A stretch of 64,000 nt of DNA from Sphingomonas edaphi (GTDB taxonomy: Bacteria > Pseudomonadota > Alphaproteobacteria > Sphingomonadales > Sphingomonadaceae). The first letter of the stretch is position 1. Each line of letters starts with the position of its first letter. Made by a program: the position numbers and the translations under genes. Positions 1-64,000 of this stretch are shown here, one piece after another. The notes under the pieces were generated by a model. The model was not told the DNA's origin. It did no database searches and saw nothing but the letters and a program-made list of their open reading frames with translations. The DNA lies in NCBI RefSeq assembly GCF_003583725.1, contig NZ_QXTF01000001.1, positions 1,240,001-1,304,000 on the forward strand. Reading direction: 5' to 3'.

Positions 1-258
1 CGCGGCATCCCGATCGAGCCATTCGCAATGACTGATCTCGACCGGCCCGTCGCGCGCCGCCTCGCGTTCGTTGCCGAGACCGAGCGCATGAGCGCGCTGC
101 GCACTGATCAGCATCGGTGCGCGGCCCTTGGCATCGAGGAGATCGAGCGTCGCCTGGGTTGCAGTCTCGACCGGAAGGATGGTGCTCGACCCGACGGTCA
201 CCGCGCGGCCGGCGCGAAGCGCGGCAATTGCCTGCTCGATGGCTGGGGCCGCCGTCAA
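1..258 (-). CDS. ribA: GTP cyclohydrolase II, N-terminal part (cut by window edge)
   Basis: Only the first 86 or so codons are present. They read IEQAIAALRAGRAVTVG, then LPVETATQATLDLLD, then LISAQRAHALGLGNER and GPVEISHCEWLDRDAA. This matches the N-terminal extension of stand-alone RibA proteins of sphingomonads and relatives, which precedes the zinc-dependent GTP cyclohydrolase II domain; that domain lies outside the window. The likely start is TTG at 258, overlapping the TGA of the exonuclease gene upstream, so the two are probably co-transcribed. RibA opens GTP in the first step of riboflavin synthesis. A separate RibA fits with the degenerate RibA-like domain in ribBX at 15998. Identification is from family resemblance of a fragment. 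Confidence 0.68.
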   Translation of the reverse strand, partial: MTAAPAIEQAIAALRAGRAVTVGSSTILPVETATQATLDLLDAKGRAPMLISAQRAHALGLGNEREAARDGPVEISHCEWLDRDAA

Positions 259-1046
259 ACCTCGAGCTCGACGACCAGCGGGACATGGTCCGATGGCCGC
301 TCCGAGCCGCGGCACGGCTCCAGCACGCGATGCGCGACCGCCTGTTCCGCCAGAGTCGGACTGGCCCAGATATGGTCGAGCCGCCGTCCCCGATCGCTCG
401 CCGCCCAGTCCTGCGCCCGATAGCTCCACCAAGTGAAGTTGCGCTCGGGCGCCGGGATGAACTTGCGGCCTAAGTCGACCCAGTCATGTGCCTGCCGGAG
501 CCGTTCCAGCGTCTCGACCTCGACGGGCGTATGGCTGACCACGTCCAGCAGCGCCTTGTGGCTCCACACGTCGCATTCCAGCGGGGCAATATTAAAATCG
601 CCAACGATTAAAGTCGGCTCAGCCAACTTTTCAGACCAGCGCGTCATGCGCTCGATGAAGTCGAGCTTCTGTCCGAACTTGGGGTTGAGCGTCCGATCGG
701 GGATATCGCCGCCCGCCGGGATGTAGACATTCTCCAGGCGGATACCGCAGTTTAGGCGCGCGCCGACGTGCCGCGCCTCACCATTGTCCTGCCAGTCGTG
801 CCGCCCGCTGTCCTGTAGCGGCAGGCGCGACAAGATTGCGACGCCATGATGCATCTTCTGGCCATTAAGTTCGTGATGAACATAGCCGCGCGCATGGAAA
901 AGCGCGGCCGGAAAGACGATGTCCTGTGCCTTGGTTTCCTGAAGACAGAGGATGTCCGGTTGCTCCTCGTCGAGGAACCGCTCGACGATATGCGCACGGG
1001 CACGAACGCTGTTGATGTTCCAGGAGGCGATCTTGAGCTTGGTCAC
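255..1046 (-). CDS. xthA: Exodeoxyribonuclease III
   Basis: A 263-residue protein of the endonuclease/exonuclease/phosphatase fold. It starts VTKLKIASWNINSVR and carries ILCLQETKA (catalytic Glu), VGDFNIAP (Asp and Asn), and the C-terminal RRLDHIWAS and SDHVPLVVELE motifs with the catalytic Asp-His. It is an AP endonuclease and 3'-5' exonuclease of base-excision repair. GTG at 1046 is preferred because it places the conserved strand-1 motif at the N terminus. The frame stays open to a TTG at 1091, which would add a low-complexity 15-residue extension. It overlaps the ribA fragment by 4 bp. Confidence 0.93.
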   Translation of the reverse strand: MTKLKIASWNINSVRARAHIVERFLDEEQPDILCLQETKAQDIVFPAALFHARGYVHHELNGQKMHHGVAILSRLPLQDSGRHDWQDNGEARHVGARLNCGIRLENVYIPAGGDIPDRTLNPKFGQKLDFIERMTRWSEKLAEPTLIVGDFNIAPLECDVWSHKALLDVVSHTPVEVETLERLRQAHDWVDLGRKFIPAPERNFTWWSYRAQDWAASDRGRRLDHIWASPTLAEQAVAHRVLEPCRGSERPSDHVPLVVELEV

Positions 1047-1142
1047 GTTATTGCCGGTAGCGGAGTTTTTGTCCGTTGCAAAAGTCCCCAAGTGGCTCCG
1101 CGCACGGCGCGCCTACTCGCATCGCTCCTCCGGATTGATACG

Positions 1143-1178
1143 AAAAGGCCCTTGCTCCGGGGGCATGGAGCAAGGGCC
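1143..1178 (-). terminator. Rho-independent terminator downstream of lolA
   Basis: A perfect 12-bp stem pairs 1147-1158 (GGCCCTTGCTCC) with 1167-1178 (GGAGCAAGGGCC) around an 8-nt loop. Read on the minus strand, the stem is followed by TTTTCG. It lies in the 260-bp gap between the end of lolA and the start of xthA, in the right direction to end an ftsK-lolA transcript. The rest of the gap shows nothing I recognise. Confidence 0.85.
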
Positions 1179-1306
1179 GACCAAGCGTTCGTCACGCAAG
1201 GCGATCATTGCGTAACCCGGGTAACAGGGGGAAACCCCGGCGGACAACGATCTAGCCTGACGGATAGCTCAACGAAGCTGTCGCCAAGCTTAACCGTTTT
1301 CGATTG

Positions 1307-1930
1307 CTACGCTTTTTTGCGCTTCGGCTCCGCATAGTTAAACGCGCTATCCGGTACCCCGACGTTGTAGCGCTGGTTGGAGAGGCGTACCGTCGTCTTC
1401 TTGTTCTGCGCGTCGATCGCCGTCCAGCCTTCGAGGCGGAGGCCGCCCGGTGCGCCCGGCGAGCGCTGGAAGGCGAGCACCAGCGTGCCGAATTCCGGCC
1501 GGCGCGCATCGCGAGCGCGAACGACTACGACCTGCGGGCTATCGCTTGGCTGGATGCGCGCGATTCGGCCCAGGTCCGGATTGGGCGACAGCAGGACGGC
1601 GAGCGGTGACTTGGAAATCGGCCAGCTCGACTTCTGCCCGACGTCATAATCAATGAAGCTCAGTGTCTTGCCATTGGCGACCAGCAGCATATTGACCCCG
1701 CCGCCATATGCGAATCGGATCTTGCCCGGGCGCTTGAGTTGCAGGGTTCCGGCCATTTGCCGGCCCTTGCCGTCGGTCTGAAGGAAGTTGGCGGTCATCG
1801 ACGTCGTCGCCGCAAGGCTCGCCTCGACCATCTTGAGGTCGGCCGAATTCGCTGCGGGGGCGGGCGCCGCCACGGTCGCGACCAGCGCTATCGGTATGAA
1901 GGCGCGCGCGAAGTTGGTGGCAAAACTCAT
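1307..1930 (-). CDS. lolA: Outer-membrane lipoprotein carrier protein LolA
   Basis: A 207-residue exported protein. Residues 1-27 form a signal peptide (RAFIPIALVATVAAPAPAA). The mature part has the family pattern: an early MTANFLQTDGKG segment, then LQLKRPGKIRFAYG and LSFIDYDVGQKSSWPI, forming the half-barrel that holds lipoprotein acyl chains. LolA carries lipoproteins across the periplasm from LolCDE to LolB. The C terminus is basic (EPKRKKA). It follows ftsK by 88 bp on the same strand and is followed by a strong terminator, so it is probably the last gene of an ftsK-lolA unit. Confidence 0.9.
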   Translation of the reverse strand: MSFATNFARAFIPIALVATVAAPAPAANSADLKMVEASLAATTSMTANFLQTDGKGRQMAGTLQLKRPGKIRFAYGGGVNMLLVANGKTLSFIDYDVGQKSSWPISKSPLAVLLSPNPDLGRIARIQPSDSPQVVVVRARDARRPEFGTLVLAFQRSPGAPGGLRLEGWTAIDAQNKKTTVRLSNQRYNVGVPDSAFNYAEPKRKKA

Positions 1931-1987
1931 GTCATTCTCCGTCAGGTTCGATTGTCGCCCGTCATGGCGCTCGGGCCTTGAATGCCT

Positions 1988-2017
1988 CCTGAACCCATGG
2001 GTTCCCTGGCGTTCAGG
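1988..2017. repeat. Nested inverted repeats between ftsK and lolA
   Basis: The ftsK-lolA spacer contains the perfect palindrome GAACCCATGGGTTC (1991-2004), flanked by a wider inverted pair CCTGAAC (1988-1994) and GTTCAGG (2011-2017). The wider pair could form a short hairpin just after the ftsK stop. There is no T-run, so it is not a classical terminator; it could be an RNA-processing site or a protein site. Confidence 0.35.
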
Positions 2018-2018
2018 C

Positions 2019-4355
2019 TCAGATGGGGTGTCCCTCGGTGTCGATCAGGACCTCGCGCCGGCCGACATGGTCTGGTTGGCCGACCAGCCCGTCCTTCTCC
2101 ATCCGCTCGATCAGGCGAGCCGCGCTGTTGTAGCCGACCCGCATCTGCCGCTGCAGGTAGCTGGTCGAGGCCTTCTGGCTTTCCGCGACGATCTGGATTG
2201 CTTTGCGGTACAGCTGAGTCTCGGGGTCGTCGTCGCCGACAGGCTGCCCGTCGAACAGATATCCCCCGTCCTCTGGCTCTTCCGTAACGGCCTGAATATA
2301 GTCGGGCACGCCCTGCCGACGCCAATGCTCGGCAACGGCCCGCACTTCCTCGTCGCTGACGAAGGGGCCATGGACGCGCAGGATTTGCTTGCCGCCGGGC
2401 ATATACAGCATGTCGCCTTTGCCGAGCAGTTGCTCCGCGCCCTGTTCGCCAAGGATGGTGCGCGAATCGATCTTGCTGGTCACCTGGAAACTGATTCGGG
2501 TCGGCAGGTTCGCCTTAATGACGCCGGTGATGACGTCGACCGACGGGCGCTGCGTCGCCATGATGAGATGGATGCCGGCCGCGCGTGCCTTTTGCGCTAG
2601 CCGCTGGATGAGGAATTCCACCTCCTTGCCCGCCGTCATCATCAGATCGGCCAGCTCGTCGACCACCACGACGATCTGCGGCAGGATTTCATATTCCAGT
2701 TCTTCGGTTTCGTAGACCGGCTGACCGGTATCGGCATCGTAACCGGTCTGCACCCGCCGGCCGAGGCGCGATCCCTTGGCCTTGGCGTCGCGCACCTTGG
2801 CGTTGAAGCTGGCCAATTGGCGGACGCCAAGGCTCGCCATCATCCGATAGCGTTCTTCCATCTGCTCGACGGTCCATTTCAACGCGCGGATCGCCTTGCC
2901 GGGCTCGGTGACGACCGGCGCCAGCAGGTGGGGGATGTCGTCGTAAATGCTCAGTTCCAGCATCTTCGGATCGATCATGATCATCCGGCACTCGTCCGGA
3001 CTCATCCGGTACAGCAGCGACAGGATCATGCAGTTGAGGCCGACCGACTTGCCCGAACCTGTTGTGCCGGCGACCAGCAGGTGCGGCATCGGCGCCAGGT
3101 CAGCGATGACCGGATCGCCGCTGATATTCTTTCCCAGGATCAGGGGCAGGGACATGTTCTGGTCTTCGAACGCCTGGCTGCCGATCAGTTCGGAAAGGCT
3201 GACCGTCTCGCGTTTCTGATTGGGAAGCTCGATGCCGATCACACTTCGGCCCGGAATGGTTGCGACGCGCGCAGACAAGGCCGACATGTTGCGGGCAATG
3301 TCGTCGGCCAGCTGGATGACCCGGCTGGCCTTGATGCCGCTTGCCGGCTCCAGTTCGTACATGGTGACCACGGGCCCGGGGCGAACCTCGACGATGTCGC
3401 CGCGTACGTGGAAATCCTCCAGCACGCTTTCCAGCAGCCGGGCGTTCCGCTCCAGCCCGGCGCGGTCGATGGTATTCTTACCCTTTTCCGGCGCCGCTGC
3501 GAGCAAGTCGAGCGCGGGCAGCTGAAAATTGTCTCCGAGTGCAAGGCTCGCCTGGCCGGCGCCTGCGACCTTGCCCTTGCGGGCTCCGGGCTTGGCTGCG
3601 GGGGCGATGGCCTTGGCAGGTTCGGTGACCGCGACCGCAGGGCGGGACCGTGGCGGCGCCGCGACAGTTTCGCCGTCGTCGTTCCGGACTTCGCGCGTCC
3701 GGCGCGGGCGAGGCGCGGCAACGCGGTCGCGCTTCAGCTTTTCGGCGGCCCAATCCTTCTCCTCCGGGCGAATACCCAGCGCCAGCCAGCCGACAACGAA
3801 TCCGCCAAGGGTGAGCAGGGCCATCAGGGCCAGCCGCAATGGGCCCTCGATTGCCGGATTGTTCGCCAGGCTGACTGCCGCCTCAACTCCATAGGCGCCG
3901 CCCAAGCCCAGTACTCCGCCATAGCCCGCCGGAAGCCCCGATACCGCGGTCCCTGCGTACAACCCCAAGGCCATCCCGATCAGGCCGACACCCAGCGCGG
4001 CGATCAGCAGCGCTCGGCCTATTCGGCCGGTGTCGACGCCGCGCACCATGCGCAGCCCCGCAAGCGCGATGAGCGGCAGGAAAAGAGCGGCGGCTGGCCC
4101 GAACAGGAACAGCAGCGCGTCACTTGAATAGGCACCGAAACTGCCCATCCAGTTGGTCGGCGGTCCGCCGGCGGCAGTCGTCAGGCTGGGATCAACGCTG
4201 TTATGCGTCACCAGCGACACGCCCAGCGCAATCGCCAGCGCGACCAGCGCCACGCCAGCGGTCTTGCGTACGAACGACCGGATCGACGCCGACAAGGTCT
4301 CGCGCCAGTCGGGCCCAAGATCTTTCTTTTGCGCACGCTGCGCCGCCGTCGCCAT
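2019..4355 (-). CDS. ftsK: DNA translocase FtsK
   Basis: 778 residues. Four hydrophobic segments (about residues 33-50, 79-103, 112-132 and 174-195) anchor the N terminus in the septal membrane. A basic, Pro/Ala-rich linker runs to about residue 290. The RecA-like motor has Walker A GTTGSGKS (430-437) and Walker B IVVVVDEL (561-568). The last 65 residues form the winged-helix gamma domain (QRQMRVGYNSAARLIERME) that reads KOPS orientation sites. The protein pumps chromosomes through the septum and helps dimer resolution. The start MATAAQRAQKKDLG at 4355 is the first Met before the membrane part; the open frame extends further upstream into the region divergent to ubiH. The linker is short, as is common in alphaproteobacteria. 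Confidence 0.96.
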   Translation of the reverse strand: MATAAQRAQKKDLGPDWRETLSASIRSFVRKTAGVALVALAIALGVSLVTHNSVDPSLTTAAGGPPTNWMGSFGAYSSDALLFLFGPAAALFLPLIALAGLRMVRGVDTGRIGRALLIAALGVGLIGMALGLYAGTAVSGLPAGYGGVLGLGGAYGVEAAVSLANNPAIEGPLRLALMALLTLGGFVVGWLALGIRPEEKDWAAEKLKRDRVAAPRPRRTREVRNDDGETVAAPPRSRPAVAVTEPAKAIAPAAKPGARKGKVAGAGQASLALGDNFQLPALDLLAAAPEKGKNTIDRAGLERNARLLESVLEDFHVRGDIVEVRPGPVVTMYELEPASGIKASRVIQLADDIARNMSALSARVATIPGRSVIGIELPNQKRETVSLSELIGSQAFEDQNMSLPLILGKNISGDPVIADLAPMPHLLVAGTTGSGKSVGLNCMILSLLYRMSPDECRMIMIDPKMLELSIYDDIPHLLAPVVTEPGKAIRALKWTVEQMEERYRMMASLGVRQLASFNAKVRDAKAKGSRLGRRVQTGYDADTGQPVYETEELEYEILPQIVVVVDELADLMMTAGKEVEFLIQRLAQKARAAGIHLIMATQRPSVDVITGVIKANLPTRISFQVTSKIDSRTILGEQGAEQLLGKGDMLYMPGGKQILRVHGPFVSDEEVRAVAEHWRRQGVPDYIQAVTEEPEDGGYLFDGQPVGDDDPETQLYRKAIQIVAESQKASTSYLQRQMRVGYNSAARLIERMEKDGLVGQPDHVGRREVLIDTEGHPI

Positions 4356-4458
4356 GACGTCATTTCCCCCGGATAAACATTTGTTCGCTAATTGTGCCTT
4401 CGGGCGGACTCCGGGGCAAGACTTCCATCGGTGCCGCCTGCAGGATAGGGGATGGGTG

Positions 4459-5676
4459 ATGCAGCGAAGCGACGTAATCATCCTCGGCGGCGGCCTGGTC
4501 GGGCTGGCCCTGGCGGCTGCTCTCGATGCGAGCGGCCTTACCTCCATCGTCGTCGATCCCGCCGATCCCGCCTTGCGCAAGCAGGCCTCGTTCGACGGGC
4601 GCACCAGCGCACTGTCATCCTCTTCGAAGCGCATGTTCGACACGATCGGGATCAGCGACCATTTCCCAGCGGCTGGCTGCCCGATTCGCCGGATAGAGGT
4701 AGCCGACGGGCTGGATCCCGGCGGACTAGTCTTCGACCCGGGCGACGACGACGAGCCGCTGGGCTGGATGAATGAGAATCGGAACCTCCACGCCGCCCTT
4801 CTGGCGCGTGCCGAGGCCGGGAAGCATATTTCCCTCCACTGGAAGGCGCGGCCGGCCTCCATCGATCGCGACGAGCATGGCGTGACGGTCCGGCTTGACG
4901 ATGGAACGGAGCTTCGCGCCGCCCTGCTGGTCGCCGCCGAAGGGCGCAATTCGCCAATGCGCGAAGCCGCGGGGATTCGCGTCGCACGGTGGAAGTATGA
5001 TCATGCGGCGATCGTCTCGACACTTCGCCACGAAAAGCCGCACGACAATGTGGCCTATGAAATTTTCTATCCGGCGGGTCCGTTTGCGCTTCTGCCGATG
5101 ACCGACGACAATGGCTGCCACCGCTCGGCGATTGTCTGGTCGGTGTCGAAGGACGATGCACCGGGCCTCCTGTCGCTAAGCGACGCGGATTTCGCGGCCG
5201 AGGCACAGGCGGCGATGGGCGGGTTCCTCGGCAAGATCGAAATGCTCGCACCACGGTCGAGCTATCCGCTCGGCTTCCACCATGCAGCCCGGATCACCGA
5301 CCATCGCCTCGCGCTCGTCGGCGACGCTGCGCATGGCATCCATCCGATCGCCGGGCAGGGCGTGAACCTCGGCTATCGCGATGCAGCGGCCCTGGCGCAG
5401 GTGCTGGTTGAAGGCGCCCGGCTCGGGCTTGACCTCGGCGACCAGCAGTTGCTTGACCGCTACCAGCGATGGCGCGGGCTAGACACCTTCATGGTCAGCT
5501 TGGCGACCGATGGTTTGACCCGCATATACGGGGTTCCCGGCAAGACGGCGTCGAAGGTGCGCCGCTTCGGCATGGGCGTTATCAACCGCATCGGCCCGAT
5601 CAAGGACCGACTGATGGCCGAAGCGCGCGGTACCAGCGGCGACTTGCCGCTCCTGCTGCGCGGGCTGCCGATCTAA
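4459..5676 (+). CDS. ubiH: UbiH/UbiF-family FAD monooxygenase (ubiquinone hydroxylase)
   Basis: 405 residues. It opens with the Rossmann dinucleotide motif VIILGGGLVGLALA, has the middle motif LLVAAEGRNSPMREAAGI, and near residue 288 the second FAD motif LALVGDAAHGIHPIAGQG, followed by NLGYRDAAALA. These are the hallmarks of the UbiH/UbiF/COQ6 class that hydroxylates the ring of ubiquinone precursors. Start ATG 4459 sits directly before the flavin motif; upstream in-frame codons cross the ftsK promoter side and are unlikely. It is divergent from ftsK. Which ring position it hydroxylates cannot be told from sequence. Confidence 0.88.
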   Translation: MQRSDVIILGGGLVGLALAAALDASGLTSIVVDPADPALRKQASFDGRTSALSSSSKRMFDTIGISDHFPAAGCPIRRIEVADGLDPGGLVFDPGDDDEPLGWMNENRNLHAALLARAEAGKHISLHWKARPASIDRDEHGVTVRLDDGTELRAALLVAAEGRNSPMREAAGIRVARWKYDHAAIVSTLRHEKPHDNVAYEIFYPAGPFALLPMTDDNGCHRSAIVWSVSKDDAPGLLSLSDADFAAEAQAAMGGFLGKIEMLAPRSSYPLGFHHAARITDHRLALVGDAAHGIHPIAGQGVNLGYRDAAALAQVLVEGARLGLDLGDQQLLDRYQRWRGLDTFMVSLATDGLTRIYGVPGKTASKVRRFGMGVINRIGPIKDRLMAEARGTSGDLPLLLRGLPI

Positions 5677-5713
5677 CTGGCGGCTCGCCCGTCCTGGACC
5701 AGCTGCGTGCAAC

Positions 5714-6346
5714 CTACTGAAGTGTCTGGCCGACGTCTGCGCCGCCGGGCGCTAACCGCTGAAACTGCATCAGCTGCACCACCAGGTCGGCGCGTCCCGA
5801 CAAGGTCGGTTCCTCCAGCAGCGCCTGCTTTGCGCCCGGATCGAATGGCGCGACCTGCGCGATGGCATTGACGAGCATCTCGTCGTCCAGTTGCCCAACC
5901 GCGCCCCAATCGACTGCCAACCCCAGCGCATCGCCGAATCGCCGTGCCTCGCGCTCCACCTCGGCACGCTGGATCAGCGCCAGCGGCCCAGGTTCCGAAT
6001 CATCATAGGCGGCCAGGTCGACGTCCGCCTGCCTGTAATCGGTGCCTAGGTCCCGCTCGGCAATCAGCCGGAAACGGTTGGATCCCTGCAGCACGATGTT
6101 AAACCGGCCGTCGTCCAGTTCCTCAGCGCCGACGATCTCGCCGACACAGCCTGTCTGGAACAGGGGCGGGGGCTCGCCGCTGCCCGATGGCTGGATCATC
6201 CCGATCCGCGCTTGCCCGGCCAGCGCATCGCGGACCATGTCGCGATAGCGCGGCTCGAAAATGTGCAGCGGCAACTGCGCCCGCGGAAACAGGATTGCCC
6301 CCGCCAACGGGAACAGCGGGATGCGCGCCGGCTTCGAACCCATCAT
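5714..6346 (-). CDS. LON substrate-binding (N-terminal) domain protein
   Basis: 210 residues made up only of the LON N-terminal domain: MMGSKPARIPLFPLAGAI, then LPLHIFEPRYRDMVRDAL, then GCVGEIVGAEELDDGR and NRFRLI. There is no ATPase or protease domain. Such stand-alone proteins are common next to thioredoxin-like chaperones in alphaproteobacteria; the family is presumed to bind unfolded protein but its role is not established. Its ATG (6346) overlaps the upstream thioredoxin stop by 4 bp, so the two are translationally coupled. The convergent ubiH gene ends 37 bp away with no obvious terminator between. Confidence 0.86.
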   Translation of the reverse strand: MMGSKPARIPLFPLAGAILFPRAQLPLHIFEPRYRDMVRDALAGQARIGMIQPSGSGEPPPLFQTGCVGEIVGAEELDDGRFNIVLQGSNRFRLIAERDLGTDYRQADVDLAAYDDSEPGPLALIQRAEVEREARRFGDALGLAVDWGAVGQLDDEMLVNAIAQVAPFDPGAKQALLEEPTLSGRADLVVQLMQFQRLAPGGADVGQTLQ

Positions 6347-7248
6347 GTGAATAGTAGCGCCGATAGCCGGCGCCGGATGGCCCGACCCCACGGGTCCTCA
6401 AAGCCGACGGCTTCCAACATCTGCAGCAGGCGGCTTCGCGCCGCGCCCTCGTTCCACTCGCGGTCGCGCCCGATGATTTCCAGCAAAGCATCCGCCGCGC
6501 CGTCGCGGTCGCCTGCTGACAACTTTGCCTGCGCAATCGCGAAGCGCGCTTCATGGTCGTCGGGATTGGATGCCAGCCGCGCCTCCTCGGCTGATACATC
6601 GGCGAACGGCGTCGCGGACACGTCCAATGCTGCTTGCGCGCGCGCAATCGCGGAATGCTTCAGGACTTGCTCGTCCAGCCCTGTCAGCAGTGCCCGCGCC
6701 TCGTCGATCTTCCCGCTGGCAATCATCGCCCGCGCCAGACCGCCAATCACGAGGGGATTTGCCGGGTCCATATCTCGGATCTGGGCGAAGATGGACTCCG
6801 CCCGCGCGGCATCGCCCTCGCGTAGCGTTTGCTCTCCCATTTCCACCAGCGGCTCGATTTGCGCTGCCAGGTCCTGCGCCTCGCCCTTGACCGGCAATTG
6901 TCCCAGCAGCTGATCGAGCGCCCGTTTCAGCTGCCCCTCGGTCCGATAATTGGTGAGATCCGCGACCGGTTGCCCCTGGAATATCGCGTAGACCGTCGGG
7001 ATCGACTGGATGCGGAATTGTGCCGCTATGAGCTTGTCGGCGTCGACATCAACCTTGGTGAGCAGAACGCCCTTGTCGGCATAATCGGCGGCAACTTTCT
7101 CTAGCACCGGGGCCAGCTGCTTGCACGGCCCACACCACTCCGCCCAGAAATCCAGGATGACGAGGCTGGTCATCGACGGGTCGAGCACCTCGCGTTGGAA
7201 ACGCTCGATCGCCTCGCGCTCGGCTTCGGTTACGCCCAATGTCGCCAC
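6343..7248 (-). CDS. CnoX-like chaperedoxin (thioredoxin-TPR protein)
   Basis: 301 residues. The N-terminal thioredoxin domain has the active site WCGPC (Cys39/Cys42), cis-Pro motif QSIPTVYAI, and a long C-terminal helical repeat region (about residues 135-301). This is the YbbN/CnoX layout. Unlike E. coli CnoX, both active-site cysteines are present, as in Caulobacter CnoX, so it may have reductase as well as holdase activity. Start GTG 7248 is supported by AAGGAG seven bases upstream; the longer in-frame ATG at 7362 lacks this. It is coupled to the LON-domain gene, suggesting a shared proteostasis role. Confidence 0.88.
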   Translation of the reverse strand: MATLGVTEAEREAIERFQREVLDPSMTSLVILDFWAEWCGPCKQLAPVLEKVAADYADKGVLLTKVDVDADKLIAAQFRIQSIPTVYAIFQGQPVADLTNYRTEGQLKRALDQLLGQLPVKGEAQDLAAQIEPLVEMGEQTLREGDAARAESIFAQIRDMDPANPLVIGGLARAMIASGKIDEARALLTGLDEQVLKHSAIARAQAALDVSATPFADVSAEEARLASNPDDHEARFAIAQAKLSAGDRDGAADALLEIIGRDREWNEGAARSRLLQMLEAVGFEDPWGRAIRRRLSALLFT

Positions 7249-7393
7249 GCCATACTCCTTGCTTGCGGTGCCGTCCGCATATGGGCCTCGCGCACTTTGG
7301 CGGCAAGCCGATGACATCAGGGGTTGCGGGACTGAAAAGGCGATGCTAGGCGCCCGCTCCACCCGATCGGAACATCCTTTCCGGTCCGCCAGA

Positions 7394-7468
7394 GCGGGCG
7401 TAGCTCAGGGGTAGAGCACAACCTTGCCAAGGTTGGGGTCGAGGGTTCGAATCCCTTCGCCCGCTCCA
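7394..7468 (+). tRNA. tRNA-Gly (anticodon GCC)
   Basis: Acceptor arms GCGGGCG (7394-7400) and CGCCCGC (7458-7464) pair perfectly. The D-arm is TAGCTCAGGGGTAGAGCA. The anticodon stem CAACC/GGTTG holds loop TTGCCAA with anticodon GCC. The T-arm is GAGGGTTCGAATCCCTTC. The discriminator U is followed by an encoded CCA (7466-7468). Confidence 0.97.
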
Positions 7469-7493
7469 GACATTCCTTCGAAATTTGCTGTAT

Positions 7494-8069
7494 TCAGGCG
7501 GGTTCGACCGTCAGGTAGCCGGCGTCGCTCGGCTTCAGCAACTCGCTACTCGGAACGGCGGGGTCCAGCCACCGCGACCAGTCCCTCGGCGGCAGCAGTA
7601 CAATCTGTCGTCGATGGAAGGGTGCAACGTCAGGACCGGGCTCTGCCGTCAGCAGGGTGAACGCCTCGCCGACCTGCGGATGCGCGCACAAAATCCCCGC
7701 GATCCCCAGCAGACCACCATCGGCTGGCTTGAACAACCAGCGGTCCTTGCGTTTCTTCTTCGGGTCTTCAGGCGCGGTGTACTCGTAAAAGCCGTCGGCA
7801 ATGACGAGGCCCCGGTTGCGAGCGAAGTTTCGGCCTTCCGACCGAAGGTTGTAGAGCGGCTTGCCGGTCGCCTGCGGCCAGCTCCAGCGGCGGATGACCA
7901 ATTCAGGCCCTGAGACGCCTGCCCGGACGATAGCGCCGGGATCCGTGATGTGGACGTCACGCGGCTCTAGGTTCGGGATGCCTTCCGGGAACGACAGCTT
8001 CGTTCCCATTCCAGCAAAAATCTGCCGGATTGCGTCGCTTCCCTTGTGCAGGCGGTAGAGGTTGCACAT
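7494..8069 (-). CDS. SRAP (YedK/HMCES-type) abasic-site protein
   Basis: 191 residues beginning MCNLYRLHKG, so Cys2 is exposed as the catalytic residue after Met removal. The other SRAP markers are present: LYNLRSEGRNF (Asn), DGFYEYTAPE (catalytic Glu), and PFHRRQIVLLPP (His). These proteins form a thiazolidine crosslink to abasic sites in single-stranded DNA and shield them. It is 18 bp upstream of nothing on its own strand except the tRNA, which faces it; prs lies just upstream on the same strand but its stop is only 19 bp away, so read-through from prs is likely. Confidence 0.92.
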   Translation of the reverse strand: MCNLYRLHKGSDAIRQIFAGMGTKLSFPEGIPNLEPRDVHITDPGAIVRAGVSGPELVIRRWSWPQATGKPLYNLRSEGRNFARNRGLVIADGFYEYTAPEDPKKKRKDRWLFKPADGGLLGIAGILCAHPQVGEAFTLLTAEPGPDVAPFHRRQIVLLPPRDWSRWLDPAVPSSELLKPSDAGYLTVEPA

Positions 8070-8087
8070 CCGCCTGACTGCCTAACT

Positions 8088-9020
8088 CTAGTCGAACAGG
8101 CTGGAAACGGAGCTTTCGTCCGCGATCCGGTGGATGGCTTCGCCAAACAGGGGCGCGATCGACAGGCGGCGAATCTTGTGCTCGTCGCCGACACCCTCGC
8201 GGTAGATCGAGTCAGTGACGACCAGTTCCGTCAGCACACTAGCCTCGACGCGCGATTCAGCCGCGCCGGACAATACGCCGTGACTGCAATAGGCGATTAC
8301 CTCGGTTGCGCCCTGTTCCTTCAGGGCGGCGGCTGCGTTGCACAGCGTTCCCGCCGAATCCACGATGTCGTCGACCAGCACGCAGCAATGGCCTTCGACG
8401 TCGCCGATGATGTTCATCACTTCCGATTCGCCGGCGCGCTCGCGGCGCTTGTCGACGATGGCCAGCGGGGCGTTGTCCAGCCGCTTGGCCAGACTGCGCG
8501 CGCGAACCACACCGCCGACGTCGGGGGAAACCACCATCAGTTTCTTGCCAGAATGCCGCGCCTGGATGTCGGCGGCCATGACTGGCGCCGCCCAAAGATT
8601 GTCGGTTGGGATGTCAAAGAAGCCTTGGATCTGACCGGCGTGGAGATCCATCGTCAACACGCGATCCGCACCGGCGGTGGTGATGAGATTGGCCACCAGC
8701 TTCGCCGAAATCGGCGTGCGCGGACCGGGTTTTCGGTCCTGCCGCGCGTAGCCGAAGTATGGAATGACTGCCGTGATCCGCTTGGCCGACGCCCGCTTCA
8801 GCGCGTCGATGCAAATCAGAAGCTCCATCAGATTGTCGTTCGTCGGATAGCTGGTCGACTGCACGACAAAGACATCCTCGCCGCGCACATTCTCGTGGAT
8901 TTCGACGAAGACTTCCTCGTCGGCGAAGCGGCGGACGCTGGCCTGCGTCAACGGAAGCTCCAAATAGTCGGCGATTGATTTCGCCAACGGCAGGTTCGAA
9001 TTCCCGGCAAGAAGCTTCAT
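8088..9020 (-). CDS. prs: Ribose-phosphate pyrophosphokinase
   Basis: 310 residues. It has the N-terminal [19 protein letters not shown], the ATP-binding flexible loop [20 protein letters not shown], the PP-binding [18 protein letters not shown], and the PRPP signature [13 protein letters not shown]. It makes PRPP from ribose 5-phosphate and ATP for purine, pyrimidine, His, Trp and NAD synthesis. Full length for the family. It is divergent from nadE, which uses a PRPP-derived precursor, with a 97-bp spacer between the starts. Confidence 0.97.
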
Positions 9021-9117
9021 TTATGACGGTCCCGTGTCGCTGGCCCCGCCGCCCCTTAGAAAGGCCCGCCGCTAAGGGCAAGGTTGCGCGGCTATTGCCA
9101 GCCGCTAAACCGGCGCG

Positions 9118-10758
9118 GTGACCGACCGCCTGACCATCGCGCTTGCCCAGCTAAACCAGCGCGTGGGTGACCTCTCCGCCAATGCGGAGGCGATGCTCGA
9201 GTGGCGCAAGGCGGCAAGCGGCGCAGACCTTATCCTTTATCCGGAGCTTCAGCTGACCGGCTATCCGCCTGAAGACCTGGTGCTGAAACCCGAATTCGTA
9301 CGGCGCACCATGGAAGCGGCGGAGCGGCTGGTCGACGCGACGGCAGACGGCGGACCGGCGATGCTGTTCGGCACTATCCATGCCGAAGGCGGCGCGAACT
9401 ATAACGCGATGGTGCTGGCCGAAGGCGGGAGGCTGGTCGGGCGCACGCTGAAGCGCGAACTGCCTAATTACGGCGTGTTCGACGAAAAGCGCACCTTCGC
9501 GCCCGGACCGTTCCCTGATCCCTTGCTGTTCAAGGGCGTCAGCATCGGTGTGCCGGTGTGCGAGGATATTTGGCTGGAACCCGTCTGCGCCCATCTGGCG
9601 AAGCGGGGCGCCGAATTGCTCTTGGTGCCCAACGGCAGCCCTTACGAACTCGACAAGGACGACCTTCGCCAGCGCATGGTGCGCGACCGCGTAATCGAGA
9701 GCGGCCTGCCGCTGGCCTATGTCAACCGCGTCGGCGGGCAAGACGAACTGGCTTTCGACGGATCGAGCTTCGTCGTCAACGACAATGGCGAAATCGCGGT
9801 CCAGATGCCGGATTTCGAGGAAACGCTGGCAATCACGACCTGGACGCGAGGGGTCAACGGCTGGCACTGCGAAGCTGGCCATTGGACGGACCTGTCGACC
9901 TATCCCGAAGACATTTACCTGGCGATGATCACCGGCCTTCGCGACTATGTGCAGCGCAACCGCTTTCCGGGGGTGATCCTTGGACTGTCTGGCGGGATCG
10001 ACAGCGCACTGTCCGCAGCGGTAGCGGTCGACGCGCTGGGTGCAGACAAGGTGCGCTGCGTCATGCTCCCGTCGAAATTTACGTCGGACGAAAGCTTGGA
10101 GGACGCGGCTGAGTGTGCACGCCTGCTCGGCGTTCGTCATGACGTCATCCCGATCGTGCCGGGCGTCGACGCGCTTGGGGCGATGCTGCCGGGAATCGAT
10201 GGGCTCGCTGCTGAAAATATCCAGTCCCGTCTCCGGATGGTGACGCTGATGGCGATCAGTAACCGCGATGGGCACATGCTGCTGACAACCGGAAACAAGA
10301 GCGAGATGAGCGTCGGTTATGCCACGCTCTATGGCGACATGGCGGGCGGATATTCGGTGCTGAAGGATGCCTACAAGACGACCTGCTTCGCCCTCTCGCG
10401 ATGGCGCAACGGGCATCGGCCGAAGGGAGCGCTTGGTCCCGCAGGCCCGGTGATGCCGCAGCGGGTGATCGACAAGCCACCAACGGCGGAGCTTCGCCCC
10501 AACCAGAAGGACGAGGACAGCTTGCCGCCCTATCCGCTGCTTGACCGCATCCTCGAGTGTCTGGTCGAAAGGGAGTTGTCTGTGAAAGAAACGGCCGCCG
10601 CGACTGGGGCCGATGCCGAGCTGGTCAGGGACATCGAAAGGAAGCTTCTGATCGCCGAATATAAGCGCCGCCAAGCACCGCCGGGGGTCAAGCTGGGTAG
10701 CCGAAACTTCGGCCGGGACCGCCGTTATCCGATCACTAACGGTTTCCGGTCTAGCTAG
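9118..10758 (+). CDS. nadE: Glutamine-dependent NAD+ synthetase
   Basis: 546 residues, two domains. The N-terminal nitrilase-type glutaminase has Glu43 (YPELQLTGYPPEDL), Lys112 (TLKRELPNYGVFDEKR) and Cys148 (VPVCEDIW). The C-terminal synthetase has the pyrophosphatase loop LGLSGGIDSALS near residue 293 and the LTTGNKSEMSVGYATLYGD block. It turns deamido-NAD into NAD using glutamine. The start is GTG 9118, with no clear ribosome-binding site upstream, so translation may be weak or leaderless. Confidence 0.95.
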   Translation: MTDRLTIALAQLNQRVGDLSANAEAMLEWRKAASGADLILYPELQLTGYPPEDLVLKPEFVRRTMEAAERLVDATADGGPAMLFGTIHAEGGANYNAMVLAEGGRLVGRTLKRELPNYGVFDEKRTFAPGPFPDPLLFKGVSIGVPVCEDIWLEPVCAHLAKRGAELLLVPNGSPYELDKDDLRQRMVRDRVIESGLPLAYVNRVGGQDELAFDGSSFVVNDNGEIAVQMPDFEETLAITTWTRGVNGWHCEAGHWTDLSTYPEDIYLAMITGLRDYVQRNRFPGVILGLSGGIDSALSAAVAVDALGADKVRCVMLPSKFTSDESLEDAAECARLLGVRHDVIPIVPGVDALGAMLPGIDGLAAENIQSRLRMVTLMAISNRDGHMLLTTGNKSEMSVGYATLYGDMAGGYSVLKDAYKTTCFALSRWRNGHRPKGALGPAGPVMPQRVIDKPPTAELRPNQKDEDSLPPYPLLDRILECLVERELSVKETAAATGADAELVRDIERKLLIAEYKRRQAPPGVKLGSRNFGRDRRYPITNGFRSS

Positions 10759-10763
10759 CCCGC

Positions 10764-11393
10764 ATGGGCAAGTATCGCGAAATCGGGGAAGGGCTGATTG
10801 CAGCGGCCAAACCACGTTTCAAGGATTTCCGCATCGATTTCGAAAAGATCAGCAACGCGGCCAGCAAGGCGGCGCGCGAAGGTCGCGAGGGCCTGACGTT
10901 CGAAGATGGGGCGGCGATGTTTAGCGATCTTGACTGGGACCTGCGTATTCCATTGCAACATCGCTACGCGGCGGAAGGCGCCCTGGACCCGGTTGCGCAT
11001 TATCATGCCAAGCGCTTCAAGTTGTACATCGGTAGAAGCTGTGCATGGCCGGATGAGCCGGCGCGCGATGCACTTCGGATGTTCGCGGATCATGGCAGGG
11101 CGGAAATCGGTGTGGCGTTGGTCCGCGCCTATGTGGACATGCAGCACAAGCGGCTGAAACGCGATTACCCGGCGCGCAAAGCCGGAAAGCCACGCGCGCA
11201 GCGCGAAGAGGGCGTCCAGCGCGCGATTGATGGAATGTGCAGTCTGATTGCCGCAGCGATTCCGGACCGGAAAGTCGAATTGCTGAATGATCTAGATTCT
11301 GTGGCAAAATATGTGGACGAACATGGAGGCGACGAGGATCGGGGGTGGCTGGACCAAGTGCGGCGGGAGATATGGATGGAACGCCGGGCCTGA
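10764..11393 (+). CDS. Conserved-looking protein of unknown function (209 aa)
   Basis: I do not recognise this protein. It begins MGKYREIGEGLIAAAKPRFK five bases after nadE, so it is probably read from the same transcript. It has no signal peptide or membrane segment. It is charged and mostly helical in character, with a basic segment in the middle (QHKRLKRDYPARKAGKPRAQ) and a C-terminal half rich in acidic and basic residues. The codon usage matches its neighbours, so it is likely a real gene. Confidence 0.7.
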   Translation: MGKYREIGEGLIAAAKPRFKDFRIDFEKISNAASKAAREGREGLTFEDGAAMFSDLDWDLRIPLQHRYAAEGALDPVAHYHAKRFKLYIGRSCAWPDEPARDALRMFADHGRAEIGVALVRAYVDMQHKRLKRDYPARKAGKPRAQREEGVQRAIDGMCSLIAAAIPDRKVELLNDLDSVAKYVDEHGGDEDRGWLDQVRREIWMERRA

Positions 11394-11450
11394 TTACCGC
11401 GTACTTGCTGGACTCAAAATGACATCCTCTCCGATCGTGAGGCCCTGACC

Positions 11451-11894
11451 ATGAAATATCTTCTTCCGCTCATCACGCTGATGCTCGCCGCCTGCAACCA
11501 GCAGGATGATGCGCCCGCGCCTGTCCAGAACGAGCCTGCCGAGACGCCGGCTGCTGCTGAAGAAGTGCCTAGCCTGGAGGGCAGCTGGAACGTCACGATG
11601 GCCGAAGGCCGCGACGCATCCGCCATGGGGATGACGGCGTCGTTCGCAGGCGGCAGCGCGACCCTTTCCACAGGATGCTTCCGTCGCGGCTGGACCTACA
11701 CGCAGCAGCGCAACGCGGTTGCCTTCACGACCTCGCCGTCGGGCAGCTCCAATTGCGGCGGCTCGCGGCCGGGCGCTTCCGAAGAAGGTGCGTTCGCGGC
11801 GCTGGCGGAATCTAACATCGCCATCTTCGGCAAGGAGGGCAAGGAGGCGACGCTCTCTGGCACCGCCGGCACACTCACCCTCGAGCGGCGCTAG
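11451..11894 (+). CDS. Putative lipoprotein, META/HslJ-like
   Basis: 147 residues with a short signal and lipobox: MKYLLPLITLMLAACNQQ, Cys15 being the lipidation site. A Pro/Ala/Glu linker follows, then a beta-rich domain (LEGSWNVTMAEG, MTASFAGGSATLSTGCFR) resembling the META/HslJ heat-inducible fold. Two further cysteines could form a disulfide. Function unknown; the outer-membrane location is inferred from the lipobox and no Asp at +2. Confidence 0.75.
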   Translation: MKYLLPLITLMLAACNQQDDAPAPVQNEPAETPAAAEEVPSLEGSWNVTMAEGRDASAMGMTASFAGGSATLSTGCFRRGWTYTQQRNAVAFTTSPSGSSNCGGSRPGASEEGAFAALAESNIAIFGKEGKEATLSGTAGTLTLERR

Positions 11895-11928
11895 CTTTCG
11901 CGGCGTCGAGGATGATAGGGCGGCGGCC

Positions 11929-13245
11929 ATGACCGTTGTCACCCGTTTTGCTCCTTCGCCAACCGGCCGGCTTCACGTCGGCAATATTCGCACCGCGCTT
12001 CACAATGCGCTGTTCGCCCTCAAACATGGCGGGCGTTTCCTGCTGCGTATCGACGATACCGACTTGGAGCGCAGCCGGGAGGAGCATGTCGACGCAATTC
12101 ATGCTGACCTGCGATGGCTGGGGCTGCATGCGCACGATTTCGTTCGCCAGTCGCAGCGCTTCGCTACCTACGAGCGGGAGTTCGAGCGGCTTCGCGACGC
12201 CGGCCGGGTCTATGCCTGCTATGAAACTCCCGAGGAGCTGGACCTTCGCCGCAAGGTGCTTCTCGGGCGAGGGTTGCCACCGGTTTACGAGCGCAAGCCT
12301 GCCGGCGCACCTCTTCCCCAAGGCGTTGCACCGCACTGGCGGTTCAAGCTCGACCATGGCCGATCCATCGAATGGGACGACCTAGTCCGCGGCCACCAGA
12401 AATTTGACCCGGCACTGATCAGCGATCCGGTCATCCGTCGTGCCGACGGCAGCTGGCTTTACCTGTTGCCGTCGGTCATCGACGATATCGACCTTGGCAT
12501 CACGCACGTCGTTCGCGGCGAGGACCATGTCTCCAATAGCGCGGTGCAGCTTCAGATGTTCGAGGCGCTGGGCGCAGTTGCACCGCACTTTGCGCATGAA
12601 GCGCTGCTGGTCGCCGCAGAAGGGAAATTATCGAAGCGCCTCGGGTCGACCGGAGTGGATGCGCTACGCGATGCGGGCATCGAAGCGATGGCGCTCTTGT
12701 CGCTGCTTGCGCGACTCGGGACGTCGCAACCCGTTGAAGCGAAACGGACGCTGGGCGAGCTGGCCGAGGGGTTCGATTTCTCGACCTTCGGGCGGGCGCC
12801 GGCGCATTTCGACCTAGCAGAAGTCGAGCAGCTTAACGCCAAACTGCTTCATCAACTTGACTATGCTGAGGTTGCCGACCGGTTGCCCAATGACATCGGA
12901 GAGGCGGAGTGGCTGGCCCTTCGAGGCAACGTCGCGCATTTGGGCGAAGCTGCCGAATGGCTGCGGGTCATTCGCGGCGACATCGAGGTGACCGAAGTCG
13001 TGCCAGACGACAAGCCGCTGCTGGCCGAAGCCGCGTCGGCGGCAGCCGAGCTCGACTGGGACAATGATCCCTGGCACGCGTTGACCGCCAAGTTGAAAGA
13101 CAGCACTGGCCGCAAGGGCAAGGCCCTGTTTCTCCCGCTCCGTCGTGCGCTGACCGGCCGCGACGCCGGTCCGGAGATGGGGCCGCTGGTCCGGCTGATG
13201 GGCAAGGACCGCGCTGTCAGCAGATTTGAGAAAGCCGGAAGATAA
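11929..13245 (+). CDS. gltX: Glutamate--tRNA ligase
   Basis: 438 residues, class I. The HIGH-type motif is RLHVGN (residues 14-19) after TRFAPSPTG, and the KMSKS-type motif is KLSKRLGS near residue 233. The middle contains SWLYLLPSVIDDIDLGITHV and RGEDHVSN, the glutamate/tRNA-acceptor recognition block. A helical anticodon-binding part of about 170 residues ends the protein, so it is longer than GluQ-RS enzymes, which lack that part. Its length is shorter than the usual 470-500, matching the second GluRS type found in alphaproteobacteria. Start ATG 11929 precedes TVVTRFAPSP. Whether it charges tRNA-Glu, tRNA-Gln or both cannot be read here. Confidence 0.9.
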   Translation: MTVVTRFAPSPTGRLHVGNIRTALHNALFALKHGGRFLLRIDDTDLERSREEHVDAIHADLRWLGLHAHDFVRQSQRFATYEREFERLRDAGRVYACYETPEELDLRRKVLLGRGLPPVYERKPAGAPLPQGVAPHWRFKLDHGRSIEWDDLVRGHQKFDPALISDPVIRRADGSWLYLLPSVIDDIDLGITHVVRGEDHVSNSAVQLQMFEALGAVAPHFAHEALLVAAEGKLSKRLGSTGVDALRDAGIEAMALLSLLARLGTSQPVEAKRTLGELAEGFDFSTFGRAPAHFDLAEVEQLNAKLLHQLDYAEVADRLPNDIGEAEWLALRGNVAHLGEAAEWLRVIRGDIEVTEVVPDDKPLLAEAASAAAELDWDNDPWHALTAKLKDSTGRKGKALFLPLRRALTGRDAGPEMGPLVRLMGKDRAVSRFEKAGR

Positions 13246-13268
13246 CGGACATAATGAATACCCTCCGA

Positions 13269-13296
13269 TTCGAACTTGTCAGTTAAATGATATGAT
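13269..13296 (+). promoter_or_regulatory. Possible promoter for the tonB-like gene
   Basis: An AT-rich island in otherwise GC-rich DNA. TATGAT (13291-13296) is close to the -10 consensus, with TTCGAA (13269-13274) 16 bp upstream as a poor -35. The next ATG with AGGAGG is 13329. Confidence 0.35.
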
Positions 13297-13328
13297 GTAA
13301 CATGACGAGCCTTAGCAGGAGGCTTGTC

Positions 13329-14009
13329 ATGCTTGCTTATGCGTCCACCGCCCGTCCCGGCGCCAGGGCCGGATCGGCCCGCACTCTCATGGTCATCGTT
13401 GCCGGGCACGCCGCCGTTCTCGCGGCGGTGCTTGCGGCCAAGCCGGAACTGGTCGGGATGACCCCATTCGTGCCGATCAAGGTCATCGATGTCCGGATCG
13501 ATCCACCGCCGCCTGAGGTGGGTCCGCCGCAGCCACAGGCCAATCTGCAGCCGGTGCCAATCCATTCCAGGGCGACCATTCCGACACCGATCGTTGACAA
13601 TCTCCCCAGCTTGCCAATCGTTCCGCTGGCGCCCGGGCCGGCGATCAATAGCTCCGGCGGGGCGATCGGACTGGAGCCGGGCGCGCAGGTTGTCGATCCT
13701 CCCGAGCATGCCCCGGTCCGGGTCGCGGCCGTCTTCCGCACGCCCGAAAGCGCGATCAAGCCACCCTATCCGCTCTCAAAAATTCGGAGCGAGGAAGAGG
13801 CGACGCTCAGGCTTCGGCTGTCGATTGATCCACGCGGCCGCGTCGTCGCGGTCGACCCGGTCGGCGACGCCGATGCTGAGTTCCTTGCGGCGGCACGACG
13901 TCACATCATGCAATCCTGGCGTTACAAGCCGGCGATGGAGGATGGGATAGCTGTCGCGTCCAGCACGGTAATCAGCCTGTCGTTTCGGCTGGACGACGCC
14001 TCGGCATGA
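13329..14009 (+). CDS. Energy transducer TonB
   Basis: 226 residues. A single N-terminal membrane segment (LMVIVAGHAAVLAAVLAA, about residues 21-38) is followed by a proline-rich periplasmic spacer (DPPPPEVGPPQPQANLQP) and a C-terminal TonB domain with PPYPLSKIRSEEEATLRLRLSI, GRVVAVDPVGDADAEF and SWRYKPAMEDG. TonB links proton-motive force to outer-membrane receptors such as the one at 28111. Start ATG 13329 has AGGAGG six bases upstream. No ExbB/ExbD genes lie nearby. Its stop overlaps the next start by 4 bp. Confidence 0.88.
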   Translation: MLAYASTARPGARAGSARTLMVIVAGHAAVLAAVLAAKPELVGMTPFVPIKVIDVRIDPPPPEVGPPQPQANLQPVPIHSRATIPTPIVDNLPSLPIVPLAPGPAINSSGGAIGLEPGAQVVDPPEHAPVRVAAVFRTPESAIKPPYPLSKIRSEEEATLRLRLSIDPRGRVVAVDPVGDADAEFLAAARRHIMQSWRYKPAMEDGIAVASSTVISLSFRLDDASA

Positions 14010-14383
14010 CCAGCGGGCGGGGCTGGCGATATGCGGCCCCGCGCCCTACATTCGGCCGCATGGCGATCCTTCCTCCAATGGTCGGCCCGCGCGCGGCGCT
14101 GGGCGACCTTCTCTCCTTCATGCGGCAACGCAGCCGCGAACAGGTCATCGGCGCTGCCCTGGCGCTGCTGGTGACGATGATCATCCTGATCGTTTTCTTC
14201 GTCGATTCGAAGATCAACACGGCTCCCGGGCCGACGGTGGTCTATGTCGAGAATTACGGGCCGGACCGCACGGATGCCGACATCATCGCCGACCAGAAGA
14301 AGGCCTCCGAGCAAAAGCGCAAGGCGGAAGAGGCGCGCCGCCGCGAATTCCAAAAATTGGAAAAGCAGCTCGGAATTGAGTGA
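14006..14383 (+). CDS. Small single-pass membrane protein with C-terminal helix
   Basis: 125 residues. ATG 14006 overlaps the TonB-gene stop (ATGA). A cytoplasmic N terminus leads to one membrane helix (AALALLVTMIILIVFFV, about residues 50-66) and a charged C-terminal helix (ADQKKASEQKRKAEEARRRE) with coiled-coil character. Met19 (14060) is an alternative start. I do not recognise the family. Coupling to the TonB gene suggests a role with it, but this is inference. Confidence 0.65.
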   Translation: MTSGRGWRYAAPRPTFGRMAILPPMVGPRAALGDLLSFMRQRSREQVIGAALALLVTMIILIVFFVDSKINTAPGPTVVYVENYGPDRTDADIIADQKKASEQKRKAEEARRREFQKLEKQLGIE

Positions 14384-14390
14384 CGCGAGC

Positions 14391-15350
14391 ATGATGCGGG
14401 AAGCGGTGCGGCTGGGCGATAGCGCACGCGGCCGTACCGCGCCAAATCCCAATGTTGGCTGCCTCATCGTCAAGGACGGCGAGATTGTCGGACGCGGCGC
14501 AACCGGCGACGGAGGCCGCCCGCATGCCGAAGCTGTCGCGATCGCCGACGCCGGCGATAACGCAAGGGGCGCAACACTCTATGTCACGCTCGAACCCTGC
14601 GCTCATGCGAGCGAACGCGGGCCAACTTGTTCGACGCTCATCCCCGCAGCTGGCATCGCCCGCGTTGTAGCCGCGATGCGCGATCCGGATCCGCGCACGG
14701 CAGGAAAGGGCTTCGCTGCCCTTCGCAGCGCGGGCGTGGATGTTCGGACGGGCGTCGCGAATAGGGCAGCGCGCGTCAGCATGGCCGGCTATCTCAGCCG
14801 GATCGAACGCGGACGTCCGCGCATCACACTCAAACTCGCCCTGTCGATCGACGGGAAGATCGCGCTTCCGTCTGGCGAGTCCAAGTGGATCACGGGAGAA
14901 GACGCGCGTGCCCATGTTCACTTAGAACGTGCGCACAGCGACATGATCCTGGTCGGGCGGGGAACCTATCTCGCCGATGCCCCCCGTCTCGACGTTCGGC
15001 TCCCCGGACTGGAAGGGCATTCGCCGCGACGGGCCCTTTTGACCCGGGGCGAAGCTGTGGCTGGCTGGGAAACCCTGTCTTCTCCGCAGGATGTTTACCG
15101 GCTTCATGACGTCAACGACCTGCTGGTCGAGGGCGGCTCCGCCACCGCGACGGCCTTTCTTGCCGCCGACCTGGTCGACCGCATCCTGATCTATCGAGCA
15201 CCGATTCTCGTCGGGGAAGGAAAGTCGAGCCTTGGCTATATCGGGCTTGACGCGATTGCCGATGCGCACGGCCGCTGGCGGATCGGCAGCGGCGCGCACC
15301 TTGGCATCGACCGCCTCGAAGTATACGAGCGCGACCGCGAAGGGGATTAG
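14391..15350 (+). CDS. ribD: Riboflavin biosynthesis deaminase/reductase
   Basis: 319 residues. The N-terminal deaminase has TAPNPNVGC, the zinc ligands PHAEAVAI and EPCAHASERGPTC, and catalyses the second step after RibA. The C-terminal reductase starts LKLALSIDGKIALPSGES and has LVGRGTYLADAPRL. The linker and reductase are slightly short. ATG 14391 gives MMREAVRLGDSARGRTAP; an in-frame TTG at 14376 (LSDASMM) is a good alternative that would overlap the previous gene and match the usual RibD N terminus. First gene of ribD-ribE-ribBX-ribH. Confidence 0.93.
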   Translation: MMREAVRLGDSARGRTAPNPNVGCLIVKDGEIVGRGATGDGGRPHAEAVAIADAGDNARGATLYVTLEPCAHASERGPTCSTLIPAAGIARVVAAMRDPDPRTAGKGFAALRSAGVDVRTGVANRAARVSMAGYLSRIERGRPRITLKLALSIDGKIALPSGESKWITGEDARAHVHLERAHSDMILVGRGTYLADAPRLDVRLPGLEGHSPRRALLTRGEAVAGWETLSSPQDVYRLHDVNDLLVEGGSATATAFLAADLVDRILIYRAPILVGEGKSSLGYIGLDAIADAHGRWRIGSGAHLGIDRLEVYERDREGD

Positions 15351-15352
15351 CT

Positions 15353-15952
15353 TTGTTCACCGGCATCGTCACCGACATCGGCACCATCCGATCGCAGGAG
15401 AAGCGCGGCGACGTACGCCTGACGATCGGCTGCTCATATGACCTGTCCGGGGTCGACCTTGGCGCTTCGATCTCCTGTTCGGGCGCGTGTCTGACGGTCG
15501 TCGACAAGGGGCCGGGCTGGTTTGCGGTCGATGTCAGCCACGAAACACTGTCCCGCACCGCACCGCGCTGGTCGGCAGGGTCGCGCCTCAATCTCGAACG
15601 CGCGCTTCGCCTCGGCGACGAGCTTGGCGGCCACCTGGTCACTGGCCATGTCGATGCCGTCGGAACCGTCGTCGGCACTTGCCCGGACGGCGACTCGACG
15701 CGAATTGGAGTCAGTGTCCCCGCCGACCTCGGCAAAATGATTGCAGCCAAGGGTTCGGTCACCATCGACGGCGTCTCTCTGACCATCAACGAAGTGCGCG
15801 ACCTCGATGGCGCCACGCATTTCGCGGTGAACATTATTCCCCATACTGCTAGCCACACTACGTTGGGATCGCTCGAGGAGGGCGACGCGGTAAATGTAGA
15901 GATCGATGTGCTGGCACGCTACTTGGAGCGGATGACCAACCGCCCAGTGTGA
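15353..15952 (+). CDS. ribE: Riboflavin synthase, alpha subunit type
   Basis: 199 residues starting MFTGIVTDIGTI from a TTG codon two bases after ribD. The two barrel repeats are visible: LGASISCSGACLTVVD in the first half and the matching TVDG-like block GSVTIDGVSLTINEV in the second, each with the lumazine-binding pattern, plus GGHLVTGHVDAVG. It dismutates two 6,7-dimethyl-8-ribityllumazine molecules into riboflavin. Tight spacing shows co-transcription with ribD. Confidence 0.95.
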   Translation: MFTGIVTDIGTIRSQEKRGDVRLTIGCSYDLSGVDLGASISCSGACLTVVDKGPGWFAVDVSHETLSRTAPRWSAGSRLNLERALRLGDELGGHLVTGHVDAVGTVVGTCPDGDSTRIGVSVPADLGKMIAAKGSVTIDGVSLTINEVRDLDGATHFAVNIIPHTASHTTLGSLEEGDAVNVEIDVLARYLERMTNRPV

Positions 15953-15969
15953 TTTTTGACATTGGCGAT

Positions 15970-15985
15970 TCACATTGCGATGTGA
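15970..15985. promoter_or_regulatory. Perfect palindrome upstream of ribBX; candidate operator
   Basis: TCACATTGCGATGTGA has perfect 6-bp arms (TCACAT/ATGTGA) around TGCG. It ends 12 bp before the ribBX ATG and lies 8 bp after a consensus-like TTGACA (15956-15961), so it would overlap the -10/start region of a promoter internal to the rib operon. The downstream protein has an N-terminal helix-turn-helix, making autoregulation plausible. The -10 element is not clear. Confidence 0.55.
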
Positions 15986-15997
15986 TAGCGGCGCTGC

Positions 15998-17284
15998 ATG
16001 TCCACCACCCTCATCGAGCGACTCACTGCTCTCGTCGACAGCGGGGAGGCTAGCCGAAGCGGCCTAGCCCGCGCGGCCGGCCTTCACCCCAACTCGCTTC
16101 GTAAGCTTGGCGCGTCCGACTGGAATCCCACGGCCGACACTCTCGTGCGGCTAGAGAAACTGCTGGACGGCGGCGTTCAGGACGTGCTCGTCGGCGCCGA
16201 GACGATTATCGACGAGGCGCGCAACGGCCGCATGTTCATCCTCGTCGACGATGATGACCGTGAAAACGAGGGCGACCTCGTTGTCCCGGCTCAGATGGCA
16301 ACGCCCGACGCGATCAACTTCATGGCCCGCCACGGACGCGGTCTGATCTGCCTTGCACTCGGCAAGGATCGGGTGGACCAGCTCGGGCTGGAACCGATGG
16401 CCCGCCAGAACCGGACTCGGATGGAAACCGCCTTCACCGTCTCCATCGAGGCGCGCGACGGCGTTACTACAGGAATTAGTGCCGCCGACCGCGCGCGGAC
16501 GATCGCGGTGGCGATCGACGCCAACAACGGGCCGGATGCGATCGTCTCGCCGGGCCATGTTTTCCCGTTGGTAGCCCGCCCGGGCGGCGTGCTGGTTCGC
16601 GCTGGCCATACCGAAGCGGCGGTCGACGTCGCTCGGCTGGCCGGCCTCAATCCGTCCGGCGTGATCTGCGAAATCATGCGTGAGGACGGGACGATGGCCC
16701 GGCTCGATGACCTGATGGACTTCGCGCGTACTCACGGCCTTAAGATTGGGACGATCCGCGACCTCATCGCGTACCGCCTTAAGAAGGATCATATGGTCGA
16801 GCGCGTCGCAGAGACGCGCTTCACCGCCCGCTCCGGGGCCGCCTGGACTGCCCAGGTATTCCGCGACAAGGCCAGCGGCGAGGAGCAGCTAGCGCTGGTT
16901 CATGGTGCGATAGACCCGGCCCGTCCGACGCTGGTGCGCATGCATTCGATCGATCTTTTCGCCGACCTGCTGGGCGAAGCCAGCGCGCGCGCTGGCTTGC
17001 TTGACGGCGCGATGCGGATGATTGAGGCGGACGGCTCGGGTGTCATCGTGGCGCTCCATGCCGCCGCGCCCGGATCGCTCAGTCGGGCGACCGACATGCG
17101 GTCGGGGAAGGGTAGCGAAGCCAGTCCTGCCCTTCGCGGTTACGGGATCGGCGCGCAGATCCTGGCGGCGCTCGGCATTCACGACATGATCCTGCTTTCC
17201 AATACGCGCCATTCCCCCGTCGGGCTCAGCGCCTACGGCTTGGCCATCGTCGAAGAACGCTGCATCATCTCCTCGGAGTCCTGA
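15998..17284 (+). CDS. ribB: HTH-RibB-RibX: DHBP synthase with N-terminal HTH and degenerate RibA-like domain
   Basis: 428 residues in three parts. Residues 1-58 form a helix-turn-helix (ASRSGLARAAGLHPNSLRKL, then PTADTLVRLEKLL). Residues about 62-262 are 3,4-dihydroxy-2-butanone-4-phosphate synthase, with the acidic motif DDDDRENEGD (84-93), HGRGLICLAL and HTEAAVDVARLAGL. Residues about 268-428 have the GTP cyclohydrolase II fold, but the zinc motif is replaced: RMHSIDLFADLLGEASARAG has none of the three cysteines. This is the RibBX type, in which the RibA-like half is catalytically dead. It makes the four-carbon unit for lumazine. The HTH fusion suggests a regulatory role (see palindrome at 15970). 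ribH follows 4 bp later. Confidence 0.93.
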   Translation: MSTTLIERLTALVDSGEASRSGLARAAGLHPNSLRKLGASDWNPTADTLVRLEKLLDGGVQDVLVGAETIIDEARNGRMFILVDDDDRENEGDLVVPAQMATPDAINFMARHGRGLICLALGKDRVDQLGLEPMARQNRTRMETAFTVSIEARDGVTTGISAADRARTIAVAIDANNGPDAIVSPGHVFPLVARPGGVLVRAGHTEAAVDVARLAGLNPSGVICEIMREDGTMARLDDLMDFARTHGLKIGTIRDLIAYRLKKDHMVERVAETRFTARSGAAWTAQVFRDKASGEEQLALVHGAIDPARPTLVRMHSIDLFADLLGEASARAGLLDGAMRMIEADGSGVIVALHAAAPGSLSRATDMRSGKGSEASPALRGYGIGAQILAALGIHDMILLSNTRHSPVGLSAYGLAIVEERCIISSES

Positions 17285-17287
17285 CCC

Positions 17288-17707
17288 TTGGCCCACGTCC
17301 TGATCGCCGAAGCGCGCTTCTACGCGCACCTCAACGACATGCTTCTAGCCGGTGCGCGGGCCGCGTTGGACAGGGCCGGTCATTCGCACGAAACGGTGAC
17401 GGTTCCCGGCGCTCTCGAATTGCCGGGCGTGATCGCGCTCGCGGCTGAAAGCGGGCGCTTCGACGCATTTGTCGCGTTGGGCGTCGTCATTCGCGGCGAG
17501 ACCTATCATTTCGAAATCGTTGCCGGGGAAAGCGCTCGTGGCCTGATGGCCTTGACGATGGATGGCCTTGCCGTCGGCAACGGCATCCTGACGGTAGAGA
17601 ATGAGGCGCAGGCTATCGTCCGTGCCGACGCCTCACAGGGCGACAAGGGCGGTGATGCGGCGGAGGCCGCGCTGGCGCTGCTCGCCCTTCGCGGCCGTTT
17701 CAGCTGA
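17288..17707 (+). CDS. ribH: 6,7-dimethyl-8-ribityllumazine synthase
   Basis: 139 residues, TTG start four bases after ribBX. It shows [13 protein letters not shown], the catalytic-His motif [14 protein letters not shown], and [13 protein letters not shown], all typical of lumazine synthase. The protein joins the RibB and RibD products. It ends the rib operon; its TGA lies in the 8-bp palindrome TCAGCTGA shared with the stop of the convergent SOUL gene. Confidence 0.94.
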
Positions 17708-18329
17708 GCGGCAGCCACACTTCGTTGCGGCGCAGCGGACCGGGAATCATCGGCGAATTGTAGAAGGCATATTCCGGCGCGGCCTCGACCGCCTCGCCGC
17801 GCCGAGCGAGCCAGCCGCGAAGCCGGTCCTCCTGCTCGGCTAACAACTTGTCATCGGCGAATCCGGGGAACGTCACGACGGCAACCTTGCGCGGCGGGAT
17901 TTCGACCAGTTCGACACCAGCCGGCGGTTCCGGAAGATCTGCAGCGTCGCGTCCGGCAGGCATGACGAAGCGGGTGCGCCACGCGCCCTCCAATTCATCG
18001 TCGAACAAGGGTGGATCGCTCGCCATCGGGTCGCCCCCGTCCTGCATAACGGGCACGGTCATCGCCAGCTTCTCGCCATTGCGCGACTTCGCGAAGATAT
18101 AGTCGGCGAGCACCCGGAAGCCGCGCCCAAGCGCATCCCTGCGCGGGCCTTCGATGACGGTTTCCGCGACCGTCACGGCCGGATAGTCGCGAATCTGGTA
18201 GTCGCCGTCGCTGGTTAGCGCGCGATAATCGGGTTCCTCAGTCTGCTTTTCGCGGAAATAATAGAAAGCCGCGCCACCGATGAGTGCCACGCCGATAGCT
18301 GCCGCGCCCGCCAACACTTCCTTCCGCAT
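17700..18329 (-). CDS. SOUL-family heme-binding protein
   Basis: 209 residues. An N-terminal membrane or signal segment ([20 protein letters not shown]) is followed by the SOUL fold: [49 protein letters not shown], and a C-terminal [19 protein letters not shown]. Such proteins bind heme or related tetrapyrroles; the physiological role in bacteria is unclear. ATG 18329 is supported by AAGGAGG 8 bases upstream. It follows the OYE gene by 32 bp on the same strand. Confidence 0.88.
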
Positions 18330-18361
18330 GCCTGCATCCTCCTTGCGGGAGGACGAACCGG

Positions 18362-19450
18362 TCAAGCGGCTTCCTGTTCCTCTAATCGAGGATAATCCGT
18401 GTAGCCTTCTGGGCCTTGCGAGTAGAATGTCTTCACATGCCACTCGTTCAAGGGCGCGTCCTGACGAATCCGCTCTACCAGGTCGGGATTGGCGAGGAAG
18501 GGCCGGCCGAAGCTGATCGCATCGGCGATGCCGTCATCTAACTTCGCTTGCGCGCTGGTGCCATCATAGTCGCTATTGAGGACCAGCTTGCCGGAAAAAA
18601 CCTTGCGGATTGCCGGGCTGACTGGCGCTTCGTCGGTCGCGCGGAACGTCGAATGCGGTCCGGGCTCGCGGAGCTCGAGCCAAGGCACACCGAGCTTTTC
18701 CAGTTCGATCGCCGCCGCAGTGAACAGGGCGAAATTGTCGCTGTCGTTGCAGCCCTGCACGTCTCCATTGGGCGAAAAGCGGATTGCGGTCCGCTGGACG
18801 CCCGCCTCGGCCTGGACCGCCATGACCACGTCGCGCATAAAGCGCAGGCGGTTGGCGATGGCCCCGCCATAATCGTCGTCGCGCAGGTTGGTCCCGTCGC
18901 GCATGAATTGGTCGATCAGGTAACCGTTCGCGCCATGGATCTGGACCCCGTCGAAGCCGGCAGCGACCGCGTTTCGCGCAGCGGCAGAATAGTCGCCGAC
19001 AATCCGTTCGATATCGGCGAGGGTAGCGCCATAGGCCGTCGGATAAGCTTGCTTGCCCTCATAGGTATGGGCGTAGTCCGGGGCCTGCGTCGCGGATGCG
19101 CTGATGTTACGCATGCCGCTGACATTGTCGTGGACCAGCCGGCCCATGTGCCACAGCTGTGCGACAATCCGCCCGCCAGCGCGGTGCACCGCCTCGACCA
19201 CCGGCTTCCAGCCTTCGACCTGCGCGTCCGACCACAGGCCGGGAGCATAGGGCCAGCCCAGCCCTTCGCGGCTGATGCCGGTCGCCTCGCTGATGATTAG
19301 CCCGGCGGTAGCCCGCTGTGCATAATAATCGGCCATCAGCGGCGTCGGTACAGCGTCCTTCGTCGCGCGGCCGCGCGTTAGCGGGGCCATCAGGATGCGG
19401 TTAGGAAGCTTGATCGCCCCCATCTCGACCGGGTCGAACAGCGTGGGCAT
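18362..19450 (-). CDS. Old yellow enzyme family NADH:flavin oxidoreductase
   Basis: 362 residues, a TIM barrel with FMN. Motifs: the N-terminal LPNRILMAPLTRGRA, GLIISEATGIS, the active-site HGANGYLIDQFMRDGTN (His-Ala-Asn pair), and the C-terminal phosphate-binding AISFGRPFLANPDLVER. It resembles NemA/xenobiotic reductases that reduce activated alkenes and nitro compounds. Full length. Probably the first gene of a two-gene unit with the SOUL protein. Confidence 0.92.
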   Translation of the reverse strand: MPTLFDPVEMGAIKLPNRILMAPLTRGRATKDAVPTPLMADYYAQRATAGLIISEATGISREGLGWPYAPGLWSDAQVEGWKPVVEAVHRAGGRIVAQLWHMGRLVHDNVSGMRNISASATQAPDYAHTYEGKQAYPTAYGATLADIERIVGDYSAAARNAVAAGFDGVQIHGANGYLIDQFMRDGTNLRDDDYGGAIANRLRFMRDVVMAVQAEAGVQRTAIRFSPNGDVQGCNDSDNFALFTAAAIELEKLGVPWLELREPGPHSTFRATDEAPVSPAIRKVFSGKLVLNSDYDGTSAQAKLDDGIADAISFGRPFLANPDLVERIRQDAPLNEWHVKTFYSQGPEGYTDYPRLEEQEAA

Positions 19451-19484
19451 AAGGCGGCTCCTTCGTTACAGGGACCAGAGATAG

Positions 19485-20372
19485 GTGGCGATTCGAAACC
19501 TGCCAAGAGGCCACGGCTGGGCCTTTGTTGCGCTGCTTGTCGGCAACCTCGCGCTTGCGTGCGGTCCGTTCCTGGTCCGAAACAGCGGGGTTGGACCGAT
19601 CTCGGCTGGCTTCTGGCGGCTTGCGCTAGCGCTCCCGTTCCTGTGGCTGCTCGCCCGCATGTTCGGACAGCCGGTTCACCGGCCGCGCCACGGGCTAACG
19701 ATTGCCATCGCGCTCGCCGCCTTTTTCTTCGCTGCCGATCTGGCTGCGTGGCACGCCGGCATTCTGCTGACCAAGCTCGGCAACGCTACATTGTTCGGCA
19801 ATATCTCCAGCTTCTTCTTCGCCGCCTGGGGACTGTGGCTGGCGCACAAGCTCCCGTCGCCAGTGCAGGCGCTCGCCCTGACGCTGGCGGCGGCGGGGTG
19901 CGCAATGCTGATGTGGGGCAGCGCCGAACTGTCGGCCGCGCATCTACGCGGCGACCTGCTGGCCGCCCTAGCGGGACTGCTCTACACGGGCTACCTGATC
20001 ATCGTAGAACGCACGCGCGGGGAGCTCCAGCCACTGCCGCTACTGTTTCTTGCCAGTCTGTTCGGCGCTGTCATGCTCCTTCCAGTCGCGGCGATGGCCG
20101 GGGAAACCGTATTCCCTGCCGATTGGACCGGTCTCATAGCGCTGGCGCTGTGCAGCCAGGTCGTCGGGCAGGGGTTGCTCGTTTATGCGCTTGGCCATTT
20201 GCCGCCGCTGGTCGTTGGCATCGCCATGCTGACACAGCCCGCCCTGTCCGCCTTGCTGGGTTGGCTATATTATGGGGAGGCCTTCACGCCGCTCGACTGG
20301 GGCGGGGCGGCGATGATCGTCATCGCGCTGATCCTGGTGAGGTTGCGCGAGACCGAGGGCGGGGCCAAGTAA
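19485..20372 (+). CDS. EamA/DMT-family transporter
   Basis: 295 residues with about ten hydrophobic segments in two EamA repeats (for example WAFVALLVGNLALACGPFLV and, in the second half, LIALALCSQVVGQGLLVYAL and IAMLTQPALSALLGWLYYGE). Substrate cannot be told from sequence. GTG start 19485, divergent from the OYE gene with 34 bp between starts; no clear ribosome-binding site. The COQ9 gene follows by 5 bp. Confidence 0.88.
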   Translation: MAIRNLPRGHGWAFVALLVGNLALACGPFLVRNSGVGPISAGFWRLALALPFLWLLARMFGQPVHRPRHGLTIAIALAAFFFAADLAAWHAGILLTKLGNATLFGNISSFFFAAWGLWLAHKLPSPVQALALTLAAAGCAMLMWGSAELSAAHLRGDLLAALAGLLYTGYLIIVERTRGELQPLPLLFLASLFGAVMLLPVAAMAGETVFPADWTGLIALALCSQVVGQGLLVYALGHLPPLVVGIAMLTQPALSALLGWLYYGEAFTPLDWGGAAMIVIALILVRLRETEGGAK

Positions 20373-20377
20373 GGCGC

Positions 20378-21031
20378 ATGGCCGACATGACCCCGCTCGA
20401 AACGATCCGCCGCCGCCTCGCGCTCAAGGTCGGCGAACATGCCGTGTTCGACGGCTGGACACGCGAGGCGGTCGATAGCGCCGCGGCCGAACTCGGGATC
20501 GATCCGGCCCAGGCCCGGCTGGCCTTCCCCAAGGACGCGCAGCACATGATCGAAGCGTGGATCAATGGTGTCGATGCGGCAATGGAGGCGCATTTCACGC
20601 CGGATGTCATCGCGGCGATGCGCGTCAGCCAGCGGATCCGGGCGATGATCTGGTTCCGTCTGGAAACGACCGGCCCGGCACGCGAGGCAGTTCGCTCGGC
20701 GCTTTCAATCCTCGCCATGCCGCAAAATGTTCCGCTGGCCCTTCGCACAGGCTGGCGCTCGGCGGACGCGATGTGGCGCCTCGCGGGTGACACGGCCACC
20801 GACTATAATCATTATTCGAAACGGCTGATCCTGTCCGGCGTCTATACGGCGACGCTGCTGACCTGGCTCGACGACCGGACGGAAGGCTGGACCGATACTG
20901 CAGCGTTCCTCGACCGCCGCCTCGGCGATGTCGCCCGGTTCGAAAAATGGAAGGCCGGCTGGGGCGACAGCGACATGCGCCGACCCAGCCTGGCCCGCTT
21001 TCTTGGGCGCCTGCGCTACCCGCCGCGCTGA
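20378..21031 (+). CDS. COQ9-family ubiquinone biosynthesis protein
   Basis: 217 residues with the COQ9 pattern: an N-terminal TetR-like helical part (FDGWTREAVDSAAAELGID, RLAFPKDAQHMIEAWINGVD) and the lipid-binding C-terminal part containing WRLAGDTATDYNHYSKRLIL and YTATLLTWLDD. COQ9 presents quinone intermediates to COQ7 in mitochondria; bacterial members occur in alphaproteobacteria. It works logically with ubiH at 4459. Start ATG 20378. Confidence 0.9.
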   Translation: MADMTPLETIRRRLALKVGEHAVFDGWTREAVDSAAAELGIDPAQARLAFPKDAQHMIEAWINGVDAAMEAHFTPDVIAAMRVSQRIRAMIWFRLETTGPAREAVRSALSILAMPQNVPLALRTGWRSADAMWRLAGDTATDYNHYSKRLILSGVYTATLLTWLDDRTEGWTDTAAFLDRRLGDVARFEKWKAGWGDSDMRRPSLARFLGRLRYPPR

Positions 21032-21054
21032 GGTGGCTCTTCCCACAAGCCGAT

Positions 21055-21073
21055 GAAATTGATAATCACTCGC
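21055..21073. promoter_or_regulatory. Probable Fur box upstream of feoAB
   Basis: GAAATTGATAATCACTCGC matches the 19-bp Fur consensus at 14 of 19 positions by direct comparison. It ends 2 bp before the feoA ATG. GATAAT (21061-21066) inside it would also make a good -10 element, with a transcript starting at or near the ATG, so binding would block the promoter. Confidence 0.6.
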
Positions 21074-21075
21074 AA

Positions 21076-21333
21076 ATGACTAGCAGCCCCACGTCGCTCG
21101 ACCAGCTCAAGATCGGGATGCGCGCGCGCATTTCGACGATCGACTGGGAGTCGCTCGACCATGGCGAGGCGTGCCGGTTGCGCCACTTCGGGTTCGACGA
21201 GGGCGTTGCGGTCCAACCCCTGCACCTCGGCCCGTTCGGGCGCGATCCGCTGGCGGTCCGGGTCGGCCGGATGACGGTTGCGATTCGCCGAAATCACGCC
21301 CGCGCTGTTAGCGTCATACCAGAGGCCGCATGA
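21076..21333 (+). CDS. feoA: Ferrous iron transport protein A
   Basis: 85 residues with the SH3-like FeoA fold: LDQLKIGMRARISTIDW, RLRHFGFDEGVAVQPLHLGP and DPLAVRVGRMTVAIRR. It modulates the FeoB permease. The ATG at 21076 has no purine-rich ribosome-binding site, because a probable Fur box occupies that place, so the message may be leaderless. Its stop overlaps the feoB start (ATGA), so the two are coupled. Confidence 0.9.
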   Translation: MTSSPTSLDQLKIGMRARISTIDWESLDHGEACRLRHFGFDEGVAVQPLHLGPFGRDPLAVRVGRMTVAIRRNHARAVSVIPEAA

Positions 21334-23180
21334 ACCCAGTGCCTTTGGTGGCGGTCGCCGGTAATCCCAACGCCGGCAAAAGCGCCCTGTTCAATGCCCT
21401 CACCGGCGCTCGCCAAAAGGTGGGCAATTATCCCGGCGTCACCGTCGAGCGGCACGTCGGCAAGGCTCTGCTGCCGGACGGCTCACCGGTCGAACTGGTC
21501 GACCTTCCGGGTGCCTATGGCCTCGACCCGACCAGCCCTGACGAAGCGGTAACTCGGGACGTCCTGCTCGGCAAACAGAAGGGCGAACGACTTCCCAATG
21601 CGCTGCTGATCGTTGTCGATGCGTCCAACCTCGACAACCATTTGCGCTTTGCGCTGCAGTTGATCGACCTTGGCCTGCCGACGGTCGTCGCGCTCAACAT
21701 GGTCGACCTCGCCAAGCGTGATGGGCTTGAGCTCGACGCGGCGAGGCTGGAAGCCGAACTTGGCGTGCCGGTCATCGAAACGGTGGCGGTTCGCAAACGT
21801 GGCCTGACCGAGGTGATGGAGCGGCTTCACGGCCTGCTGCTGGCCCCGCGCGCAATCCGCGCCGGCGATGGCCCCAGCCACGATCCGCTGAACCTGCAGC
21901 GCCGTGCGCGCGACATCGCGATGGCTGCCATCGTGAGCGAAACCCCCGTCCGGCGCATCACGCACCGCCTCGACGGCGTGCTGCTTCATCCCGCAGCCGG
22001 CCCTTTGATCCTCGCGACGATCCTGTTCATCATGTTTCAGGCGGTGTTCGCCTGGTCGGCCGTGCCCGCCGATGCGCTGGAAGCCGGAACAATGGCGCTG
22101 GGCGAAGCCATCGGCAATGCCCTGCCCGATGGTGTTCTACGGTCGCTGATCATCGACGGCATCTTCGCGGGTGTCGGCGCGGTGATCGTGTTCCTTCCGC
22201 AAATCCTGATCCTGTTCCTTTTCATACTTGTTCTGGAGTCGACCGGCTACATGGTCCGGGCGGCATTCATCATGGACCGGCTGATGAGCCATGCCGGCCT
22301 TTCCGGCCGGGCATTCATCCCGCTGCTGTCGAGCTTCGCCTGCGCGGTGCCGGGGATCATGGCGACCCGCACCATCGACGACCCCAAGGATCGGCTGACG
22401 ACGATCCTCGTAGCGCCGCTGATGACCTGCTCCGCGCGACTGCCGGTATACACGCTGATCATTGCTGCCTTCATTCCGGCGCAGGAGGTTGGTTTGGGCA
22501 TAGGCCTTCAGGGACTGGTACTATTCGCACTCTACCTGTCGGGCATCGTCAGCGCGCTGCTGGCCGCGATCGTGCTCAGCAAGACGGCGGTTAAAGGCGG
22601 AGGTGGTGCCTTCATGATGGAACTGCCCAAATACCAGATGCCTCGACTCGGCGACGTCGCCATCGGTCTATGGCAACGCGCGATGATCTTCCTGAAGCGT
22701 GCCGGGACGATTATCCTCTTTACCACGGTCATTCTTTGGGCGCTGGCGAGCTTCCCGCAAGCTGGGCCCGGTCAGAAGCAGTCCGACGTATCCATCGCCG
22801 GCCGCATCGCCGATGGCATTCATACCGTTGTGGCGCCAATCGGTTTCAACAAGGATATCAGCTTGGCACTGCTACCCGCCATGGCGGCCCGCGAAGTGGC
22901 GGTTGCTGCCATCGGCACGGTCTATTCGCTCGATGCCGAAGACGAGTCCAACCTCGAAACCCTCGAGCAGCGACTAGCCGGCCGGTGGAGCTTGGCGACC
23001 GCACTAGCTTTCCTCGCCTGGTTCGTCTTCGCGCCGCAATGCATCTCGACCATCGCCGTCACCCGGCGGGAAACGAACGGCTGGCGCTGGCCGCTGTTCT
23101 TGGTCACTTACCTGTTCATCCTCGCCTATCTGGCGGCCGGTGCTACCTACTGGACCGCCGTCTCGTTCGGGCTCGGTTGA
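21330..23180 (+). CDS. feoB: Ferrous iron transporter FeoB
   Basis: 616 residues. The N-terminal G domain has G1 GNPNAGKSALFNALTG, G2 GNYPGVTVE, G3 VDLPGAYGL and G4 NMVD. After a short helical linker the membrane part has the core permease blocks FLPQILILFLFILVLESTGY, SFACAVPGIMATRTI and SLALLPAMAAREVAVAAIGT, the last two with the Gate/FeoB signature. It imports Fe(II) across the inner membrane. It is shorter than E. coli FeoB (773), which is usual in alphaproteobacteria. No feoC follows. Confidence 0.96.
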   Translation: MNPVPLVAVAGNPNAGKSALFNALTGARQKVGNYPGVTVERHVGKALLPDGSPVELVDLPGAYGLDPTSPDEAVTRDVLLGKQKGERLPNALLIVVDASNLDNHLRFALQLIDLGLPTVVALNMVDLAKRDGLELDAARLEAELGVPVIETVAVRKRGLTEVMERLHGLLLAPRAIRAGDGPSHDPLNLQRRARDIAMAAIVSETPVRRITHRLDGVLLHPAAGPLILATILFIMFQAVFAWSAVPADALEAGTMALGEAIGNALPDGVLRSLIIDGIFAGVGAVIVFLPQILILFLFILVLESTGYMVRAAFIMDRLMSHAGLSGRAFIPLLSSFACAVPGIMATRTIDDPKDRLTTILVAPLMTCSARLPVYTLIIAAFIPAQEVGLGIGLQGLVLFALYLSGIVSALLAAIVLSKTAVKGGGGAFMMELPKYQMPRLGDVAIGLWQRAMIFLKRAGTIILFTTVILWALASFPQAGPGQKQSDVSIAGRIADGIHTVVAPIGFNKDISLALLPAMAAREVAVAAIGTVYSLDAEDESNLETLEQRLAGRWSLATALAFLAWFVFAPQCISTIAVTRRETNGWRWPLFLVTYLFILAYLAAGATYWTAVSFGLG

Positions 23181-23245
23181 GACGCTTGCCCGCTGCGCGC
23201 TCGCGGCCTAACGCTGCTCGCGCATAGCGAAAGTTGGAGAGTGAC

Positions 23246-23761
23246 ATGGCGGGCGTTAACAAGGTGATTCTGGTCGGCAACCTCGGTCAGGACCCCGAAT
23301 CCCGCAGCTTCAGTAATGGCGGCGAAGTTGTAAACCTTCGCATCGCCACTTCCGAAACCTGGAAGGACCGCGACGGAAACCGGCAGGAACGGACCGAATG
23401 GCACTCGGTCGCCATTTTTAACGAAAATCTCGGCCGCGTCGCAAAGAACTACCTCCGCAAGGGCAGCAAGGTTTACATCGAAGGCCAGCTGCAGACCCGC
23501 AAGTGGCAGGACCAGTCGGGCGCCGATCGCTATACGACCGAAATCGTTCTCCAGAAATTCCGTGGTGAACTCGTGCTGCTCGACGCGCGCGGCGAGGGCG
23601 GCGGTGGCGGAAACTTCGGCAGCGGCGACGATTATGGTTCGTCGTCCGGTGGCGGTTTCGGTGGTGGTGGCTACGGCGGGGGCGGGTCCAGCTCGCGTCC
23701 GCAATCGCGTCCGCAGCCGGCGGCATTCGACACCGATCTTGACGACGACGTTCCGTTCTAA
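23246..23761 (+). CDS. ssb: Single-stranded DNA-binding protein
   Basis: 171 residues. The OB fold begins [18 protein letters not shown] and includes [18 protein letters not shown] and [18 protein letters not shown] glycine-rich linker follows (about residues 118-160), ending in the acidic tip [11 protein letters not shown] that recruits repair and replication proteins. ATG 23246 has GGAGAG upstream. Its TAA shares 4 bp with the stop of the convergent DUF177 gene. Confidence 0.96.
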
Positions 23762-24285
23762 GGAGCGGAATCGCCGCTGAGTTTGCCCTTCAGGGCCGCG
23801 AGTGCAGCGAACGGGCTCGCTTCTTCCTCAGTCATGACCCCCGCGTCGCGAAGTGCCGCCTCGGCATTGGCGCTGCGGGGATAGGGGTCGAGCGCCAGTG
23901 CGAGCGTGTCGCCGATCGCCCCTCCCAGGTCGATGGCGGCGCCATCGTGAAAAATCACGTCAAGGTCGCCGCTGTCGAGCTCGACCTCCTCCTCGTCGGC
24001 CGCGCTCGGCGCGGGCGCAAAGGTCAGGTCGAAGGGTTCGTCGACATGCTGCGTAACTGGCTCCCCGGTCGCGACGCAAGCTTGGGCGAGCGATGCCTTG
24101 ATCCGCCCCCGGGCGCGAATCTGCTGGCCGTCCCGGGATAGGGCAGCGTGGGCCTCGAGCCGGTCTAGCGACAAGAGGCCGAGGCGCTGGGCAACGGCGG
24201 CGCACTCCGCTTCGTCGGCAACCAGGTCGACCCGGTCACCGTCGCGGATTCGGTCGAGTTGCAGCCGGTGGCAAAAATCGATCAT
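23758..24285 (-). CDS. DUF177 (YceD-like) protein
   Basis: 175 residues. The central part has the family pattern: [20 protein letters not shown], then FDLTFAPAP, an acidic stretch ([16 protein letters not shown]) and the C-terminal [13 protein letters not shown] with the proline motif. YceD proteins are linked to 23S rRNA and ribosome accumulation and often sit before rpmF; here they follow a cytochrome chaperone instead. ATG 24285 overlaps the upstream stop (ATGA). Confidence 0.85.
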
Positions 24286-24797
24286 CCGAAGTGGCCCCGG
24301 ATGACGTTTCGGTCGCTTTGTCCGTTCAGACCCTCGTTGAACCGCCGCAGAGACTCCGTGGCAAAAGTCAGCGCGGTTTCGGCGGGCGGCAGTGAGTCTC
24401 GATAAACGCTGAACCGGACGGCATCGTCCCATGCGCCGTTACCGGCCCGCGCGTCGCGCCAGCGGTCGACCCTGCTGGCGAGGGCGCCGACCATGCCTCG
24501 CACCTGCTTGCCGATCGACGGATCGCCAAACCCTTCCTCGCGCATTTGCGCGTCCATGTCGGAAATAAAGCTTTCGGTCAGGGCAACGGAGTGGCGCACA
24601 GCTTCCTCGTCGCCCTCCTCCAGACGAAGGATCGCCAAGGCGACCAAGCTGGCTAGCACCGCGAATCGCCCGTCCATAGAGTCCGCGACCGCACCCTCGC
24701 GATACCAGGCCGGCTGGCGCGCCTCGGCGACAATGGCGTGATACAGCGCTCCGGCATCGGCTCCTTTCGGGCGCAGCATTGCCATGATCGAGCGCAT
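24282..24797 (-). CDS. Ubiquinol-cytochrome c chaperone family protein (CBP3-like)
   Basis: 171 residues, all helical. It carries LYHAIVAEARQPAWYREG, DSMDGRFAVLASLVALAILR, LTESFISDMDAQMREEGFGD and GKQVRGMVGALASRVDRW, the conserved blocks of the CBP3/UQCC1 family that helps assemble cytochrome b of the bc1 complex. Met5 or Met1 may be the start. It is coupled to the DUF177 gene downstream. Confidence 0.87.
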   Translation of the reverse strand: MRSIMAMLRPKGADAGALYHAIVAEARQPAWYREGAVADSMDGRFAVLASLVALAILRLEEGDEEAVRHSVALTESFISDMDAQMREEGFGDPSIGKQVRGMVGALASRVDRWRDARAGNGAWDDAVRFSVYRDSLPPAETALTFATESLRRFNEGLNGQSDRNVIRGHFG

Positions 24798-24904
24798 CGC
24801 ATTTCTCCTTTCGCCGAGACTCGGCTTGCGTGAGCGGCAAGGGTCCGCATATTGGGCCTTCGCGGGCTCTTGATAGGCCTCGCCGGTCGCAGAAGGAAGA
24901 TTGA

Positions 24905-25357
24905 ATGGCCAAGCGGACTGTTGCAGCGATTGTCGGACTGGGGCTGGCGCTTTCCGCGTGCGCGGGCATTCGCGACCATAAGGGCTTCGTGATCGACCAG
25001 ACGTTGGCCGACGGTATCCAGGTCGGTGTCGACAACAAGGACTCTGTGGCGAAGACGCTCGGACGTCCGACGTTTACCGGCCAGTTCGATCCCAACGACT
25101 GGTATTATGTGTCTCGCAACACTGCGCAGCTGGCGTTCCGCGATCCCAAGGTCACCGACCAGACCGTGCTTCGCGTCCAGTTCGACCAGGCGGGCAATGT
25201 CGCTGCGGTCAGCAAGACTGGCAAGGAAATGATCGCATCGGTCGACCCCTCGGGTGATAAGACGCCGACGCTGGGCCGCAAGCGCAGCTTCTTCGACGAG
25301 CTGTTCGGCAACATCGGCTCGATTTCGCAGCCTGGCCTGCCCGGTTCGCAGCAGTAA
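24905..25357 (+). CDS. bamE: Outer membrane assembly lipoprotein BamE/SmpA
   Basis: 150 residues with a lipobox near residue 19 (LGLALSACAGIRDHKGF). The SmpA/OmlA domain follows: GVDNKDSVAKTLGRPTFTG, DWYYVSRNTAQLAF and VLRVQFDQAGNVAAV. BamE is an accessory lipoprotein of the BAM complex that inserts outer-membrane beta barrels. The C-terminal tail is Gly/Ser/Pro rich. ATG 24905 has AAGGAAG upstream. Confidence 0.92.
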   Translation: MAKRTVAAIVGLGLALSACAGIRDHKGFVIDQTLADGIQVGVDNKDSVAKTLGRPTFTGQFDPNDWYYVSRNTAQLAFRDPKVTDQTVLRVQFDQAGNVAAVSKTGKEMIASVDPSGDKTPTLGRKRSFFDELFGNIGSISQPGLPGSQQ

Positions 25358-25397
25358 CAGGATTGGCCTCGACGGGGCGGCGCGCTAAGCCGTCCCC

Positions 25398-26159
25398 ATG
25401 ACCGCGACCCCTGCCGGCATGACCTATGCCGATTATCTGCAGCTCGATACATTGCTGTCGGCACAGCACCCGATCAGCGACCTGCATGACGAAATGCTGT
25501 TCGTCATCATCCATCAGGCCAAGGAACTCTGGCTGAAGCAGATGCTGCACGAAGTGGGCCTCGCCTGTTCACTCGTGCGCCAGGACAGGTTCGCGGAAGC
25601 CTATAAGGCTCTATCACGGGTCAGCCGCATACAGACGGTGATGACGCTCTCTTGGGACGTGCTCGCGACGCTAACGCCGGTCGATTACAGCGCCTTTCGT
25701 GATGTGTTAGGTACCTCGTCCGGATTCCAGTCGGCGCAGTTTCGCGAACTCGAATATCGGCTCGGCATCAAGGATCCGAAGTTCCTCAACTTCTACGAAG
25801 GCGGAACCGAAGGACGCGCCCGGCTCGAACGTGCGCTGGCAGAGCCATCGCTGTGGGACGAGGCCAATGCGGCGCTGGCACGCGCCGGCCTCGGGACGAG
25901 CGGCGAAGAGGCGATTAAGAATGGCTGGCTGGAGATCTACCGGCGGCCGGAGGAATTCTTCGGTCTCTACCAGCTAGCCGAAAAGCTGGTCGACCTCGAC
26001 GATGCGCTTGCTGCCTGGCGGCACAAGCACATGCTGACTGTCGAACGGATCATCGGCTTCAAGAAGGGAACGGGTGGATCGGCTGGCGCCGCCTATCTGG
26101 CTTCCACTCTGACCAAGCGCGCCTTTCCCGAACTCTGGTCGCTAAGGACGGAATTGTGA
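25398..26159 (+). CDS. kynA: Tryptophan 2,3-dioxygenase
   Basis: 253 residues, all helical. It begins MTYADYLQLDTLLSAQHP, then DEMLFVIIHQAKELWLKQML with substrate-site residues, SSGFQSAQFRELEYRLG, and the heme-ligand region AAWRHKHMLTVERIIGFKKG. It opens the tryptophan ring to N-formylkynurenine. It is coupled to kynU, 13 bp downstream. No kynurenine formamidase is in the window. Confidence 0.96.
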   Translation: MTATPAGMTYADYLQLDTLLSAQHPISDLHDEMLFVIIHQAKELWLKQMLHEVGLACSLVRQDRFAEAYKALSRVSRIQTVMTLSWDVLATLTPVDYSAFRDVLGTSSGFQSAQFRELEYRLGIKDPKFLNFYEGGTEGRARLERALAEPSLWDEANAALARAGLGTSGEEAIKNGWLEIYRRPEEFFGLYQLAEKLVDLDDALAAWRHKHMLTVERIIGFKKGTGGSAGAAYLASTLTKRAFPELWSLRTEL

Positions 26160-26172
26160 GAGGGATTGGGCT

Positions 26173-27336
26173 TTGACATTCAAGCCGCTCTTTTCGAAGA
26201 GCCTGTCCGCCGCACCCGACCGCCTCCACTTCGCCGCGCACAGCCATCACCTGTGGCCGGACGCGTCGTTCGAGGGCCAGGTTGAATGCTGGGAAGATGC
26301 TGCCCGGCTCGCCGATGTGAAATGGGCCCGAGTGATGGGGGAGGTCTGGCCCGAGGCGCAGGCCCACGTCGCGGACGAACTCGGCAGTGGCGACCCATCG
26401 GCGATCCTCTTTTCTGCCAACACGCACGACTTTTTGATCCGTCTGGCTGCGGCCTGTCCGCGCGGTGCCGACGGCCCGTTGCGCGTGCTGATGAGCGACG
26501 GCGAATTCCATTCGGCCCGGCGCCAGATGGCGCGCTGGGTCGAGTCAGGCGAAATTTCGCTGAGCAGGGTCACAGCTGAGTCCTTCGACGACTTCGCGGA
26601 GCGTTTCCTTGCCGCCGCTCAATCGGGCGAAGCTGACCTTATCCTGGTTAGCCATGTTCTGTTCAACAGCGGCCGGATGTTCGACCGGCTTGCGGAACTA
26701 GCCCAACTCTCCCGGCCTGGCGGCCCGTGGGTGGTCATCGACGGCTATCATGCCTTCATGGCTATTGACCGGCCGATCGACGCGCAGGTGGCCGCGTCTG
26801 TTTTTTACCTAGGCGGCGGCTATAAATATGCGATGGCCGGCGAAGGCATGGGCTTCATGCACTGCCCACCCGGTTTCGGCCCTCGCCCGCCGCTCACCGG
26901 CTGGTACGCGGAGTTCGACGATCTCACGCTGCCGCCCGGGATGGTCGGGTACGCGAAGGATGCAATGCGTTTCATGGGCGCGACCTTTGACCCGTCAGCG
27001 CTGTATCGCTTCAATGCCATTCGACGAATGCTCGGCGCAAACGGCATTACCACCAAGCGACTGGCCGCCCGTGTTGCGGGGCTTCAGGAAATGCTGCTGG
27101 ACCGGCTGTCGGGCACCGCGCTGGGCAGTGCCGAACTGCTTAATCCGCCGAGCGGCGAGCGCCATGCCCGCTTCTTCGCGCTGCGCAGTCCGAATGCACA
27201 ACGCTGGTGCGCAGAATTGAAGGAGCAGGGGTGCATAACCGACGTGCGCGGGGATGTGCTGCGCATCGGTTTCGGCCTCTACCACGATGAGGAAGACGTC
27301 GAGACCTTCGCTGCGCTAGCGGGCCGCCTAGCCTAG
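26173..27336 (+). CDS. kynU: Kynureninase
   Basis: 387 residues, a fold-type I PLP enzyme. The PLP lysine is Lys218 in YLGGGYKYAMAGEGMGFMHC; other motifs are LHFAAHSHHLWP, LFSANTHDFLIRLA and VVIDGYHAFMAI (Asp near the cofactor). It cleaves kynurenine to anthranilate and alanine. TTG start (26173) sits close behind kynA. No monooxygenase gene is nearby, so the pathway here most likely ends at anthranilate. Its TAG shares CTAG with the stop of the convergent regulator gene. Confidence 0.9.
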   Translation: MTFKPLFSKSLSAAPDRLHFAAHSHHLWPDASFEGQVECWEDAARLADVKWARVMGEVWPEAQAHVADELGSGDPSAILFSANTHDFLIRLAAACPRGADGPLRVLMSDGEFHSARRQMARWVESGEISLSRVTAESFDDFAERFLAAAQSGEADLILVSHVLFNSGRMFDRLAELAQLSRPGGPWVVIDGYHAFMAIDRPIDAQVAASVFYLGGGYKYAMAGEGMGFMHCPPGFGPRPPLTGWYAEFDDLTLPPGMVGYAKDAMRFMGATFDPSALYRFNAIRRMLGANGITTKRLAARVAGLQEMLLDRLSGTALGSAELLNPPSGERHARFFALRSPNAQRWCAELKEQGCITDVRGDVLRIGFGLYHDEEDVETFAALAGRLA

Positions 27337-27989
27337 CTCTCCAATCCCTTGCGTAGCATCGCGTTCGCATGGTCCGCGACTTCGTCAGCGTCCTCGTGGC
27401 TCCACACGCCAAAGCGCAGGCCGAGAAAAACGTTCATCCCCATAAGCGCCCATGCGCGCACTTCGTTGGCGAGGTCGCCATCGTCGCGTAGTTCGCCTTT
27501 TGAGGTTGCGGCGGCAAGCCGCGCGGCAATGCGCTCGGCGGTGGTTTCATAATGGGTTCGAAAGCCCTGCGGGTCGACGAACTCGGCCTCGTCGATAATT
27601 CGGTAAACTTCCTTGTGATCAACGACGAAGCGTAGGTAGGATGCGAGCGCGAGCCGCTCGACATCCAGCCCGTCGGTCGCGCCTTCGATGGCCGGGGCGA
27701 CATGGTCGCGGACCTGGCTCGACATGTCGCGGACCAGTGCGGCGAACACCGCCTCCTTGCTGTCGAAGTACGTGTAGAAAGTACCCAGCGCGACCCGCGC
27801 CCGCCGCGTGATCCCGACGATCGAGCTTTCGTGAAATCCCCGCTGCCCGAATTCTGCGAGCGCTGCGTCCAGAATTTTGCGAAGCGTCTTTTCTCCCCGC
27901 GCAGTGCGCGGCGCCTTGCCCTTACTGGCAGGGGAGGGCGGGCGAGCCATCGGCTCAACCGCTAGCGCCGCCGTGGCGCGAATGTCCAT
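27333..27989 (-). CDS. TetR-family transcriptional regulator
   Basis: 218 residues. The N-terminal helix-turn-helix is AEFGQRGFHESSIVGITRRA then ALGTFYTYFDSKEAVFAALV, the TetR signature. The C-terminal part is the ligand-binding/dimerisation domain. It is divergent from a TonB receptor, and a perfect inverted repeat between them (28021-28042) is its likely operator, so the receptor and transporter are its probable targets. Start: ATG 27989 has a GGGGGC sequence upstream; ATG 28001 is an alternative that would be nearly leaderless. Confidence 0.9.
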   Translation of the reverse strand: MDIRATAALAVEPMARPPSPASKGKAPRTARGEKTLRKILDAALAEFGQRGFHESSIVGITRRARVALGTFYTYFDSKEAVFAALVRDMSSQVRDHVAPAIEGATDGLDVERLALASYLRFVVDHKEVYRIIDEAEFVDPQGFRTHYETTAERIAARLAAATSKGELRDDGDLANEVRAWALMGMNVFLGLRFGVWSHEDADEVADHANAMLRKGLES

Positions 27990-28010
27990 CTTTGCCCCCA
28001 TTTGACTGCC

Positions 28011-28052
28011 ATTATTCCATAAGTTGAAACCCGGTTCAACTTTCATTATGGC
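28011..28052. promoter_or_regulatory. Overlapping divergent promoters and TetR operator
   Basis: The inverted repeat AAGTTGAA (28021-28028) and TTCAACTT (28035-28042) has perfect 8-bp arms and a 6-bp spacer. Facing right, TTGAAA (28024-28029) lies 17 bp before TATGGC (28047-28052). Facing left, TTGAAC (28039-28034) lies 17 bp before AATAAT (28016-28011). The operator therefore covers both -35 elements, so one bound repressor could shut off both genes. Confidence 0.7.
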
Positions 28053-28110
28053 TACGATCAAAGGCACCAGACCGGACAGCACCGGCACGCCTGCAATGGG
28101 GAGGAAATTC

Positions 28111-30519
28111 ATGTCGATTCGCACCATCAGTGCATCCCGCGCGCTCCTGCTCGCCGGGATTGCCGCCAGCGCTGCCATGCCGGTTCAGGCCGTTGCGCAA
28201 GGTCAGGAACAGCCCGCGGGCGACGCCAACGCCGCCGCCGAGCAGGTCGAAGCCGAGATCAGCGAAACCGGCGACATCGTCGTCACCGCGCGTCGCCGCG
28301 CGGAATCGCTCCAGGACGTTCCGATTGCAGTGACTGCCTTCAGCGGCGAGCAGCTGGAGCAGGAAGGCGCGATTGATATCACCGACATCGGCGACACCGC
28401 TCCGAACGTCACCCTCGAGGCATCGCGCGGCACGAACTCCACGCTTACCGCGTTCATCCGCGGCATCGGCCAGCAGGATCCGGTTGCTGGGTTCGAACAG
28501 GGCGTCGGCATCTATCTCGACGACGTTTATCTTAACCGTCCGCAGGGAGCGGTTCTCGACATTTACGACGTGGAACGGATCGAGGTGCTGCGCGGTCCGC
28601 AGGGCACGCTGTACGGCCGCAATACCATCGGCGGCGCGATCAAATATGTCACGCGTCGGCTGCCTAACCGTCCGGATCTGCGCGCCCGCGGCACTGTCGG
28701 CACCTATGGTCAGATGGACGGCGTTCTAACCGCCTCCTATCCCGTCGCCGACATGTTCCGTATCGGCGCGTCCGTCGCGCGGCTGCACCGGGACGGATTC
28801 GGCACTAACTTCACGACCGGTGACGACAACTATAACAAGGACGTGATCGCGGGGCGCATCTCGGCCGAAATCGGCAATGACGGCAGCGCCCTGCTGCGCC
28901 TTAGCGCGGACTATACCAAGGACACTAGCAACACTCGTGGCGGCCATCGCCTGATAACTAGCCTGCAGACTGGGCAGGAGCCGCTGGACGGCGTTTTCAA
29001 CTCGCGCGGCGCGCTGCTCGACCCGAAGCAGAAGGTGATCTCGAAGGGCGTCGCCGCGCACGGCCAGGTCGAAGTCGCCGACGGGCTTCGCCTGAAGTCG
29101 ATTACCTCCTTCCGCAAGGACAACAGCGCGACGCCAATCGACTTTGACGCGCTTGCGCAGGTCGATGTCGACGTTCCCGCGGTCTACAAGAACAAGCAGT
29201 TCAGCCAAGAAGTGCAGCTGGAGGTCGACAAGGGCCCGCTCAGCGGCGTCGTCGGCGCCTATTACCTGAACGCAGACGCCTACACTGCCTTCGACGTTCG
29301 TCTCTATACGTCGTTGCCGCTAGTCTTGCCCGGCCTGACCGCGCTGACGCAGGGTGATGTTGGCACGAAGACGTGGGCCGTCTTCGGCGATTTCTCATAT
29401 GAGATCTCGCCGCAGTTCGCCGTCTCCGTTGGCGCGCGTTACACCGTCGACCGCCGCCATGCTGAGGTGCTGCGCGAGTCCTATATTCTCGGCGGATCGC
29501 CAGAATTCGGCAGCGCGCCGCCGTTCGACACCGATGCGTTCGATCCCGTTCGGATCGCGACCACGTCCGACTTCGAGGGCAAGCGCAAGGACACGGCCTT
29601 CACGCCGCGCGTCTCGGTCAGCTTCAAGCCGAACGACAACCATCACCTCTACGCCAGTTTCTCCAAGGGCTTCAAAGGCGGCGGCTTCGATCCACGTGGC
29701 CAGTCGGCATCTGCCCCGGACCTCGATGGCAACGGCACGGTTACGCCCGAAGAGCGCTACGAATATATGGATTTCGATCCTGAAAAGGTCACTAGCTACG
29801 AACTTGGCTGGAAGGCTAGCCTGCTCGACAAGCGCGTGTTCACCAGCTTGGCGCTGTTTCACGCCGATTATAAAAACCTGCAGATCCCCGGTTCGATCGG
29901 ATGTGTCGTCGCCGGCGTTCCCAGCTTCTGCGGCGCGACGACAAACGCTGCCCGCGCCCGGATCCAAGGCGTCGAATTCGAAGGCGATGCGCGCCTCTTC
30001 GGCAATCCGGGAGGTGCGCGCATGAACTTCGGCTGGTCGGTCGGCTACCTCGATTCCAGATTCAAGAAGTATATCGGCGCTGGCGGCATCGACTTCGCGG
30101 ACGACCGCAAGATTCAGAACACGCCCAAGTGGACCGGCAGCGGCACGCTCCGCTACGCCTCGCCGCTCTACGACGGCGACCTGACCTTGTCGTCGACGCT
30201 GAGCTATCGCAGCAAGAGTCAGCAGTTCGAGGTTCCCACGCCGACGCTCGATCAGAAGGGCTTCGCGCTCCTCGACGCCAGCGCGGTCTACGAGCTGCCG
30301 GGCGGCCACTGGACGGTCGGCCTGCACGGCAAAAACCTCACCAACAAGAAGTACATCACGGCCGGCTATAACTTCCTCGCGCAGAACGCGAACACGGGAG
30401 AGTTCCTGACCAACCCGGTCACCGGCAATTACATACCTACGCTGGGCACCGAGGGTGTGCTGACGGCCTATTACGGCAATCCGCGCCAAATCATGTTCAC
30501 CGTCGGCTACAAGATGTAG
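28111..30519 (+). CDS. TonB-dependent outer-membrane receptor
   Basis: 802 residues. A signal peptide (ALLLAGIAASAAMPVQAVAQ) is followed by the TonB box region (GDIVVTARRRAESLQDVPI), the plug (TLTAFIRGIGQQDPV, YLDDVYLNRPQGAVLD, IEVLRGPQGTLYGRNTIGGA) and a beta barrel ending in aromatic residues (YGNPRQIMFTVGYKM). It is of the pesticin-type class common in sphingomonads. The substrate is unknown; the TetR and MFS neighbours suggest import of an organic compound. ATG 28111 has GGGAGGA upstream. Confidence 0.94.
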   Translation: MSIRTISASRALLLAGIAASAAMPVQAVAQGQEQPAGDANAAAEQVEAEISETGDIVVTARRRAESLQDVPIAVTAFSGEQLEQEGAIDITDIGDTAPNVTLEASRGTNSTLTAFIRGIGQQDPVAGFEQGVGIYLDDVYLNRPQGAVLDIYDVERIEVLRGPQGTLYGRNTIGGAIKYVTRRLPNRPDLRARGTVGTYGQMDGVLTASYPVADMFRIGASVARLHRDGFGTNFTTGDDNYNKDVIAGRISAEIGNDGSALLRLSADYTKDTSNTRGGHRLITSLQTGQEPLDGVFNSRGALLDPKQKVISKGVAAHGQVEVADGLRLKSITSFRKDNSATPIDFDALAQVDVDVPAVYKNKQFSQEVQLEVDKGPLSGVVGAYYLNADAYTAFDVRLYTSLPLVLPGLTALTQGDVGTKTWAVFGDFSYEISPQFAVSVGARYTVDRRHAEVLRESYILGGSPEFGSAPPFDTDAFDPVRIATTSDFEGKRKDTAFTPRVSVSFKPNDNHHLYASFSKGFKGGGFDPRGQSASAPDLDGNGTVTPEERYEYMDFDPEKVTSYELGWKASLLDKRVFTSLALFHADYKNLQIPGSIGCVVAGVPSFCGATTNAARARIQGVEFEGDARLFGNPGGARMNFGWSVGYLDSRFKKYIGAGGIDFADDRKIQNTPKWTGSGTLRYASPLYDGDLTLSSTLSYRSKSQQFEVPTPTLDQKGFALLDASAVYELPGGHWTVGLHGKNLTNKKYITAGYNFLAQNANTGEFLTNPVTGNYIPTLGTEGVLTAYYGNPRQIMFTVGYKM

Positions 30520-30526
30520 TTTCCCC

Positions 30527-30562
30527 GGCACGGGGCGCTGGCAATCGCTGGCGCCCCGTGCC
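30527..30562 (+). terminator. Terminator-like hairpin between the receptor and the MFS gene
   Basis: A perfect 12-bp GC-rich stem pairs 30527-30538 (GGCACGGGGCGC) with 30551-30562 (GCGCCCCGTGCC), loop 12 nt, followed by ACCCCTTTCT. The weak T-run and position 12 bp before the MFS start suggest partial termination that sets a lower MFS level. Confidence 0.6.
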
Positions 30563-30574
30563 ACCCCTTTCTCC

Positions 30575-31858
30575 ATGACCGCTTCCGACGCCCCCGCACC
30601 TACTCAGTCGCTTCAGCGCCGGGTGCTTGCTCTGCTCCTGCTGGGCTATGTATTCAATTTTCTCGACAGGCAGATCCTGTCGATCCTCGCCATCCCCATC
30701 CAGAAGGACCTGCAGCTCACCAATGAGCAGCTGGGGCTGATGGGCGGCATCGCCTTTGCGGCGCTTTATTCGACGCTGGCCATCCCGATCGCGCGCTTCG
30801 CCGACCGCGGCCGCCGCGTTGCCACCATCTCGGTCGCCATCACCGTGTGGAGCGGTTTTACCGCGCTGTGTGGGGCGGCGAACGGCTTCTGGCAGCTGTT
30901 CCTAGCGCGCATGGGCGTCGGCATTGGCGAGGCGGGCGGGGTCGCACCAAGCTACGCCCTGATCGCCGACTATTTCCCGCCCTCGCGGCGCGCACGCGCG
31001 CTCGCCATCTTCTCGCTGGGCATTCCGATCGGTTCGGCGCTCGGCCTGTTTTTCGGCGGTTGGATCGCGACCGAGCTCAATTGGCGCTGGGCCTTCGCCA
31101 TCATCGGCCTAGTCGGCATTCCCGTCGCCTTCGCCATTCGCAGGTTCATTCCCGAACCCACGCTGGGCGCGCTGGACGCGGCGCCGGTGCAAGCCGGGGA
31201 ACAACAACCGAGCTTCGGCGCCGTCTTTGCGCTCCTCGCCCGCAAGCCTAGCTTTTGGCTGCTCTCCTTCGGCGCCGCGTCGGGCTCGATCTGCGGCTAT
31301 GGCCTCGGTTTCTGGCTGCCCAAGTTCATCACCGAAAGCCTCGGCCTGCCGCTGACCCAACTCGGCGTCTATTTCGGCATTATCGTGCTGATCGGTGGAA
31401 TCCTCGGTATCTGGCTCGGCGGGGTGTTGGGCGACAAGCTCGGGGGCGCGCGCCCCGGCGCCTACGCGCTTGTGCCCGGTATCGCCTTCCTACTGGCTGC
31501 GCCGCTTTATGCGTCGGCGTTCCTCAACGAGAATCTGGCGCTGGGGGTGATCCTCTACATCCTGCCATATATGCTCTCGCTCGCCTGGCTGGGGCCGGTC
31601 GTCAATGCGGTCCAGCATCTTGTCCCGCCGTCGATGCGCGGGACGGCTTCGGCCAGTATGCTGCTCATCAATAACCTCATCGGCATCGGCTTCGGCGTCT
31701 ATTTCTTCGGGAAGCTGACCGACATGCTCGCCCCTTCTCAGGGTGAAAATGCGCTCTACATCGCGCTGAACCTCGGCCTTGGTTTCTACGTTCTGGCCGG
31801 CATTCTGATGATTGGCGCATCGCTGACGCTGAAACGCGACTGGTATCGCGCCTCCTAA
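30575..31858 (+). CDS. Spinster-type MFS transporter
   Basis: 427 residues with 12 membrane segments. MFS motif A is seen as IARFADRGRRVATISVAI after helix 2, and the N-terminal FNFLDRQILSILAIPIQKDL is typical of spinster-family MFS proteins that neighbour TonB receptors in sphingomonads. Second-half markers are GVLGDKLGGARPGAYALVPG and MRGTASASMLLINN. It probably moves the receptor's substrate across the inner membrane, or exports a product; direction is not known. Confidence 0.9.
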   Translation: MTASDAPAPTQSLQRRVLALLLLGYVFNFLDRQILSILAIPIQKDLQLTNEQLGLMGGIAFAALYSTLAIPIARFADRGRRVATISVAITVWSGFTALCGAANGFWQLFLARMGVGIGEAGGVAPSYALIADYFPPSRRARALAIFSLGIPIGSALGLFFGGWIATELNWRWAFAIIGLVGIPVAFAIRRFIPEPTLGALDAAPVQAGEQQPSFGAVFALLARKPSFWLLSFGAASGSICGYGLGFWLPKFITESLGLPLTQLGVYFGIIVLIGGILGIWLGGVLGDKLGGARPGAYALVPGIAFLLAAPLYASAFLNENLALGVILYILPYMLSLAWLGPVVNAVQHLVPPSMRGTASASMLLINNLIGIGFGVYFFGKLTDMLAPSQGENALYIALNLGLGFYVLAGILMIGASLTLKRDWYRAS

Positions 31859-31930
31859 GCTGAACGCCCCATAAACGCCGGAACGCGCGCCATCGTGAGC
31901 CGTTAGAGGGGGTTCGAAAGGAGATTTTCC

Positions 31931-33019
31931 ATGACCAAGTGGATGCTAGCCGCCGGCGCGGCCGCTCTGGCGATCGTTTCGCCCGCCCTCGCCGAGAAGG
32001 GCGGCCACGGGGGCGGAAAGGGACATGGCGGCGGTCAGTCCGCCAAGGCTGAACGCGGTGGCGGCGGAGGTGGCCAGAAGGTCGAACCTCGCGGCGGCGA
32101 ACGCGCCATGCGCGCACCGCAACGTACGGAGCGCCAGCGCTTGGCCCAACGCGACGACCGCCCAGCTAAGGCGCAGCGTGTCGAGCGCCGCGACAACGAT
32201 AACCGCCGCACGCGACTGGCGCGGGCGGAAAATGATCGTGGGAAGGACCGTCGCGTCGAGATCCGTACCGACCGGCCAAACCGCGACATCCGCATCTTGA
32301 ATAGGGATGACCGTCGCGACCGCGATGTCCGTTTAGTCAGCTGGGATCGCGATCGTATTGACGGCGTCCGCTTTGTCCCACGCTGGAATGACAAGGGCCT
32401 CGTCCGCGGTTTTGCCGATGGCTGTCCTCCGGGCCTTGCCAAGAAGGGCAACGGCTGCATGCCGCCGGGCCAAGCGAAAAAGCTGGTCGGAACGGCGCTA
32501 CCAACGGCATTGATGGGCAGCATGCTCAATGGTCCGTACCGCAATTGGTATCGGGACAATGACGATTATCTCTATCGTTGGGACGACGATTATATCTATC
32601 GCGTCCGCCGCGACGGTGGGCTGATCGACGCCTTCTTCCCGTACCAGAACCAGGATTATTATTATTATCCGGTCGGGATGCAGTATCCGGACTATTACAA
32701 TTACTACAATGTCCCGTACCAGTATCAGTCGTATTATCCGGACGGCGGCGATTATTTGTACCGCTATGGCGACGGCGCAATCTATCAGGTCAATCCGTCG
32801 ACCGGACTGATTTCTGGCATCGCGGCACTGCTTACCGGCGATCCATTCGCGGTCGGGCAACCGCTTCCGTCGGCATACAGCGTGTACAACGTGCCGTTCG
32901 GCTACCGCGATCGCTACTACGACACTGCGGACAACTGGTACCGTTACAATGATGGCTACATCTACCAAGTCGACCCGACGACGCAGCTGATCACCGCGGT
33001 GATCAACGCGCTCGTCTAA
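31931..33019 (+). CDS. Exported Gly/Arg/Asp-rich protein with three YRY-type repeats
   Basis: 362 residues, family not recognised. The signal peptide is MTKWMLAAGAAALAIVSPAL. Residues 22-55 are Gly/His-rich, 56-140 strongly Arg/Asp-rich. The C-terminal half holds three related units about 61 residues apart: YLYRWDDDYIYRV (213), YLYRYGDGAIYQV (275) and NWYRYNDGYIYQV (335), each followed by a hydrophobic segment with LI (GGLIDAFF, TGLISGIAALL, TQLITAVINAL). The middle is very Tyr-rich. ATG 31931 has AAAGGAG upstream. Likely periplasmic or surface-located. Confidence 0.85.
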   Translation: MTKWMLAAGAAALAIVSPALAEKGGHGGGKGHGGGQSAKAERGGGGGGQKVEPRGGERAMRAPQRTERQRLAQRDDRPAKAQRVERRDNDNRRTRLARAENDRGKDRRVEIRTDRPNRDIRILNRDDRRDRDVRLVSWDRDRIDGVRFVPRWNDKGLVRGFADGCPPGLAKKGNGCMPPGQAKKLVGTALPTALMGSMLNGPYRNWYRDNDDYLYRWDDDYIYRVRRDGGLIDAFFPYQNQDYYYYPVGMQYPDYYNYYNVPYQYQSYYPDGGDYLYRYGDGAIYQVNPSTGLISGIAALLTGDPFAVGQPLPSAYSVYNVPFGYRDRYYDTADNWYRYNDGYIYQVDPTTQLITAVINALV

Positions 33020-33035
33020 CCGACCAAGATGAAAA

Positions 33036-33069
33036 CGCCGCGCGACGGTCAGAAGGCTGCCGCGCGGCG
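33036..33069 (+). other. Intercistronic stem-loop before the fasciclin gene
   Basis: CGCCGCGCG (33036-33044) and CGCGCGGCG (33061-33069) form a perfect 9-bp stem with a 16-nt loop, 17 bp after the preceding stop. There is no T-run, so it is more likely an mRNA-protecting or attenuating hairpin than a full terminator. Confidence 0.45.
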
Positions 33070-33096
33070 CCGCTCATTCAACAGGGAAGGACCACC

Positions 33097-33657
33097 ATGC
33101 CCCTGAACAAGCTGACCACCTCCATCGTCCTTGCTGCCATTCTCGCGCTAGGTGCCTGCAACGACAAGGCCGCCGACAACCCTGCCCCGAAATCGGAAGC
33201 CGCGAAGGATGCCGCCGGTGATGCGACAATCGCGTCGGGCCTCGCCGACGCTACCAAGTTCGCCGCCGCCGCGAAGCAGGCCGGGCTCGATGCTACGCTG
33301 GCGGGTCCTGGACCCTATACCGTCCTCGTTCCGATCGACGCGGGTTTCGACAAGCTACCTGCGGGCGCACTCGATACGCTGATGAAGGAGGATGCCCGTG
33401 CCGAACTGACCGGCGTCCTTACCTATCACATCCTGCCGGGCGCGATTCTCGCGACCGACATCGACAAGGCAATTCAGGCCGGTGGCGGCAAGGCGCTGTT
33501 GCCGACCATGGCGGGCGGCACGCTGACCGCGAGCAAGGAAGGCAATGCCATCATCATCTCCGACAGCGCGGGGACAAAGGCGCGGGTCGTCTCCGGCGAC
33601 GAGAAAAAGTCAAATGGGGTCATCCACCGCGTAGATGCGGTGCTTATGCCCAGCTAG
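33097..33657 (+). CDS. Fasciclin-domain lipoprotein
   Basis: 186 residues. The lipobox is LAAILALGACNDK, Cys21. After an Ala/Lys linker the fasciclin domain shows GPGPYTVLVPIDAGFDKLPA, TGVLTYHILPGAILATDI and a C-terminal NGVIHRVDAVLMPS, the H1 and H2 motifs of FAS1. FAS1 proteins mediate adhesion; bacterial lipoprotein members are poorly understood. ATG 33097 has AGGGAAGG upstream. A terminator follows. Confidence 0.92.
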   Translation: MPLNKLTTSIVLAAILALGACNDKAADNPAPKSEAAKDAAGDATIASGLADATKFAAAAKQAGLDATLAGPGPYTVLVPIDAGFDKLPAGALDTLMKEDARAELTGVLTYHILPGAILATDIDKAIQAGGGKALLPTMAGGTLTASKEGNAIIISDSAGTKARVVSGDEKKSNGVIHRVDAVLMPS

Positions 33658-33669
33658 TCGAATCGCCCG

Positions 33670-33702
33670 GCCCTCGCGTCATTTGTCGCGGGGGCTGATT
33701 TT
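33670..33702 (+). terminator. Rho-independent terminator after the fasciclin gene
   Basis: GCCCTCGCG (33670-33678) pairs with CGCGGGGGC (33687-33695), one T-G wobble, loop 8 nt, followed by TGATTTTC. It separates this unit from dnaN. Confidence 0.65.
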
Positions 33703-33777
33703 CGTGCCCGTTTTGCACTTCCGCGCCGCTTTAGCCTCGCTATAACGATGGCCAATCACGCGCGCGAAGGGGCAGAA

Positions 33778-34881
33778 ATGAAGGCGACGATCGAACGGGC
33801 GACCCTCCTGAAGAGCCTGGGCCATGTCCAGTCGGTGGTCGAACGGCGCAACACCATTCCGATCCTATCCAATGTGCTGATCGAAGCGCGCGAAGACGGC
33901 TCGCTCCGCCTGATGGCGACCGATCTAGACCTGCAAGTCGACGAAAGTGTTCCCGCGCAGGTCAGCCAGCCCGGCGCGACGACGGTCTCGGCCCACACCT
34001 TCTTTGACATCGTGCGCAAGCTGCCCGAAGGCAGCCAGGTCGAACTCAGTGCAGCTGAGGGCAAGATGCAGGTCGTTGCCGGGCGCGCGCGCTTCAACCT
34101 GTCAACCCTGCCGCGCGACGATTTCCCGGTGATCGCGGAAGGCGACCTGCCGACCCGGTTCGAACTTCCGGCCCAGACGCTCCGCCAGATTATCGACAAG
34201 ACGCGCTTCGCCATCTCCAGCGAGGAAACGCGCTATTATCTGATGGGTATCTTCCTCCACGTCGCGGACGACAAGCTGAAGGCCGCGGCAACCGACGGCC
34301 ACCGCCTCGCCCGGATCACGCTGGACAAGCCCGAGGGCGCGGACGGTATGCCCGACATCATCATCCCGAAGAAGTGCGTCGGCGAACTGCGTAAGCTGCT
34401 CGACGAGGTCGAGGGCACGGTCGAAGTCTCGCTTTCGCCGACCAAGGTTCGCTTCGGGCTTGGCAATGCGGTGCTGACCAGTAAGCTCATCGACGGCACC
34501 TTCCCCGACTATAACCGTGTCATCCCGACCGCGAACGACAAGCTGCTGAAGCTTGACCCAAAAAGCTTCATGGCCGGCGTCGATCGCGTCGCGACCATCG
34601 CCAGCGAAAAGACCCGCGCGGTCAAGATGGCTGTCGACCGCGACAAGGTCACCCTGTCGGTCACCAGTCCCGAAAACGGCCTCGCGGTCGAGGAAATTCC
34701 CGCCGACTATGGCAATGAAGGGCTCGAGATCGGGTTCAACGCGCGCTACCTCATGGATATCCTCCATGAAATCGAGGGCGATACGGTCGAGGTTCACCTC
34801 GCCGATGCCGCGGCGCCGACGCTGCTCCGTGAAAACGACAAGAGCGCCGCGCTCTACGTCCTGATGCCGATGCGCGTCTGA
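33778..34881 (+). CDS. dnaN: DNA polymerase III sliding clamp (beta subunit)
   Basis: 367 residues, three repeated clamp domains. It starts MKATIERATLLKSLGHVQSV and shows ERRNTIPILSNVLIEA, FAISSEETRYYLMGIFLH, LAATDGHRLARIT-like ATDGHRLARITLDKPE, and the C-terminal LYVLMPMRV that closes the peptide-binding pocket. Start ATG 33778 matches the family; an upstream ATG at 33748 adds MANHAREGAE. dnaA is not nearby, as is common in alphaproteobacteria. Confidence 0.97.
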   Translation: MKATIERATLLKSLGHVQSVVERRNTIPILSNVLIEAREDGSLRLMATDLDLQVDESVPAQVSQPGATTVSAHTFFDIVRKLPEGSQVELSAAEGKMQVVAGRARFNLSTLPRDDFPVIAEGDLPTRFELPAQTLRQIIDKTRFAISSEETRYYLMGIFLHVADDKLKAAATDGHRLARITLDKPEGADGMPDIIIPKKCVGELRKLLDEVEGTVEVSLSPTKVRFGLGNAVLTSKLIDGTFPDYNRVIPTANDKLLKLDPKSFMAGVDRVATIASEKTRAVKMAVDRDKVTLSVTSPENGLAVEEIPADYGNEGLEIGFNARYLMDILHEIEGDTVEVHLADAAAPTLLRENDKSAALYVLMPMRV

Positions 34882-34938
34882 CGCGAACGGCTTTGTGAAA
34901 CGCGGCGGGGGCCCGTGGACGATCAAGGGGGGACATCG

Positions 34939-35652
34939 ATGTTGCGTATGCTAACCGCCGCGCTGCTGGCGAACGCCGCGATTCATCCGACCAATGCCGC
35001 CGCGCAAGCGGCTCCGGCGGCCGCTACCAGTCACGACGCCCTTGCGCTTGAACTCGCGCAACTGGGACAGCCAACCGCGCTCTTCGTCGAAGGCGTGCTG
35101 ATGGGCTACGACCTCGCCTCGATGGAGCAGAAACCTGACGCGGACGCTGCCGAGGTTGAAAAGGAATTTCCCGGGTTCATGGCCAAGGTTCAACAGCGCG
35201 GCCGCGCCGAGCTGGAACGGCTGATGACGGAACGCGCCCCCGGCCTTCATCGGCAGCTCGCCGATCTTTACGCCGCCAACCTCACCGATCCCCAGATGCG
35301 CGACATGATGGCCTTTCTGCGTACGCCGACCGGCCTGAAGTTCGTGCGCAGCATGATGCTGTCCTCGTCCGGCGCCAATTCGGCCGAGGACCTCAAGCTG
35401 ACGGCTGAGGAAGTCGCGGCGGAAAACCGCGCAGCAGCCTCCGAAACAATGAAGAAACTTTCGGGCGACGAATGGCTTGAGCTGATGAAGTTCGCGACCT
35501 CGCCGGCAGGCCAGGCCAATCGTGCGTTGGCCGAAAAGGCGCAGCCGCTCGTGGCCACCTCCATGACGGCCATCATGACCGAATTCACGAAGCGGATGGA
35601 GCCGATCACGATGGATATCTTGGAAAGCTACATCAAGGCGAAGGCCGACTAG
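34939..35652 (+). CDS. Exported DUF2059-like protein
   Basis: 237 residues. Signal peptide MLRMLTAALLANAAIHPTNA. The body is helical, with LADLYAANLTDPQMRDMMAFLRTPTG and MKFATSPAGQANRALAEKAQ, resembling the DUF2059 pattern of short helices and a conserved TPxG step. ATG 34939 has AAGGGGGG seven bases upstream. It sits between dnaN and recF without any link in function that I can see. Confidence 0.75.
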   Translation: MLRMLTAALLANAAIHPTNAAAQAAPAAATSHDALALELAQLGQPTALFVEGVLMGYDLASMEQKPDADAAEVEKEFPGFMAKVQQRGRAELERLMTERAPGLHRQLADLYAANLTDPQMRDMMAFLRTPTGLKFVRSMMLSSSGANSAEDLKLTAEEVAAENRAAASETMKKLSGDEWLELMKFATSPAGQANRALAEKAQPLVATSMTAIMTEFTKRMEPITMDILESYIKAKAD

Positions 35653-35696
35653 GGCGGTTGCTGGACGGCTCGCGGGCCGCGCCTTAAGCCCGCGCC

Positions 35697-36761
35697 ATGG
35701 CTATCGCCCGCCTCGCCCTGACGGATTTCCGAAACTACCGCGACGCATTGTTGTGCTCCGGTGACGGCTTCGTCCTCCTGTCCGGCCCCAACGGAGCGGG
35801 CAAGACCAACATTCTCGAAGCGGTCTCGCTCCTGACGCCCGGCCGCGGGCTCCGACAGGTGCCGATCTCTGACATGGCGCGCAGCAACGGGCCGGGTGGG
35901 TTCGCGGTCGCCGCGCGAATGGCCGACGGCACTGAACTCGGCACCGGCGCAACTGCGGCCGCCCCCGACCGCCGCCAGGTGCGGGTCAACGGCGTCCCCT
36001 CGTCGGTCAATTCGCTGGGGGAGCGTCTGTCCGTTCTGTGGCTGACCCCCGCGATGGACCGGCTGTTCAGCGATACGGCCGGCGCGCGCCGCCGCTTCCT
36101 TGACCGCCTGACCCTTGCACTCGAACCGGGCCACGCGACCCATGCCGCTCGCTACGACGCCGCGATGCGCGCCCGCAACAAGCTGCTCGCCGAGCCCGAC
36201 GGTGCGGACGAGGCCTGGCTCGCCGCGCTCGAGGCAGGGATGGCCGATCATGGCGAGGCGCTCGGCGCTGCCCGGGGCCGAACGGTCGCCGCGCTGGGCG
36301 ATGCGATGACCGGCCTCCCCGACGATGATTTTCCGCGATCGGCGTTGTCACTCGAAGGGTGGGACGGTTCCACTCTCGCGGCGGCGCTGAAGGCCAGTCG
36401 CGGCCGTGATGCGGCGGCGGGCCGTGCTACCGTGGGCCCGCACCGGCAGGATCTTTCTGTCACCCATCTCGCCAAGGGGCAGCCGGCGGCGCGCGGCTCG
36501 ACCGGCGAGCAAAAGGCGCTGTTGATCGGAATCGTGCTCGCCCATGCGGGTCTGGTCGAGGCGCGTCGGGGCGCGCCCCCGATCTTGCTGCTCGACGAGG
36601 TTGCAGCCCATCTCGATCCCAATCGCCGCGCTGCCCTGTTCGCCCGGCTCGAAGGGCGCGGCCAGACCTGGATGACCGCGACCGAGCCCGACCTTTTCGC
36701 TGGAATTGGCGCTTCTGCGTCCCGCTTTCAGGTCGCCGAGGGGGGCGTGTTCGCAGACTGA
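35697..36761 (+). CDS. recF: DNA replication and repair protein RecF
   Basis: 354 residues. It has [12 protein letters not shown], Walker [21 protein letters not shown], the ABC-type signature [17 protein letters not shown], and Walker [17 protein letters not shown]. RecF loads RecA at gaps through RecOR. Full length for the family. It follows the DUF2059 gene by 44 bp. The gap after it carries the leader of the next gene. Confidence 0.95.
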
Positions 36762-36784
36762 CTGGACTTTTGCTGCAGTTTCCC

Positions 36785-36942
36785 TATATCGCAGCGCAAC
36801 ACGAGACGCCTTGCAAGCGGCGTGATCGGTCTCCTCAAGGAGGTCCCGGCCCGCGTCTCGACCAGCTTTCATGCTCTCCTATTCACGCGGGGTGCTCAAC
36901 CAACCCCGACCGGACCGCGCCCATAGAACGGCGCGGCCGTTC
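36785..36942 (+). ncRNA. Structured 5' leader of the DEAD-box helicase gene
   Basis: A probable -10 TATATC (36785-36790) with a poor -35 begins a leader of about 168 nt before the helicase start. Pairings seen by eye: CGAGACGC (36802-36809) with GCGTCTCG (36853-36860), a perfect long-range stem; ACGCC (36806-36810) with GGCGT (36819-36823), which uses the same bases and so excludes the first; CTCC (36831-36834) with GGAG (36839-36842); GGGGT (36889-36893) with ACCCC (36903-36907); and GAACGGC (36926-36932) with GCCGTTC (36936-36942). This looks like a folding-switch leader, but no known family is assigned. Confidence 0.5.
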
Positions 36943-36964
36943 GATTTGCATATCGGATTTCTCA

Positions 36965-38392
36965 TTGACCAATTTCAATCAACTCGGGCTCTCGAAGCCA
37001 CTGCTCGACGCGCTCGCTGCTAAAGATTACGGGCAGCCCACGCCGATCCAAGCGCAGGCCATTCCGCTGGTCCTTCAGGGCCGCGACCTGCTCGGCATCG
37101 CGCAGACTGGCACCGGTAAAACGGCGGCATTCATGTTGCCCTCGCTAGACCGACTTGTTGCGGCCTCCAATGGCCGCCCCGTTCCGGGCCGCGCCCGGAT
37201 GCTCGTTCTTGCCCCGACCCGCGAACTTGCCGCTCAGATTGCGGAGAGCGCGCGGACCTATGCTAAGGGCCAGCACATCAGTGTTGGCGTCATTTTCGGC
37301 GGCGTGCCCGTACCGCGCTCTATCCGAGAAGTATCGCGCGGGCTCGACGTGCTCGTCGCCACCCCGGGCCGCCTGCTCGACCTCGTCGACCAGCGCATGC
37401 TCGACCTGTCGGCGCTCGAGATTCTCGTTCTCGACGAAGCGGACCAGATGCTCGACCTCGGCTTCATCCACGCGCTGAAGCGCATTGTGAAGCTGATCCC
37501 GGTAAAGCGTCAGACACTGTTCTTTTCGGCCACCATGCCGAAGATGATCCGCCAGCTGGCCGATGCCTATCTAACCAACCCGACGGAAGTCGCGGTGAAG
37601 CCCGCCGCCACCACGGCGGAACGGATCGCCCAGACGGTGACCCATGTGAACCAGGCGGAAAAGCAGGCGTTGCTGACTATCTTCTTCCAGAAGACGGCGA
37701 TCGACCGCGCATTGGTTTTCAGCCGCACAAAGCATGGGGCCGACAAGATCGTCCGTTTCCTTGACGCTGCGGGGATCGAGGCGAACGCCATTCACGGAAA
37801 CAAGAGCCAGGGTCAGCGCGAGCGCGCGCTCGGAATGTTCCGCTCGGGCGAAGTGCCAATTATGGTTGCGACCGACATAGCCGCGCGCGGGATTGACATT
37901 CCGGGCGTCAGCCACGTCGTGAACTTCGACCTGCCGGACGTTCCTGAACAATATGTCCACCGCATCGGCCGCACCGCCCGCGCCGGAGCGGAGGGGATTG
38001 CAGTGGCGTTCTGCAGCCCGGACGAGCGTCACAATCTGCGCGACATCGAAAAGACGACGCGCCAGCAGATCGCGGTCGCGTCGCTGCCCGAAGGCTTCAT
38101 GGCCGCCGTGGAGGCAATCAAGCGCCTGAAGCCCGCGCCCCGCAAGTCGGACACTCGCGAGCGCCAGCCGCACAGCGGCCGCCGCTTCACTCCTACGGCG
38201 GAGATCAAGGCCGACCGCCGCGAACGCGGTCAGCGCCGCGATGCGCGCAACGATCGCCAGGCGGACCAGCAGCCACAGCGCCACCCGCAGCGTGCCGAGG
38301 GGCATCCCGCTCATCGGCCCGAAGGCGGCCAGCGTAAACGGCCGTTCCGCGGCCGCCGCCGTGGCGGGCAGGGCAGCCGCCAAGTCGTCTAA
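36965..38392 (+). CDS. DEAD-box ATP-dependent RNA helicase (RhlE-like)
   Basis: 475 residues. Motifs in order: Q motif (GQPTPIQAQAIPLVLQG), I AQTGTGKT, Ia PTRELAAQ, II VLDEADQMLD, III FFSATMPK, and in the second domain RALVFSRTKHGADKIVRFL, IV-V ATDIAARGIDIPGVSHVVNF, and VI YVHRIGRTARAG. The C terminus is a basic Arg/Gln-rich tail (RRERGQRRDARNDRQADQQP) for RNA binding. The best start is TTG 36965 (L/M-TNFNQLGLSKPLLDAL); upstream in-frame codons lie in the structured leader. Confidence 0.93.
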   Translation: MTNFNQLGLSKPLLDALAAKDYGQPTPIQAQAIPLVLQGRDLLGIAQTGTGKTAAFMLPSLDRLVAASNGRPVPGRARMLVLAPTRELAAQIAESARTYAKGQHISVGVIFGGVPVPRSIREVSRGLDVLVATPGRLLDLVDQRMLDLSALEILVLDEADQMLDLGFIHALKRIVKLIPVKRQTLFFSATMPKMIRQLADAYLTNPTEVAVKPAATTAERIAQTVTHVNQAEKQALLTIFFQKTAIDRALVFSRTKHGADKIVRFLDAAGIEANAIHGNKSQGQRERALGMFRSGEVPIMVATDIAARGIDIPGVSHVVNFDLPDVPEQYVHRIGRTARAGAEGIAVAFCSPDERHNLRDIEKTTRQQIAVASLPEGFMAAVEAIKRLKPAPRKSDTRERQPHSGRRFTPTAEIKADRRERGQRRDARNDRQADQQPQRHPQRAEGHPAHRPEGGQRKRPFRGRRRGGQGSRQVV

Positions 38393-38413
38393 ACTTTTTG
38401 CCGTCCTACGAGG

Positions 38414-38447
38414 TGCCGGATTTGCCAATTGCTTGGCATGTCCGGCA
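38414..38447. other. Interrupted hairpin and REP-like element between helicase and gyrB
   Basis: TGCCGGA (38414-38420) pairs with TCCGGCA (38441-38447), and inside GCCAA pairs with TTGGC around TTGC, with 3-nt internal loops. There is no T-run. A second short palindromic motif, GTCCCGGCGAAAGCGGGG, follows at about 38468 and resembles the dispersed intergenic palindromes seen in sphingomonads. Either could end transcription with Rho or protect mRNA. Confidence 0.4.
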
Positions 38448-38526
38448 TCGTCGCGTGTGCTCCCTCGTCCCGGCGAAAGCGGGGTGACAAGTTGGCGAAG
38501 CGACGCCCGTCTCTCGACCTAACTTC

Positions 38527-38566
38527 CGCGCGCGTGCGCGCAGGCGCGCTTACGCATGCGCGCGTG
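38527..38566. other. Alternating purine-pyrimidine tract before gyrB
   Basis: Two 16-nt blocks of strict pyrimidine-purine alternation, CGCGCGCGTGCGCGCA (38527-38542) and TACGCATGCGCGCGTG (38551-38566), lie 32 to 71 bp before the gyrB ATG. Such DNA can flip to the Z form under negative supercoiling. It may sit in the gyrB promoter. Confidence 0.5.
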
Positions 38567-38567
38567 A

Positions 38568-41066
<2,499 letters not shown>

Positions 41067-41100
41067 GGAACCGGGCGCGGCGGCGGAGGTTGGCGACGGA

Positions 41101-41877
41101 GTGACCGCTGCCTCCACCATCACTGTCGCATCCTACAATATGCGCAAGGCGATCGGCATCGATCGCAAGCGCAAGCCCGACCGCATTCTCCACGTCTTGC
41201 AGCAGATCGACGCCGACGTCGTCGCGCTGCAGGAGGCGGACAAGAGGTTCGGGACGAGGGCTTCCGCGGTGCCGCATGAACTGATTGACGGTCACGGCCT
41301 CTACAAGCCGGTCGAATTCGGCGTCAGCCACAGCCGGCTAGCCCATGCTTTTCCCTTCGGAGAGCGGATCGAAAGCCGGCTAGGTCTGGCCACCCGCAAC
41401 CTCGGCTGGCACGGCAATGCCCTGCTAGTAAAGCGGGACGTTGAAGTGCTGGATGTAGAGGCGCTGCATCTCCCCACGCTCGAACCGCGTGGCGCGGTAA
41501 TGGCAGAACTGGACATTCGCGGCGCCGAGATCCGGATCATCGGCATGCACCTCGACTTGTCCGGCCTATGGCGCCGCCGCCAAGTTAAAAGCATCGTCGA
41601 TCATCTGACCAAGCGGCACCGGCCGATGCCGACCGTGCTGATGGGAGACACTAACGAGTGGCGTGCGGCGGGCGGGTGCCTGTCGGAATTCGGTGACGGC
41701 TATCGCGTCGCGCCGACTGGGCCGAGTTTCCATAGCCGCCGGCCTGTCGCCGCGCTCGATCGTATCATCGTCGATCAGCGTCTGCGGATCGATGCTGCCG
41801 GCGTCCACGCCAGTCCAGAGGCACGCAAGGCGAGCGATCATCTGCCGGTTTGGGCGAGAGTCGCGCTGGGCGGTTAG
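41101..41877 (+). CDS. Endonuclease/exonuclease/phosphatase-family hydrolase
   Basis: 258 residues, EEP fold: ASYNMRKAIGIDRKRKPDRI (catalytic Asn), DVVALQEADKRFG (Glu), MHLDLSGLWRRRQV, VLMGDTNEWRAAGG (Asp, Asn), ALDRIIVD and ASDHLPVWARVAL (Asp-His). It resembles the small EEP proteins found beside phospholipase D-like and cardiolipin-synthase genes; its substrate is unknown. The likely start is GTG 41101, 34 bp after gyrB. Its TAG shares TTAG with the rpoN stop. Confidence 0.85.
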   Translation: MTAASTITVASYNMRKAIGIDRKRKPDRILHVLQQIDADVVALQEADKRFGTRASAVPHELIDGHGLYKPVEFGVSHSRLAHAFPFGERIESRLGLATRNLGWHGNALLVKRDVEVLDVEALHLPTLEPRGAVMAELDIRGAEIRIIGMHLDLSGLWRRRQVKSIVDHLTKRHRPMPTVLMGDTNEWRAAGGCLSEFGDGYRVAPTGPSFHSRRPVAALDRIIVDQRLRIDAAGVHASPEARKASDHLPVWARVALGG

Positions 41878-43334
41878 CCTGCCGCCATTTTTCGCTGCCG
41901 CCTCCGCTGGATCGACGACCCGATCCCCATCGCCTCGCGATATTTGACGACGGTCCGCCGCGCGACATCCATGCCGCGCTCCTTAAGCATCACCGCAATG
42001 GCATCATCGCTTAGCACATCATGCTCGGCATCGATGATGGACTTGATGGCCGCCTTCACCGCCTCCGCCGCGGCACCCTCGCCACTGTCCGATGACACGC
42101 CAGATCCGAAGAAATATTTCAGCTCGAACATGCCGCGATCGCAGGCGAGATATTTATTCGATGTAACCCGGCTGACCGTCGATTCATGCATTTCGATAGC
42201 TTCTGCGACGCGAGCGAGAGTCAACGGGCGAAGCGCCGAGACACCGTGTTCGAAGAAGGACTGCTGCTGTTTCACGATTTCAGTCGCTACCTTGATGATT
42301 GTCCGCGCCCGCTGGTCGAGTGCCTTTACCAGCCAATTGGCGCTGGCCAAGCTGTCGCTCAGCCAAGCTTTGGATGCCTTGTCCTGCGGCCCGGCCTTCA
42401 GCTCAGCATGATAGCGCCGGTTGACCAGCACGCGGGGCAAGGCGGCATTGTTGAGTTCGACCGTCCAGCCTGCCTTCGTCCGTTTGATGAAGACGTCCGG
42501 CGTGATCGCTTCGGGTTCCTTGGTGACGAAGCGGCAGCCGGGCTTGGGGTCATAAGACCGAAGTTCCCGGACCATGTCGGACAGGTCCTCCTCATCGACG
42601 CCGCAAATCCGCCGTAGGTCATTCATCCGGCCCTTGGCCAGAAGGTCGAGGTTGGCGATCAGGCGCGCCATCGCAGGATCGTAACGGTCAGCTGCCTTGG
42701 CCTGCAGCGCAATGCATTCTTCAAGACTTCGCGCGGCGATACCCGGCGGATCGAGCGACTGGACCAAGGCGAGCGATTGCTCCGCCTCATTGATGCTGGC
42801 ATCGCATTCTTCCGCAATCAGGCTGATCGACGTTTCGAGGTAGCCGGTTTCTTCTAGTTCATGGACGATCGCCTCCGCCACGCGGCCGGTCGTCCCACCG
42901 ACTCCGTGCAACTGGGCAAGAAGATGTTCGGCTAGACCTGCTTCGCCGCCCTCCAGCTGGTCGAAATCGAAAGCCTCATCGCCGCCCGAGGAACCGCCCA
43001 CATCGGCGAAGCTGTCGGTTTCCAGAGCCGCTTCGCGCCAGTCGATGTCGACTGGGGAATTGTCCGCTCCTCCCAGGCGTCCGATCAGTTCGTCGGCTCC
43101 GGCCGGGTCTACGGCTTCGTCGCCCGTTTCGCGATCCTCGCGGATAATGACGCCTTCGCCCTGTGCTCCTTCGCCCGGTCGAACCTCCAGCAGTGGGTTC
43201 TTCGCCAGCTCCTCTGCGATGACCGACTCGATCTCCAGGTTGGATAGCGCGAGCAGCTTGATCGCGGCCTGCAGCTGCTGGGTCATCACCAGCTGTTGGG
43301 AAACCCGGATGTCGATACGCGGGCCCAGCCCCAT
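41874..43334 (-). CDS. rpoN: RNA polymerase sigma-54 factor
   Basis: 486 residues. Region I is Gln/Leu rich (QLVMTQQLQAAIKLLALSNL). An acidic region II (about residues 60-130) follows. The C-terminal part has the core-binding region, the helix-turn-helix ESTVSRVTSNKYLACDRGMF, and the RpoN box ARRTVVKYREAMGI that reads the -24 element. It is the last gene of rnd-lptC-lptA-lptB-rpoN, 18 bp after lptB. The hpf and ptsN genes that often follow rpoN are absent. Confidence 0.97.
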   Translation of the reverse strand: MGLGPRIDIRVSQQLVMTQQLQAAIKLLALSNLEIESVIAEELAKNPLLEVRPGEGAQGEGVIIREDRETGDEAVDPAGADELIGRLGGADNSPVDIDWREAALETDSFADVGGSSGGDEAFDFDQLEGGEAGLAEHLLAQLHGVGGTTGRVAEAIVHELEETGYLETSISLIAEECDASINEAEQSLALVQSLDPPGIAARSLEECIALQAKAADRYDPAMARLIANLDLLAKGRMNDLRRICGVDEEDLSDMVRELRSYDPKPGCRFVTKEPEAITPDVFIKRTKAGWTVELNNAALPRVLVNRRYHAELKAGPQDKASKAWLSDSLASANWLVKALDQRARTIIKVATEIVKQQQSFFEHGVSALRPLTLARVAEAIEMHESTVSRVTSNKYLACDRGMFELKYFFGSGVSSDSGEGAAAEAVKAAIKSIIDAEHDVLSDDAIAVMLKERGMDVARRTVVKYREAMGIGSSIQRRRQRKMAAG

Positions 43335-43352
43335 GGCCGCTAAATTCCCACG

Positions 43353-44126
43353 CTAGAGGGCGAAGCTTTCGCCAAGATACAGCCGCCGCACATTCTCGTC
43401 GGCGACCAGCGCCTGCGGCGTCCCTTCGAACAGCACTTGGCCATCATAGATGATGCAGGCGCGATCGACGATATCCAGCGTCTCTCGCACGTTATGGTCG
43501 GTGATCAGCACGCCGATGTCGCGCTGCTTCAATTCCTTGACCAGATCGCGGATATCGCTGATTGAAATGGGATCGATGCCGGCGAAGGGTTCGTCAAGCA
43601 GCATGATCGACGGCTCCGCCGCCAGCGCGCGGGCGATCTCGCACCGCCGCCGCTCGCCTCCCGACAGCGCCATGGCGGGTGAGGCGCGGAGGTTCTTCAG
43701 GCCGAATTCGTCGAGCAGCCGTTCGAGGCGCGCGCGCCGTGCCTCCGGCTCTGGCTCGGCGATCTCGAGCACCGCCATGATGTTCTGTTCGACCGTCAGC
43801 CCGCGGAAAATCGAGGTTTCCTGAGGCAGGTAGCCGAGGCCAAGGATCGCGCGCCGGTACATCGGCAGATGGGTAATGTCCCGGCCATCGAGAAAGATAC
43901 GGCCGGCGTCCGGCCGGACGAGGCCCATGACCGAATAGAAGCTGGTTGTCTTGCCCGCCCCATTGGGGCCGAGCAGGCCGACCACCTCGCCTCGTTCGAC
44001 ATGCAGCGACACGTCGTGGAGCACGGCACGCTTGTCGTAGCTTTTGGCAATGGAGCGAACCTCCAGGCCGCGATAGGCGGACGGGCCGATTGCCGCCTGG
44101 CTTTCGAAGGTCGCGGCCTCGTTCAT
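43353..44126 (-). CDS. lptB: LPS export ABC transporter ATPase LptB
   Basis: 257 residues. Walker [15 protein letters not shown]-loop LGYLPQETSIF, signature LSGGERRRCEIARALA, Walker B IMLLDEPFAGID and the switch His in VLITDHNVRETL. With LptFG it extracts LPS from the inner membrane. The N terminus is about 20 residues longer than usual (MNEAATFESQAAIGPSAYRG). It lies 3 bp after lptA. Confidence 0.97.
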   Translation of the reverse strand: MNEAATFESQAAIGPSAYRGLEVRSIAKSYDKRAVLHDVSLHVERGEVVGLLGPNGAGKTTSFYSVMGLVRPDAGRIFLDGRDITHLPMYRRAILGLGYLPQETSIFRGLTVEQNIMAVLEIAEPEPEARRARLERLLDEFGLKNLRASPAMALSGGERRRCEIARALAAEPSIMLLDEPFAGIDPISISDIRDLVKELKQRDIGVLITDHNVRETLDIVDRACIIYDGQVLFEGTPQALVADENVRRLYLGESFAL

Positions 44127-44129
44127 TGC

Positions 44130-44669
44130 CTAGCTGCCGCGCTTGGGCACGGTAAAGCGACCGGTCACACGGCCACCGGACTGGTTCACACCGCGAAGCC
44201 CGCCGTCCATTACAGCCCGCCCGCTATTGAGATCGATCGTCAGCCTGCCGCCGGACAGGAAGGAGCCGCCGCGATCAAGGCGAACGTTCCCGACCATGGT
44301 GATCAGCCCGGCATTGAGGTCGTAGACCGCGAAATCGCCGCGCGCGGTCTCGCTCGGGCTTGTCACTACTACCCCGCCGCTAGCGTCGATCCGATTGATG
44401 TCGATGCCATTGGTGTTCGCATAAGCCAGCGTCAGCCGCGCGGTGCGCAGAGTCAGCTCGCCCTGCCTGACGATCACATTGCCCGCGAAAATCGCGCGGT
44501 CAGCGCGGTCCTGGGCCTCCGCTCGGTCCGCGGAGAGATCGATGGGAGCCTTGCTGTCATGCCCTTTCAGCGCGCTGATGCCCTGCTGAGCGAAGGCGGC
44601 GCCGGTCCCGAGCAGCGCGGCTGCCAGGGCGGCAAGGATGATCGTCGGCTTGCGGGTCATGGCGCTCAT
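44130..44669 (-). CDS. lptA: LPS transport periplasmic protein LptA (OstA-like)
   Basis: 179 residues. Signal peptide TIILAALAAALLGTGAAFAQ. The jelly-roll domain has IDLSADRAEAQDRADRAIFA, GNVIVRQGELTLRTARLTL, DINRIDASGGVVVTSPSETA and GNVRLDRGGSFLSG. It forms the periplasmic LPS bridge between LptC and LptD. ATG overlaps the lptC stop (ATGA). Confidence 0.93.
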   Translation of the reverse strand: MSAMTRKPTIILAALAAALLGTGAAFAQQGISALKGHDSKAPIDLSADRAEAQDRADRAIFAGNVIVRQGELTLRTARLTLAYANTNGIDINRIDASGGVVVTSPSETARGDFAVYDLNAGLITMVGNVRLDRGGSFLSGGRLTIDLNSGRAVMDGGLRGVNQSGGRVTGRFTVPKRGS

Positions 44670-45304
44670 CTGACGGCCCCCTGATAGATTTTCAAGCGCA
44701 CGCCCTTGTCCAGCGTTACGGTTCGCGAATCGAGGTCGGCGCTTAAGCGTCCGGCCTGAAACTCGCCAAGCTCCATCGAGCCGCTGACCGGCCCGCTCGA
44801 CGCCATGCTGCGTTTGTCGAGGTCAACCCTGACATCGCGCGTGGCGAGGCGATAGCCGTCCGGGCCTGCGATCTGGACCGGTCCGTCGACCAACACTTCT
44901 TCCTGTTCCAAGTCGTAGCGCCCGCGAAGGGCGGCAATGCCGAGCGGACCGCGCGAAAGGTTCAGCCGAGCCCGCATGCCCTCGATCGAGACGATCGGCA
45001 CATTGCTCGACGGCTGCACTGCCCGGTCGGCGATGATCTCGAACTTTTGGCCCTTATTGTCCTCGCCGACATAGCGCGCCGACTCGACGCGCATGCGCTC
45101 CTTAGCCTCGTCCACCTTATTCTTGTCGAGAATGAAGCTGACGTCGCCGCGCTTGTCGAACGGCGCGATCGCCAAAAGCAGGAGCAGCGCGCCGATGATG
45201 ATCGGCAGGCCGAACTTGGTCGCACGAACCACCTTGTCGTGCCGGCTTCCCGGCTCGGCCCAATGGCGCTTGACGGCGCGTTCGCGGGTGGCGGCCTCAG
45301 ACAA
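44666..45304 (-). CDS. lptC: LPS export protein LptC
   Basis: 212 residues. One N-terminal membrane helix (FGLPIIIGALLLLLAIAPF) and a periplasmic beta-jelly roll (RVESARYVGEDNKGQKFEII, then GRYDLEQEEVLVDGPVQIAG, ending KGVRLKIYQGAVR). It hands LPS from LptFG to LptA. Start TTG 45304 lies 2 bp after the rnd stop, so the genes are co-transcribed. Confidence 0.92.
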   Translation of the reverse strand: MSEAATRERAVKRHWAEPGSRHDKVVRATKFGLPIIIGALLLLLAIAPFDKRGDVSFILDKNKVDEAKERMRVESARYVGEDNKGQKFEIIADRAVQPSSNVPIVSIEGMRARLNLSRGPLGIAALRGRYDLEQEEVLVDGPVQIAGPDGYRLATRDVRVDLDKRSMASSGPVSGSMELGEFQAGRLSADLDSRTVTLDKGVRLKIYQGAVR

Positions 45305-45306
45305 GT

Positions 45307-45930
45307 TTACCCGTGCGAAAAAATGTCGACCTCCGCCCAGCCTGCTAAGTCAAGCAGCGCCCGGGCGGGGAGGAAGTCAAAGCAGGCCTGCGCAAGCTCG
45401 GTACGGTTTTCGCGGGCGAGCCGCTGGTCAAGCTGCTCTTTTAGCCGGTGGAGATAGCGGACGTCGCTGGCGGCATATTCGCGCTGCGCGTCGCTGATGT
45501 CAGGTGCGCCCCAATCGCTGGTCTGCTGCTGCTTGCTGAGGTCTGTGCCTAGCATTTCCTTCACCAGTTCCTTCAGTCCGTGCCGGTCAGTGTAGGTGCG
45601 GATCAGCTTCGATGCGGTTCGCGTGCAGTAGAGCGGCGTCGCCATAATGCCGAGGTAGGCACGCATAATCGCGACGTCGAAACGGGCGAAGTGATAGAGT
45701 TTCAGCCGGTCCGGATTGGCCAGCAGCGCTTTCAGTTTAGGCGCCGAATAATCACTGTCAGGGCCAAAGCGGACGAGGTGTTCGTCCCCGCTGCCATCCG
45801 ACAATTGTACCAGGCACAGGCGGTCCCGACCCGGAATGAGGCCCATTGCTTCCGTGTCGATGGCAATCGCCGCGCCCTCGGCGAATATGTCCGTCGAGGG
45901 AAGGTCTTCTTCGTGAAAATGAATCGCCAT
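45307..45930 (-). CDS. rnd: Ribonuclease D-type 3'-5' exonuclease
   Basis: 207 residues holding only the DEDDy nuclease domain, with no HRDC domain, so much shorter than E. coli RNase D. Active-site motifs are AIAIDTEAMGL (Asp, Glu), YHFARFDVAIMRAYL (Asp) and YAASDVRYLHRL (Tyr, Asp). Such short forms trim stable RNA 3' ends. ATG 45930 gives MAIHFHEEDLPSTD. Head gene of the lpt-rpoN unit; divergent from the cold-shock gene with 247 bp between. Confidence 0.93.
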   Translation of the reverse strand: MAIHFHEEDLPSTDIFAEGAAIAIDTEAMGLIPGRDRLCLVQLSDGSGDEHLVRFGPDSDYSAPKLKALLANPDRLKLYHFARFDVAIMRAYLGIMATPLYCTRTASKLIRTYTDRHGLKELVKEMLGTDLSKQQQTSDWGAPDISDAQREYAASDVRYLHRLKEQLDQRLARENRTELAQACFDFLPARALLDLAGWAEVDIFSHG

Positions 45931-46083
45931 TGTCAGTCCCGGTTTCATTGGCCGGCATCGCCTGAACCCGCGGTGACGGTGCCGTGAATATTTCCCCTCT
46001 AGGCCTATCGGACCGCGCCTTGCCAGTCTTAACCATCGAATCACTAGGAGAAGCGCCAATTTTCCTGTAAAGGCCTGCCCCGT

Positions 46084-46106
46084 ACGCGCGGAACGTTTCC
46101 ACGCGT
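46084..46106 (+). other. Hairpin in the cold-shock gene's 5' region
   Basis: ACGCG (46084-46088) pairs with CGCGT (46102-46106) and GGAA with TTCC inside, around CGT, one C-A mismatch between. It lies 72 bp before the ATG of the cold-shock gene, in the 247-bp gap to rnd. No T-run, so not a terminator. It may be part of a structured leader. Confidence 0.4.
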
Positions 46107-46177
46107 GCGGCCGGTTGCGCCATGGGCCCAGCGCGTTGGTTCATCGATTTGGGGCACTAAAGAGTTTGGATTTCTGC

Positions 46178-47014
46178 ATGGGTTTCGATCGAGGGCGTAA
46201 GGGTGATCGCGGTGGACGCGGCCGTGACAAGCGCGACGGTTTCGGTGGTGGAGAAGAAAGCTTTGGCGGCGGTTTCGACCGCGGCGGCTTCGGTGATCGC
46301 GGCGGTTTCGGCGGCGGCGGCGGCGGCGGCTTCGGTGACCGCTCCGGTGGCGGTGGCGGTGGCTATCGCGGCGGCGGGGGCGGCTTCGGCGGCGGCGGTG
46401 GTGGCGGCTACGGCGGCGGCGGAGGCGGTGGCTTCCGTGGCGGCGGTGGCGGCGGCGGCTTCCGTGGCGGCGGCGGTGGCGGCATGCCCCCGCAGGTCGT
46501 TGGCGAAGGCAAGGGTGTCGTCAAATTCTTCAACCCGCAAAAGGGATTCGGCTTCGTGGTTCGCGACGACGGCGGCGAAGACGTCTTCGTTCACATTTCC
46601 GCTGTTGAGCAGGCCGGCCTGACCGACCTCGCCGATGGACAGCCGCTTGGTTTCACGCTCGTCGATCGCGGTGGCCGCATTTCGGCGACCGACCTCAAGA
46701 TCGAAGGTGAGCCGATGGAAGTCGTGCGCTCCTCCGCTCCGCGCGAAGGTGCTCGTGAAGGCGGCTTCGGCGGAGGTCCGCAGCGTCAGCTGACCGGCGA
46801 AAAGGCGCAAGGGACCGTCAAGTTCTTCAACTCGATGAAGGGCTTCGGCTTCATCAGCCGCGATGACGGCCAGCCGGACGCCTTCGTCCACATTTCGGCG
46901 GTCGAACGCGCCGGCCTGCCCACGATCAACGAGGGTGACCGGTTTGAATTCGACATCGAGGTCGATCGTCGTGGCAAGTATGCGGCGGTGAATCTCCAGC
47001 CGATCCAAGGCTGA
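46178..47014 (+). CDS. Tandem cold-shock-domain protein with N-terminal Gly-rich region
   Basis: 278 residues. Residues 1-105 are Arg/Gly/Phe-rich with runs of glycine (GFDRGGFGDRGGFGGG), like RGG regions of RNA-binding proteins. Two cold-shock domains follow: about 110-178 (GKGVVKFFNPQKGFGFVVRD, DVFVHISAVEQAG) and about 212-278 (AQGTVKFFNSMKGFGFISRD, DAFVHISAVERAG), each with RNP1 and RNP2. It should bind single-stranded RNA/DNA. ATG 46178 opens MGFDRGRKG. A clear terminator follows. Confidence 0.92.
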   Translation: MGFDRGRKGDRGGRGRDKRDGFGGGEESFGGGFDRGGFGDRGGFGGGGGGGFGDRSGGGGGGYRGGGGGFGGGGGGGYGGGGGGGFRGGGGGGGFRGGGGGGMPPQVVGEGKGVVKFFNPQKGFGFVVRDDGGEDVFVHISAVEQAGLTDLADGQPLGFTLVDRGGRISATDLKIEGEPMEVVRSSAPREGAREGGFGGGPQRQLTGEKAQGTVKFFNSMKGFGFISRDDGQPDAFVHISAVERAGLPTINEGDRFEFDIEVDRRGKYAAVNLQPIQG

Positions 47015-47038
47015 TTTCTCGCCAGTTTGAACGAATTG

Positions 47039-47069
47039 GCCCGTCCGGAGCGATCCGGGCGGGCTTTTT
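47039..47069 (+). terminator. Rho-independent terminator after the cold-shock gene
   Basis: GCCCGTCCGGA (47039-47049) pairs with TCCGGGCGGGC (47054-47064), one T-G wobble, tetraloop GCGA, then TTTTTC. A textbook terminator on the plus strand. Confidence 0.92.
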
Positions 47070-47099
47070 CGTGACCGCCGATTGCGGCAAAGGACGCGA

Positions 47100-47618
47100 A
47101 TGCATCTAGAACTCGCCGTCGCGACCGACCTTCCGGCGCTCCATTCACTCGTGGAAAGCGCGTATCGGGGCGACAGTGCTCGGGCGGGCTGGACACACGA
47201 AGCCGACCTTCTCGGCGGCCAGCGAACCGATCTTGCAGCCCTGCAGATAATGCTCGACGATCCCGCCCAGCGCGTATTGGTGCTTCGGGACGGGGACCGG
47301 CTGGACGCCTGCGTTGCTCTTGCCAACCGTGGCAATGGAACCGTCTATGTCGGTATGGTTACGGTCGCCCCGCGCTTGCAGGCGAGGGGCCTCGGCCGCC
47401 TGATGCTATCCGCATCGGAAGAGCAGGCGGTTCGCCTGTTTGGCGCTACGCGAATCGAAATGACGGTCATTTCACAGCGAACCGAGCTTATCGCTTGGTA
47501 TGAGCGACGAGGTTATCGATTGTCCGGTGAGCGGCGGCCGTTCCCCGCGGACGATCCGCGGTTCGGCCTTCCTCGCCGCGACGACCTGGAATTCACCGTT
47601 TTGGAAAAGCCTCTCTAG
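47100..47618 (+). CDS. GNAT-family N-acetyltransferase
   Basis: 172 residues with the acetyl-CoA site APRLQARGLGRLMLSAS (Q/RxxGxG/A) and a C-terminal AWYERRGYRLSGER. The opening LAVATDLPALHSLVESAYRG is typical. Substrate unknown. ATG 47100 has AAGGACG upstream. Its TAG shares CTAG with the stop of the DNA ligase gene. Confidence 0.85.
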   Translation: MHLELAVATDLPALHSLVESAYRGDSARAGWTHEADLLGGQRTDLAALQIMLDDPAQRVLVLRDGDRLDACVALANRGNGTVYVGMVTVAPRLQARGLGRLMLSASEEQAVRLFGATRIEMTVISQRTELIAWYERRGYRLSGERRPFPADDPRFGLPRRDDLEFTVLEKPL

Positions 47619-49213
47619 GTCGCCAGGGCCAACAGCGTTTCGACACGGTCTGCCTCATGCGCGGGCTTGTCCGTTCGAATGCGGCTGATCCGAGGAAATC
47701 GCATGGCGAGACCCGACTTGTGTCGGGTAGACGCGTGAATTGAATCGAATGCCACCTCCAGCACAAGCGATTTCTCGACCTCGCGAACAGGGCCGAACCG
47801 GTTGAGCGTATGGGCGCGGACGAAACGGTCGAGGAACTTCAACTCTTCGTCGGTAAACCCGAAATAGGCCTTGCCGACAGGAAGAAGTTCGCCCGTGTCG
47901 GCCCAGCAGCCAAAAGTATAGTCGCTATAGAAGCTCGATCGCTTTCCGGAGCCGCGCTGGGCGTACATCATTACGCAGTCCGCAGTCAGTGGATCGCGTT
48001 TCCATTTGTACCACAGGCCAACCTTACGACCCGCCACATAGGGGCTGTCGCGACGCTTGAGCATCAAGCCTTCGACACCTTCCTCGCGCGCGCCCGCACG
48101 CATCTCTTGGAGATGGTCAAAGCTATCGGCCTCGATCACCCGCGACAGGTCGAAGCGCTCGGGGTCGAGCCTGTCAATAAAGCCCTCCAGACGCGTTCGC
48201 CGCTGGCTCCAGCTTAGGGGTCTCAAGTCTTCTTCGCCCTCGAACAAAATGTCGTAGAGGCGGACAAAGGCTGGATACTGCCCCTGCACCTTGGCGCTGA
48301 CGTTCTTGCGGCCAAGCCGCTGTTGCAGCGCGTTGAAGCTGGCGGCTGAGCCGCCGTGGCTTTTCGCTCCCTGACTTTCACCGCGGACGAGCAGTTCGCC
48401 GTCGAGGACGGCAGAGACTGAGAAGGCGGAAGCAATGTCGGGGAAGCTGCCGCTGATGTCATCGCCCGTCCGACTATAAAGCCGAGTGTCGCCACCGGCA
48501 TGCACAAGCTGTATCCGGATGCCGTCCCACTTCCACTCGGCTGCATAATCGTGGAGACTGACCCGCGTTTCGTCGAGCGGATGGGCCAGCATGAAGGGGC
48601 GAAAGACAGGGATGTCCTTGGTGATGGGCTGCGGCGCACGGCCTTCGCCCCAGTCGAACAATTCAGCATAAGGCGGCTTCTGCCCGTGCCAGACCTCCTC
48701 GACCTGCTCGACGTCGAGGCCGAAAGCGTCGGCTAGGGCCTGTTTTGCAAGTCGCGCAGAAATTCCGACTCGCAACGCGCCGGTCGCAAGTTTCAGGAGC
48801 GCAAAGCGTCCCGATGCGTCGAGGTGGTCCAACATCCGGGCGAGTACGGCCGGCGCATCCGATCGGCTCGCCTCGCGCAACCGCCCAACGGCATCGCCGA
48901 TCGGAATGGTGCCGTCGTCGACCTCTGGCGGCTCACCTTCGGGCGTCGGCCAAAGCAGCGACACCGTTTCCGCCATGTCACCGACATAGTCACGGCTCAT
49001 CCGCAGCAGCACGGGATCGATTCGCTCTTCAGCCAGCGCTCGGATCGCGGCGGGCTTCACGGCAGGAATGTCGAGCGTCCCCGTCAGAGCCGCGAGCGCG
49101 ACTCCCCGGTCTGGGTCGGGTGTGGTCTTCAGATACTCGCCAATGAGGCGCAGCTTGCTGTTGCGCGATCGGGTGTAGACGAGATCGTCAAGAAGTTGTG
49201 AAAATCGGCGCAT
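47615..49213 (-). CDS. ATP-dependent DNA ligase (cisplatin-response type)
   Basis: 532 residues. The adenylation motif I is AAEWKWDGIRIQL (Lys228); others are RTGDDISGSFPDI, DGELLVRG, VEGLMLKRRDSPYV and WYKWKRDPL. The N-terminal 200 residues form the DNA-binding domain of this class (MRRFSQLLDDLVYTRSRN). In many bacteria it sits next to an exonuclease and a DEXH helicase gene (the ligase-associated set); neither is here. It is in addition to the essential NAD-dependent ligase expected elsewhere. Confidence 0.93.
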   Translation of the reverse strand: MRRFSQLLDDLVYTRSRNSKLRLIGEYLKTTPDPDRGVALAALTGTLDIPAVKPAAIRALAEERIDPVLLRMSRDYVGDMAETVSLLWPTPEGEPPEVDDGTIPIGDAVGRLREASRSDAPAVLARMLDHLDASGRFALLKLATGALRVGISARLAKQALADAFGLDVEQVEEVWHGQKPPYAELFDWGEGRAPQPITKDIPVFRPFMLAHPLDETRVSLHDYAAEWKWDGIRIQLVHAGGDTRLYSRTGDDISGSFPDIASAFSVSAVLDGELLVRGESQGAKSHGGSAASFNALQQRLGRKNVSAKVQGQYPAFVRLYDILFEGEEDLRPLSWSQRRTRLEGFIDRLDPERFDLSRVIEADSFDHLQEMRAGAREEGVEGLMLKRRDSPYVAGRKVGLWYKWKRDPLTADCVMMYAQRGSGKRSSFYSDYTFGCWADTGELLPVGKAYFGFTDEELKFLDRFVRAHTLNRFGPVREVEKSLVLEVAFDSIHASTRHKSGLAMRFPRISRIRTDKPAHEADRVETLLALAT

Positions 49214-49248
49214 CGTCCCGCTAGAATGCGTGGGCGCGGGATTGGCTG

Positions 49249-49563
49249 CTAATGCAGGCGAACGGCCAGCGCGGCGAGAATCGATTCTCGATCGTGGGTT
49301 CCGTTTTCGCTGCGGAGCGCTTCGTCCATGTGCTCAAGGCAGGCGCGTGTCGCCTGAACGCCGCCAGGCATCAGCGAATGGTGAGCGGCATAATCGGCCA
49401 AGCCTTCCAATGCCGACATTCCATGCTCCGCGGCCATCGTGCGAATCGCCTCCATGCGGGCGCAGATGTCGACCGGCTTGAGCCGCGAAACGCGTTGCTC
49501 GATCTCAGCGATGCGCTCGCCGAGCCGCAAGCGGACAATGCTGATCGAATCGAGGGCGGCCAT
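49249..49563 (-). CDS. Small cytoplasmic protein of unknown function (104 aa)
   Basis: 104 residues, mainly helical: SISIVRLRLGERIAEIEQRV, RMEAIRTMAAEHGMSALEGL and ATRACLEHMDEALRS. There is no signal or membrane part. I do not recognise the family. ATG 49563 has GGAG eight bases upstream. It is 35 bp upstream of the ligase start and could be co-transcribed. Confidence 0.7.
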   Translation of the reverse strand: MAALDSISIVRLRLGERIAEIEQRVSRLKPVDICARMEAIRTMAAEHGMSALEGLADYAAHHSLMPGGVQATRACLEHMDEALRSENGTHDRESILAALAVRLH

Positions 49564-49734
49564 GGGCGATTCTCCGTTCACCCTTGGAGGTTCGCCGAAA
49601 ATGGTTAACGGCAAGTCAAGGCTGCGGCCTCGTCGCTGTCACCTTGACATTCGGGGTCATGGTCGCCATTGGGCGCGGGTTCGGGCGGCGCCTTGTGGCC
49701 CGCCTTCATTTTTTCAGCTTTTGGGATTCTCGCG

Positions 49735-49902
49735 ATGGCCAAGCCGGCAACCGTCAAGATCAAGCTCGTCAGCACTGCCGACACGGGCTTCTTCTATGTG
49801 ACCAAGAAGAACCCGCGCAACCAGACCGAGAAGATGTCGTTTCGCAAGTACGACCCGGTCGCGCGGAAGCATGTCGAATTCAAGGAAGCGAAGATCAAGT
49901 AA
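49735..49902 (+). CDS. rpmG: Ribosomal protein L33
   Basis: 55 residues: [49 protein letters not shown]. This is the zinc-free form, with no CxxC pairs, so it does not depend on zinc supply. Confidence 0.96.
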
Positions 49903-49931
49903 GCTTCCGGCTTCCGCGTCCGCGCGGAAAC

Positions 49932-50354
49932 TTACCGTTCGATTGGGGCGGCTCCGGCATCGGGGCCGCCCGAATCGTTTGTAACGGGACCAGCCTCCAG
50001 CAACTGGTCGACCGTTTCGGCGAACCGCATCACCGAAATCGGCTTTGAGACATAAGCCTGCGCGCCCGCGGCTCGGATTCGCTCGTCATCGCCCACGGCC
50101 GAGTAAGCGGTAACGGCCATGATCGGCACGGTCTTCAACTCCTCGTCGGCGCGCATCATTTCCATCAATTCGATGCCCGTGACGTGGGGCAGTTGGATGT
50201 CGGTGATCACCAAGTCAGGGTGAAAGGCGCGCGCCGCCTCCAGCGCGTCCCGGCTGTCGGTGACCGGCTCGGTTTCGTGGCCATGCGCCGTCAACAAGTC
50301 GCAGAACAACTTGATGTTGAGGGCGTTGTCCTCGACAACCAGGATCTTGGCCAA
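49932..50354 (-). CDS. divK: Single-domain response regulator, DivK type
   Basis: 140 residues, receiver domain only. AKILVVEDNALNIKLFCDLL matches DivK; the phospho-acceptor is Asp52 in DLVITDIQLP, and YVSKPIS holds the conserved Lys near residue 102. DivK steers cell polarity and division through DivJ/PleC-type kinases. The C terminus has a 20-residue extension. TTG start 50354; the gene is divergent from the DUF3572 gene and the upstream frame is otherwise arginine-rich noise. Confidence 0.88.
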   Translation of the reverse strand: MAKILVVEDNALNIKLFCDLLTAHGHETEPVTDSRDALEAARAFHPDLVITDIQLPHVTGIELMEMMRADEELKTVPIMAVTAYSAVGDDERIRAAGAQAYVSKPISVMRFAETVDQLLEAGPVTNDSGGPDAGAAPIER

Positions 50355-50393
50355 GCGATAACCCCCGAAAATTCCTGCCCAGACAGATAGGCG

Positions 50394-50660
50394 ATGTTGA
50401 GTCCGACCACAAATGACGCCGAAGCGCTGGCATTGGCCGCGCTTGCCGCGACGCTGACAGACGAACGGCGAGCGCAGCGGTTCCTTGACCTTACCGGCCT
50501 GTCTCCCGATGGGATTCGTGAGCGGATCGGCGAGCGGCAGTTGCTCGCCGCGACCTTGGCGTTCTTGGAAAGCCATCAGCCGGACCTGATCGACGTAGCG
50601 GAAGCGATCGGCTCCACGCCCGGAGCGCTGCTTGCGGCCAAGGCAGAGCTCGAGCGCTGA
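50394..50660 (+). CDS. DUF3572-type small helical protein
   Basis: 88 residues: DAEALALAALAATLTDERRA, QRFLDLTGLSP, GERQLLAATLAFLESHQPDL. The DUF3572 pattern (ALAFLAEDPERLGRFLALTG-like in the family) is recognisable. It is divergent from divK, as it often is in alphaproteobacteria, hinting at a link in cell-cycle control. Its TGA overlaps the next ATG. Confidence 0.85.
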   Translation: MLSPTTNDAEALALAALAATLTDERRAQRFLDLTGLSPDGIRERIGERQLLAATLAFLESHQPDLIDVAEAIGSTPGALLAAKAELER

Positions 50661-51274
50661 TGGGCCGGCCGCTTCTCATTACAGATTGCGACGAGGTGCT
50701 GCTGCACATGGTATCGCACTTCGATGAATGGCTAGGCGACGCGCACGGCATTCGCTTCGCATTCGAAACCGGAAGCTTTGGCGGCGCGATGACGGAAATC
50801 GCGGGTGGCGCGCCCGTCGCGGAGGAGCGAGTCTGGCCATTGCTCGACCAGTTCTTCCGCGAGGAGATGGGGCGCCAGACGCTGGTGCCCGGCGCGCTTG
50901 AGGCGCTCGGCCGCATCGGCGAGGTGGCCGACATCGTCGTACTCACCAACCTTGGCGACGAAGCGCATCCGTGGCGCGTGGATCAGCTGGCGCGGCACGG
51001 CATCCGGCACGAGGTGGTCTGCAACCGGGGCGGCAAGGGCGTCCCGGCGCGCGCGATTATCGGGAGGCATAACGCTACGCGCACGGCGTTCGTCGACGAC
51101 CTTGCCGTTCATCACGCGTCGGTCGCGAAATACGCGCCGGAGGTGCACCGACTGCATATGGTAGCTGAGCCCCGGCTGGCACCGGCCATTCCGCCTGCGG
51201 AACATGCCCATGCGCGAATCGACGACTGGCCAACGGCCTGCGACTGGATCCTCGAAAGACTGGAAGGCAAATGA
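50660..51274 (+). CDS. HAD-family hydrolase
   Basis: 204 residues. The motif I variant is LLITDCDEVLLH (DxD), followed by VVLTNLGDE (motif II Thr) and TAFVDDLAVHH (motif IV Asp-Asp). A phosphatase fold, substrate unknown. Its ATG overlaps the DUF3572 stop (TGATG), and its stop overlaps the next ATG. Confidence 0.85.
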   Translation: MGRPLLITDCDEVLLHMVSHFDEWLGDAHGIRFAFETGSFGGAMTEIAGGAPVAEERVWPLLDQFFREEMGRQTLVPGALEALGRIGEVADIVVLTNLGDEAHPWRVDQLARHGIRHEVVCNRGGKGVPARAIIGRHNATRTAFVDDLAVHHASVAKYAPEVHRLHMVAEPRLAPAIPPAEHAHARIDDWPTACDWILERLEGK

Positions 51275-52023
51275 CCAAGACGATGTTCGTTACCGGCGCG
51301 ACTGCCGGCATTGGTGCCGCCGCCGCGCGCAGCTTCGTCGCGGGAGGATGGAAGGTAATCGGCACTGGGCGCCGGCATGACCGGCTCCAGGCATTGGCGG
51401 CTGAGCTGGGCGAAACGTTTCATCCGCTTGAACTGGACATGCGCGACTCGGAAAGCTTCGGCGCGGCGATCGGAGCGCTGCCTGAAGGGTTCGCGGCCAT
51501 TGACCTGCTGCTCAACAATGCCGGTCTCGCGCCGCCGATGAGCAATTTGCAGGATGCGGAGCAGGCGCCACTCGATACCGTTATCGACACCAATGTCAGC
51601 GGGCTGGTCGCGCTGACCCGGGCGCTGCTGCCGCGGCTGGTTGAGCGCAAGGGCACGGTCATCAACCTTAGCTCGGTCGCCGCGACCTATCCCTATCGCG
51701 GTGGTGCGGTCTACGCCGGTTCAAAGGCGTTCGTCCGTCAGTTCAGCCTCGGCTTACGCTGCGACCTTGCCGGGACCGGCGTCCGAGTTACTTCGATCGA
51801 GCCGGGGATGGTCGAGACCGAATTCACGCTGGTCCGGACCGGCGGGGACCAAGCGGCGTCGGATGCGCTTTATTCGAACATGGACCCGATGACAGCTGAG
51901 GATATCGCCGGGACGATCTGGTGGGTGGCCACGCTGCCGCCGCATCTCAACATCAACACGCTGGAGTTGATGCCCACCAACCAGAGCTGGGCCGGCTTCG
52001 CAGTCCACCGTCACGAGGGTTGA
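51271..52023 (+). CDS. Short-chain dehydrogenase (YdfG-like)
   Basis: 250 residues. The NADP motif is TGATAGIGAAAARS, LLNNAGLA follows, and the catalytic Tyr-Lys pair is YAGSKAF. The layout matches 3-hydroxy acid/serine dehydrogenases (YdfG). It is coupled to the HAD gene upstream (ATGA). Confidence 0.9.
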   Translation: MTKTMFVTGATAGIGAAAARSFVAGGWKVIGTGRRHDRLQALAAELGETFHPLELDMRDSESFGAAIGALPEGFAAIDLLLNNAGLAPPMSNLQDAEQAPLDTVIDTNVSGLVALTRALLPRLVERKGTVINLSSVAATYPYRGGAVYAGSKAFVRQFSLGLRCDLAGTGVRVTSIEPGMVETEFTLVRTGGDQAASDALYSNMDPMTAEDIAGTIWWVATLPPHLNINTLELMPTNQSWAGFAVHRHEG

Positions 52024-52056
52024 CCCGAGCGCCCGACGGGTGTTGAGGCAGGCGCC

Positions 52057-52518
52057 ATGAGCATTGACCAGCGCATCGCCGAACTTGGCATAACCCTTCC
52101 CGAAGCCGCCGCCCCGGTGGCGAGCTACGTTCCCTATGTGGAGGCCAATGGCCTGCTGCATGTGTCGGGCCAGATTTCGTTCGCCGAGGACGGCAGCCTG
52201 ATCAAGGGCCGGCTGGGCGAAGACATGGACCTTGAAGCTGGCCAAGCCGCTGCGCGCCGCTGCGGCATCATGCTGCTGGCGCAACTGCGCAACGCGCTGG
52301 GATCGCTGGACCGCGTCGAGCGCATCGTTAAGCTGGGCGTGTTCGTGAACAGCCATGGCGATTTCACCGACCAGCCAAAGGTAGCCAATGGCGCGTCGGA
52401 ACTGATGCAGGACGTATTCGGCGAGGCTGGGCGCCATGCGCGGTCGGCGGTCGGCGTTCCGGTCCTGCCGCTGGGCGTCGCGGTCGAGGTGGATGCGGTC
52501 GTCAAGATCCGCGACTGA
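52057..52518 (+). CDS. RidA/YjgF/YER057c-family protein
   Basis: 153 residues. Motifs: YVEANGLLHVSGQIS, ARRCGIMLLAQLRNALG, RIVKLGVFVNSHGDF, RSAVGVPVLPLGVAVEVDAV. Members deaminate reactive imine/enamine intermediates from PLP enzymes; this belongs to a longer subclass often paired with dehydrogenases or GDPD. It overlaps the next gene by 26 bp. Confidence 0.92.
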   Translation: MSIDQRIAELGITLPEAAAPVASYVPYVEANGLLHVSGQISFAEDGSLIKGRLGEDMDLEAGQAAARRCGIMLLAQLRNALGSLDRVERIVKLGVFVNSHGDFTDQPKVANGASELMQDVFGEAGRHARSAVGVPVLPLGVAVEVDAVVKIRD

Positions 52519-53224
52519 CCGCCAAGGGCGCGACCCTCTTTGGCCCGGTCCGGCCGGATTCGCGCATCGCGGCCTTCACGGGCCGGGCGTTCCTGAAAAC
52601 AGCATGGCCGCGTTCCGCGCTGCGCTTGAGCGCGGCTCGGGTATCGAATGCGACGTCCGCCTGACTGGCGACGGGCAGGTTGTCGTGTTTCACGACCATG
52701 ACCTGCGGCGGCTGTGCGCGTCGGCGCTGGCAGTCGAGGCGAGCAGTGCCGCCGTGCTGAGGAGCCAGCGGCTGTACGACACCGAGGAGCATATCCCGCT
52801 GCTGACCGACCTTCTCGGGCTCGTCTCGGGAAAGGCGCCGTTGCTGGTCGAAATGAAGTGCCGGGGCGGCAATGCGAAGCGGATCTCAGAAGCGGTAGCG
52901 CGTCAGGTTGACGGCTATTCCGGACCACTCGGCGTTATGAGTTTCGAACCTACCGCTATCCATTGGCTGGGCCACCATCACCCGACTCTCCGGAGAGGCC
53001 TTGTGATATCGGAGCGGGCATCGGCGTTCGACCGATGGCGCGGGTTGCAGAGGTCGGCGCCAGATTTCCTCGCTGTCGACCGCGCAGTGCTGAACCGGGC
53101 ATGGGTGGCGAGAGAACGCAGCAGGCGCCGAATCTACAGCTGGACGATTCGGACGAACGAGGAGCGCAAGGCCGCTGAAATTCACGCCGATGCGCTTATC
53201 TGGGAGGGTGATGGCAGACCGTGA
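52493..53224 (+). CDS. Glycerophosphodiester phosphodiesterase
   Basis: 243 residues. Catalytic motifs: FAHRGLHGPGVPENSMAAF (His, Glu, Asn), IECDVRLTGDGQVVVFHDHD (Asp, His), and LVEMKC. It hydrolyses glycerophosphodiesters to glycerol 3-phosphate. The first clean start is ATG 52493, inside ridA and preceded by GAGGTGG; the N terminus to HRG is about 26 residues. No signal peptide. The next gene starts 14 bp before its stop. Confidence 0.88.
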   Translation: MRSSRSATDRQGRDPLWPGPAGFAHRGLHGPGVPENSMAAFRAALERGSGIECDVRLTGDGQVVVFHDHDLRRLCASALAVEASSAAVLRSQRLYDTEEHIPLLTDLLGLVSGKAPLLVEMKCRGGNAKRISEAVARQVDGYSGPLGVMSFEPTAIHWLGHHHPTLRRGLVISERASAFDRWRGLQRSAPDFLAVDRAVLNRAWVARERSRRRIYSWTIRTNEERKAAEIHADALIWEGDGRP

Positions 53225-54350
53225 GCCCGACCCGATCGCTCGAATCGCAGCCGGCGTTTCCGAGATCGACCGCGAAGAATGGAACCGTCTGGCTGGACCG
53301 TCGGACCCGTTCCTATCCCACGAGTATCTGTCCTTGCTCGAATCGTCGGCAAGCGTCGGCGCGGTGAGCGGCTGGACGCCCTTTCCCATCATGATTGAGA
53401 GGGAAGGACGACTTGCCGCCGCGGCCCCGGCTTATTTGAAGTCCCATAGCCGGGGCGAATATGTGTTCGACCATGGCTGGGCGGATGCATGGGAGCGGGC
53501 CGGCGGCGTCTATTATCCAAAGCTACAGGTAGCGGTGCCTTTCACCCCCTGCCCCGGATCGCGCCTGCTAGGCAGCGAGACTGAAAGGCTGCTTTCCGCC
53601 ATTGAGGCGGTGACCGTTCAGAACGACCTGTCATCGGCGCACATCACGTTCCTGGAGGAACAGGAAGCGGATCGCGCGCTGCGGCGCGGCTGGTTGGAGC
53701 GGCATGGCGTCCAGTTTCACTGGTTCAATCGCGACTATGCCAATTTCGACGATTTTCTGGCCCGCCTCTCGAGCCGCAAGCGAAAGGCGATCCGCAAGGA
53801 GCGACATGCCGCCTGCGAGAAAGTCGAGGTCGTCACGCTGCGCGGGGCCGAGATCGGTCCGGATCACTGGGACGCGATGTGGCGATTTTACCAGCACACC
53901 GGTGCGCGCAAATGGGGTCGACCCTACCTCTCCCGCCAATTTTTCGATCGCGTCGGTGAAGCGATGGGCGAGACCGCGCTGATCTTCCTGGCGATTCGGT
54001 CGGGAGAAGCGGTCGCCGGGGCGCTAAACTTCGTCGGCACGGACATCTTATATGGCCGCTACTGGGGTGCGACCGAGGATGTTCCGTTCCTGCATTTTGA
54101 ACTTAGCTATTACCGCGCGATGGAGTGGGCGATTGCCAACGGGATCGGCTGCGTCCAGGCGGGTGCACAGGGCGAGCATAAGCTCGCGCGGGGTTACGAG
54201 CCGGTCCTGACCCGATCCGTGCATTTCCTGCCGAACGCGGGCTTCCGCGACGCGGTCGCTCGCTTCCTCACCGGCGAGCGTGAAGCGATCCGGCAGGAAA
54301 TGGAGTGGGCGAGGGAGTCTTTGCCGTACCGTTCTGATTATTCGGCGTAG
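53211..54350 (+). CDS. GNAT/FemAB-like protein (DUF482, peptidoglycan-associated family)
   Basis: 379 residues. It shows DPFLSHEYLSLLESSASVGA, YVFDHGWADAWERAGGVYYP, KLQVAVPFTPCPGSRLL, FLARLSSRKRKAIRKER and GAQGEHKLARGYEPVLT. These are the blocks of the DUF482 family, related to FemAB/GNAT acyltransferases; its substrate is not known. ATG 53211 follows GGGAGGGTG and lies inside the end of the GDPD gene. It overlaps the convergent peptidase gene by 13 bp. Confidence 0.88.
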   Translation: MADREPDPIARIAAGVSEIDREEWNRLAGPSDPFLSHEYLSLLESSASVGAVSGWTPFPIMIEREGRLAAAAPAYLKSHSRGEYVFDHGWADAWERAGGVYYPKLQVAVPFTPCPGSRLLGSETERLLSAIEAVTVQNDLSSAHITFLEEQEADRALRRGWLERHGVQFHWFNRDYANFDDFLARLSSRKRKAIRKERHAACEKVEVVTLRGAEIGPDHWDAMWRFYQHTGARKWGRPYLSRQFFDRVGEAMGETALIFLAIRSGEAVAGALNFVGTDILYGRYWGATEDVPFLHFELSYYRAMEWAIANGIGCVQAGAQGEHKLARGYEPVLTRSVHFLPNAGFRDAVARFLTGEREAIRQEMEWARESLPYRSDYSA

Positions 54351-55246
54351 ATGGCGACCTGCCGGCCCTCCGGTCCAGCCGAAGCACGATACATCCCCGG
54401 CGTGGTGAAGCCCCAAGCGGATTCGCCATTGGGGCCGACAGCGATCAAGCCTCCGGTTCCACCCAGCGCGCCGACATCGGCCAGCACCGCGTCGAGCGCT
54501 GCCCGCAACCCTTCGCCGCCGATCCGTATTTGGGCGCAAAGCTCATGCGCCGCCACCGCGCGAATGAAGGACTCGCCGAGCCCGGTGGCGCTGACCGCAC
54601 CGGCGCGATCGTCGGCATAGGTGCCCGCACCGATCAGCGGGGAATCGCCGATGCGGCCCCAGCGCTTGGCGGTCAGACCCCCTGTCGAGGTCGCCGCCGC
54701 AACATGGCCCCTGGAATCGCACGCAACCGCACCGATCGTTCCATATTTGATGTCGGTGTCGAACTTGCCGCCGGCGGCCATAATTCTGTCGAGCTGGGCC
54801 TGCCGCTCCGGAGTGACGAACCAGCGGTTGTCGACCTGCTCGATGCCTTGCTCTGCCGCAAAGCGATCCGCCCCTTCATAGGTAAGCAGGACGTGAGGAC
54901 TATGTTCCATCGCCGCGCGCGCCGCGGCGATGGGGGCGCGGGTGGTCCGCATGCCCGCGACCGCGCCGGCGCGCCGATCGCTGCCGTCCATGATCGCCGC
55001 GTCTAGCTCGACATGGCCGTCGGCCGTCAGAACGCTTCCCCGTCCGGCATTGAATGCAGGATTTTCCTCTAGAGCCCGCGCCGCCGCCTCCACGGCATCG
55101 AGCGCCGCTCCGCCCGAAGCGAGGATCGCCTCCCCGGCGTCAAGCGCCAAGTTGAGACCTGCGCGGGCAAGCTCCTCCTGCTCCGCCGTGACGTTTTCCG
55201 GACGCATGGCGCCGCAACCGCCGTGGATCACCAGTTTCCAAGTCAT
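54338..55246 (-). CDS. Isoaspartyl peptidase/L-asparaginase
   Basis: 302 residues of the Ntn-hydrolase asparaginase-2 family. The nucleophile threonine follows the cleavage site in KYGTIGAVACDSRGHVAAAT, with STGGLTAKRWGRIGDSPLIG after it. It is made as one chain that self-cleaves into two. It removes isoaspartyl or beta-aspartyl peptides. N terminus MTWKLVIHGGCGAM is typical. Confidence 0.92.
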   Translation of the reverse strand: MTWKLVIHGGCGAMRPENVTAEQEELARAGLNLALDAGEAILASGGAALDAVEAAARALEENPAFNAGRGSVLTADGHVELDAAIMDGSDRRAGAVAGMRTTRAPIAAARAAMEHSPHVLLTYEGADRFAAEQGIEQVDNRWFVTPERQAQLDRIMAAGGKFDTDIKYGTIGAVACDSRGHVAAATSTGGLTAKRWGRIGDSPLIGAGTYADDRAGAVSATGLGESFIRAVAAHELCAQIRIGGEGLRAALDAVLADVGALGGTGGLIAVGPNGESAWGFTTPGMYRASAGPEGRQVAIYAE

Positions 55247-55336
55247 GAGCGCGTCCTAGCGCGGCAAGGCGACCGATTCCAGTTGACGTTCGCCGGGACG
55301 TGATATTAATGTGATATCAATTAAAGGGAGGCTCTG

Positions 55337-56239
55337 ATGATTGATACCAACGTGGTCGCGCTGAACAGCAGCCGCGAACGCCCCGCGTCCACCGCGAGCG
55401 GTTACGCGATGCTTTTTATCCTGTTGCTGGCGATTGCCGTGCAGGTCTGGGGGGTAGTCCAACTTGCCAATGACAATGCCAATGTTCTGACGATCGCGGC
55501 GGTCATCGTCGGCGCCTTCACGCTGATCTTCGTCGCCTGCGGCTTTTATATGCTGCAACCCAACCAGGCGGCGGCGATCACCCTGTTCGGAGCCTACAGC
55601 GGCACCGACCGGGCGACCGGCCTTCGCTGGGTCCTGCCTTGGCTGATGCGCAAGAAAGTTTCGGTTAGGGCGAACAACTTCATCTCCGACAAGATCAAGG
55701 TGAATGACCTGCGCGGCAACCCGATCGAGATGGCGGCGCAGATCGTATGGCGCGTGGTCGATACGGCCCAGGCGCTGTTCGACGTCGACGACTATAAGGA
55801 GTTTGTGAAGGTCCAGGTCGAAGCGGCCATCCGCACCATCGGGTCGCGCTATCCGTACGACGATTTCGAGCATCTGGAAGTTACGCTCCGCGGAAACCAT
55901 GACGAAGTCGGGGCCGAACTCCGCAAGGAACTCATCGCCCGCCTGGCGGTGGCCGGGATCACAGTCGACGAGTGTGGGTTCACCCACCTGGCCTATGCGC
56001 AGGAAATTGCGGGGGCGATGCTTCGCCGCCAGCAGGCGCAGGCGGTCGTTGCCGCTAGGCAGACGCTGGTTCATGGCGCGGTCGGCATGGTCGAAATGGC
56101 GCTGGAGCAGCTCAGCGAGAAGAATGTCGTCGAGCTGGACGACGAGCGTCGCGCCGCCATGGTTTCGAACCTGATGGTCGTCCTGTGCGGCGAGCGGGAC
56201 ACGCAGCCCGTCGTCAACACCGGAACGCTCTACCAGTAA
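55337..56239 (+). CDS. SPFH/Band 7 membrane protein
   Basis: 300 residues. Two N-terminal hydrophobic stretches (LFILLLAIAVQVWGVVQL and LTIAAVIVGAFTLIFVACGF) precede the SPFH domain: GFYMLQPNQAAAITLFGAYS, FISDKIKVNDLRGNPIEMAA, and a helical EVGAELRKELIARLAVAGI. A C-terminal helix holds Ala/Glu/Gln-rich residues. SPFH proteins organise membrane protein complexes or proteases. ATG 55337 has AAAGGGAGG upstream. Upstream the AT-rich GTGATAT repeat (55300-55316) and TTGACG (55283) could belong to its promoter. Confidence 0.9.
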   Translation: MIDTNVVALNSSRERPASTASGYAMLFILLLAIAVQVWGVVQLANDNANVLTIAAVIVGAFTLIFVACGFYMLQPNQAAAITLFGAYSGTDRATGLRWVLPWLMRKKVSVRANNFISDKIKVNDLRGNPIEMAAQIVWRVVDTAQALFDVDDYKEFVKVQVEAAIRTIGSRYPYDDFEHLEVTLRGNHDEVGAELRKELIARLAVAGITVDECGFTHLAYAQEIAGAMLRRQQAQAVVAARQTLVHGAVGMVEMALEQLSEKNVVELDDERRAAMVSNLMVVLCGERDTQPVVNTGTLYQ

Positions 56240-56248
56240 GTGCGGTTC

Positions 56249-56455
56249 ATGGGCGGCGAGCGCAAATCATATCCGTTACGCGTCGACTCTGTCCTTTGGG
56301 AGGCAGTCGAGCGCGCCGCCGCCGCCGATCTTCGGTCTATTAATGCGGAAGTCGAATGCCTGTTGCGCGAGGCGCTGAAAGCTCGCGGCGTTAAGCTCGT
56401 GGCGCCTACACCCGCGAAACGGGGGCGGCCGCCCAAGGAGAAGAATGATGAATGA
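56249..56455 (+). CDS. Ribbon-helix-helix (Arc-type) DNA-binding protein
   Basis: 68 residues. KSYPLRVDSVLWEAVERAAA followed by RSINAEVECLLREALKARG is the beta-strand/helix/helix pattern of Arc-like proteins, with a basic C-terminal tail (PAKRGRPPKEKN, an AT-hook-like GRP). It probably regulates the SPFH gene or acts as an antitoxin-like regulator; no toxin gene is next to it. It starts 10 bp after the SPFH stop. Its stop is overlapped by the next start. Confidence 0.85.
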   Translation: MGGERKSYPLRVDSVLWEAVERAAAADLRSINAEVECLLREALKARGVKLVAPTPAKRGRPPKEKNDE

Positions 56456-56693
56456 TCGCCACGAATGGTTTGCGCCCAAGCGCTACGGAATTGGCGCAGG
56501 CCTTCCCATTGCCTGGCAGGGATGGCTGGTCACTATTGCGTTCATGGTCGCTGTCCTGGGCACAGCATACATCTTCGAGGATCGCCCGCTGGTCGTGGTC
56601 GCGATCGTTCTTCCGCTGGTCGCGGTGATGCTGGTCGTCGCCTCGCGAACGACTCGCGGGGGTTGGCGCTGGCGTTGGGGAGGCAGGGAATGA
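56445..56693 (+). CDS. Small two-helix membrane protein
   Basis: 82 residues with two hydrophobic helices (WLVTIAFMVAVLGTAYIF and VVVAIVLPLVAVMLVVAS) and a basic Trp-rich C terminus (TRGGWRWRWGGRE). Unknown function. It overlaps the Arc gene by 11 bp and the hydrolase gene by 4 bp, so all four genes from 55337 form one unit. Confidence 0.75.
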   Translation: MMNDRHEWFAPKRYGIGAGLPIAWQGWLVTIAFMVAVLGTAYIFEDRPLVVVAIVLPLVAVMLVVASRTTRGGWRWRWGGRE

Positions 56694-57622
56694 GCGTTTT
56701 GCTTGCGTTAACCGTCTTGGCTGCCGCAGCTGTGTCGGAGCGGCCAATCCATGCCCCCGGGCCGGAGGCCAGGCTGGCCGGCACTCTGCTCGATGCCGGG
56801 GAAGGCTCGCCCGTGGTGCTGATCGTTCCAGGTTCCGGTCCGACCGACCGGGACGGCAATAATCCGCTCGGGGTCACCGCTGCCAGCTACCGCCTGCTTG
56901 CCAAGGGACTCGCGAGGAAGGGAATTAGCTCGGTCAGGATCGACAAACGGGGAATGTTTGGAAGCAAGGCTGCCATCGCGGATGCGAACAAGGCGACTAT
57001 CGCCGATTATGCGACCGATGTACACAACTGGATCAAGTCCGTACGCTCAGAGACGGCCGCGGGTTGCATTTGGATCGCCGGCCATAGCGAGGGAGCACTC
57101 GTTGCGCTCACTGCAGCGCAGCGACCTGACGATATCTGCGGGGTAATCACCGTTGCCGGGCCTGGACGCAAGCTGGGTGCCGTGATGCGGAACCAGCTGA
57201 AATCCAACCCGGCCAATGCGCCAATCCTGGACGCGGCCTTGTCGGCACTCGACACACTGGAAGAGGGTAAGACTGTCGATGCGACGACCCTGCCGGCCCC
57301 TCTCCAACCGATGTTCAACGCGGCCGTGCAGCCATTCCTGATTGATATACTGGCCCGAGATCCGGCGAATCTCGCGGCCTCGCTGAGGGTGCCACTGCTC
57401 GTTATCCAAGGTGACAACGACATTCAGGTGGGGGTCGACGATGCCAAGCTGCTGGCCGCCGCGCAGCCCGCGGCCAGGCTAGCGATTGTGAGGGGAGCCA
57501 ACCATTTGTTAAAGGTGCCTGCCGGAACCGACAGGTTAGCGAACCTTGCTAGCTATGGCGACCCGTCACTGCCCATCGCGCCGGAAGTCGTAGAGGAAAT
57601 CGCCAAATTCGTGAAGCACTAG
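56690..57622 (+). CDS. Exported alpha/beta hydrolase
   Basis: 310 residues. Signal peptide MSVLLALTVLAAAAVS. The alpha/beta fold has VVLIVPGSGPTDRDGNNPLG (oxyanion), the nucleophile elbow IAGHSEGALVAL, an acid in VIQGDNDIQVGV, and the His in RGANHLLKVPAG. Substrate unknown; esterase or peptidase activity is possible. Its TAG shares CTAG with the stop of the nuclease gene. Confidence 0.88.
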   Translation: MSVLLALTVLAAAAVSERPIHAPGPEARLAGTLLDAGEGSPVVLIVPGSGPTDRDGNNPLGVTAASYRLLAKGLARKGISSVRIDKRGMFGSKAAIADANKATIADYATDVHNWIKSVRSETAAGCIWIAGHSEGALVALTAAQRPDDICGVITVAGPGRKLGAVMRNQLKSNPANAPILDAALSALDTLEEGKTVDATTLPAPLQPMFNAAVQPFLIDILARDPANLAASLRVPLLVIQGDNDIQVGVDDAKLLAAAQPAARLAIVRGANHLLKVPAGTDRLANLASYGDPSLPIAPEVVEEIAKFVKH

Positions 57623-58515
57623 CGATCTCGCTTCTGCCCCGGCGCCCGATGGTCGGGGCCGAGCGCATCGTCCAGCAAGCGAGCCAGCCGGAGTCCGCCT
57701 GCGGCGATGTTGGCGCGGACTTCAGGGATCATTGCGCGGACCTCGGCTTCGTCCAGTACGGGCCGCTCGGCGGGGGCAGGGCCGCAAGGGTCGGGCAACA
57801 TCGTTTTGTAGGCAAGGTCGCGGGCCTTGCTCCACATTTCACGGCTCCAGTCCTCGACGCTGCCTGCTGCGAGGCGCGAACGCTCTTCAGCTGATAGGCC
57901 AGCGAGGATCGCCGAGGGTCCCGACGGCGGGGTCGAGATCGCGCGTTCGGCGAGCCAGCCGTCCCAGATGCCGTGCAGGTTCGCCCGCCCGCCGACCACG
58001 CCGTAATTAGCGGCGACACGGTTGCCGCCCAAGTCCTGATGATCGCCCGCGTGCATCGGCTGATGAAGGTCGCCGACAAAATGGACTATGAAGGCAAGTG
58101 CCGTCAGCCGCTCACGGACCGGGACCTTCGTATCGGCAATGAGCCGCGCGTTGCGCTCGATCTGGGCAGATACGCAATTACCATCCTTGCAGGCGGACTT
58201 GAGGTCGAAGGGTTTGCAGACATCGACATTCTGGTAATGCCAGCTGTAGGCGTAGGCGAAGCGGTCGCCGAGAGGCTTGATGCAGTCGGCCCAGAGGCTC
58301 GCCTGTTCGATTGTCGCTACGGGACAGTCGGGAGTTTCGAGTAGGCGTCCTTGGCGAAGCAGCTCTCCGACCTGATGCCGCGTATTCGGGCGCATCTGCT
58401 CCCACGCGATCCGAGCGACGCTTTCGTGGCCATATTCCCAATAAGCGTGGGCAGGCGCGGCGGCGCCGAGCAACGCGAGAAGGCCCAGCAGAGTAACGAT
58501 GATTCGATTCGGCAT
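57619..58515 (-). CDS. S1/P1-type nuclease
   Basis: 298 residues with a signal peptide (VTLLGLLALLGAAAPAHA) ending just before YWEYGHESVARIAWEQ. Zinc ligands follow: GHESVA, ASLWADCIKP, WHYQNVDV, HFVGDLHQPMHAGDHQDLGG and NLHGIWD. It is an exported zinc nuclease that cuts single-stranded nucleic acids and removes 3' phosphates. The processed N-terminal residue would be Tyr rather than the usual Trp, which follows it by one residue. Confidence 0.92.
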   Translation of the reverse strand: MPNRIIVTLLGLLALLGAAAPAHAYWEYGHESVARIAWEQMRPNTRHQVGELLRQGRLLETPDCPVATIEQASLWADCIKPLGDRFAYAYSWHYQNVDVCKPFDLKSACKDGNCVSAQIERNARLIADTKVPVRERLTALAFIVHFVGDLHQPMHAGDHQDLGGNRVAANYGVVGGRANLHGIWDGWLAERAISTPPSGPSAILAGLSAEERSRLAAGSVEDWSREMWSKARDLAYKTMLPDPCGPAPAERPVLDEAEVRAMIPEVRANIAAGGLRLARLLDDALGPDHRAPGQKRDR

Positions 58516-58570
58516 GACTAAGGCTTAGCGGCGCACCCGCTCGTCAGCTAGGTGGCCGCGCTCGCCTGGA

Positions 58571-59035
58571 TCAGCTGTTGTTGAATGTCGGCCTGATGCT
58601 ACCGCCGCCGTTTTCAATGATCGGGTCGTAGGGATTGACGCGCTCCCCAACCTTGGTGACGAAGTTGAGCTGGTAGCGAAGGTCGACGGGATTGCCGTAG
58701 TTCCAGTCGAACACGATTAGCTTATCGTCGTCGCACGAATCGACCATAACCTGTTCGGACGTGAGCGACGACGGGCAGGGGTCGGCCGTCCCGTCCTTAC
58801 AGAAGAATGGCGCGTCGGCATCGAACCGGACATCCTGGCCGTTTGTGTCGAGATCGAAGTCGATCTGGCAGCCCGTGCCCTTTGGCAACTTGACCTTATT
58901 GCCGTTCGAATGGCCCGGCGTCTTGATTTCGTGTGACCAGGCGATCGTCCCGCCCGGTCCCGGATTGGCGATGACTTCGACTTTTACCCTGTTCAGCGGC
59001 GGCATGGTTTGCGGCCGCTTCGAATGATTGCCCAT
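58571..59035 (-). CDS. Small acidic protein of unknown function next to the TIR protein
   Basis: 154 residues, family not recognised. It is beta-rich and acidic: RVKVEVIANPGPGGTIAWSH, GCQIDFDLDTNGQDVRFDAD, DSCDDDKLIVFDWNYG and RYQLNFVTKVGERVNPYDPI. Four cysteines are present. No signal peptide. ATG 59035 follows GAGGAGG at 6-base spacing, 30 bp after the TIR gene stop, so it is the second gene of a TIR operon. Confidence 0.8.
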   Translation of the reverse strand: MGNHSKRPQTMPPLNRVKVEVIANPGPGGTIAWSHEIKTPGHSNGNKVKLPKGTGCQIDFDLDTNGQDVRFDADAPFFCKDGTADPCPSSLTSEQVMVDSCDDDKLIVFDWNYGNPVDLRYQLNFVTKVGERVNPYDPIIENGGGSIRPTFNNS

Positions 59036-59064
59036 TTTGCCCTCCTCTTGCTTCACTTGCTTTG

Positions 59065-61215
59065 TCAAATCTTCGCGACGTTGCTGATCGACCGGCGATA
59101 ACCGAGCGATTCCAGCTTGGACGTGATCTTGCGAGCTTCTTCGCGGGCGCCGGTGCCGCGCAGCATCTCGGCCCGCTGGGCCATCAGGCGCGGCGTTTCA
59201 GGCACCTTGGCCGGCCAGGCGGCGAGGCTGGCTTTCCAGTCGGCGATGGCGCCAGCGCGGTCGCCGGTCCGCCAGGCGATGTCGCCCAGAAGCTTGTGGG
59301 CCAGGGCGAGTTCGAACGGGTCCTTAGCTGTCGTTCCAACCCCGCCCAGCGAGCCAAATTGCTGGCGGGCGAGCGCGCGGGCCTGTTCGCCGTCGCTATT
59401 CGCGGCGGCCAGTTCGGCCCGGAGGGCGAGGCATTGCGATGCCGTCGAGCGCCAAGAGGCCATGTCCGGGTTCCGGGCGACGAGCCGGTCCGCCAGGCCG
59501 CAGCCGCGCGCGATGGAAGCGGCGCCCTCCGCGGTATGGCCGGCCCGGAGCAGCAGCGTAGCCCGGTTGACCTCTGTATTCGCGGTGCGGCCCATCCAGT
59601 CGGCATTGTTGGGGTCGAGCGCCACTAGTTCTCTGCCGAGATCTGTGGCGGCAGCGGCCATCGTCAGCGACTGTTTCGTTTCCCCGCGCTCGAACAGCAG
59701 GCGCGACAGGGCCATATTGGCGATCATCGCTTTCTGGCGAAGGTCGGCGTCGGAATGTTCGCGGGCGAGATAAGGCGCGAGATGCTGCAGCTGCCGCTGG
59801 CGCTGAGCGATGGCGGGCAGGAGTTGCCCGGCGCTACCCTGCGCGTCGGACAGGTAGGCGAGCGCTTCCGACAGGAGCTTATGATATTCCATGTTCGCCG
59901 GCTCGCGGGCGACGAGGCGCTCGGTTGCTGCAACCGACGCCTGGAAGGTTTCCGCCGCCTCGCGGTAGCGGCGCTGCTCCTGCTCGACGATACCGAGGTT
60001 GCTTGAGGCGTAGACCAGTTCCAGCTGCCATTTCGGATTGTTGGGGTCGGCGGCGACCATCCGCTGGGCAAGCCGACGATATTCGCGGAACCGAACCCCT
60101 GCCTCGTCTGTCGCACCCTTCGCCATGGCGATCGAGCCGACCCAATAGACGCTTTGTGCGTGATCGAACATTTTCTGCGGGTCGTCGGGGAAGCGCCTGA
60201 GTGCCTCAGCAGTGCCGGCAAGTGCTTCCCGGTAGCGGCGCAGGGCGCCGTCAAGGTCCCCGCGCGACGCCGCAATCTCGCCCATCAGCGTCAGCGCTTT
60301 CGACCGCTGCGCCAGCGCGTCGTCAGACAGGTCCGACTTGTTCTGATTTTCGTAATAGGCGAGTGCCTTCGCACCGACCGCGTCGAGCACGTCAAGCCGC
60401 CCGACCGGTTCCAGTCGCGTGCGAAGGTCGCCCAGCATGAACCCGATCAGCCCGTCCGCCTCTCGCCGCTGGTCGCGGGCCTCGTCGCGCGCCTGGATCG
60501 CAGTGTAGGCGAGGCCGCTGGTGAACAGCATGCCCGCGACCGACGCCGCCGTGATGATCGTCATCCGCCGCTGGCGGCGGTGAGCCTCGCGCTGGGCGAG
60601 GTCGTCAAGGCCGACTCCGAGCAGACCGGCGGCAGTTTTCAGCAGGCCCATGTGCCGACCGTCGCCACTGTCGCGAAGGTCCGCGGCCAGCGGTTCCGCG
60701 CGCTGGGTGGTCAGGCGGCCCTTGCGGTCGCAATGAAAGCGGAGCGCGGGCGGAAAGCATTCCTCATGTTCGCGGCCCCGAATGTCGCTGGCACAAGGTT
60801 CGCCGTCCAGGATCACGGCGAGCACGCGGTCCTCGCGGTGCAGTCGTTTGAAGCATTTGATCTCCTCATTGATCCAGTGGGACTGGGAAGCGGTCGGCGA
60901 GCAGAGGACAATAAGGAACCGCGAAGCCGCCATTGCTTCCTCGATTTCCTCGCCAAGATCGGCCGCGGCCGCCAGCTCGTGCCGGTCGCGGAAAATCGGC
61001 GAAAGCCGTTTTGGGACGGGGCCGGTGTCGGTCAACTGACCGACTAGCCGCTTTGGGACGCGAAATTCCTCTAGACTTTCGTGAAGCCAGGCCGCTTCCT
61101 TCTCATCGTCGTGGCTGTAGCTGAGAAACGCCATGTAGCGCTGATGCGGAGGTGCCCGGCGCGCCCGCGAAGGGGCGGTCCGCGAAATGCGCGGCAAATG
61201 GGCAAGCTCGGCCAT
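59065..61215 (-). CDS. TIR-TM-TPR protein
   Basis: 716 residues. The N-terminal TIR domain (about 26-135) has YMAFLSYSHDDEKEAAWLHE, RHELAAAADLGEEIEEAM, FLIVLCSPTASQSHWINEEI; the Trp-x3-Glu pattern at Trp114/Glu118 holds the NADase-type glutamate. A single membrane helix (about 219-240, ITAASVAGMLFTSGLAYTAI) follows, then a coiled segment and about nine TPR-like helix pairs to the C terminus (for example GDLDGALRRYREALAGTAEA). The TIR would face the cytoplasm and the TPR the periplasm if topology is simple. ATG 61215 has a GGGGGTGG upstream. It could be a defence or signalling protein; TIR-TPR proteins of unknown role are widespread in sphingomonads. Confidence 0.88.
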   Translation of the reverse strand: MAELAHLPRISRTAPSRARRAPPHQRYMAFLSYSHDDEKEAAWLHESLEEFRVPKRLVGQLTDTGPVPKRLSPIFRDRHELAAAADLGEEIEEAMAASRFLIVLCSPTASQSHWINEEIKCFKRLHREDRVLAVILDGEPCASDIRGREHEECFPPALRFHCDRKGRLTTQRAEPLAADLRDSGDGRHMGLLKTAAGLLGVGLDDLAQREAHRRQRRMTIITAASVAGMLFTSGLAYTAIQARDEARDQRREADGLIGFMLGDLRTRLEPVGRLDVLDAVGAKALAYYENQNKSDLSDDALAQRSKALTLMGEIAASRGDLDGALRRYREALAGTAEALRRFPDDPQKMFDHAQSVYWVGSIAMAKGATDEAGVRFREYRRLAQRMVAADPNNPKWQLELVYASSNLGIVEQEQRRYREAAETFQASVAATERLVAREPANMEYHKLLSEALAYLSDAQGSAGQLLPAIAQRQRQLQHLAPYLAREHSDADLRQKAMIANMALSRLLFERGETKQSLTMAAAATDLGRELVALDPNNADWMGRTANTEVNRATLLLRAGHTAEGAASIARGCGLADRLVARNPDMASWRSTASQCLALRAELAAANSDGEQARALARQQFGSLGGVGTTAKDPFELALAHKLLGDIAWRTGDRAGAIADWKASLAAWPAKVPETPRLMAQRAEMLRGTGAREEARKITSKLESLGYRRSISNVAKI

Positions 61216-61315
61216 CAGCCACCCCCAGCTCGACTCCAATTGATGCCCATTAGCATTTTGGATTAACCTCGGCGAATCCCTTGGAGGGGCGCGAGCAGCG
61301 GGCTATATGGCGCCC

Positions 61316-62446
61316 ATGTCAGCAATCCGCCCATGGCGCACAATAGAACGCCGCCAGTCCCGACAGATCATGGTTGGCAACGTCGCTGTCGGCGGCGATG
61401 CGCCCGTCACCGTCCAGACGATGACCAACACGCCGACATCGGATGCCCGGGCGACGATCGACCAGATCCGCCGCTGCGAAGAGGCTGGGGCCGACATCAT
61501 CCGCGTGTCCTGCCCGGACGTAGAATCGACAGCCGCGCTGAAGGAAATCGTCCGCGCGGCGCAGGTACCGATCGTCGCTGACATCCATTTTCACTACAAG
61601 CGCGCGCTGGAAGCCGCCGATGCCGGAGCCGCCTGCCTGCGAATCAACCCGGGGAATATCGGCAGCGACGACCGCGTTCGTGAAGTGGTTGCGGCGGCCA
61701 AGGCCAATGGCTGCGCGATCCGGATCGGCGTCAACGCCGGCAGTCTGGAAAAAGATCTACTCGAAAAATATGGCGAGCCGTGTCCCGACGCCTTAGTCGA
61801 AAGTGCCCTCGATCATATTCGAATCCTCGAGGATCATGACTTCCGCAACTACAAGGTCGCGGTGAAGGCCAGCGACCTATTTATGGCGGTCGCCGCGTAC
61901 CAGCAGCTCGCCTACCAAGTCGATTGCCCGCTTCACTTGGGTATTACCGAGGCCGGGGGATTCGTTGGCGGCACGGTGAAAAGTTCGATCGGTATCGGCT
62001 CGCTGCTGTGGGCGGGAATCGGCGACACGATCCGCGTATCCCTGTCAGCCGAGCCCGAGGAAGAGGTTCGGGTCGGCTATGAAATCCTGAAGGCGCTGGG
62101 CATCCGCAACCGCGGGGTGCGCGTCGTCTCGTGCCCCAGCTGCGCGCGGCAGGGTTTCGACGTGATTCGGACGGTCCAGATGCTGGAAGAGCGGCTGCAG
62201 CACATCAAGACGCCGATGTCCCTGTCGGTGCTGGGATGCGTCGTCAACGGTCCTGGCGAGGCGCGCGAGACCGACATCGGCATCACCGGCGGCGGTAACG
62301 GCAAGCACATGGTCTATTTGTCCGGCGTGACCGACCACCATGTGCAGGACGACGGCATGATCGATCATATCGTCCGGCTGGTGGAGGCCAAGGCGGCGGA
62401 AATCGAAGCCGCGTCCACACCCGTTGAACTCGACGCCGCAGAATAG
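61316..62446 (+). CDS. ispG: 4-hydroxy-3-methylbut-2-en-1-yl diphosphate synthase (flavodoxin)
   Basis: 376 residues. [20 protein letters not shown] begins the TIM barrel; [42 protein letters not shown] and the [4Fe-4S] cysteines [10 protein letters not shown] and [10 protein letters not shown] follow. It makes HMBPP in the MEP isoprenoid pathway. ATG 61316 is preferred; ATG 61307 adds three residues. Divergent from the TIR gene. Confidence 0.97.
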
Positions 62447-62483
62447 GGATGGCGTCCGCCTGCCGCCCCGCTAAGGGCGGCAA

Positions 62484-63386
62484 ATGACCGCCCCCCGGCA
62501 ACATCCCGTTCTGGCGTTTGCTGTCGCCCTTGCCGCGGTCGGCGTCCTGTCTGTCATGGATGCCGTCATGAAGGGGTTGGTGTTGGCCATCGGGCTTTAC
62601 GCAACTAGTGTGTGGCGCGCGCTCGCCGGCGTGATCCTGTCGAGCGCGCTTTACCTGCCGCGACGGGGTCCGTGGCCGACACCTAACGTCATTCGGCTGC
62701 ACGTCGCGCGCGGTGCGGTCGTGACGGTGATGGGCCTGCTATTCTTCTTCGGTCTGGGCCGGATTCCTATGGCGCAGGCGATTGCACTGACCTTCATCGC
62801 TCCATTGATCGCGCTATTCCTAGCCGTCTTCACCCTTGGCGAACGCATTGGCAGGCGAACGGTCGCCGCATCGCTGACCGCTTTCGCGGGCGTGCTCGTC
62901 ATTGTCGCCGGCCAGGCGAGCACGAGCCTTGGCGAAGGGGTTCTAGTCGGGACCGCCGCCATACTCGCGTCGGCCGTCTGCTATGCGGTCAATATCGTGA
63001 TGATGCGGCGACAGTCGCTAGCGGCGAAACCGCTGGAGATCGGATTTTTTCAGAACGGGACCATCGCGCTGCTGATGTTTGCGTCGCTGCCGTTCATGGG
63101 CGGCGTTGAGTGGCCGACTGCGGAATGGCCCGCGATCCTCGCCGCCGCTGTCATGTCGTTTGCCGGCGTACTGCTGTTCGCGTTTGCCTATGCGCGGGGA
63201 GAGGCCGGTTATCTGGCGGTCACCGAATATTCGGGATTCCTTTGGGCGGCCGCGCTCGGCTGGCTCGTTTTCGCCGAGCCAGTTTCCCCATACACGCTGG
63301 CCGGCGCCGTTCTAATCGTCGGCGGCTGCATCGTCGCGGCGCGGGAGAAACCGCGTCCTGAACCGGAAATAGAAGCGCTGGCCTGA
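62484..63386 (+). CDS. EamA/DMT-family transporter
   Basis: 300 residues with ten hydrophobic helices in two EamA repeats: VLSVMDAVMKGLVLAIGLYA, IPMAQAIALTFIAPLIALFL, AVCYAVNIVMMRRQSLAAK and YLAVTEYSGFLWAAALGWLV. Substrate unknown. It is distinct from the one at 19485. ATG 62484, 37 bp after ispG. Confidence 0.9.
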   Translation: MTAPRQHPVLAFAVALAAVGVLSVMDAVMKGLVLAIGLYATSVWRALAGVILSSALYLPRRGPWPTPNVIRLHVARGAVVTVMGLLFFFGLGRIPMAQAIALTFIAPLIALFLAVFTLGERIGRRTVAASLTAFAGVLVIVAGQASTSLGEGVLVGTAAILASAVCYAVNIVMMRRQSLAAKPLEIGFFQNGTIALLMFASLPFMGGVEWPTAEWPAILAAAVMSFAGVLLFAFAYARGEAGYLAVTEYSGFLWAAALGWLVFAEPVSPYTLAGAVLIVGGCIVAAREKPRPEPEIEALA

Positions 63387-63434
63387 TTGCGCGCCGCGCG
63401 TCTCATGGGCAAGGTCCCGCGTGGAGGCAAGCGG

Positions 63435-63749
63435 ATGGCGTGGTTCTATCTTATCTTGGGCGGTTTTTTCGAAGTGGGGTTCACGACCGCGCTGCGCTTC
63501 GTTGATGGCTTCAAGAGCCTCCCCTGGACACTGGTCTTCCTCGTGTCGGTTACGCTCAGCATGGGCCTGTTGGAGCTCGCCTCCCGTTCGATCCCGATGG
63601 GCACAGCCTATGCCGTTTGGGGCGGGATCGGGGCCGTCGGCACGGTCATTGTCGGCATGGCGTTCTTCGACGAGCCTACGACAACCATCCGCATGCTGCT
63701 TATCCTAGCAATCGTCGGGTGCATCGCGGCCTTGAAGTTGACCGCCTGA
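63435..63749 (+). CDS. Small multidrug resistance (SugE-type) transporter
   Basis: 104 residues, four helices: MAWFYLILGGFFEVGFTTAL (the membrane Glu14 that drives transport), TLVFLVSVTLSMGLLELASR, MGTAYAVWGGIGAVGTVIVG and LLILAIVGCIAALKL. SMR/SugE type exporters handle guanidinium or quaternary amines. ATG 63435 has GGAGG upstream. It is 48 bp after the EamA gene. Confidence 0.93.
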   Translation: MAWFYLILGGFFEVGFTTALRFVDGFKSLPWTLVFLVSVTLSMGLLELASRSIPMGTAYAVWGGIGAVGTVIVGMAFFDEPTTTIRMLLILAIVGCIAALKLTA

Positions 63750-63869
63750 TCCAGTCGTTTGTCATGGCGGACGCGACTGTTGGTCGAAGCGATGCTCGAA
63801 GTCAGGAGAGCTTCATCTTCGCAGCAACAGTTGCGGGAGCGAACCTGTCACAACCGAGTTAGGCTTTCC

Positions 63870-64000
63870 ATGACCCGCACCTGCCGCATCCTGTCCATCC
63901 TCCTGGCGACCACCGCGCCCATCCCTGCTTTCGCACAGGAAGTGCCGGCGGGAGAAAACGCTGATCATGTCCAGACTACGACTGACGAATCCGCGATGCC
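63870..64000 (+). CDS. Exported protein, N-terminal part (cut by window edge)
   Basis: The 43 residues seen begin with a signal peptide, MTRTCRILSILLATTAPIPA then FAQE, with a probable cleavage after AFA. The next residues are acidic (VPAGENADHVQTTTDESAM), as in the linker before the TonB box of receptors, but the fragment is too short to say more. The 120 bp before it show no clear promoter. Confidence 0.6.
   Translation, partial: MTRTCRILSILLATTAPIPAFAQEVPAGENADHVQTTTDESAM

Follow-up and report, generated by a model that had tools for sequence, protein, structure and literature searches.

The window, i.e., the whole stretch of 64,000 nucleotides of Sphingomonas edaphi that was analysed, contains a cluster of riboflavin biosynthesis genes in which the gene between ribE and ribH encodes an enzyme with an additional N-terminal helix-turn-helix (HTH) domain of the Cro/C1 type, followed by RibB and RibX (Table 1). 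The downstream ribH is probably co-transcribed with this HTH-RibBX gene, and a standalone RibA is encoded just left of the window. Besides RENEGD, the RibB motif GHTEA is found in 115/115 HTH-bearing relatives and [ST]PGH[IV]FPL in 110/115. RibX has the fold of GTP cyclohydrolase II; the motif CX10CXC, present in the separate RibA, is absent from RibX in 115/115 relatives, and RibX is predicted to be a dead GTP cyclohydrolase II domain. On the opposite strand beside ribH a SOUL heme-binding protein and an NADH:flavin oxidoreductase of the old yellow enzyme type are encoded (18362-19450 and 17703-18443, minus strand), the latter being a possible flavin consumer.

Table 1. Features of the riboflavin locus, with positions counted from the first letter of the window.
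Feature	Position	Strand	Basis
ribD	14391..15350	+	PF01872 2e-32, PF00383 4.3e-17; start codon inferred
ribE, riboflavin synthase	15353..15952	+	PF00677 4.7e-45; 45 bp upstream of the HTH-RibB-RibX gene
Half-site GTGTGA, possible remnant of a second operator	15947..15952	+	overlaps the ribE stop codon
TTGACA	15956..15961	+	sequence; probably not the -35 element in use
TTGGCG, likely -35 element	15962..15967	+	family alignment, 8 bp before the palindrome
Candidate operator TCACATTGCGATGTGA, -35/-10 spacer	15970..15985	.	sequence and family comparison
TAGCGG, putative -10-like element	15986..15991	+	family columns after the palindrome
HTH-RibB-RibX gene, 428 aa	15998..17284	+	ORF and Pfam
Cro/C1-type HTH domain, residues 1-58	15998..16171	+	family profile, Pfam, model
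Recognition-helix region GLHPNSLRK, residues 28-36	16079..16105	+	6/9 positions invariant (39 aligned members)
RibB domain, residues 68-259	16199..16774	+	PF00926 6.2e-84; RENEGD in 115/115 relatives
RibX domain, residues 268-420	16799..17257	+	PF00925 2.7e-30; without zinc cysteines
ribH, lumazine synthase	17288..17707	+	PF00885 1.8e-40

The candidate operator TCACATTGCGATGTGA is of the type TCACAT-N4-ATGTGA and ends 12 bases before the ATG of the HTH-RibBX gene. An earlier note on this DNA had named the HTH-bearing reading frame, a perfect palindrome at its promoter and an adjacent TTGACA, and all of these elements were found at the positions it gave. The palindrome is not perfect, as it is symmetric at 14 of 16 positions: the six-base arms are exact, the inner pair T7/G10 is unmatched and the reverse complement differs at two positions. 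In the entire genome of 2.37 Mb these arms occur once and the control pattern, read backward, does not occur. Across 113 HTH loci the consensus is aTCACATTnnAATGTGATa, and in this consensus the symmetry reaches the centre, with matched pairs at positions 6/11 and 7/10 (the inner TT/AA) in 89 and 67 of the 113 loci, respectively. In the same 113 loci the two columns right after the palindrome contain T (72%) and A (69%). Not every locus shows a consensus promoter: TA follows the palindrome directly in 61/115 HTH loci and TTG is found 6-8 bp before it in 65/115 (-6 in 27, -7 in 26 and -8 in 12). With TTG before and TA after it, the palindrome would occupy the spacer between the -35 and -10 elements. 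TTGACA is visible next to the palindrome, but it is probably not the -35 element, because in the window the family peak of TTG coincides with the position of TTGGCG. The first in-frame start is most commonly located 12-13 bp past the palindrome (53/115), suggesting that the mRNA is leaderless; if it starts near the ATG, as is probable, there would be no leader to hold a riboswitch.

The HTH at residues 1-58, which the earlier note regarded as unexpected on a metabolic enzyme, is real. A profile built from the N-termini of the family was used to define its presence, giving 89-110 bits in 115 loci and less than 1 bit or nothing in the others. The window protein alone matches Pfam HTH_3 with an E of 0.03, which is below threshold, and a search with 39 members at E up to 1 identified HTH_26 in 25 and HTH_3 in 23 of them (best E 5.9e-5). 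In the 39 aligned members 13 HTH positions are invariant, and the WNP that follows residues 28-36 is invariant as well. The HTH was modelled by AlphaFold with a pLDDT of 84, and SinR, CapH, DdrO, C.AhdI and P22 c2 are in the top PDB ranks of Foldseek. For the short HTH model the ten top hits are all HTH repressors or controller proteins with probabilities of 0.97-0.99 and weak E values (best 0.15). A comparison of the HTH sequence profile with solved structures yielded no confident match.

For the family survey 149 genomes of the family of the window (sphingomonads) were sampled, of which 146 had a match to the protein, and 150 RibBX loci from 144 of these 146 genomes were taken among the matches listed. 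Outside these loci are G010 and G090 with weak RibBX matches only, G025, G067 and G135 with no match, and further paralogue matches. The HTH is present in 115/150 RibBX loci, the 35 HTH-less loci originating from 33 genomes. The earlier note had suggested to compare the palindrome upstream of ribBX in sphingomonads with and without the HTH. This comparison revealed a site with at most two mismatches in 12 positions before 113/115 HTH genes and before 0/35 HTH-less genes. The best upstream site has 0 (61 loci), 1 (36), 2 (16) or 3 (2) mismatches in the HTH loci, 4-6 in 35/35 HTH-less loci and 3-6 in 20/20 outgroup loci of the same order outside the family. Letter-shuffled upstream sequences reached at most two mismatches in 21/3400 and exactly three in 224/3400 cases, and the reversed control pattern had three mismatches at best (4/150 loci). 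Of the two HTH loci with three mismatches, G131 contains the symmetric variant CCACAC..GTGTGA and the site of G033 is doubtful, because three mismatches fall within the chance level of the shuffled sequences.

Exact arms were found in 63/149 family genomes and the control pattern in 0/149. Of 66 exact sites 61 stand before ribBX, and among the five elsewhere only that in a prophage of G017, close to a free-standing HTH, made sense when read. A wider regulon was considered and rejected, as each of eight genomes contained only 1-3 sites with at most one mismatch (control: 0 in seven genomes, 1 in one). The genomes G085, G122, G127 and G133 carry both kinds of RibBX, and in all four the site precedes the HTH copy and is absent before the HTH-less one (a broken match in the case of G122); together with the 35 HTH-less loci these four genomes constitute natural controls. 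All 12 named HTH-bearing loci possess the site, at least two of them belonging to the same sample of 149 genomes, and the named holders of HTH and site include Sphingomonas daechungensis, Blastomonas, Sphingopyxis, Novosphingobium, Porphyrobacter and Allopontixanthobacter. Some family genomes (G017, G122, G127, G133 and G085) contain two or three RibBX copies, at most one of which has the HTH. In G145, a genome of the same genus, an exact TCACAT-N4-ATGTGA is located just past an enolase-like gene, named by eye, and is followed by ATCGATGTGA (L350, 2002-2017); the same motif pair is found in G103 downstream of ribH-like and aldo/keto reductase-like genes (L352, 2501).

Phylogenetic analysis was performed with FastTree on 169 RibBX cores, the HTH being left out and L177, a broken match, being dropped. 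On this tree the HTH state changes at least six times on well-supported branches (ten times on the best tree). Over 200 pairings with six independent pairs, the site and the HTH change in the same direction in a mean of 6.0 pairs and in opposite directions in 0; the median p is 0.031 with a range to 0.125, and in some of the pairings the site differs in only 4-5 of the six pairs. The RibBX tree cannot tell HTH gain from loss; a single fusion followed by losses is presumed here in preference to repeated gain. Within the stretch fetched, ribE is found upstream in 39/115 HTH loci vs. 25/35 HTH-less and 18/20 outgroup loci; a rarer upstream ribE in HTH loci would be anticipated had the HTH form arrived together with a promoter of its own. 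In the same order outside the family RibBX is present, yet neither HTH nor site was found in the 20 loci examined, and class-wide samples, which include few family members, contained no clear HTH-RibBX outside the family. Rhodospirillales proteins were considered as HTH-RibBX candidates and rejected: among the matches listed, theirs reach the HTH region and have no HTH by profile.

Searching the 149 genomes with the HTH profile revealed three strong free-standing copies, in G017, G021 and G036. The G017 protein is encoded in a prophage with primase, terminase and portal genes and was also found on an IMG/VR contig. Immediately upstream of the ATG of this HTH gene there are two sites with one mismatch each, and another tandem pair is located 2.8 kb away. 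In G021 and G036, GCATAT-N4-ATATGC is found at the same place before the HTH's own ATG; the G021 protein is also encoded on a viral contig (L382), and the G036 protein (L375) was not found on a viral contig. Further free-standing HTHs were identified on viral contigs and in the Pseudanabaena phage Pan3. Among 12 protein-found viral loci, a palindrome exactly 29 bp before the ATG has 6/6 matched pairs in six loci and 5/6 in four, of which two are identical modules; of the remaining two loci one has 4/6 pairs and one (L398) none. Of random windows taken from the same loci, 2.6% hold a 6-of-6 palindrome at any position within 73 nt. A pattern of the DNA layout only retrieved 14 viral stretches, nine of which encode this HTH at the ATG (six known, three new); four of the five stretches without HTH share one sequence. 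More distant HTH relatives have no palindrome at this place (L383-L386, i.e., 4/10 loci, and L398, 1/12), and a free HTH of other alphaproteobacteria has none at -29 (L403, n = 1). In phage Pan3 the 62-residue HTH reading frame (L376, ON968454.1, 3001-3189) is preceded by a perfect 6-4-6 palindrome; it lies on the strand opposite two annotated hypothetical genes and appears to have been missed in annotation.

In the free-standing modules TTG precedes the palindrome by 7 bp, and a second operator-like site is found 31 bp upstream in most of them. In 61/115 HTH-RibBX loci an additional half-site, ATGTGA or GTGTGA, is found 17-26 bp before the palindrome, and among 59 RibBX loci that have the right half of an upstream second site, the left half is recognisable with at most two mismatches in 8. 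The half-site before ribBX may be a remnant of a second phage-type operator. An HTH tree of 54 rows (39 of the 115 RibBX and 15 free-standing modules) and 60 columns separates the RibBX from the free-standing kind by a single branch (support 88). The direction of transfer is not given by this tree; a transfer from phage to host is presumed here.

The residue after the motif N(S/T)L, which is Arg35 in the window, is Arg and is accompanied by C-G at operator positions 4/13 in 115/115 RibBX. In the protein-found free-standing modules (n = 12) R or Q goes with C-G in 3/3 (operators of type ACACAT or TCACAT), and L, Y or N goes with T-A in 9/9 (GCATAT type). These 12 modules, which include L375 of G036, are taken from a table of 15 distinct ones that leaves out L398 and duplicate proteins; L415, L421 and L424, found by operator pattern, were not counted. 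The pattern is as would be expected if the residue after N(S/T)L reads the pair 4/13, few ancestral changes underlying it, and Arg35 is a candidate specificity residue. A covariation of HTH column 22 with the outer operator pair within RibBX (z 9.2) was rejected, because it was not upheld on the tree (median p 0.69).

In accordance with the earlier note no FMN riboswitch was found in the window (RF00050, 0 matches). It was likewise detected in 0/149 family genomes with strict filters, which may lose weak matches and returned 7/14 positive controls. Within the order 16/118 genomes have the riboswitch, i.e., 0/35 family members and 16/83 others. In sister families, judged by coordinates, a second copy consisting of RibB only follows the riboswitch at a distance of a few hundred bases in 10 of the 16 riboswitch genomes (among them G233:C24, G227:C32, G164:C11 and G216:C22), and the riboswitch was not seen near RibBX in the sister-family genomes of the order. 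The suggestion that the HTH acts in place of the riboswitch is compatible with its absence from the family; however, HTH-less members lack the riboswitch too, so the HTH is not the sole way to live without it.

Based on these data it is highly probable that HTH-RibBX combines the functions of an enzyme and of a transcriptional repressor of its own gene, i.e., a phage-type autorepressor cassette fused to RibB and RibX. Binding of the enzyme to its own promoter, as proposed in the earlier note, receives strong support from the comparison of HTH-bearing and HTH-less loci, from the joint change of HTH and site on the tree and from the phage layout, and very probably the HTH domain recognises the palindrome inside the gene's own promoter. 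As RibB forms homodimers, two Cro/C1-type HTHs would be present per enzyme dimer and could bind the palindrome halves TCACAT and ATGTGA. As the palindrome is predicted to fill the -35/-10 spacer of the ribBX(-ribH) promoter, the bound enzyme would exclude RNA polymerase. HTH-RibBX thereby most likely switches off its own production, the expected effect being repression rather than activation, and negative autoregulation would keep the ribBX output at a set level. Promoter, operator and HTH would together represent the whole autorepressor cassette of a small phage-type repressor, fused before ribBX within the family. This fusion is new relative to the earlier note. It is moderately probable, in our view, that an entire phage cassette has been domesticated to serve a vitamin B2 enzyme as its autoregulatory front end and has been retained in most family members.

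The preponderance of ribBX among the exact sites would fit any single-target regulator, and the palindrome might accordingly belong to another protein, the HTH serving protein contact or an unrelated target. This is very unlikely, as six independent comparisons show a joint change of site and HTH, the site is confined to the HTH copy in the four genomes with both kinds (one of the HTH-less copies being broken), free-standing phage relatives without RibBX show the same operator layout, and the 13 invariant HTH positions speak against it as well. A role of the palindrome as an RNA hairpin in the leader or in translational control is even less credible, although the arms can pair and are found at the distance from the first in-frame start given above. 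The symmetry, which extends to the inner TT/AA, leaves two bases in the middle of the site and no room for a loop; such symmetry fits a protein dimer on DNA and not a hairpin. Moreover, the flanking TTG and TA elements would put the palindrome upstream of the transcript, and the presence of the palindrome tracks the DNA-binding domain rather than the enzyme itself.

Autorepression by HTH-RibBX could in addition be gated by a ligand, the RibX domain or the RibB active site sensing flavin, GTP or ribulose 5-phosphate and altering operator binding. This would be an extension of the autorepressor explanation rather than an alternative, and we put it forward as a tentative possibility that falls somewhat short of probable. 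RibX is a candidate sensor, because it has lost the zinc cysteines of the GTP cyclohydrolase II fold and because, in the part of the source consulted, RibX of Shewanella is reported to regulate RibB (PMC10012899). The absence of a detected FMN riboswitch from the 149 family genomes is in line with such gating. HTH-less relatives, also without riboswitch, keep RibX as well, so RibX is not specific to the regulator. Furthermore, since the same operator (of TCACAT or ACACAT type) has been retained in some phages, HTH-RibBX might also silence phages that share it, the vitamin enzyme doubling as immunity repressor. This appears unlikely. G017, the only family genome in which a prophage repressor of the TCACAT type was found, has no HTH in either of the two RibBX copies examined.

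BirA, NadR and PutA combine enzyme and repressor in one chain and act on their own pathway. They share this architecture with HTH-RibBX and differ in folds and pathways, and we know of no phage-type cassette in them. As in BirA, an operator-like site in the own promoter, the latter predicted from sequence, goes with the DNA-binding domain in HTH-RibBX. Cro/C1-type (Xre) repressors bind short palindromic operators and are autoregulated; P22 c2, SinR and C.AhdI, to which the HTH model is similar with weak E values, are stand-alone proteins, whereas the HTH is fused to an enzyme here. In RbkR of archaea, which Rodionova and colleagues are said to have described in 2017, an HTH is reportedly joined to riboflavin kinase, so that RbkR differs from HTH-RibBX in enzyme and lineage. 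In the part of the source consulted, the HTH regulators wBmxR1 and wBmxR2 of Wolbachia are reported to bind the ribA promoter and to activate a ribA reporter (PMC3518464); this is also an HTH at a riboflavin gene in an alphaproteobacterium, but these are separate, unfused proteins. RibBX itself was described as RibB joined to a GTP cyclohydrolase II-like domain (Brutinel et al., 2013, as cited in the consulted part of PMC10012899). Like the window protein it has this domain without zinc cysteines and a separate RibA in the genome. The RibBX structure 6mnz (Acinetobacter baumannii, by its title) matches from residue 67 on, without the HTH; HTH and operator are extra here. Among titles and abstract beginnings of the open-access literature searched, none dealt with an HTH fused to RibB or with a TCACAT-N4-ATGTGA operator, and in the portions of recent reviews of riboflavin regulation that were covered the terms RbkR, helix-turn, Sphingo and autoregulat do not occur.

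The palindrome offers a directly testable candidate operator. If the proposed mechanism holds true, HTH-RibBX would represent a bacterial enzyme of riboflavin synthesis acting as its own repressor, and the fusion of a phage-type repressor cassette to a metabolic gene would point to a way in which a trans-acting domain can be transferred along with its cis-acting site. For the sphingomonads this would provide a candidate answer to how riboflavin synthesis is controlled in a family without a detected FMN riboswitch.
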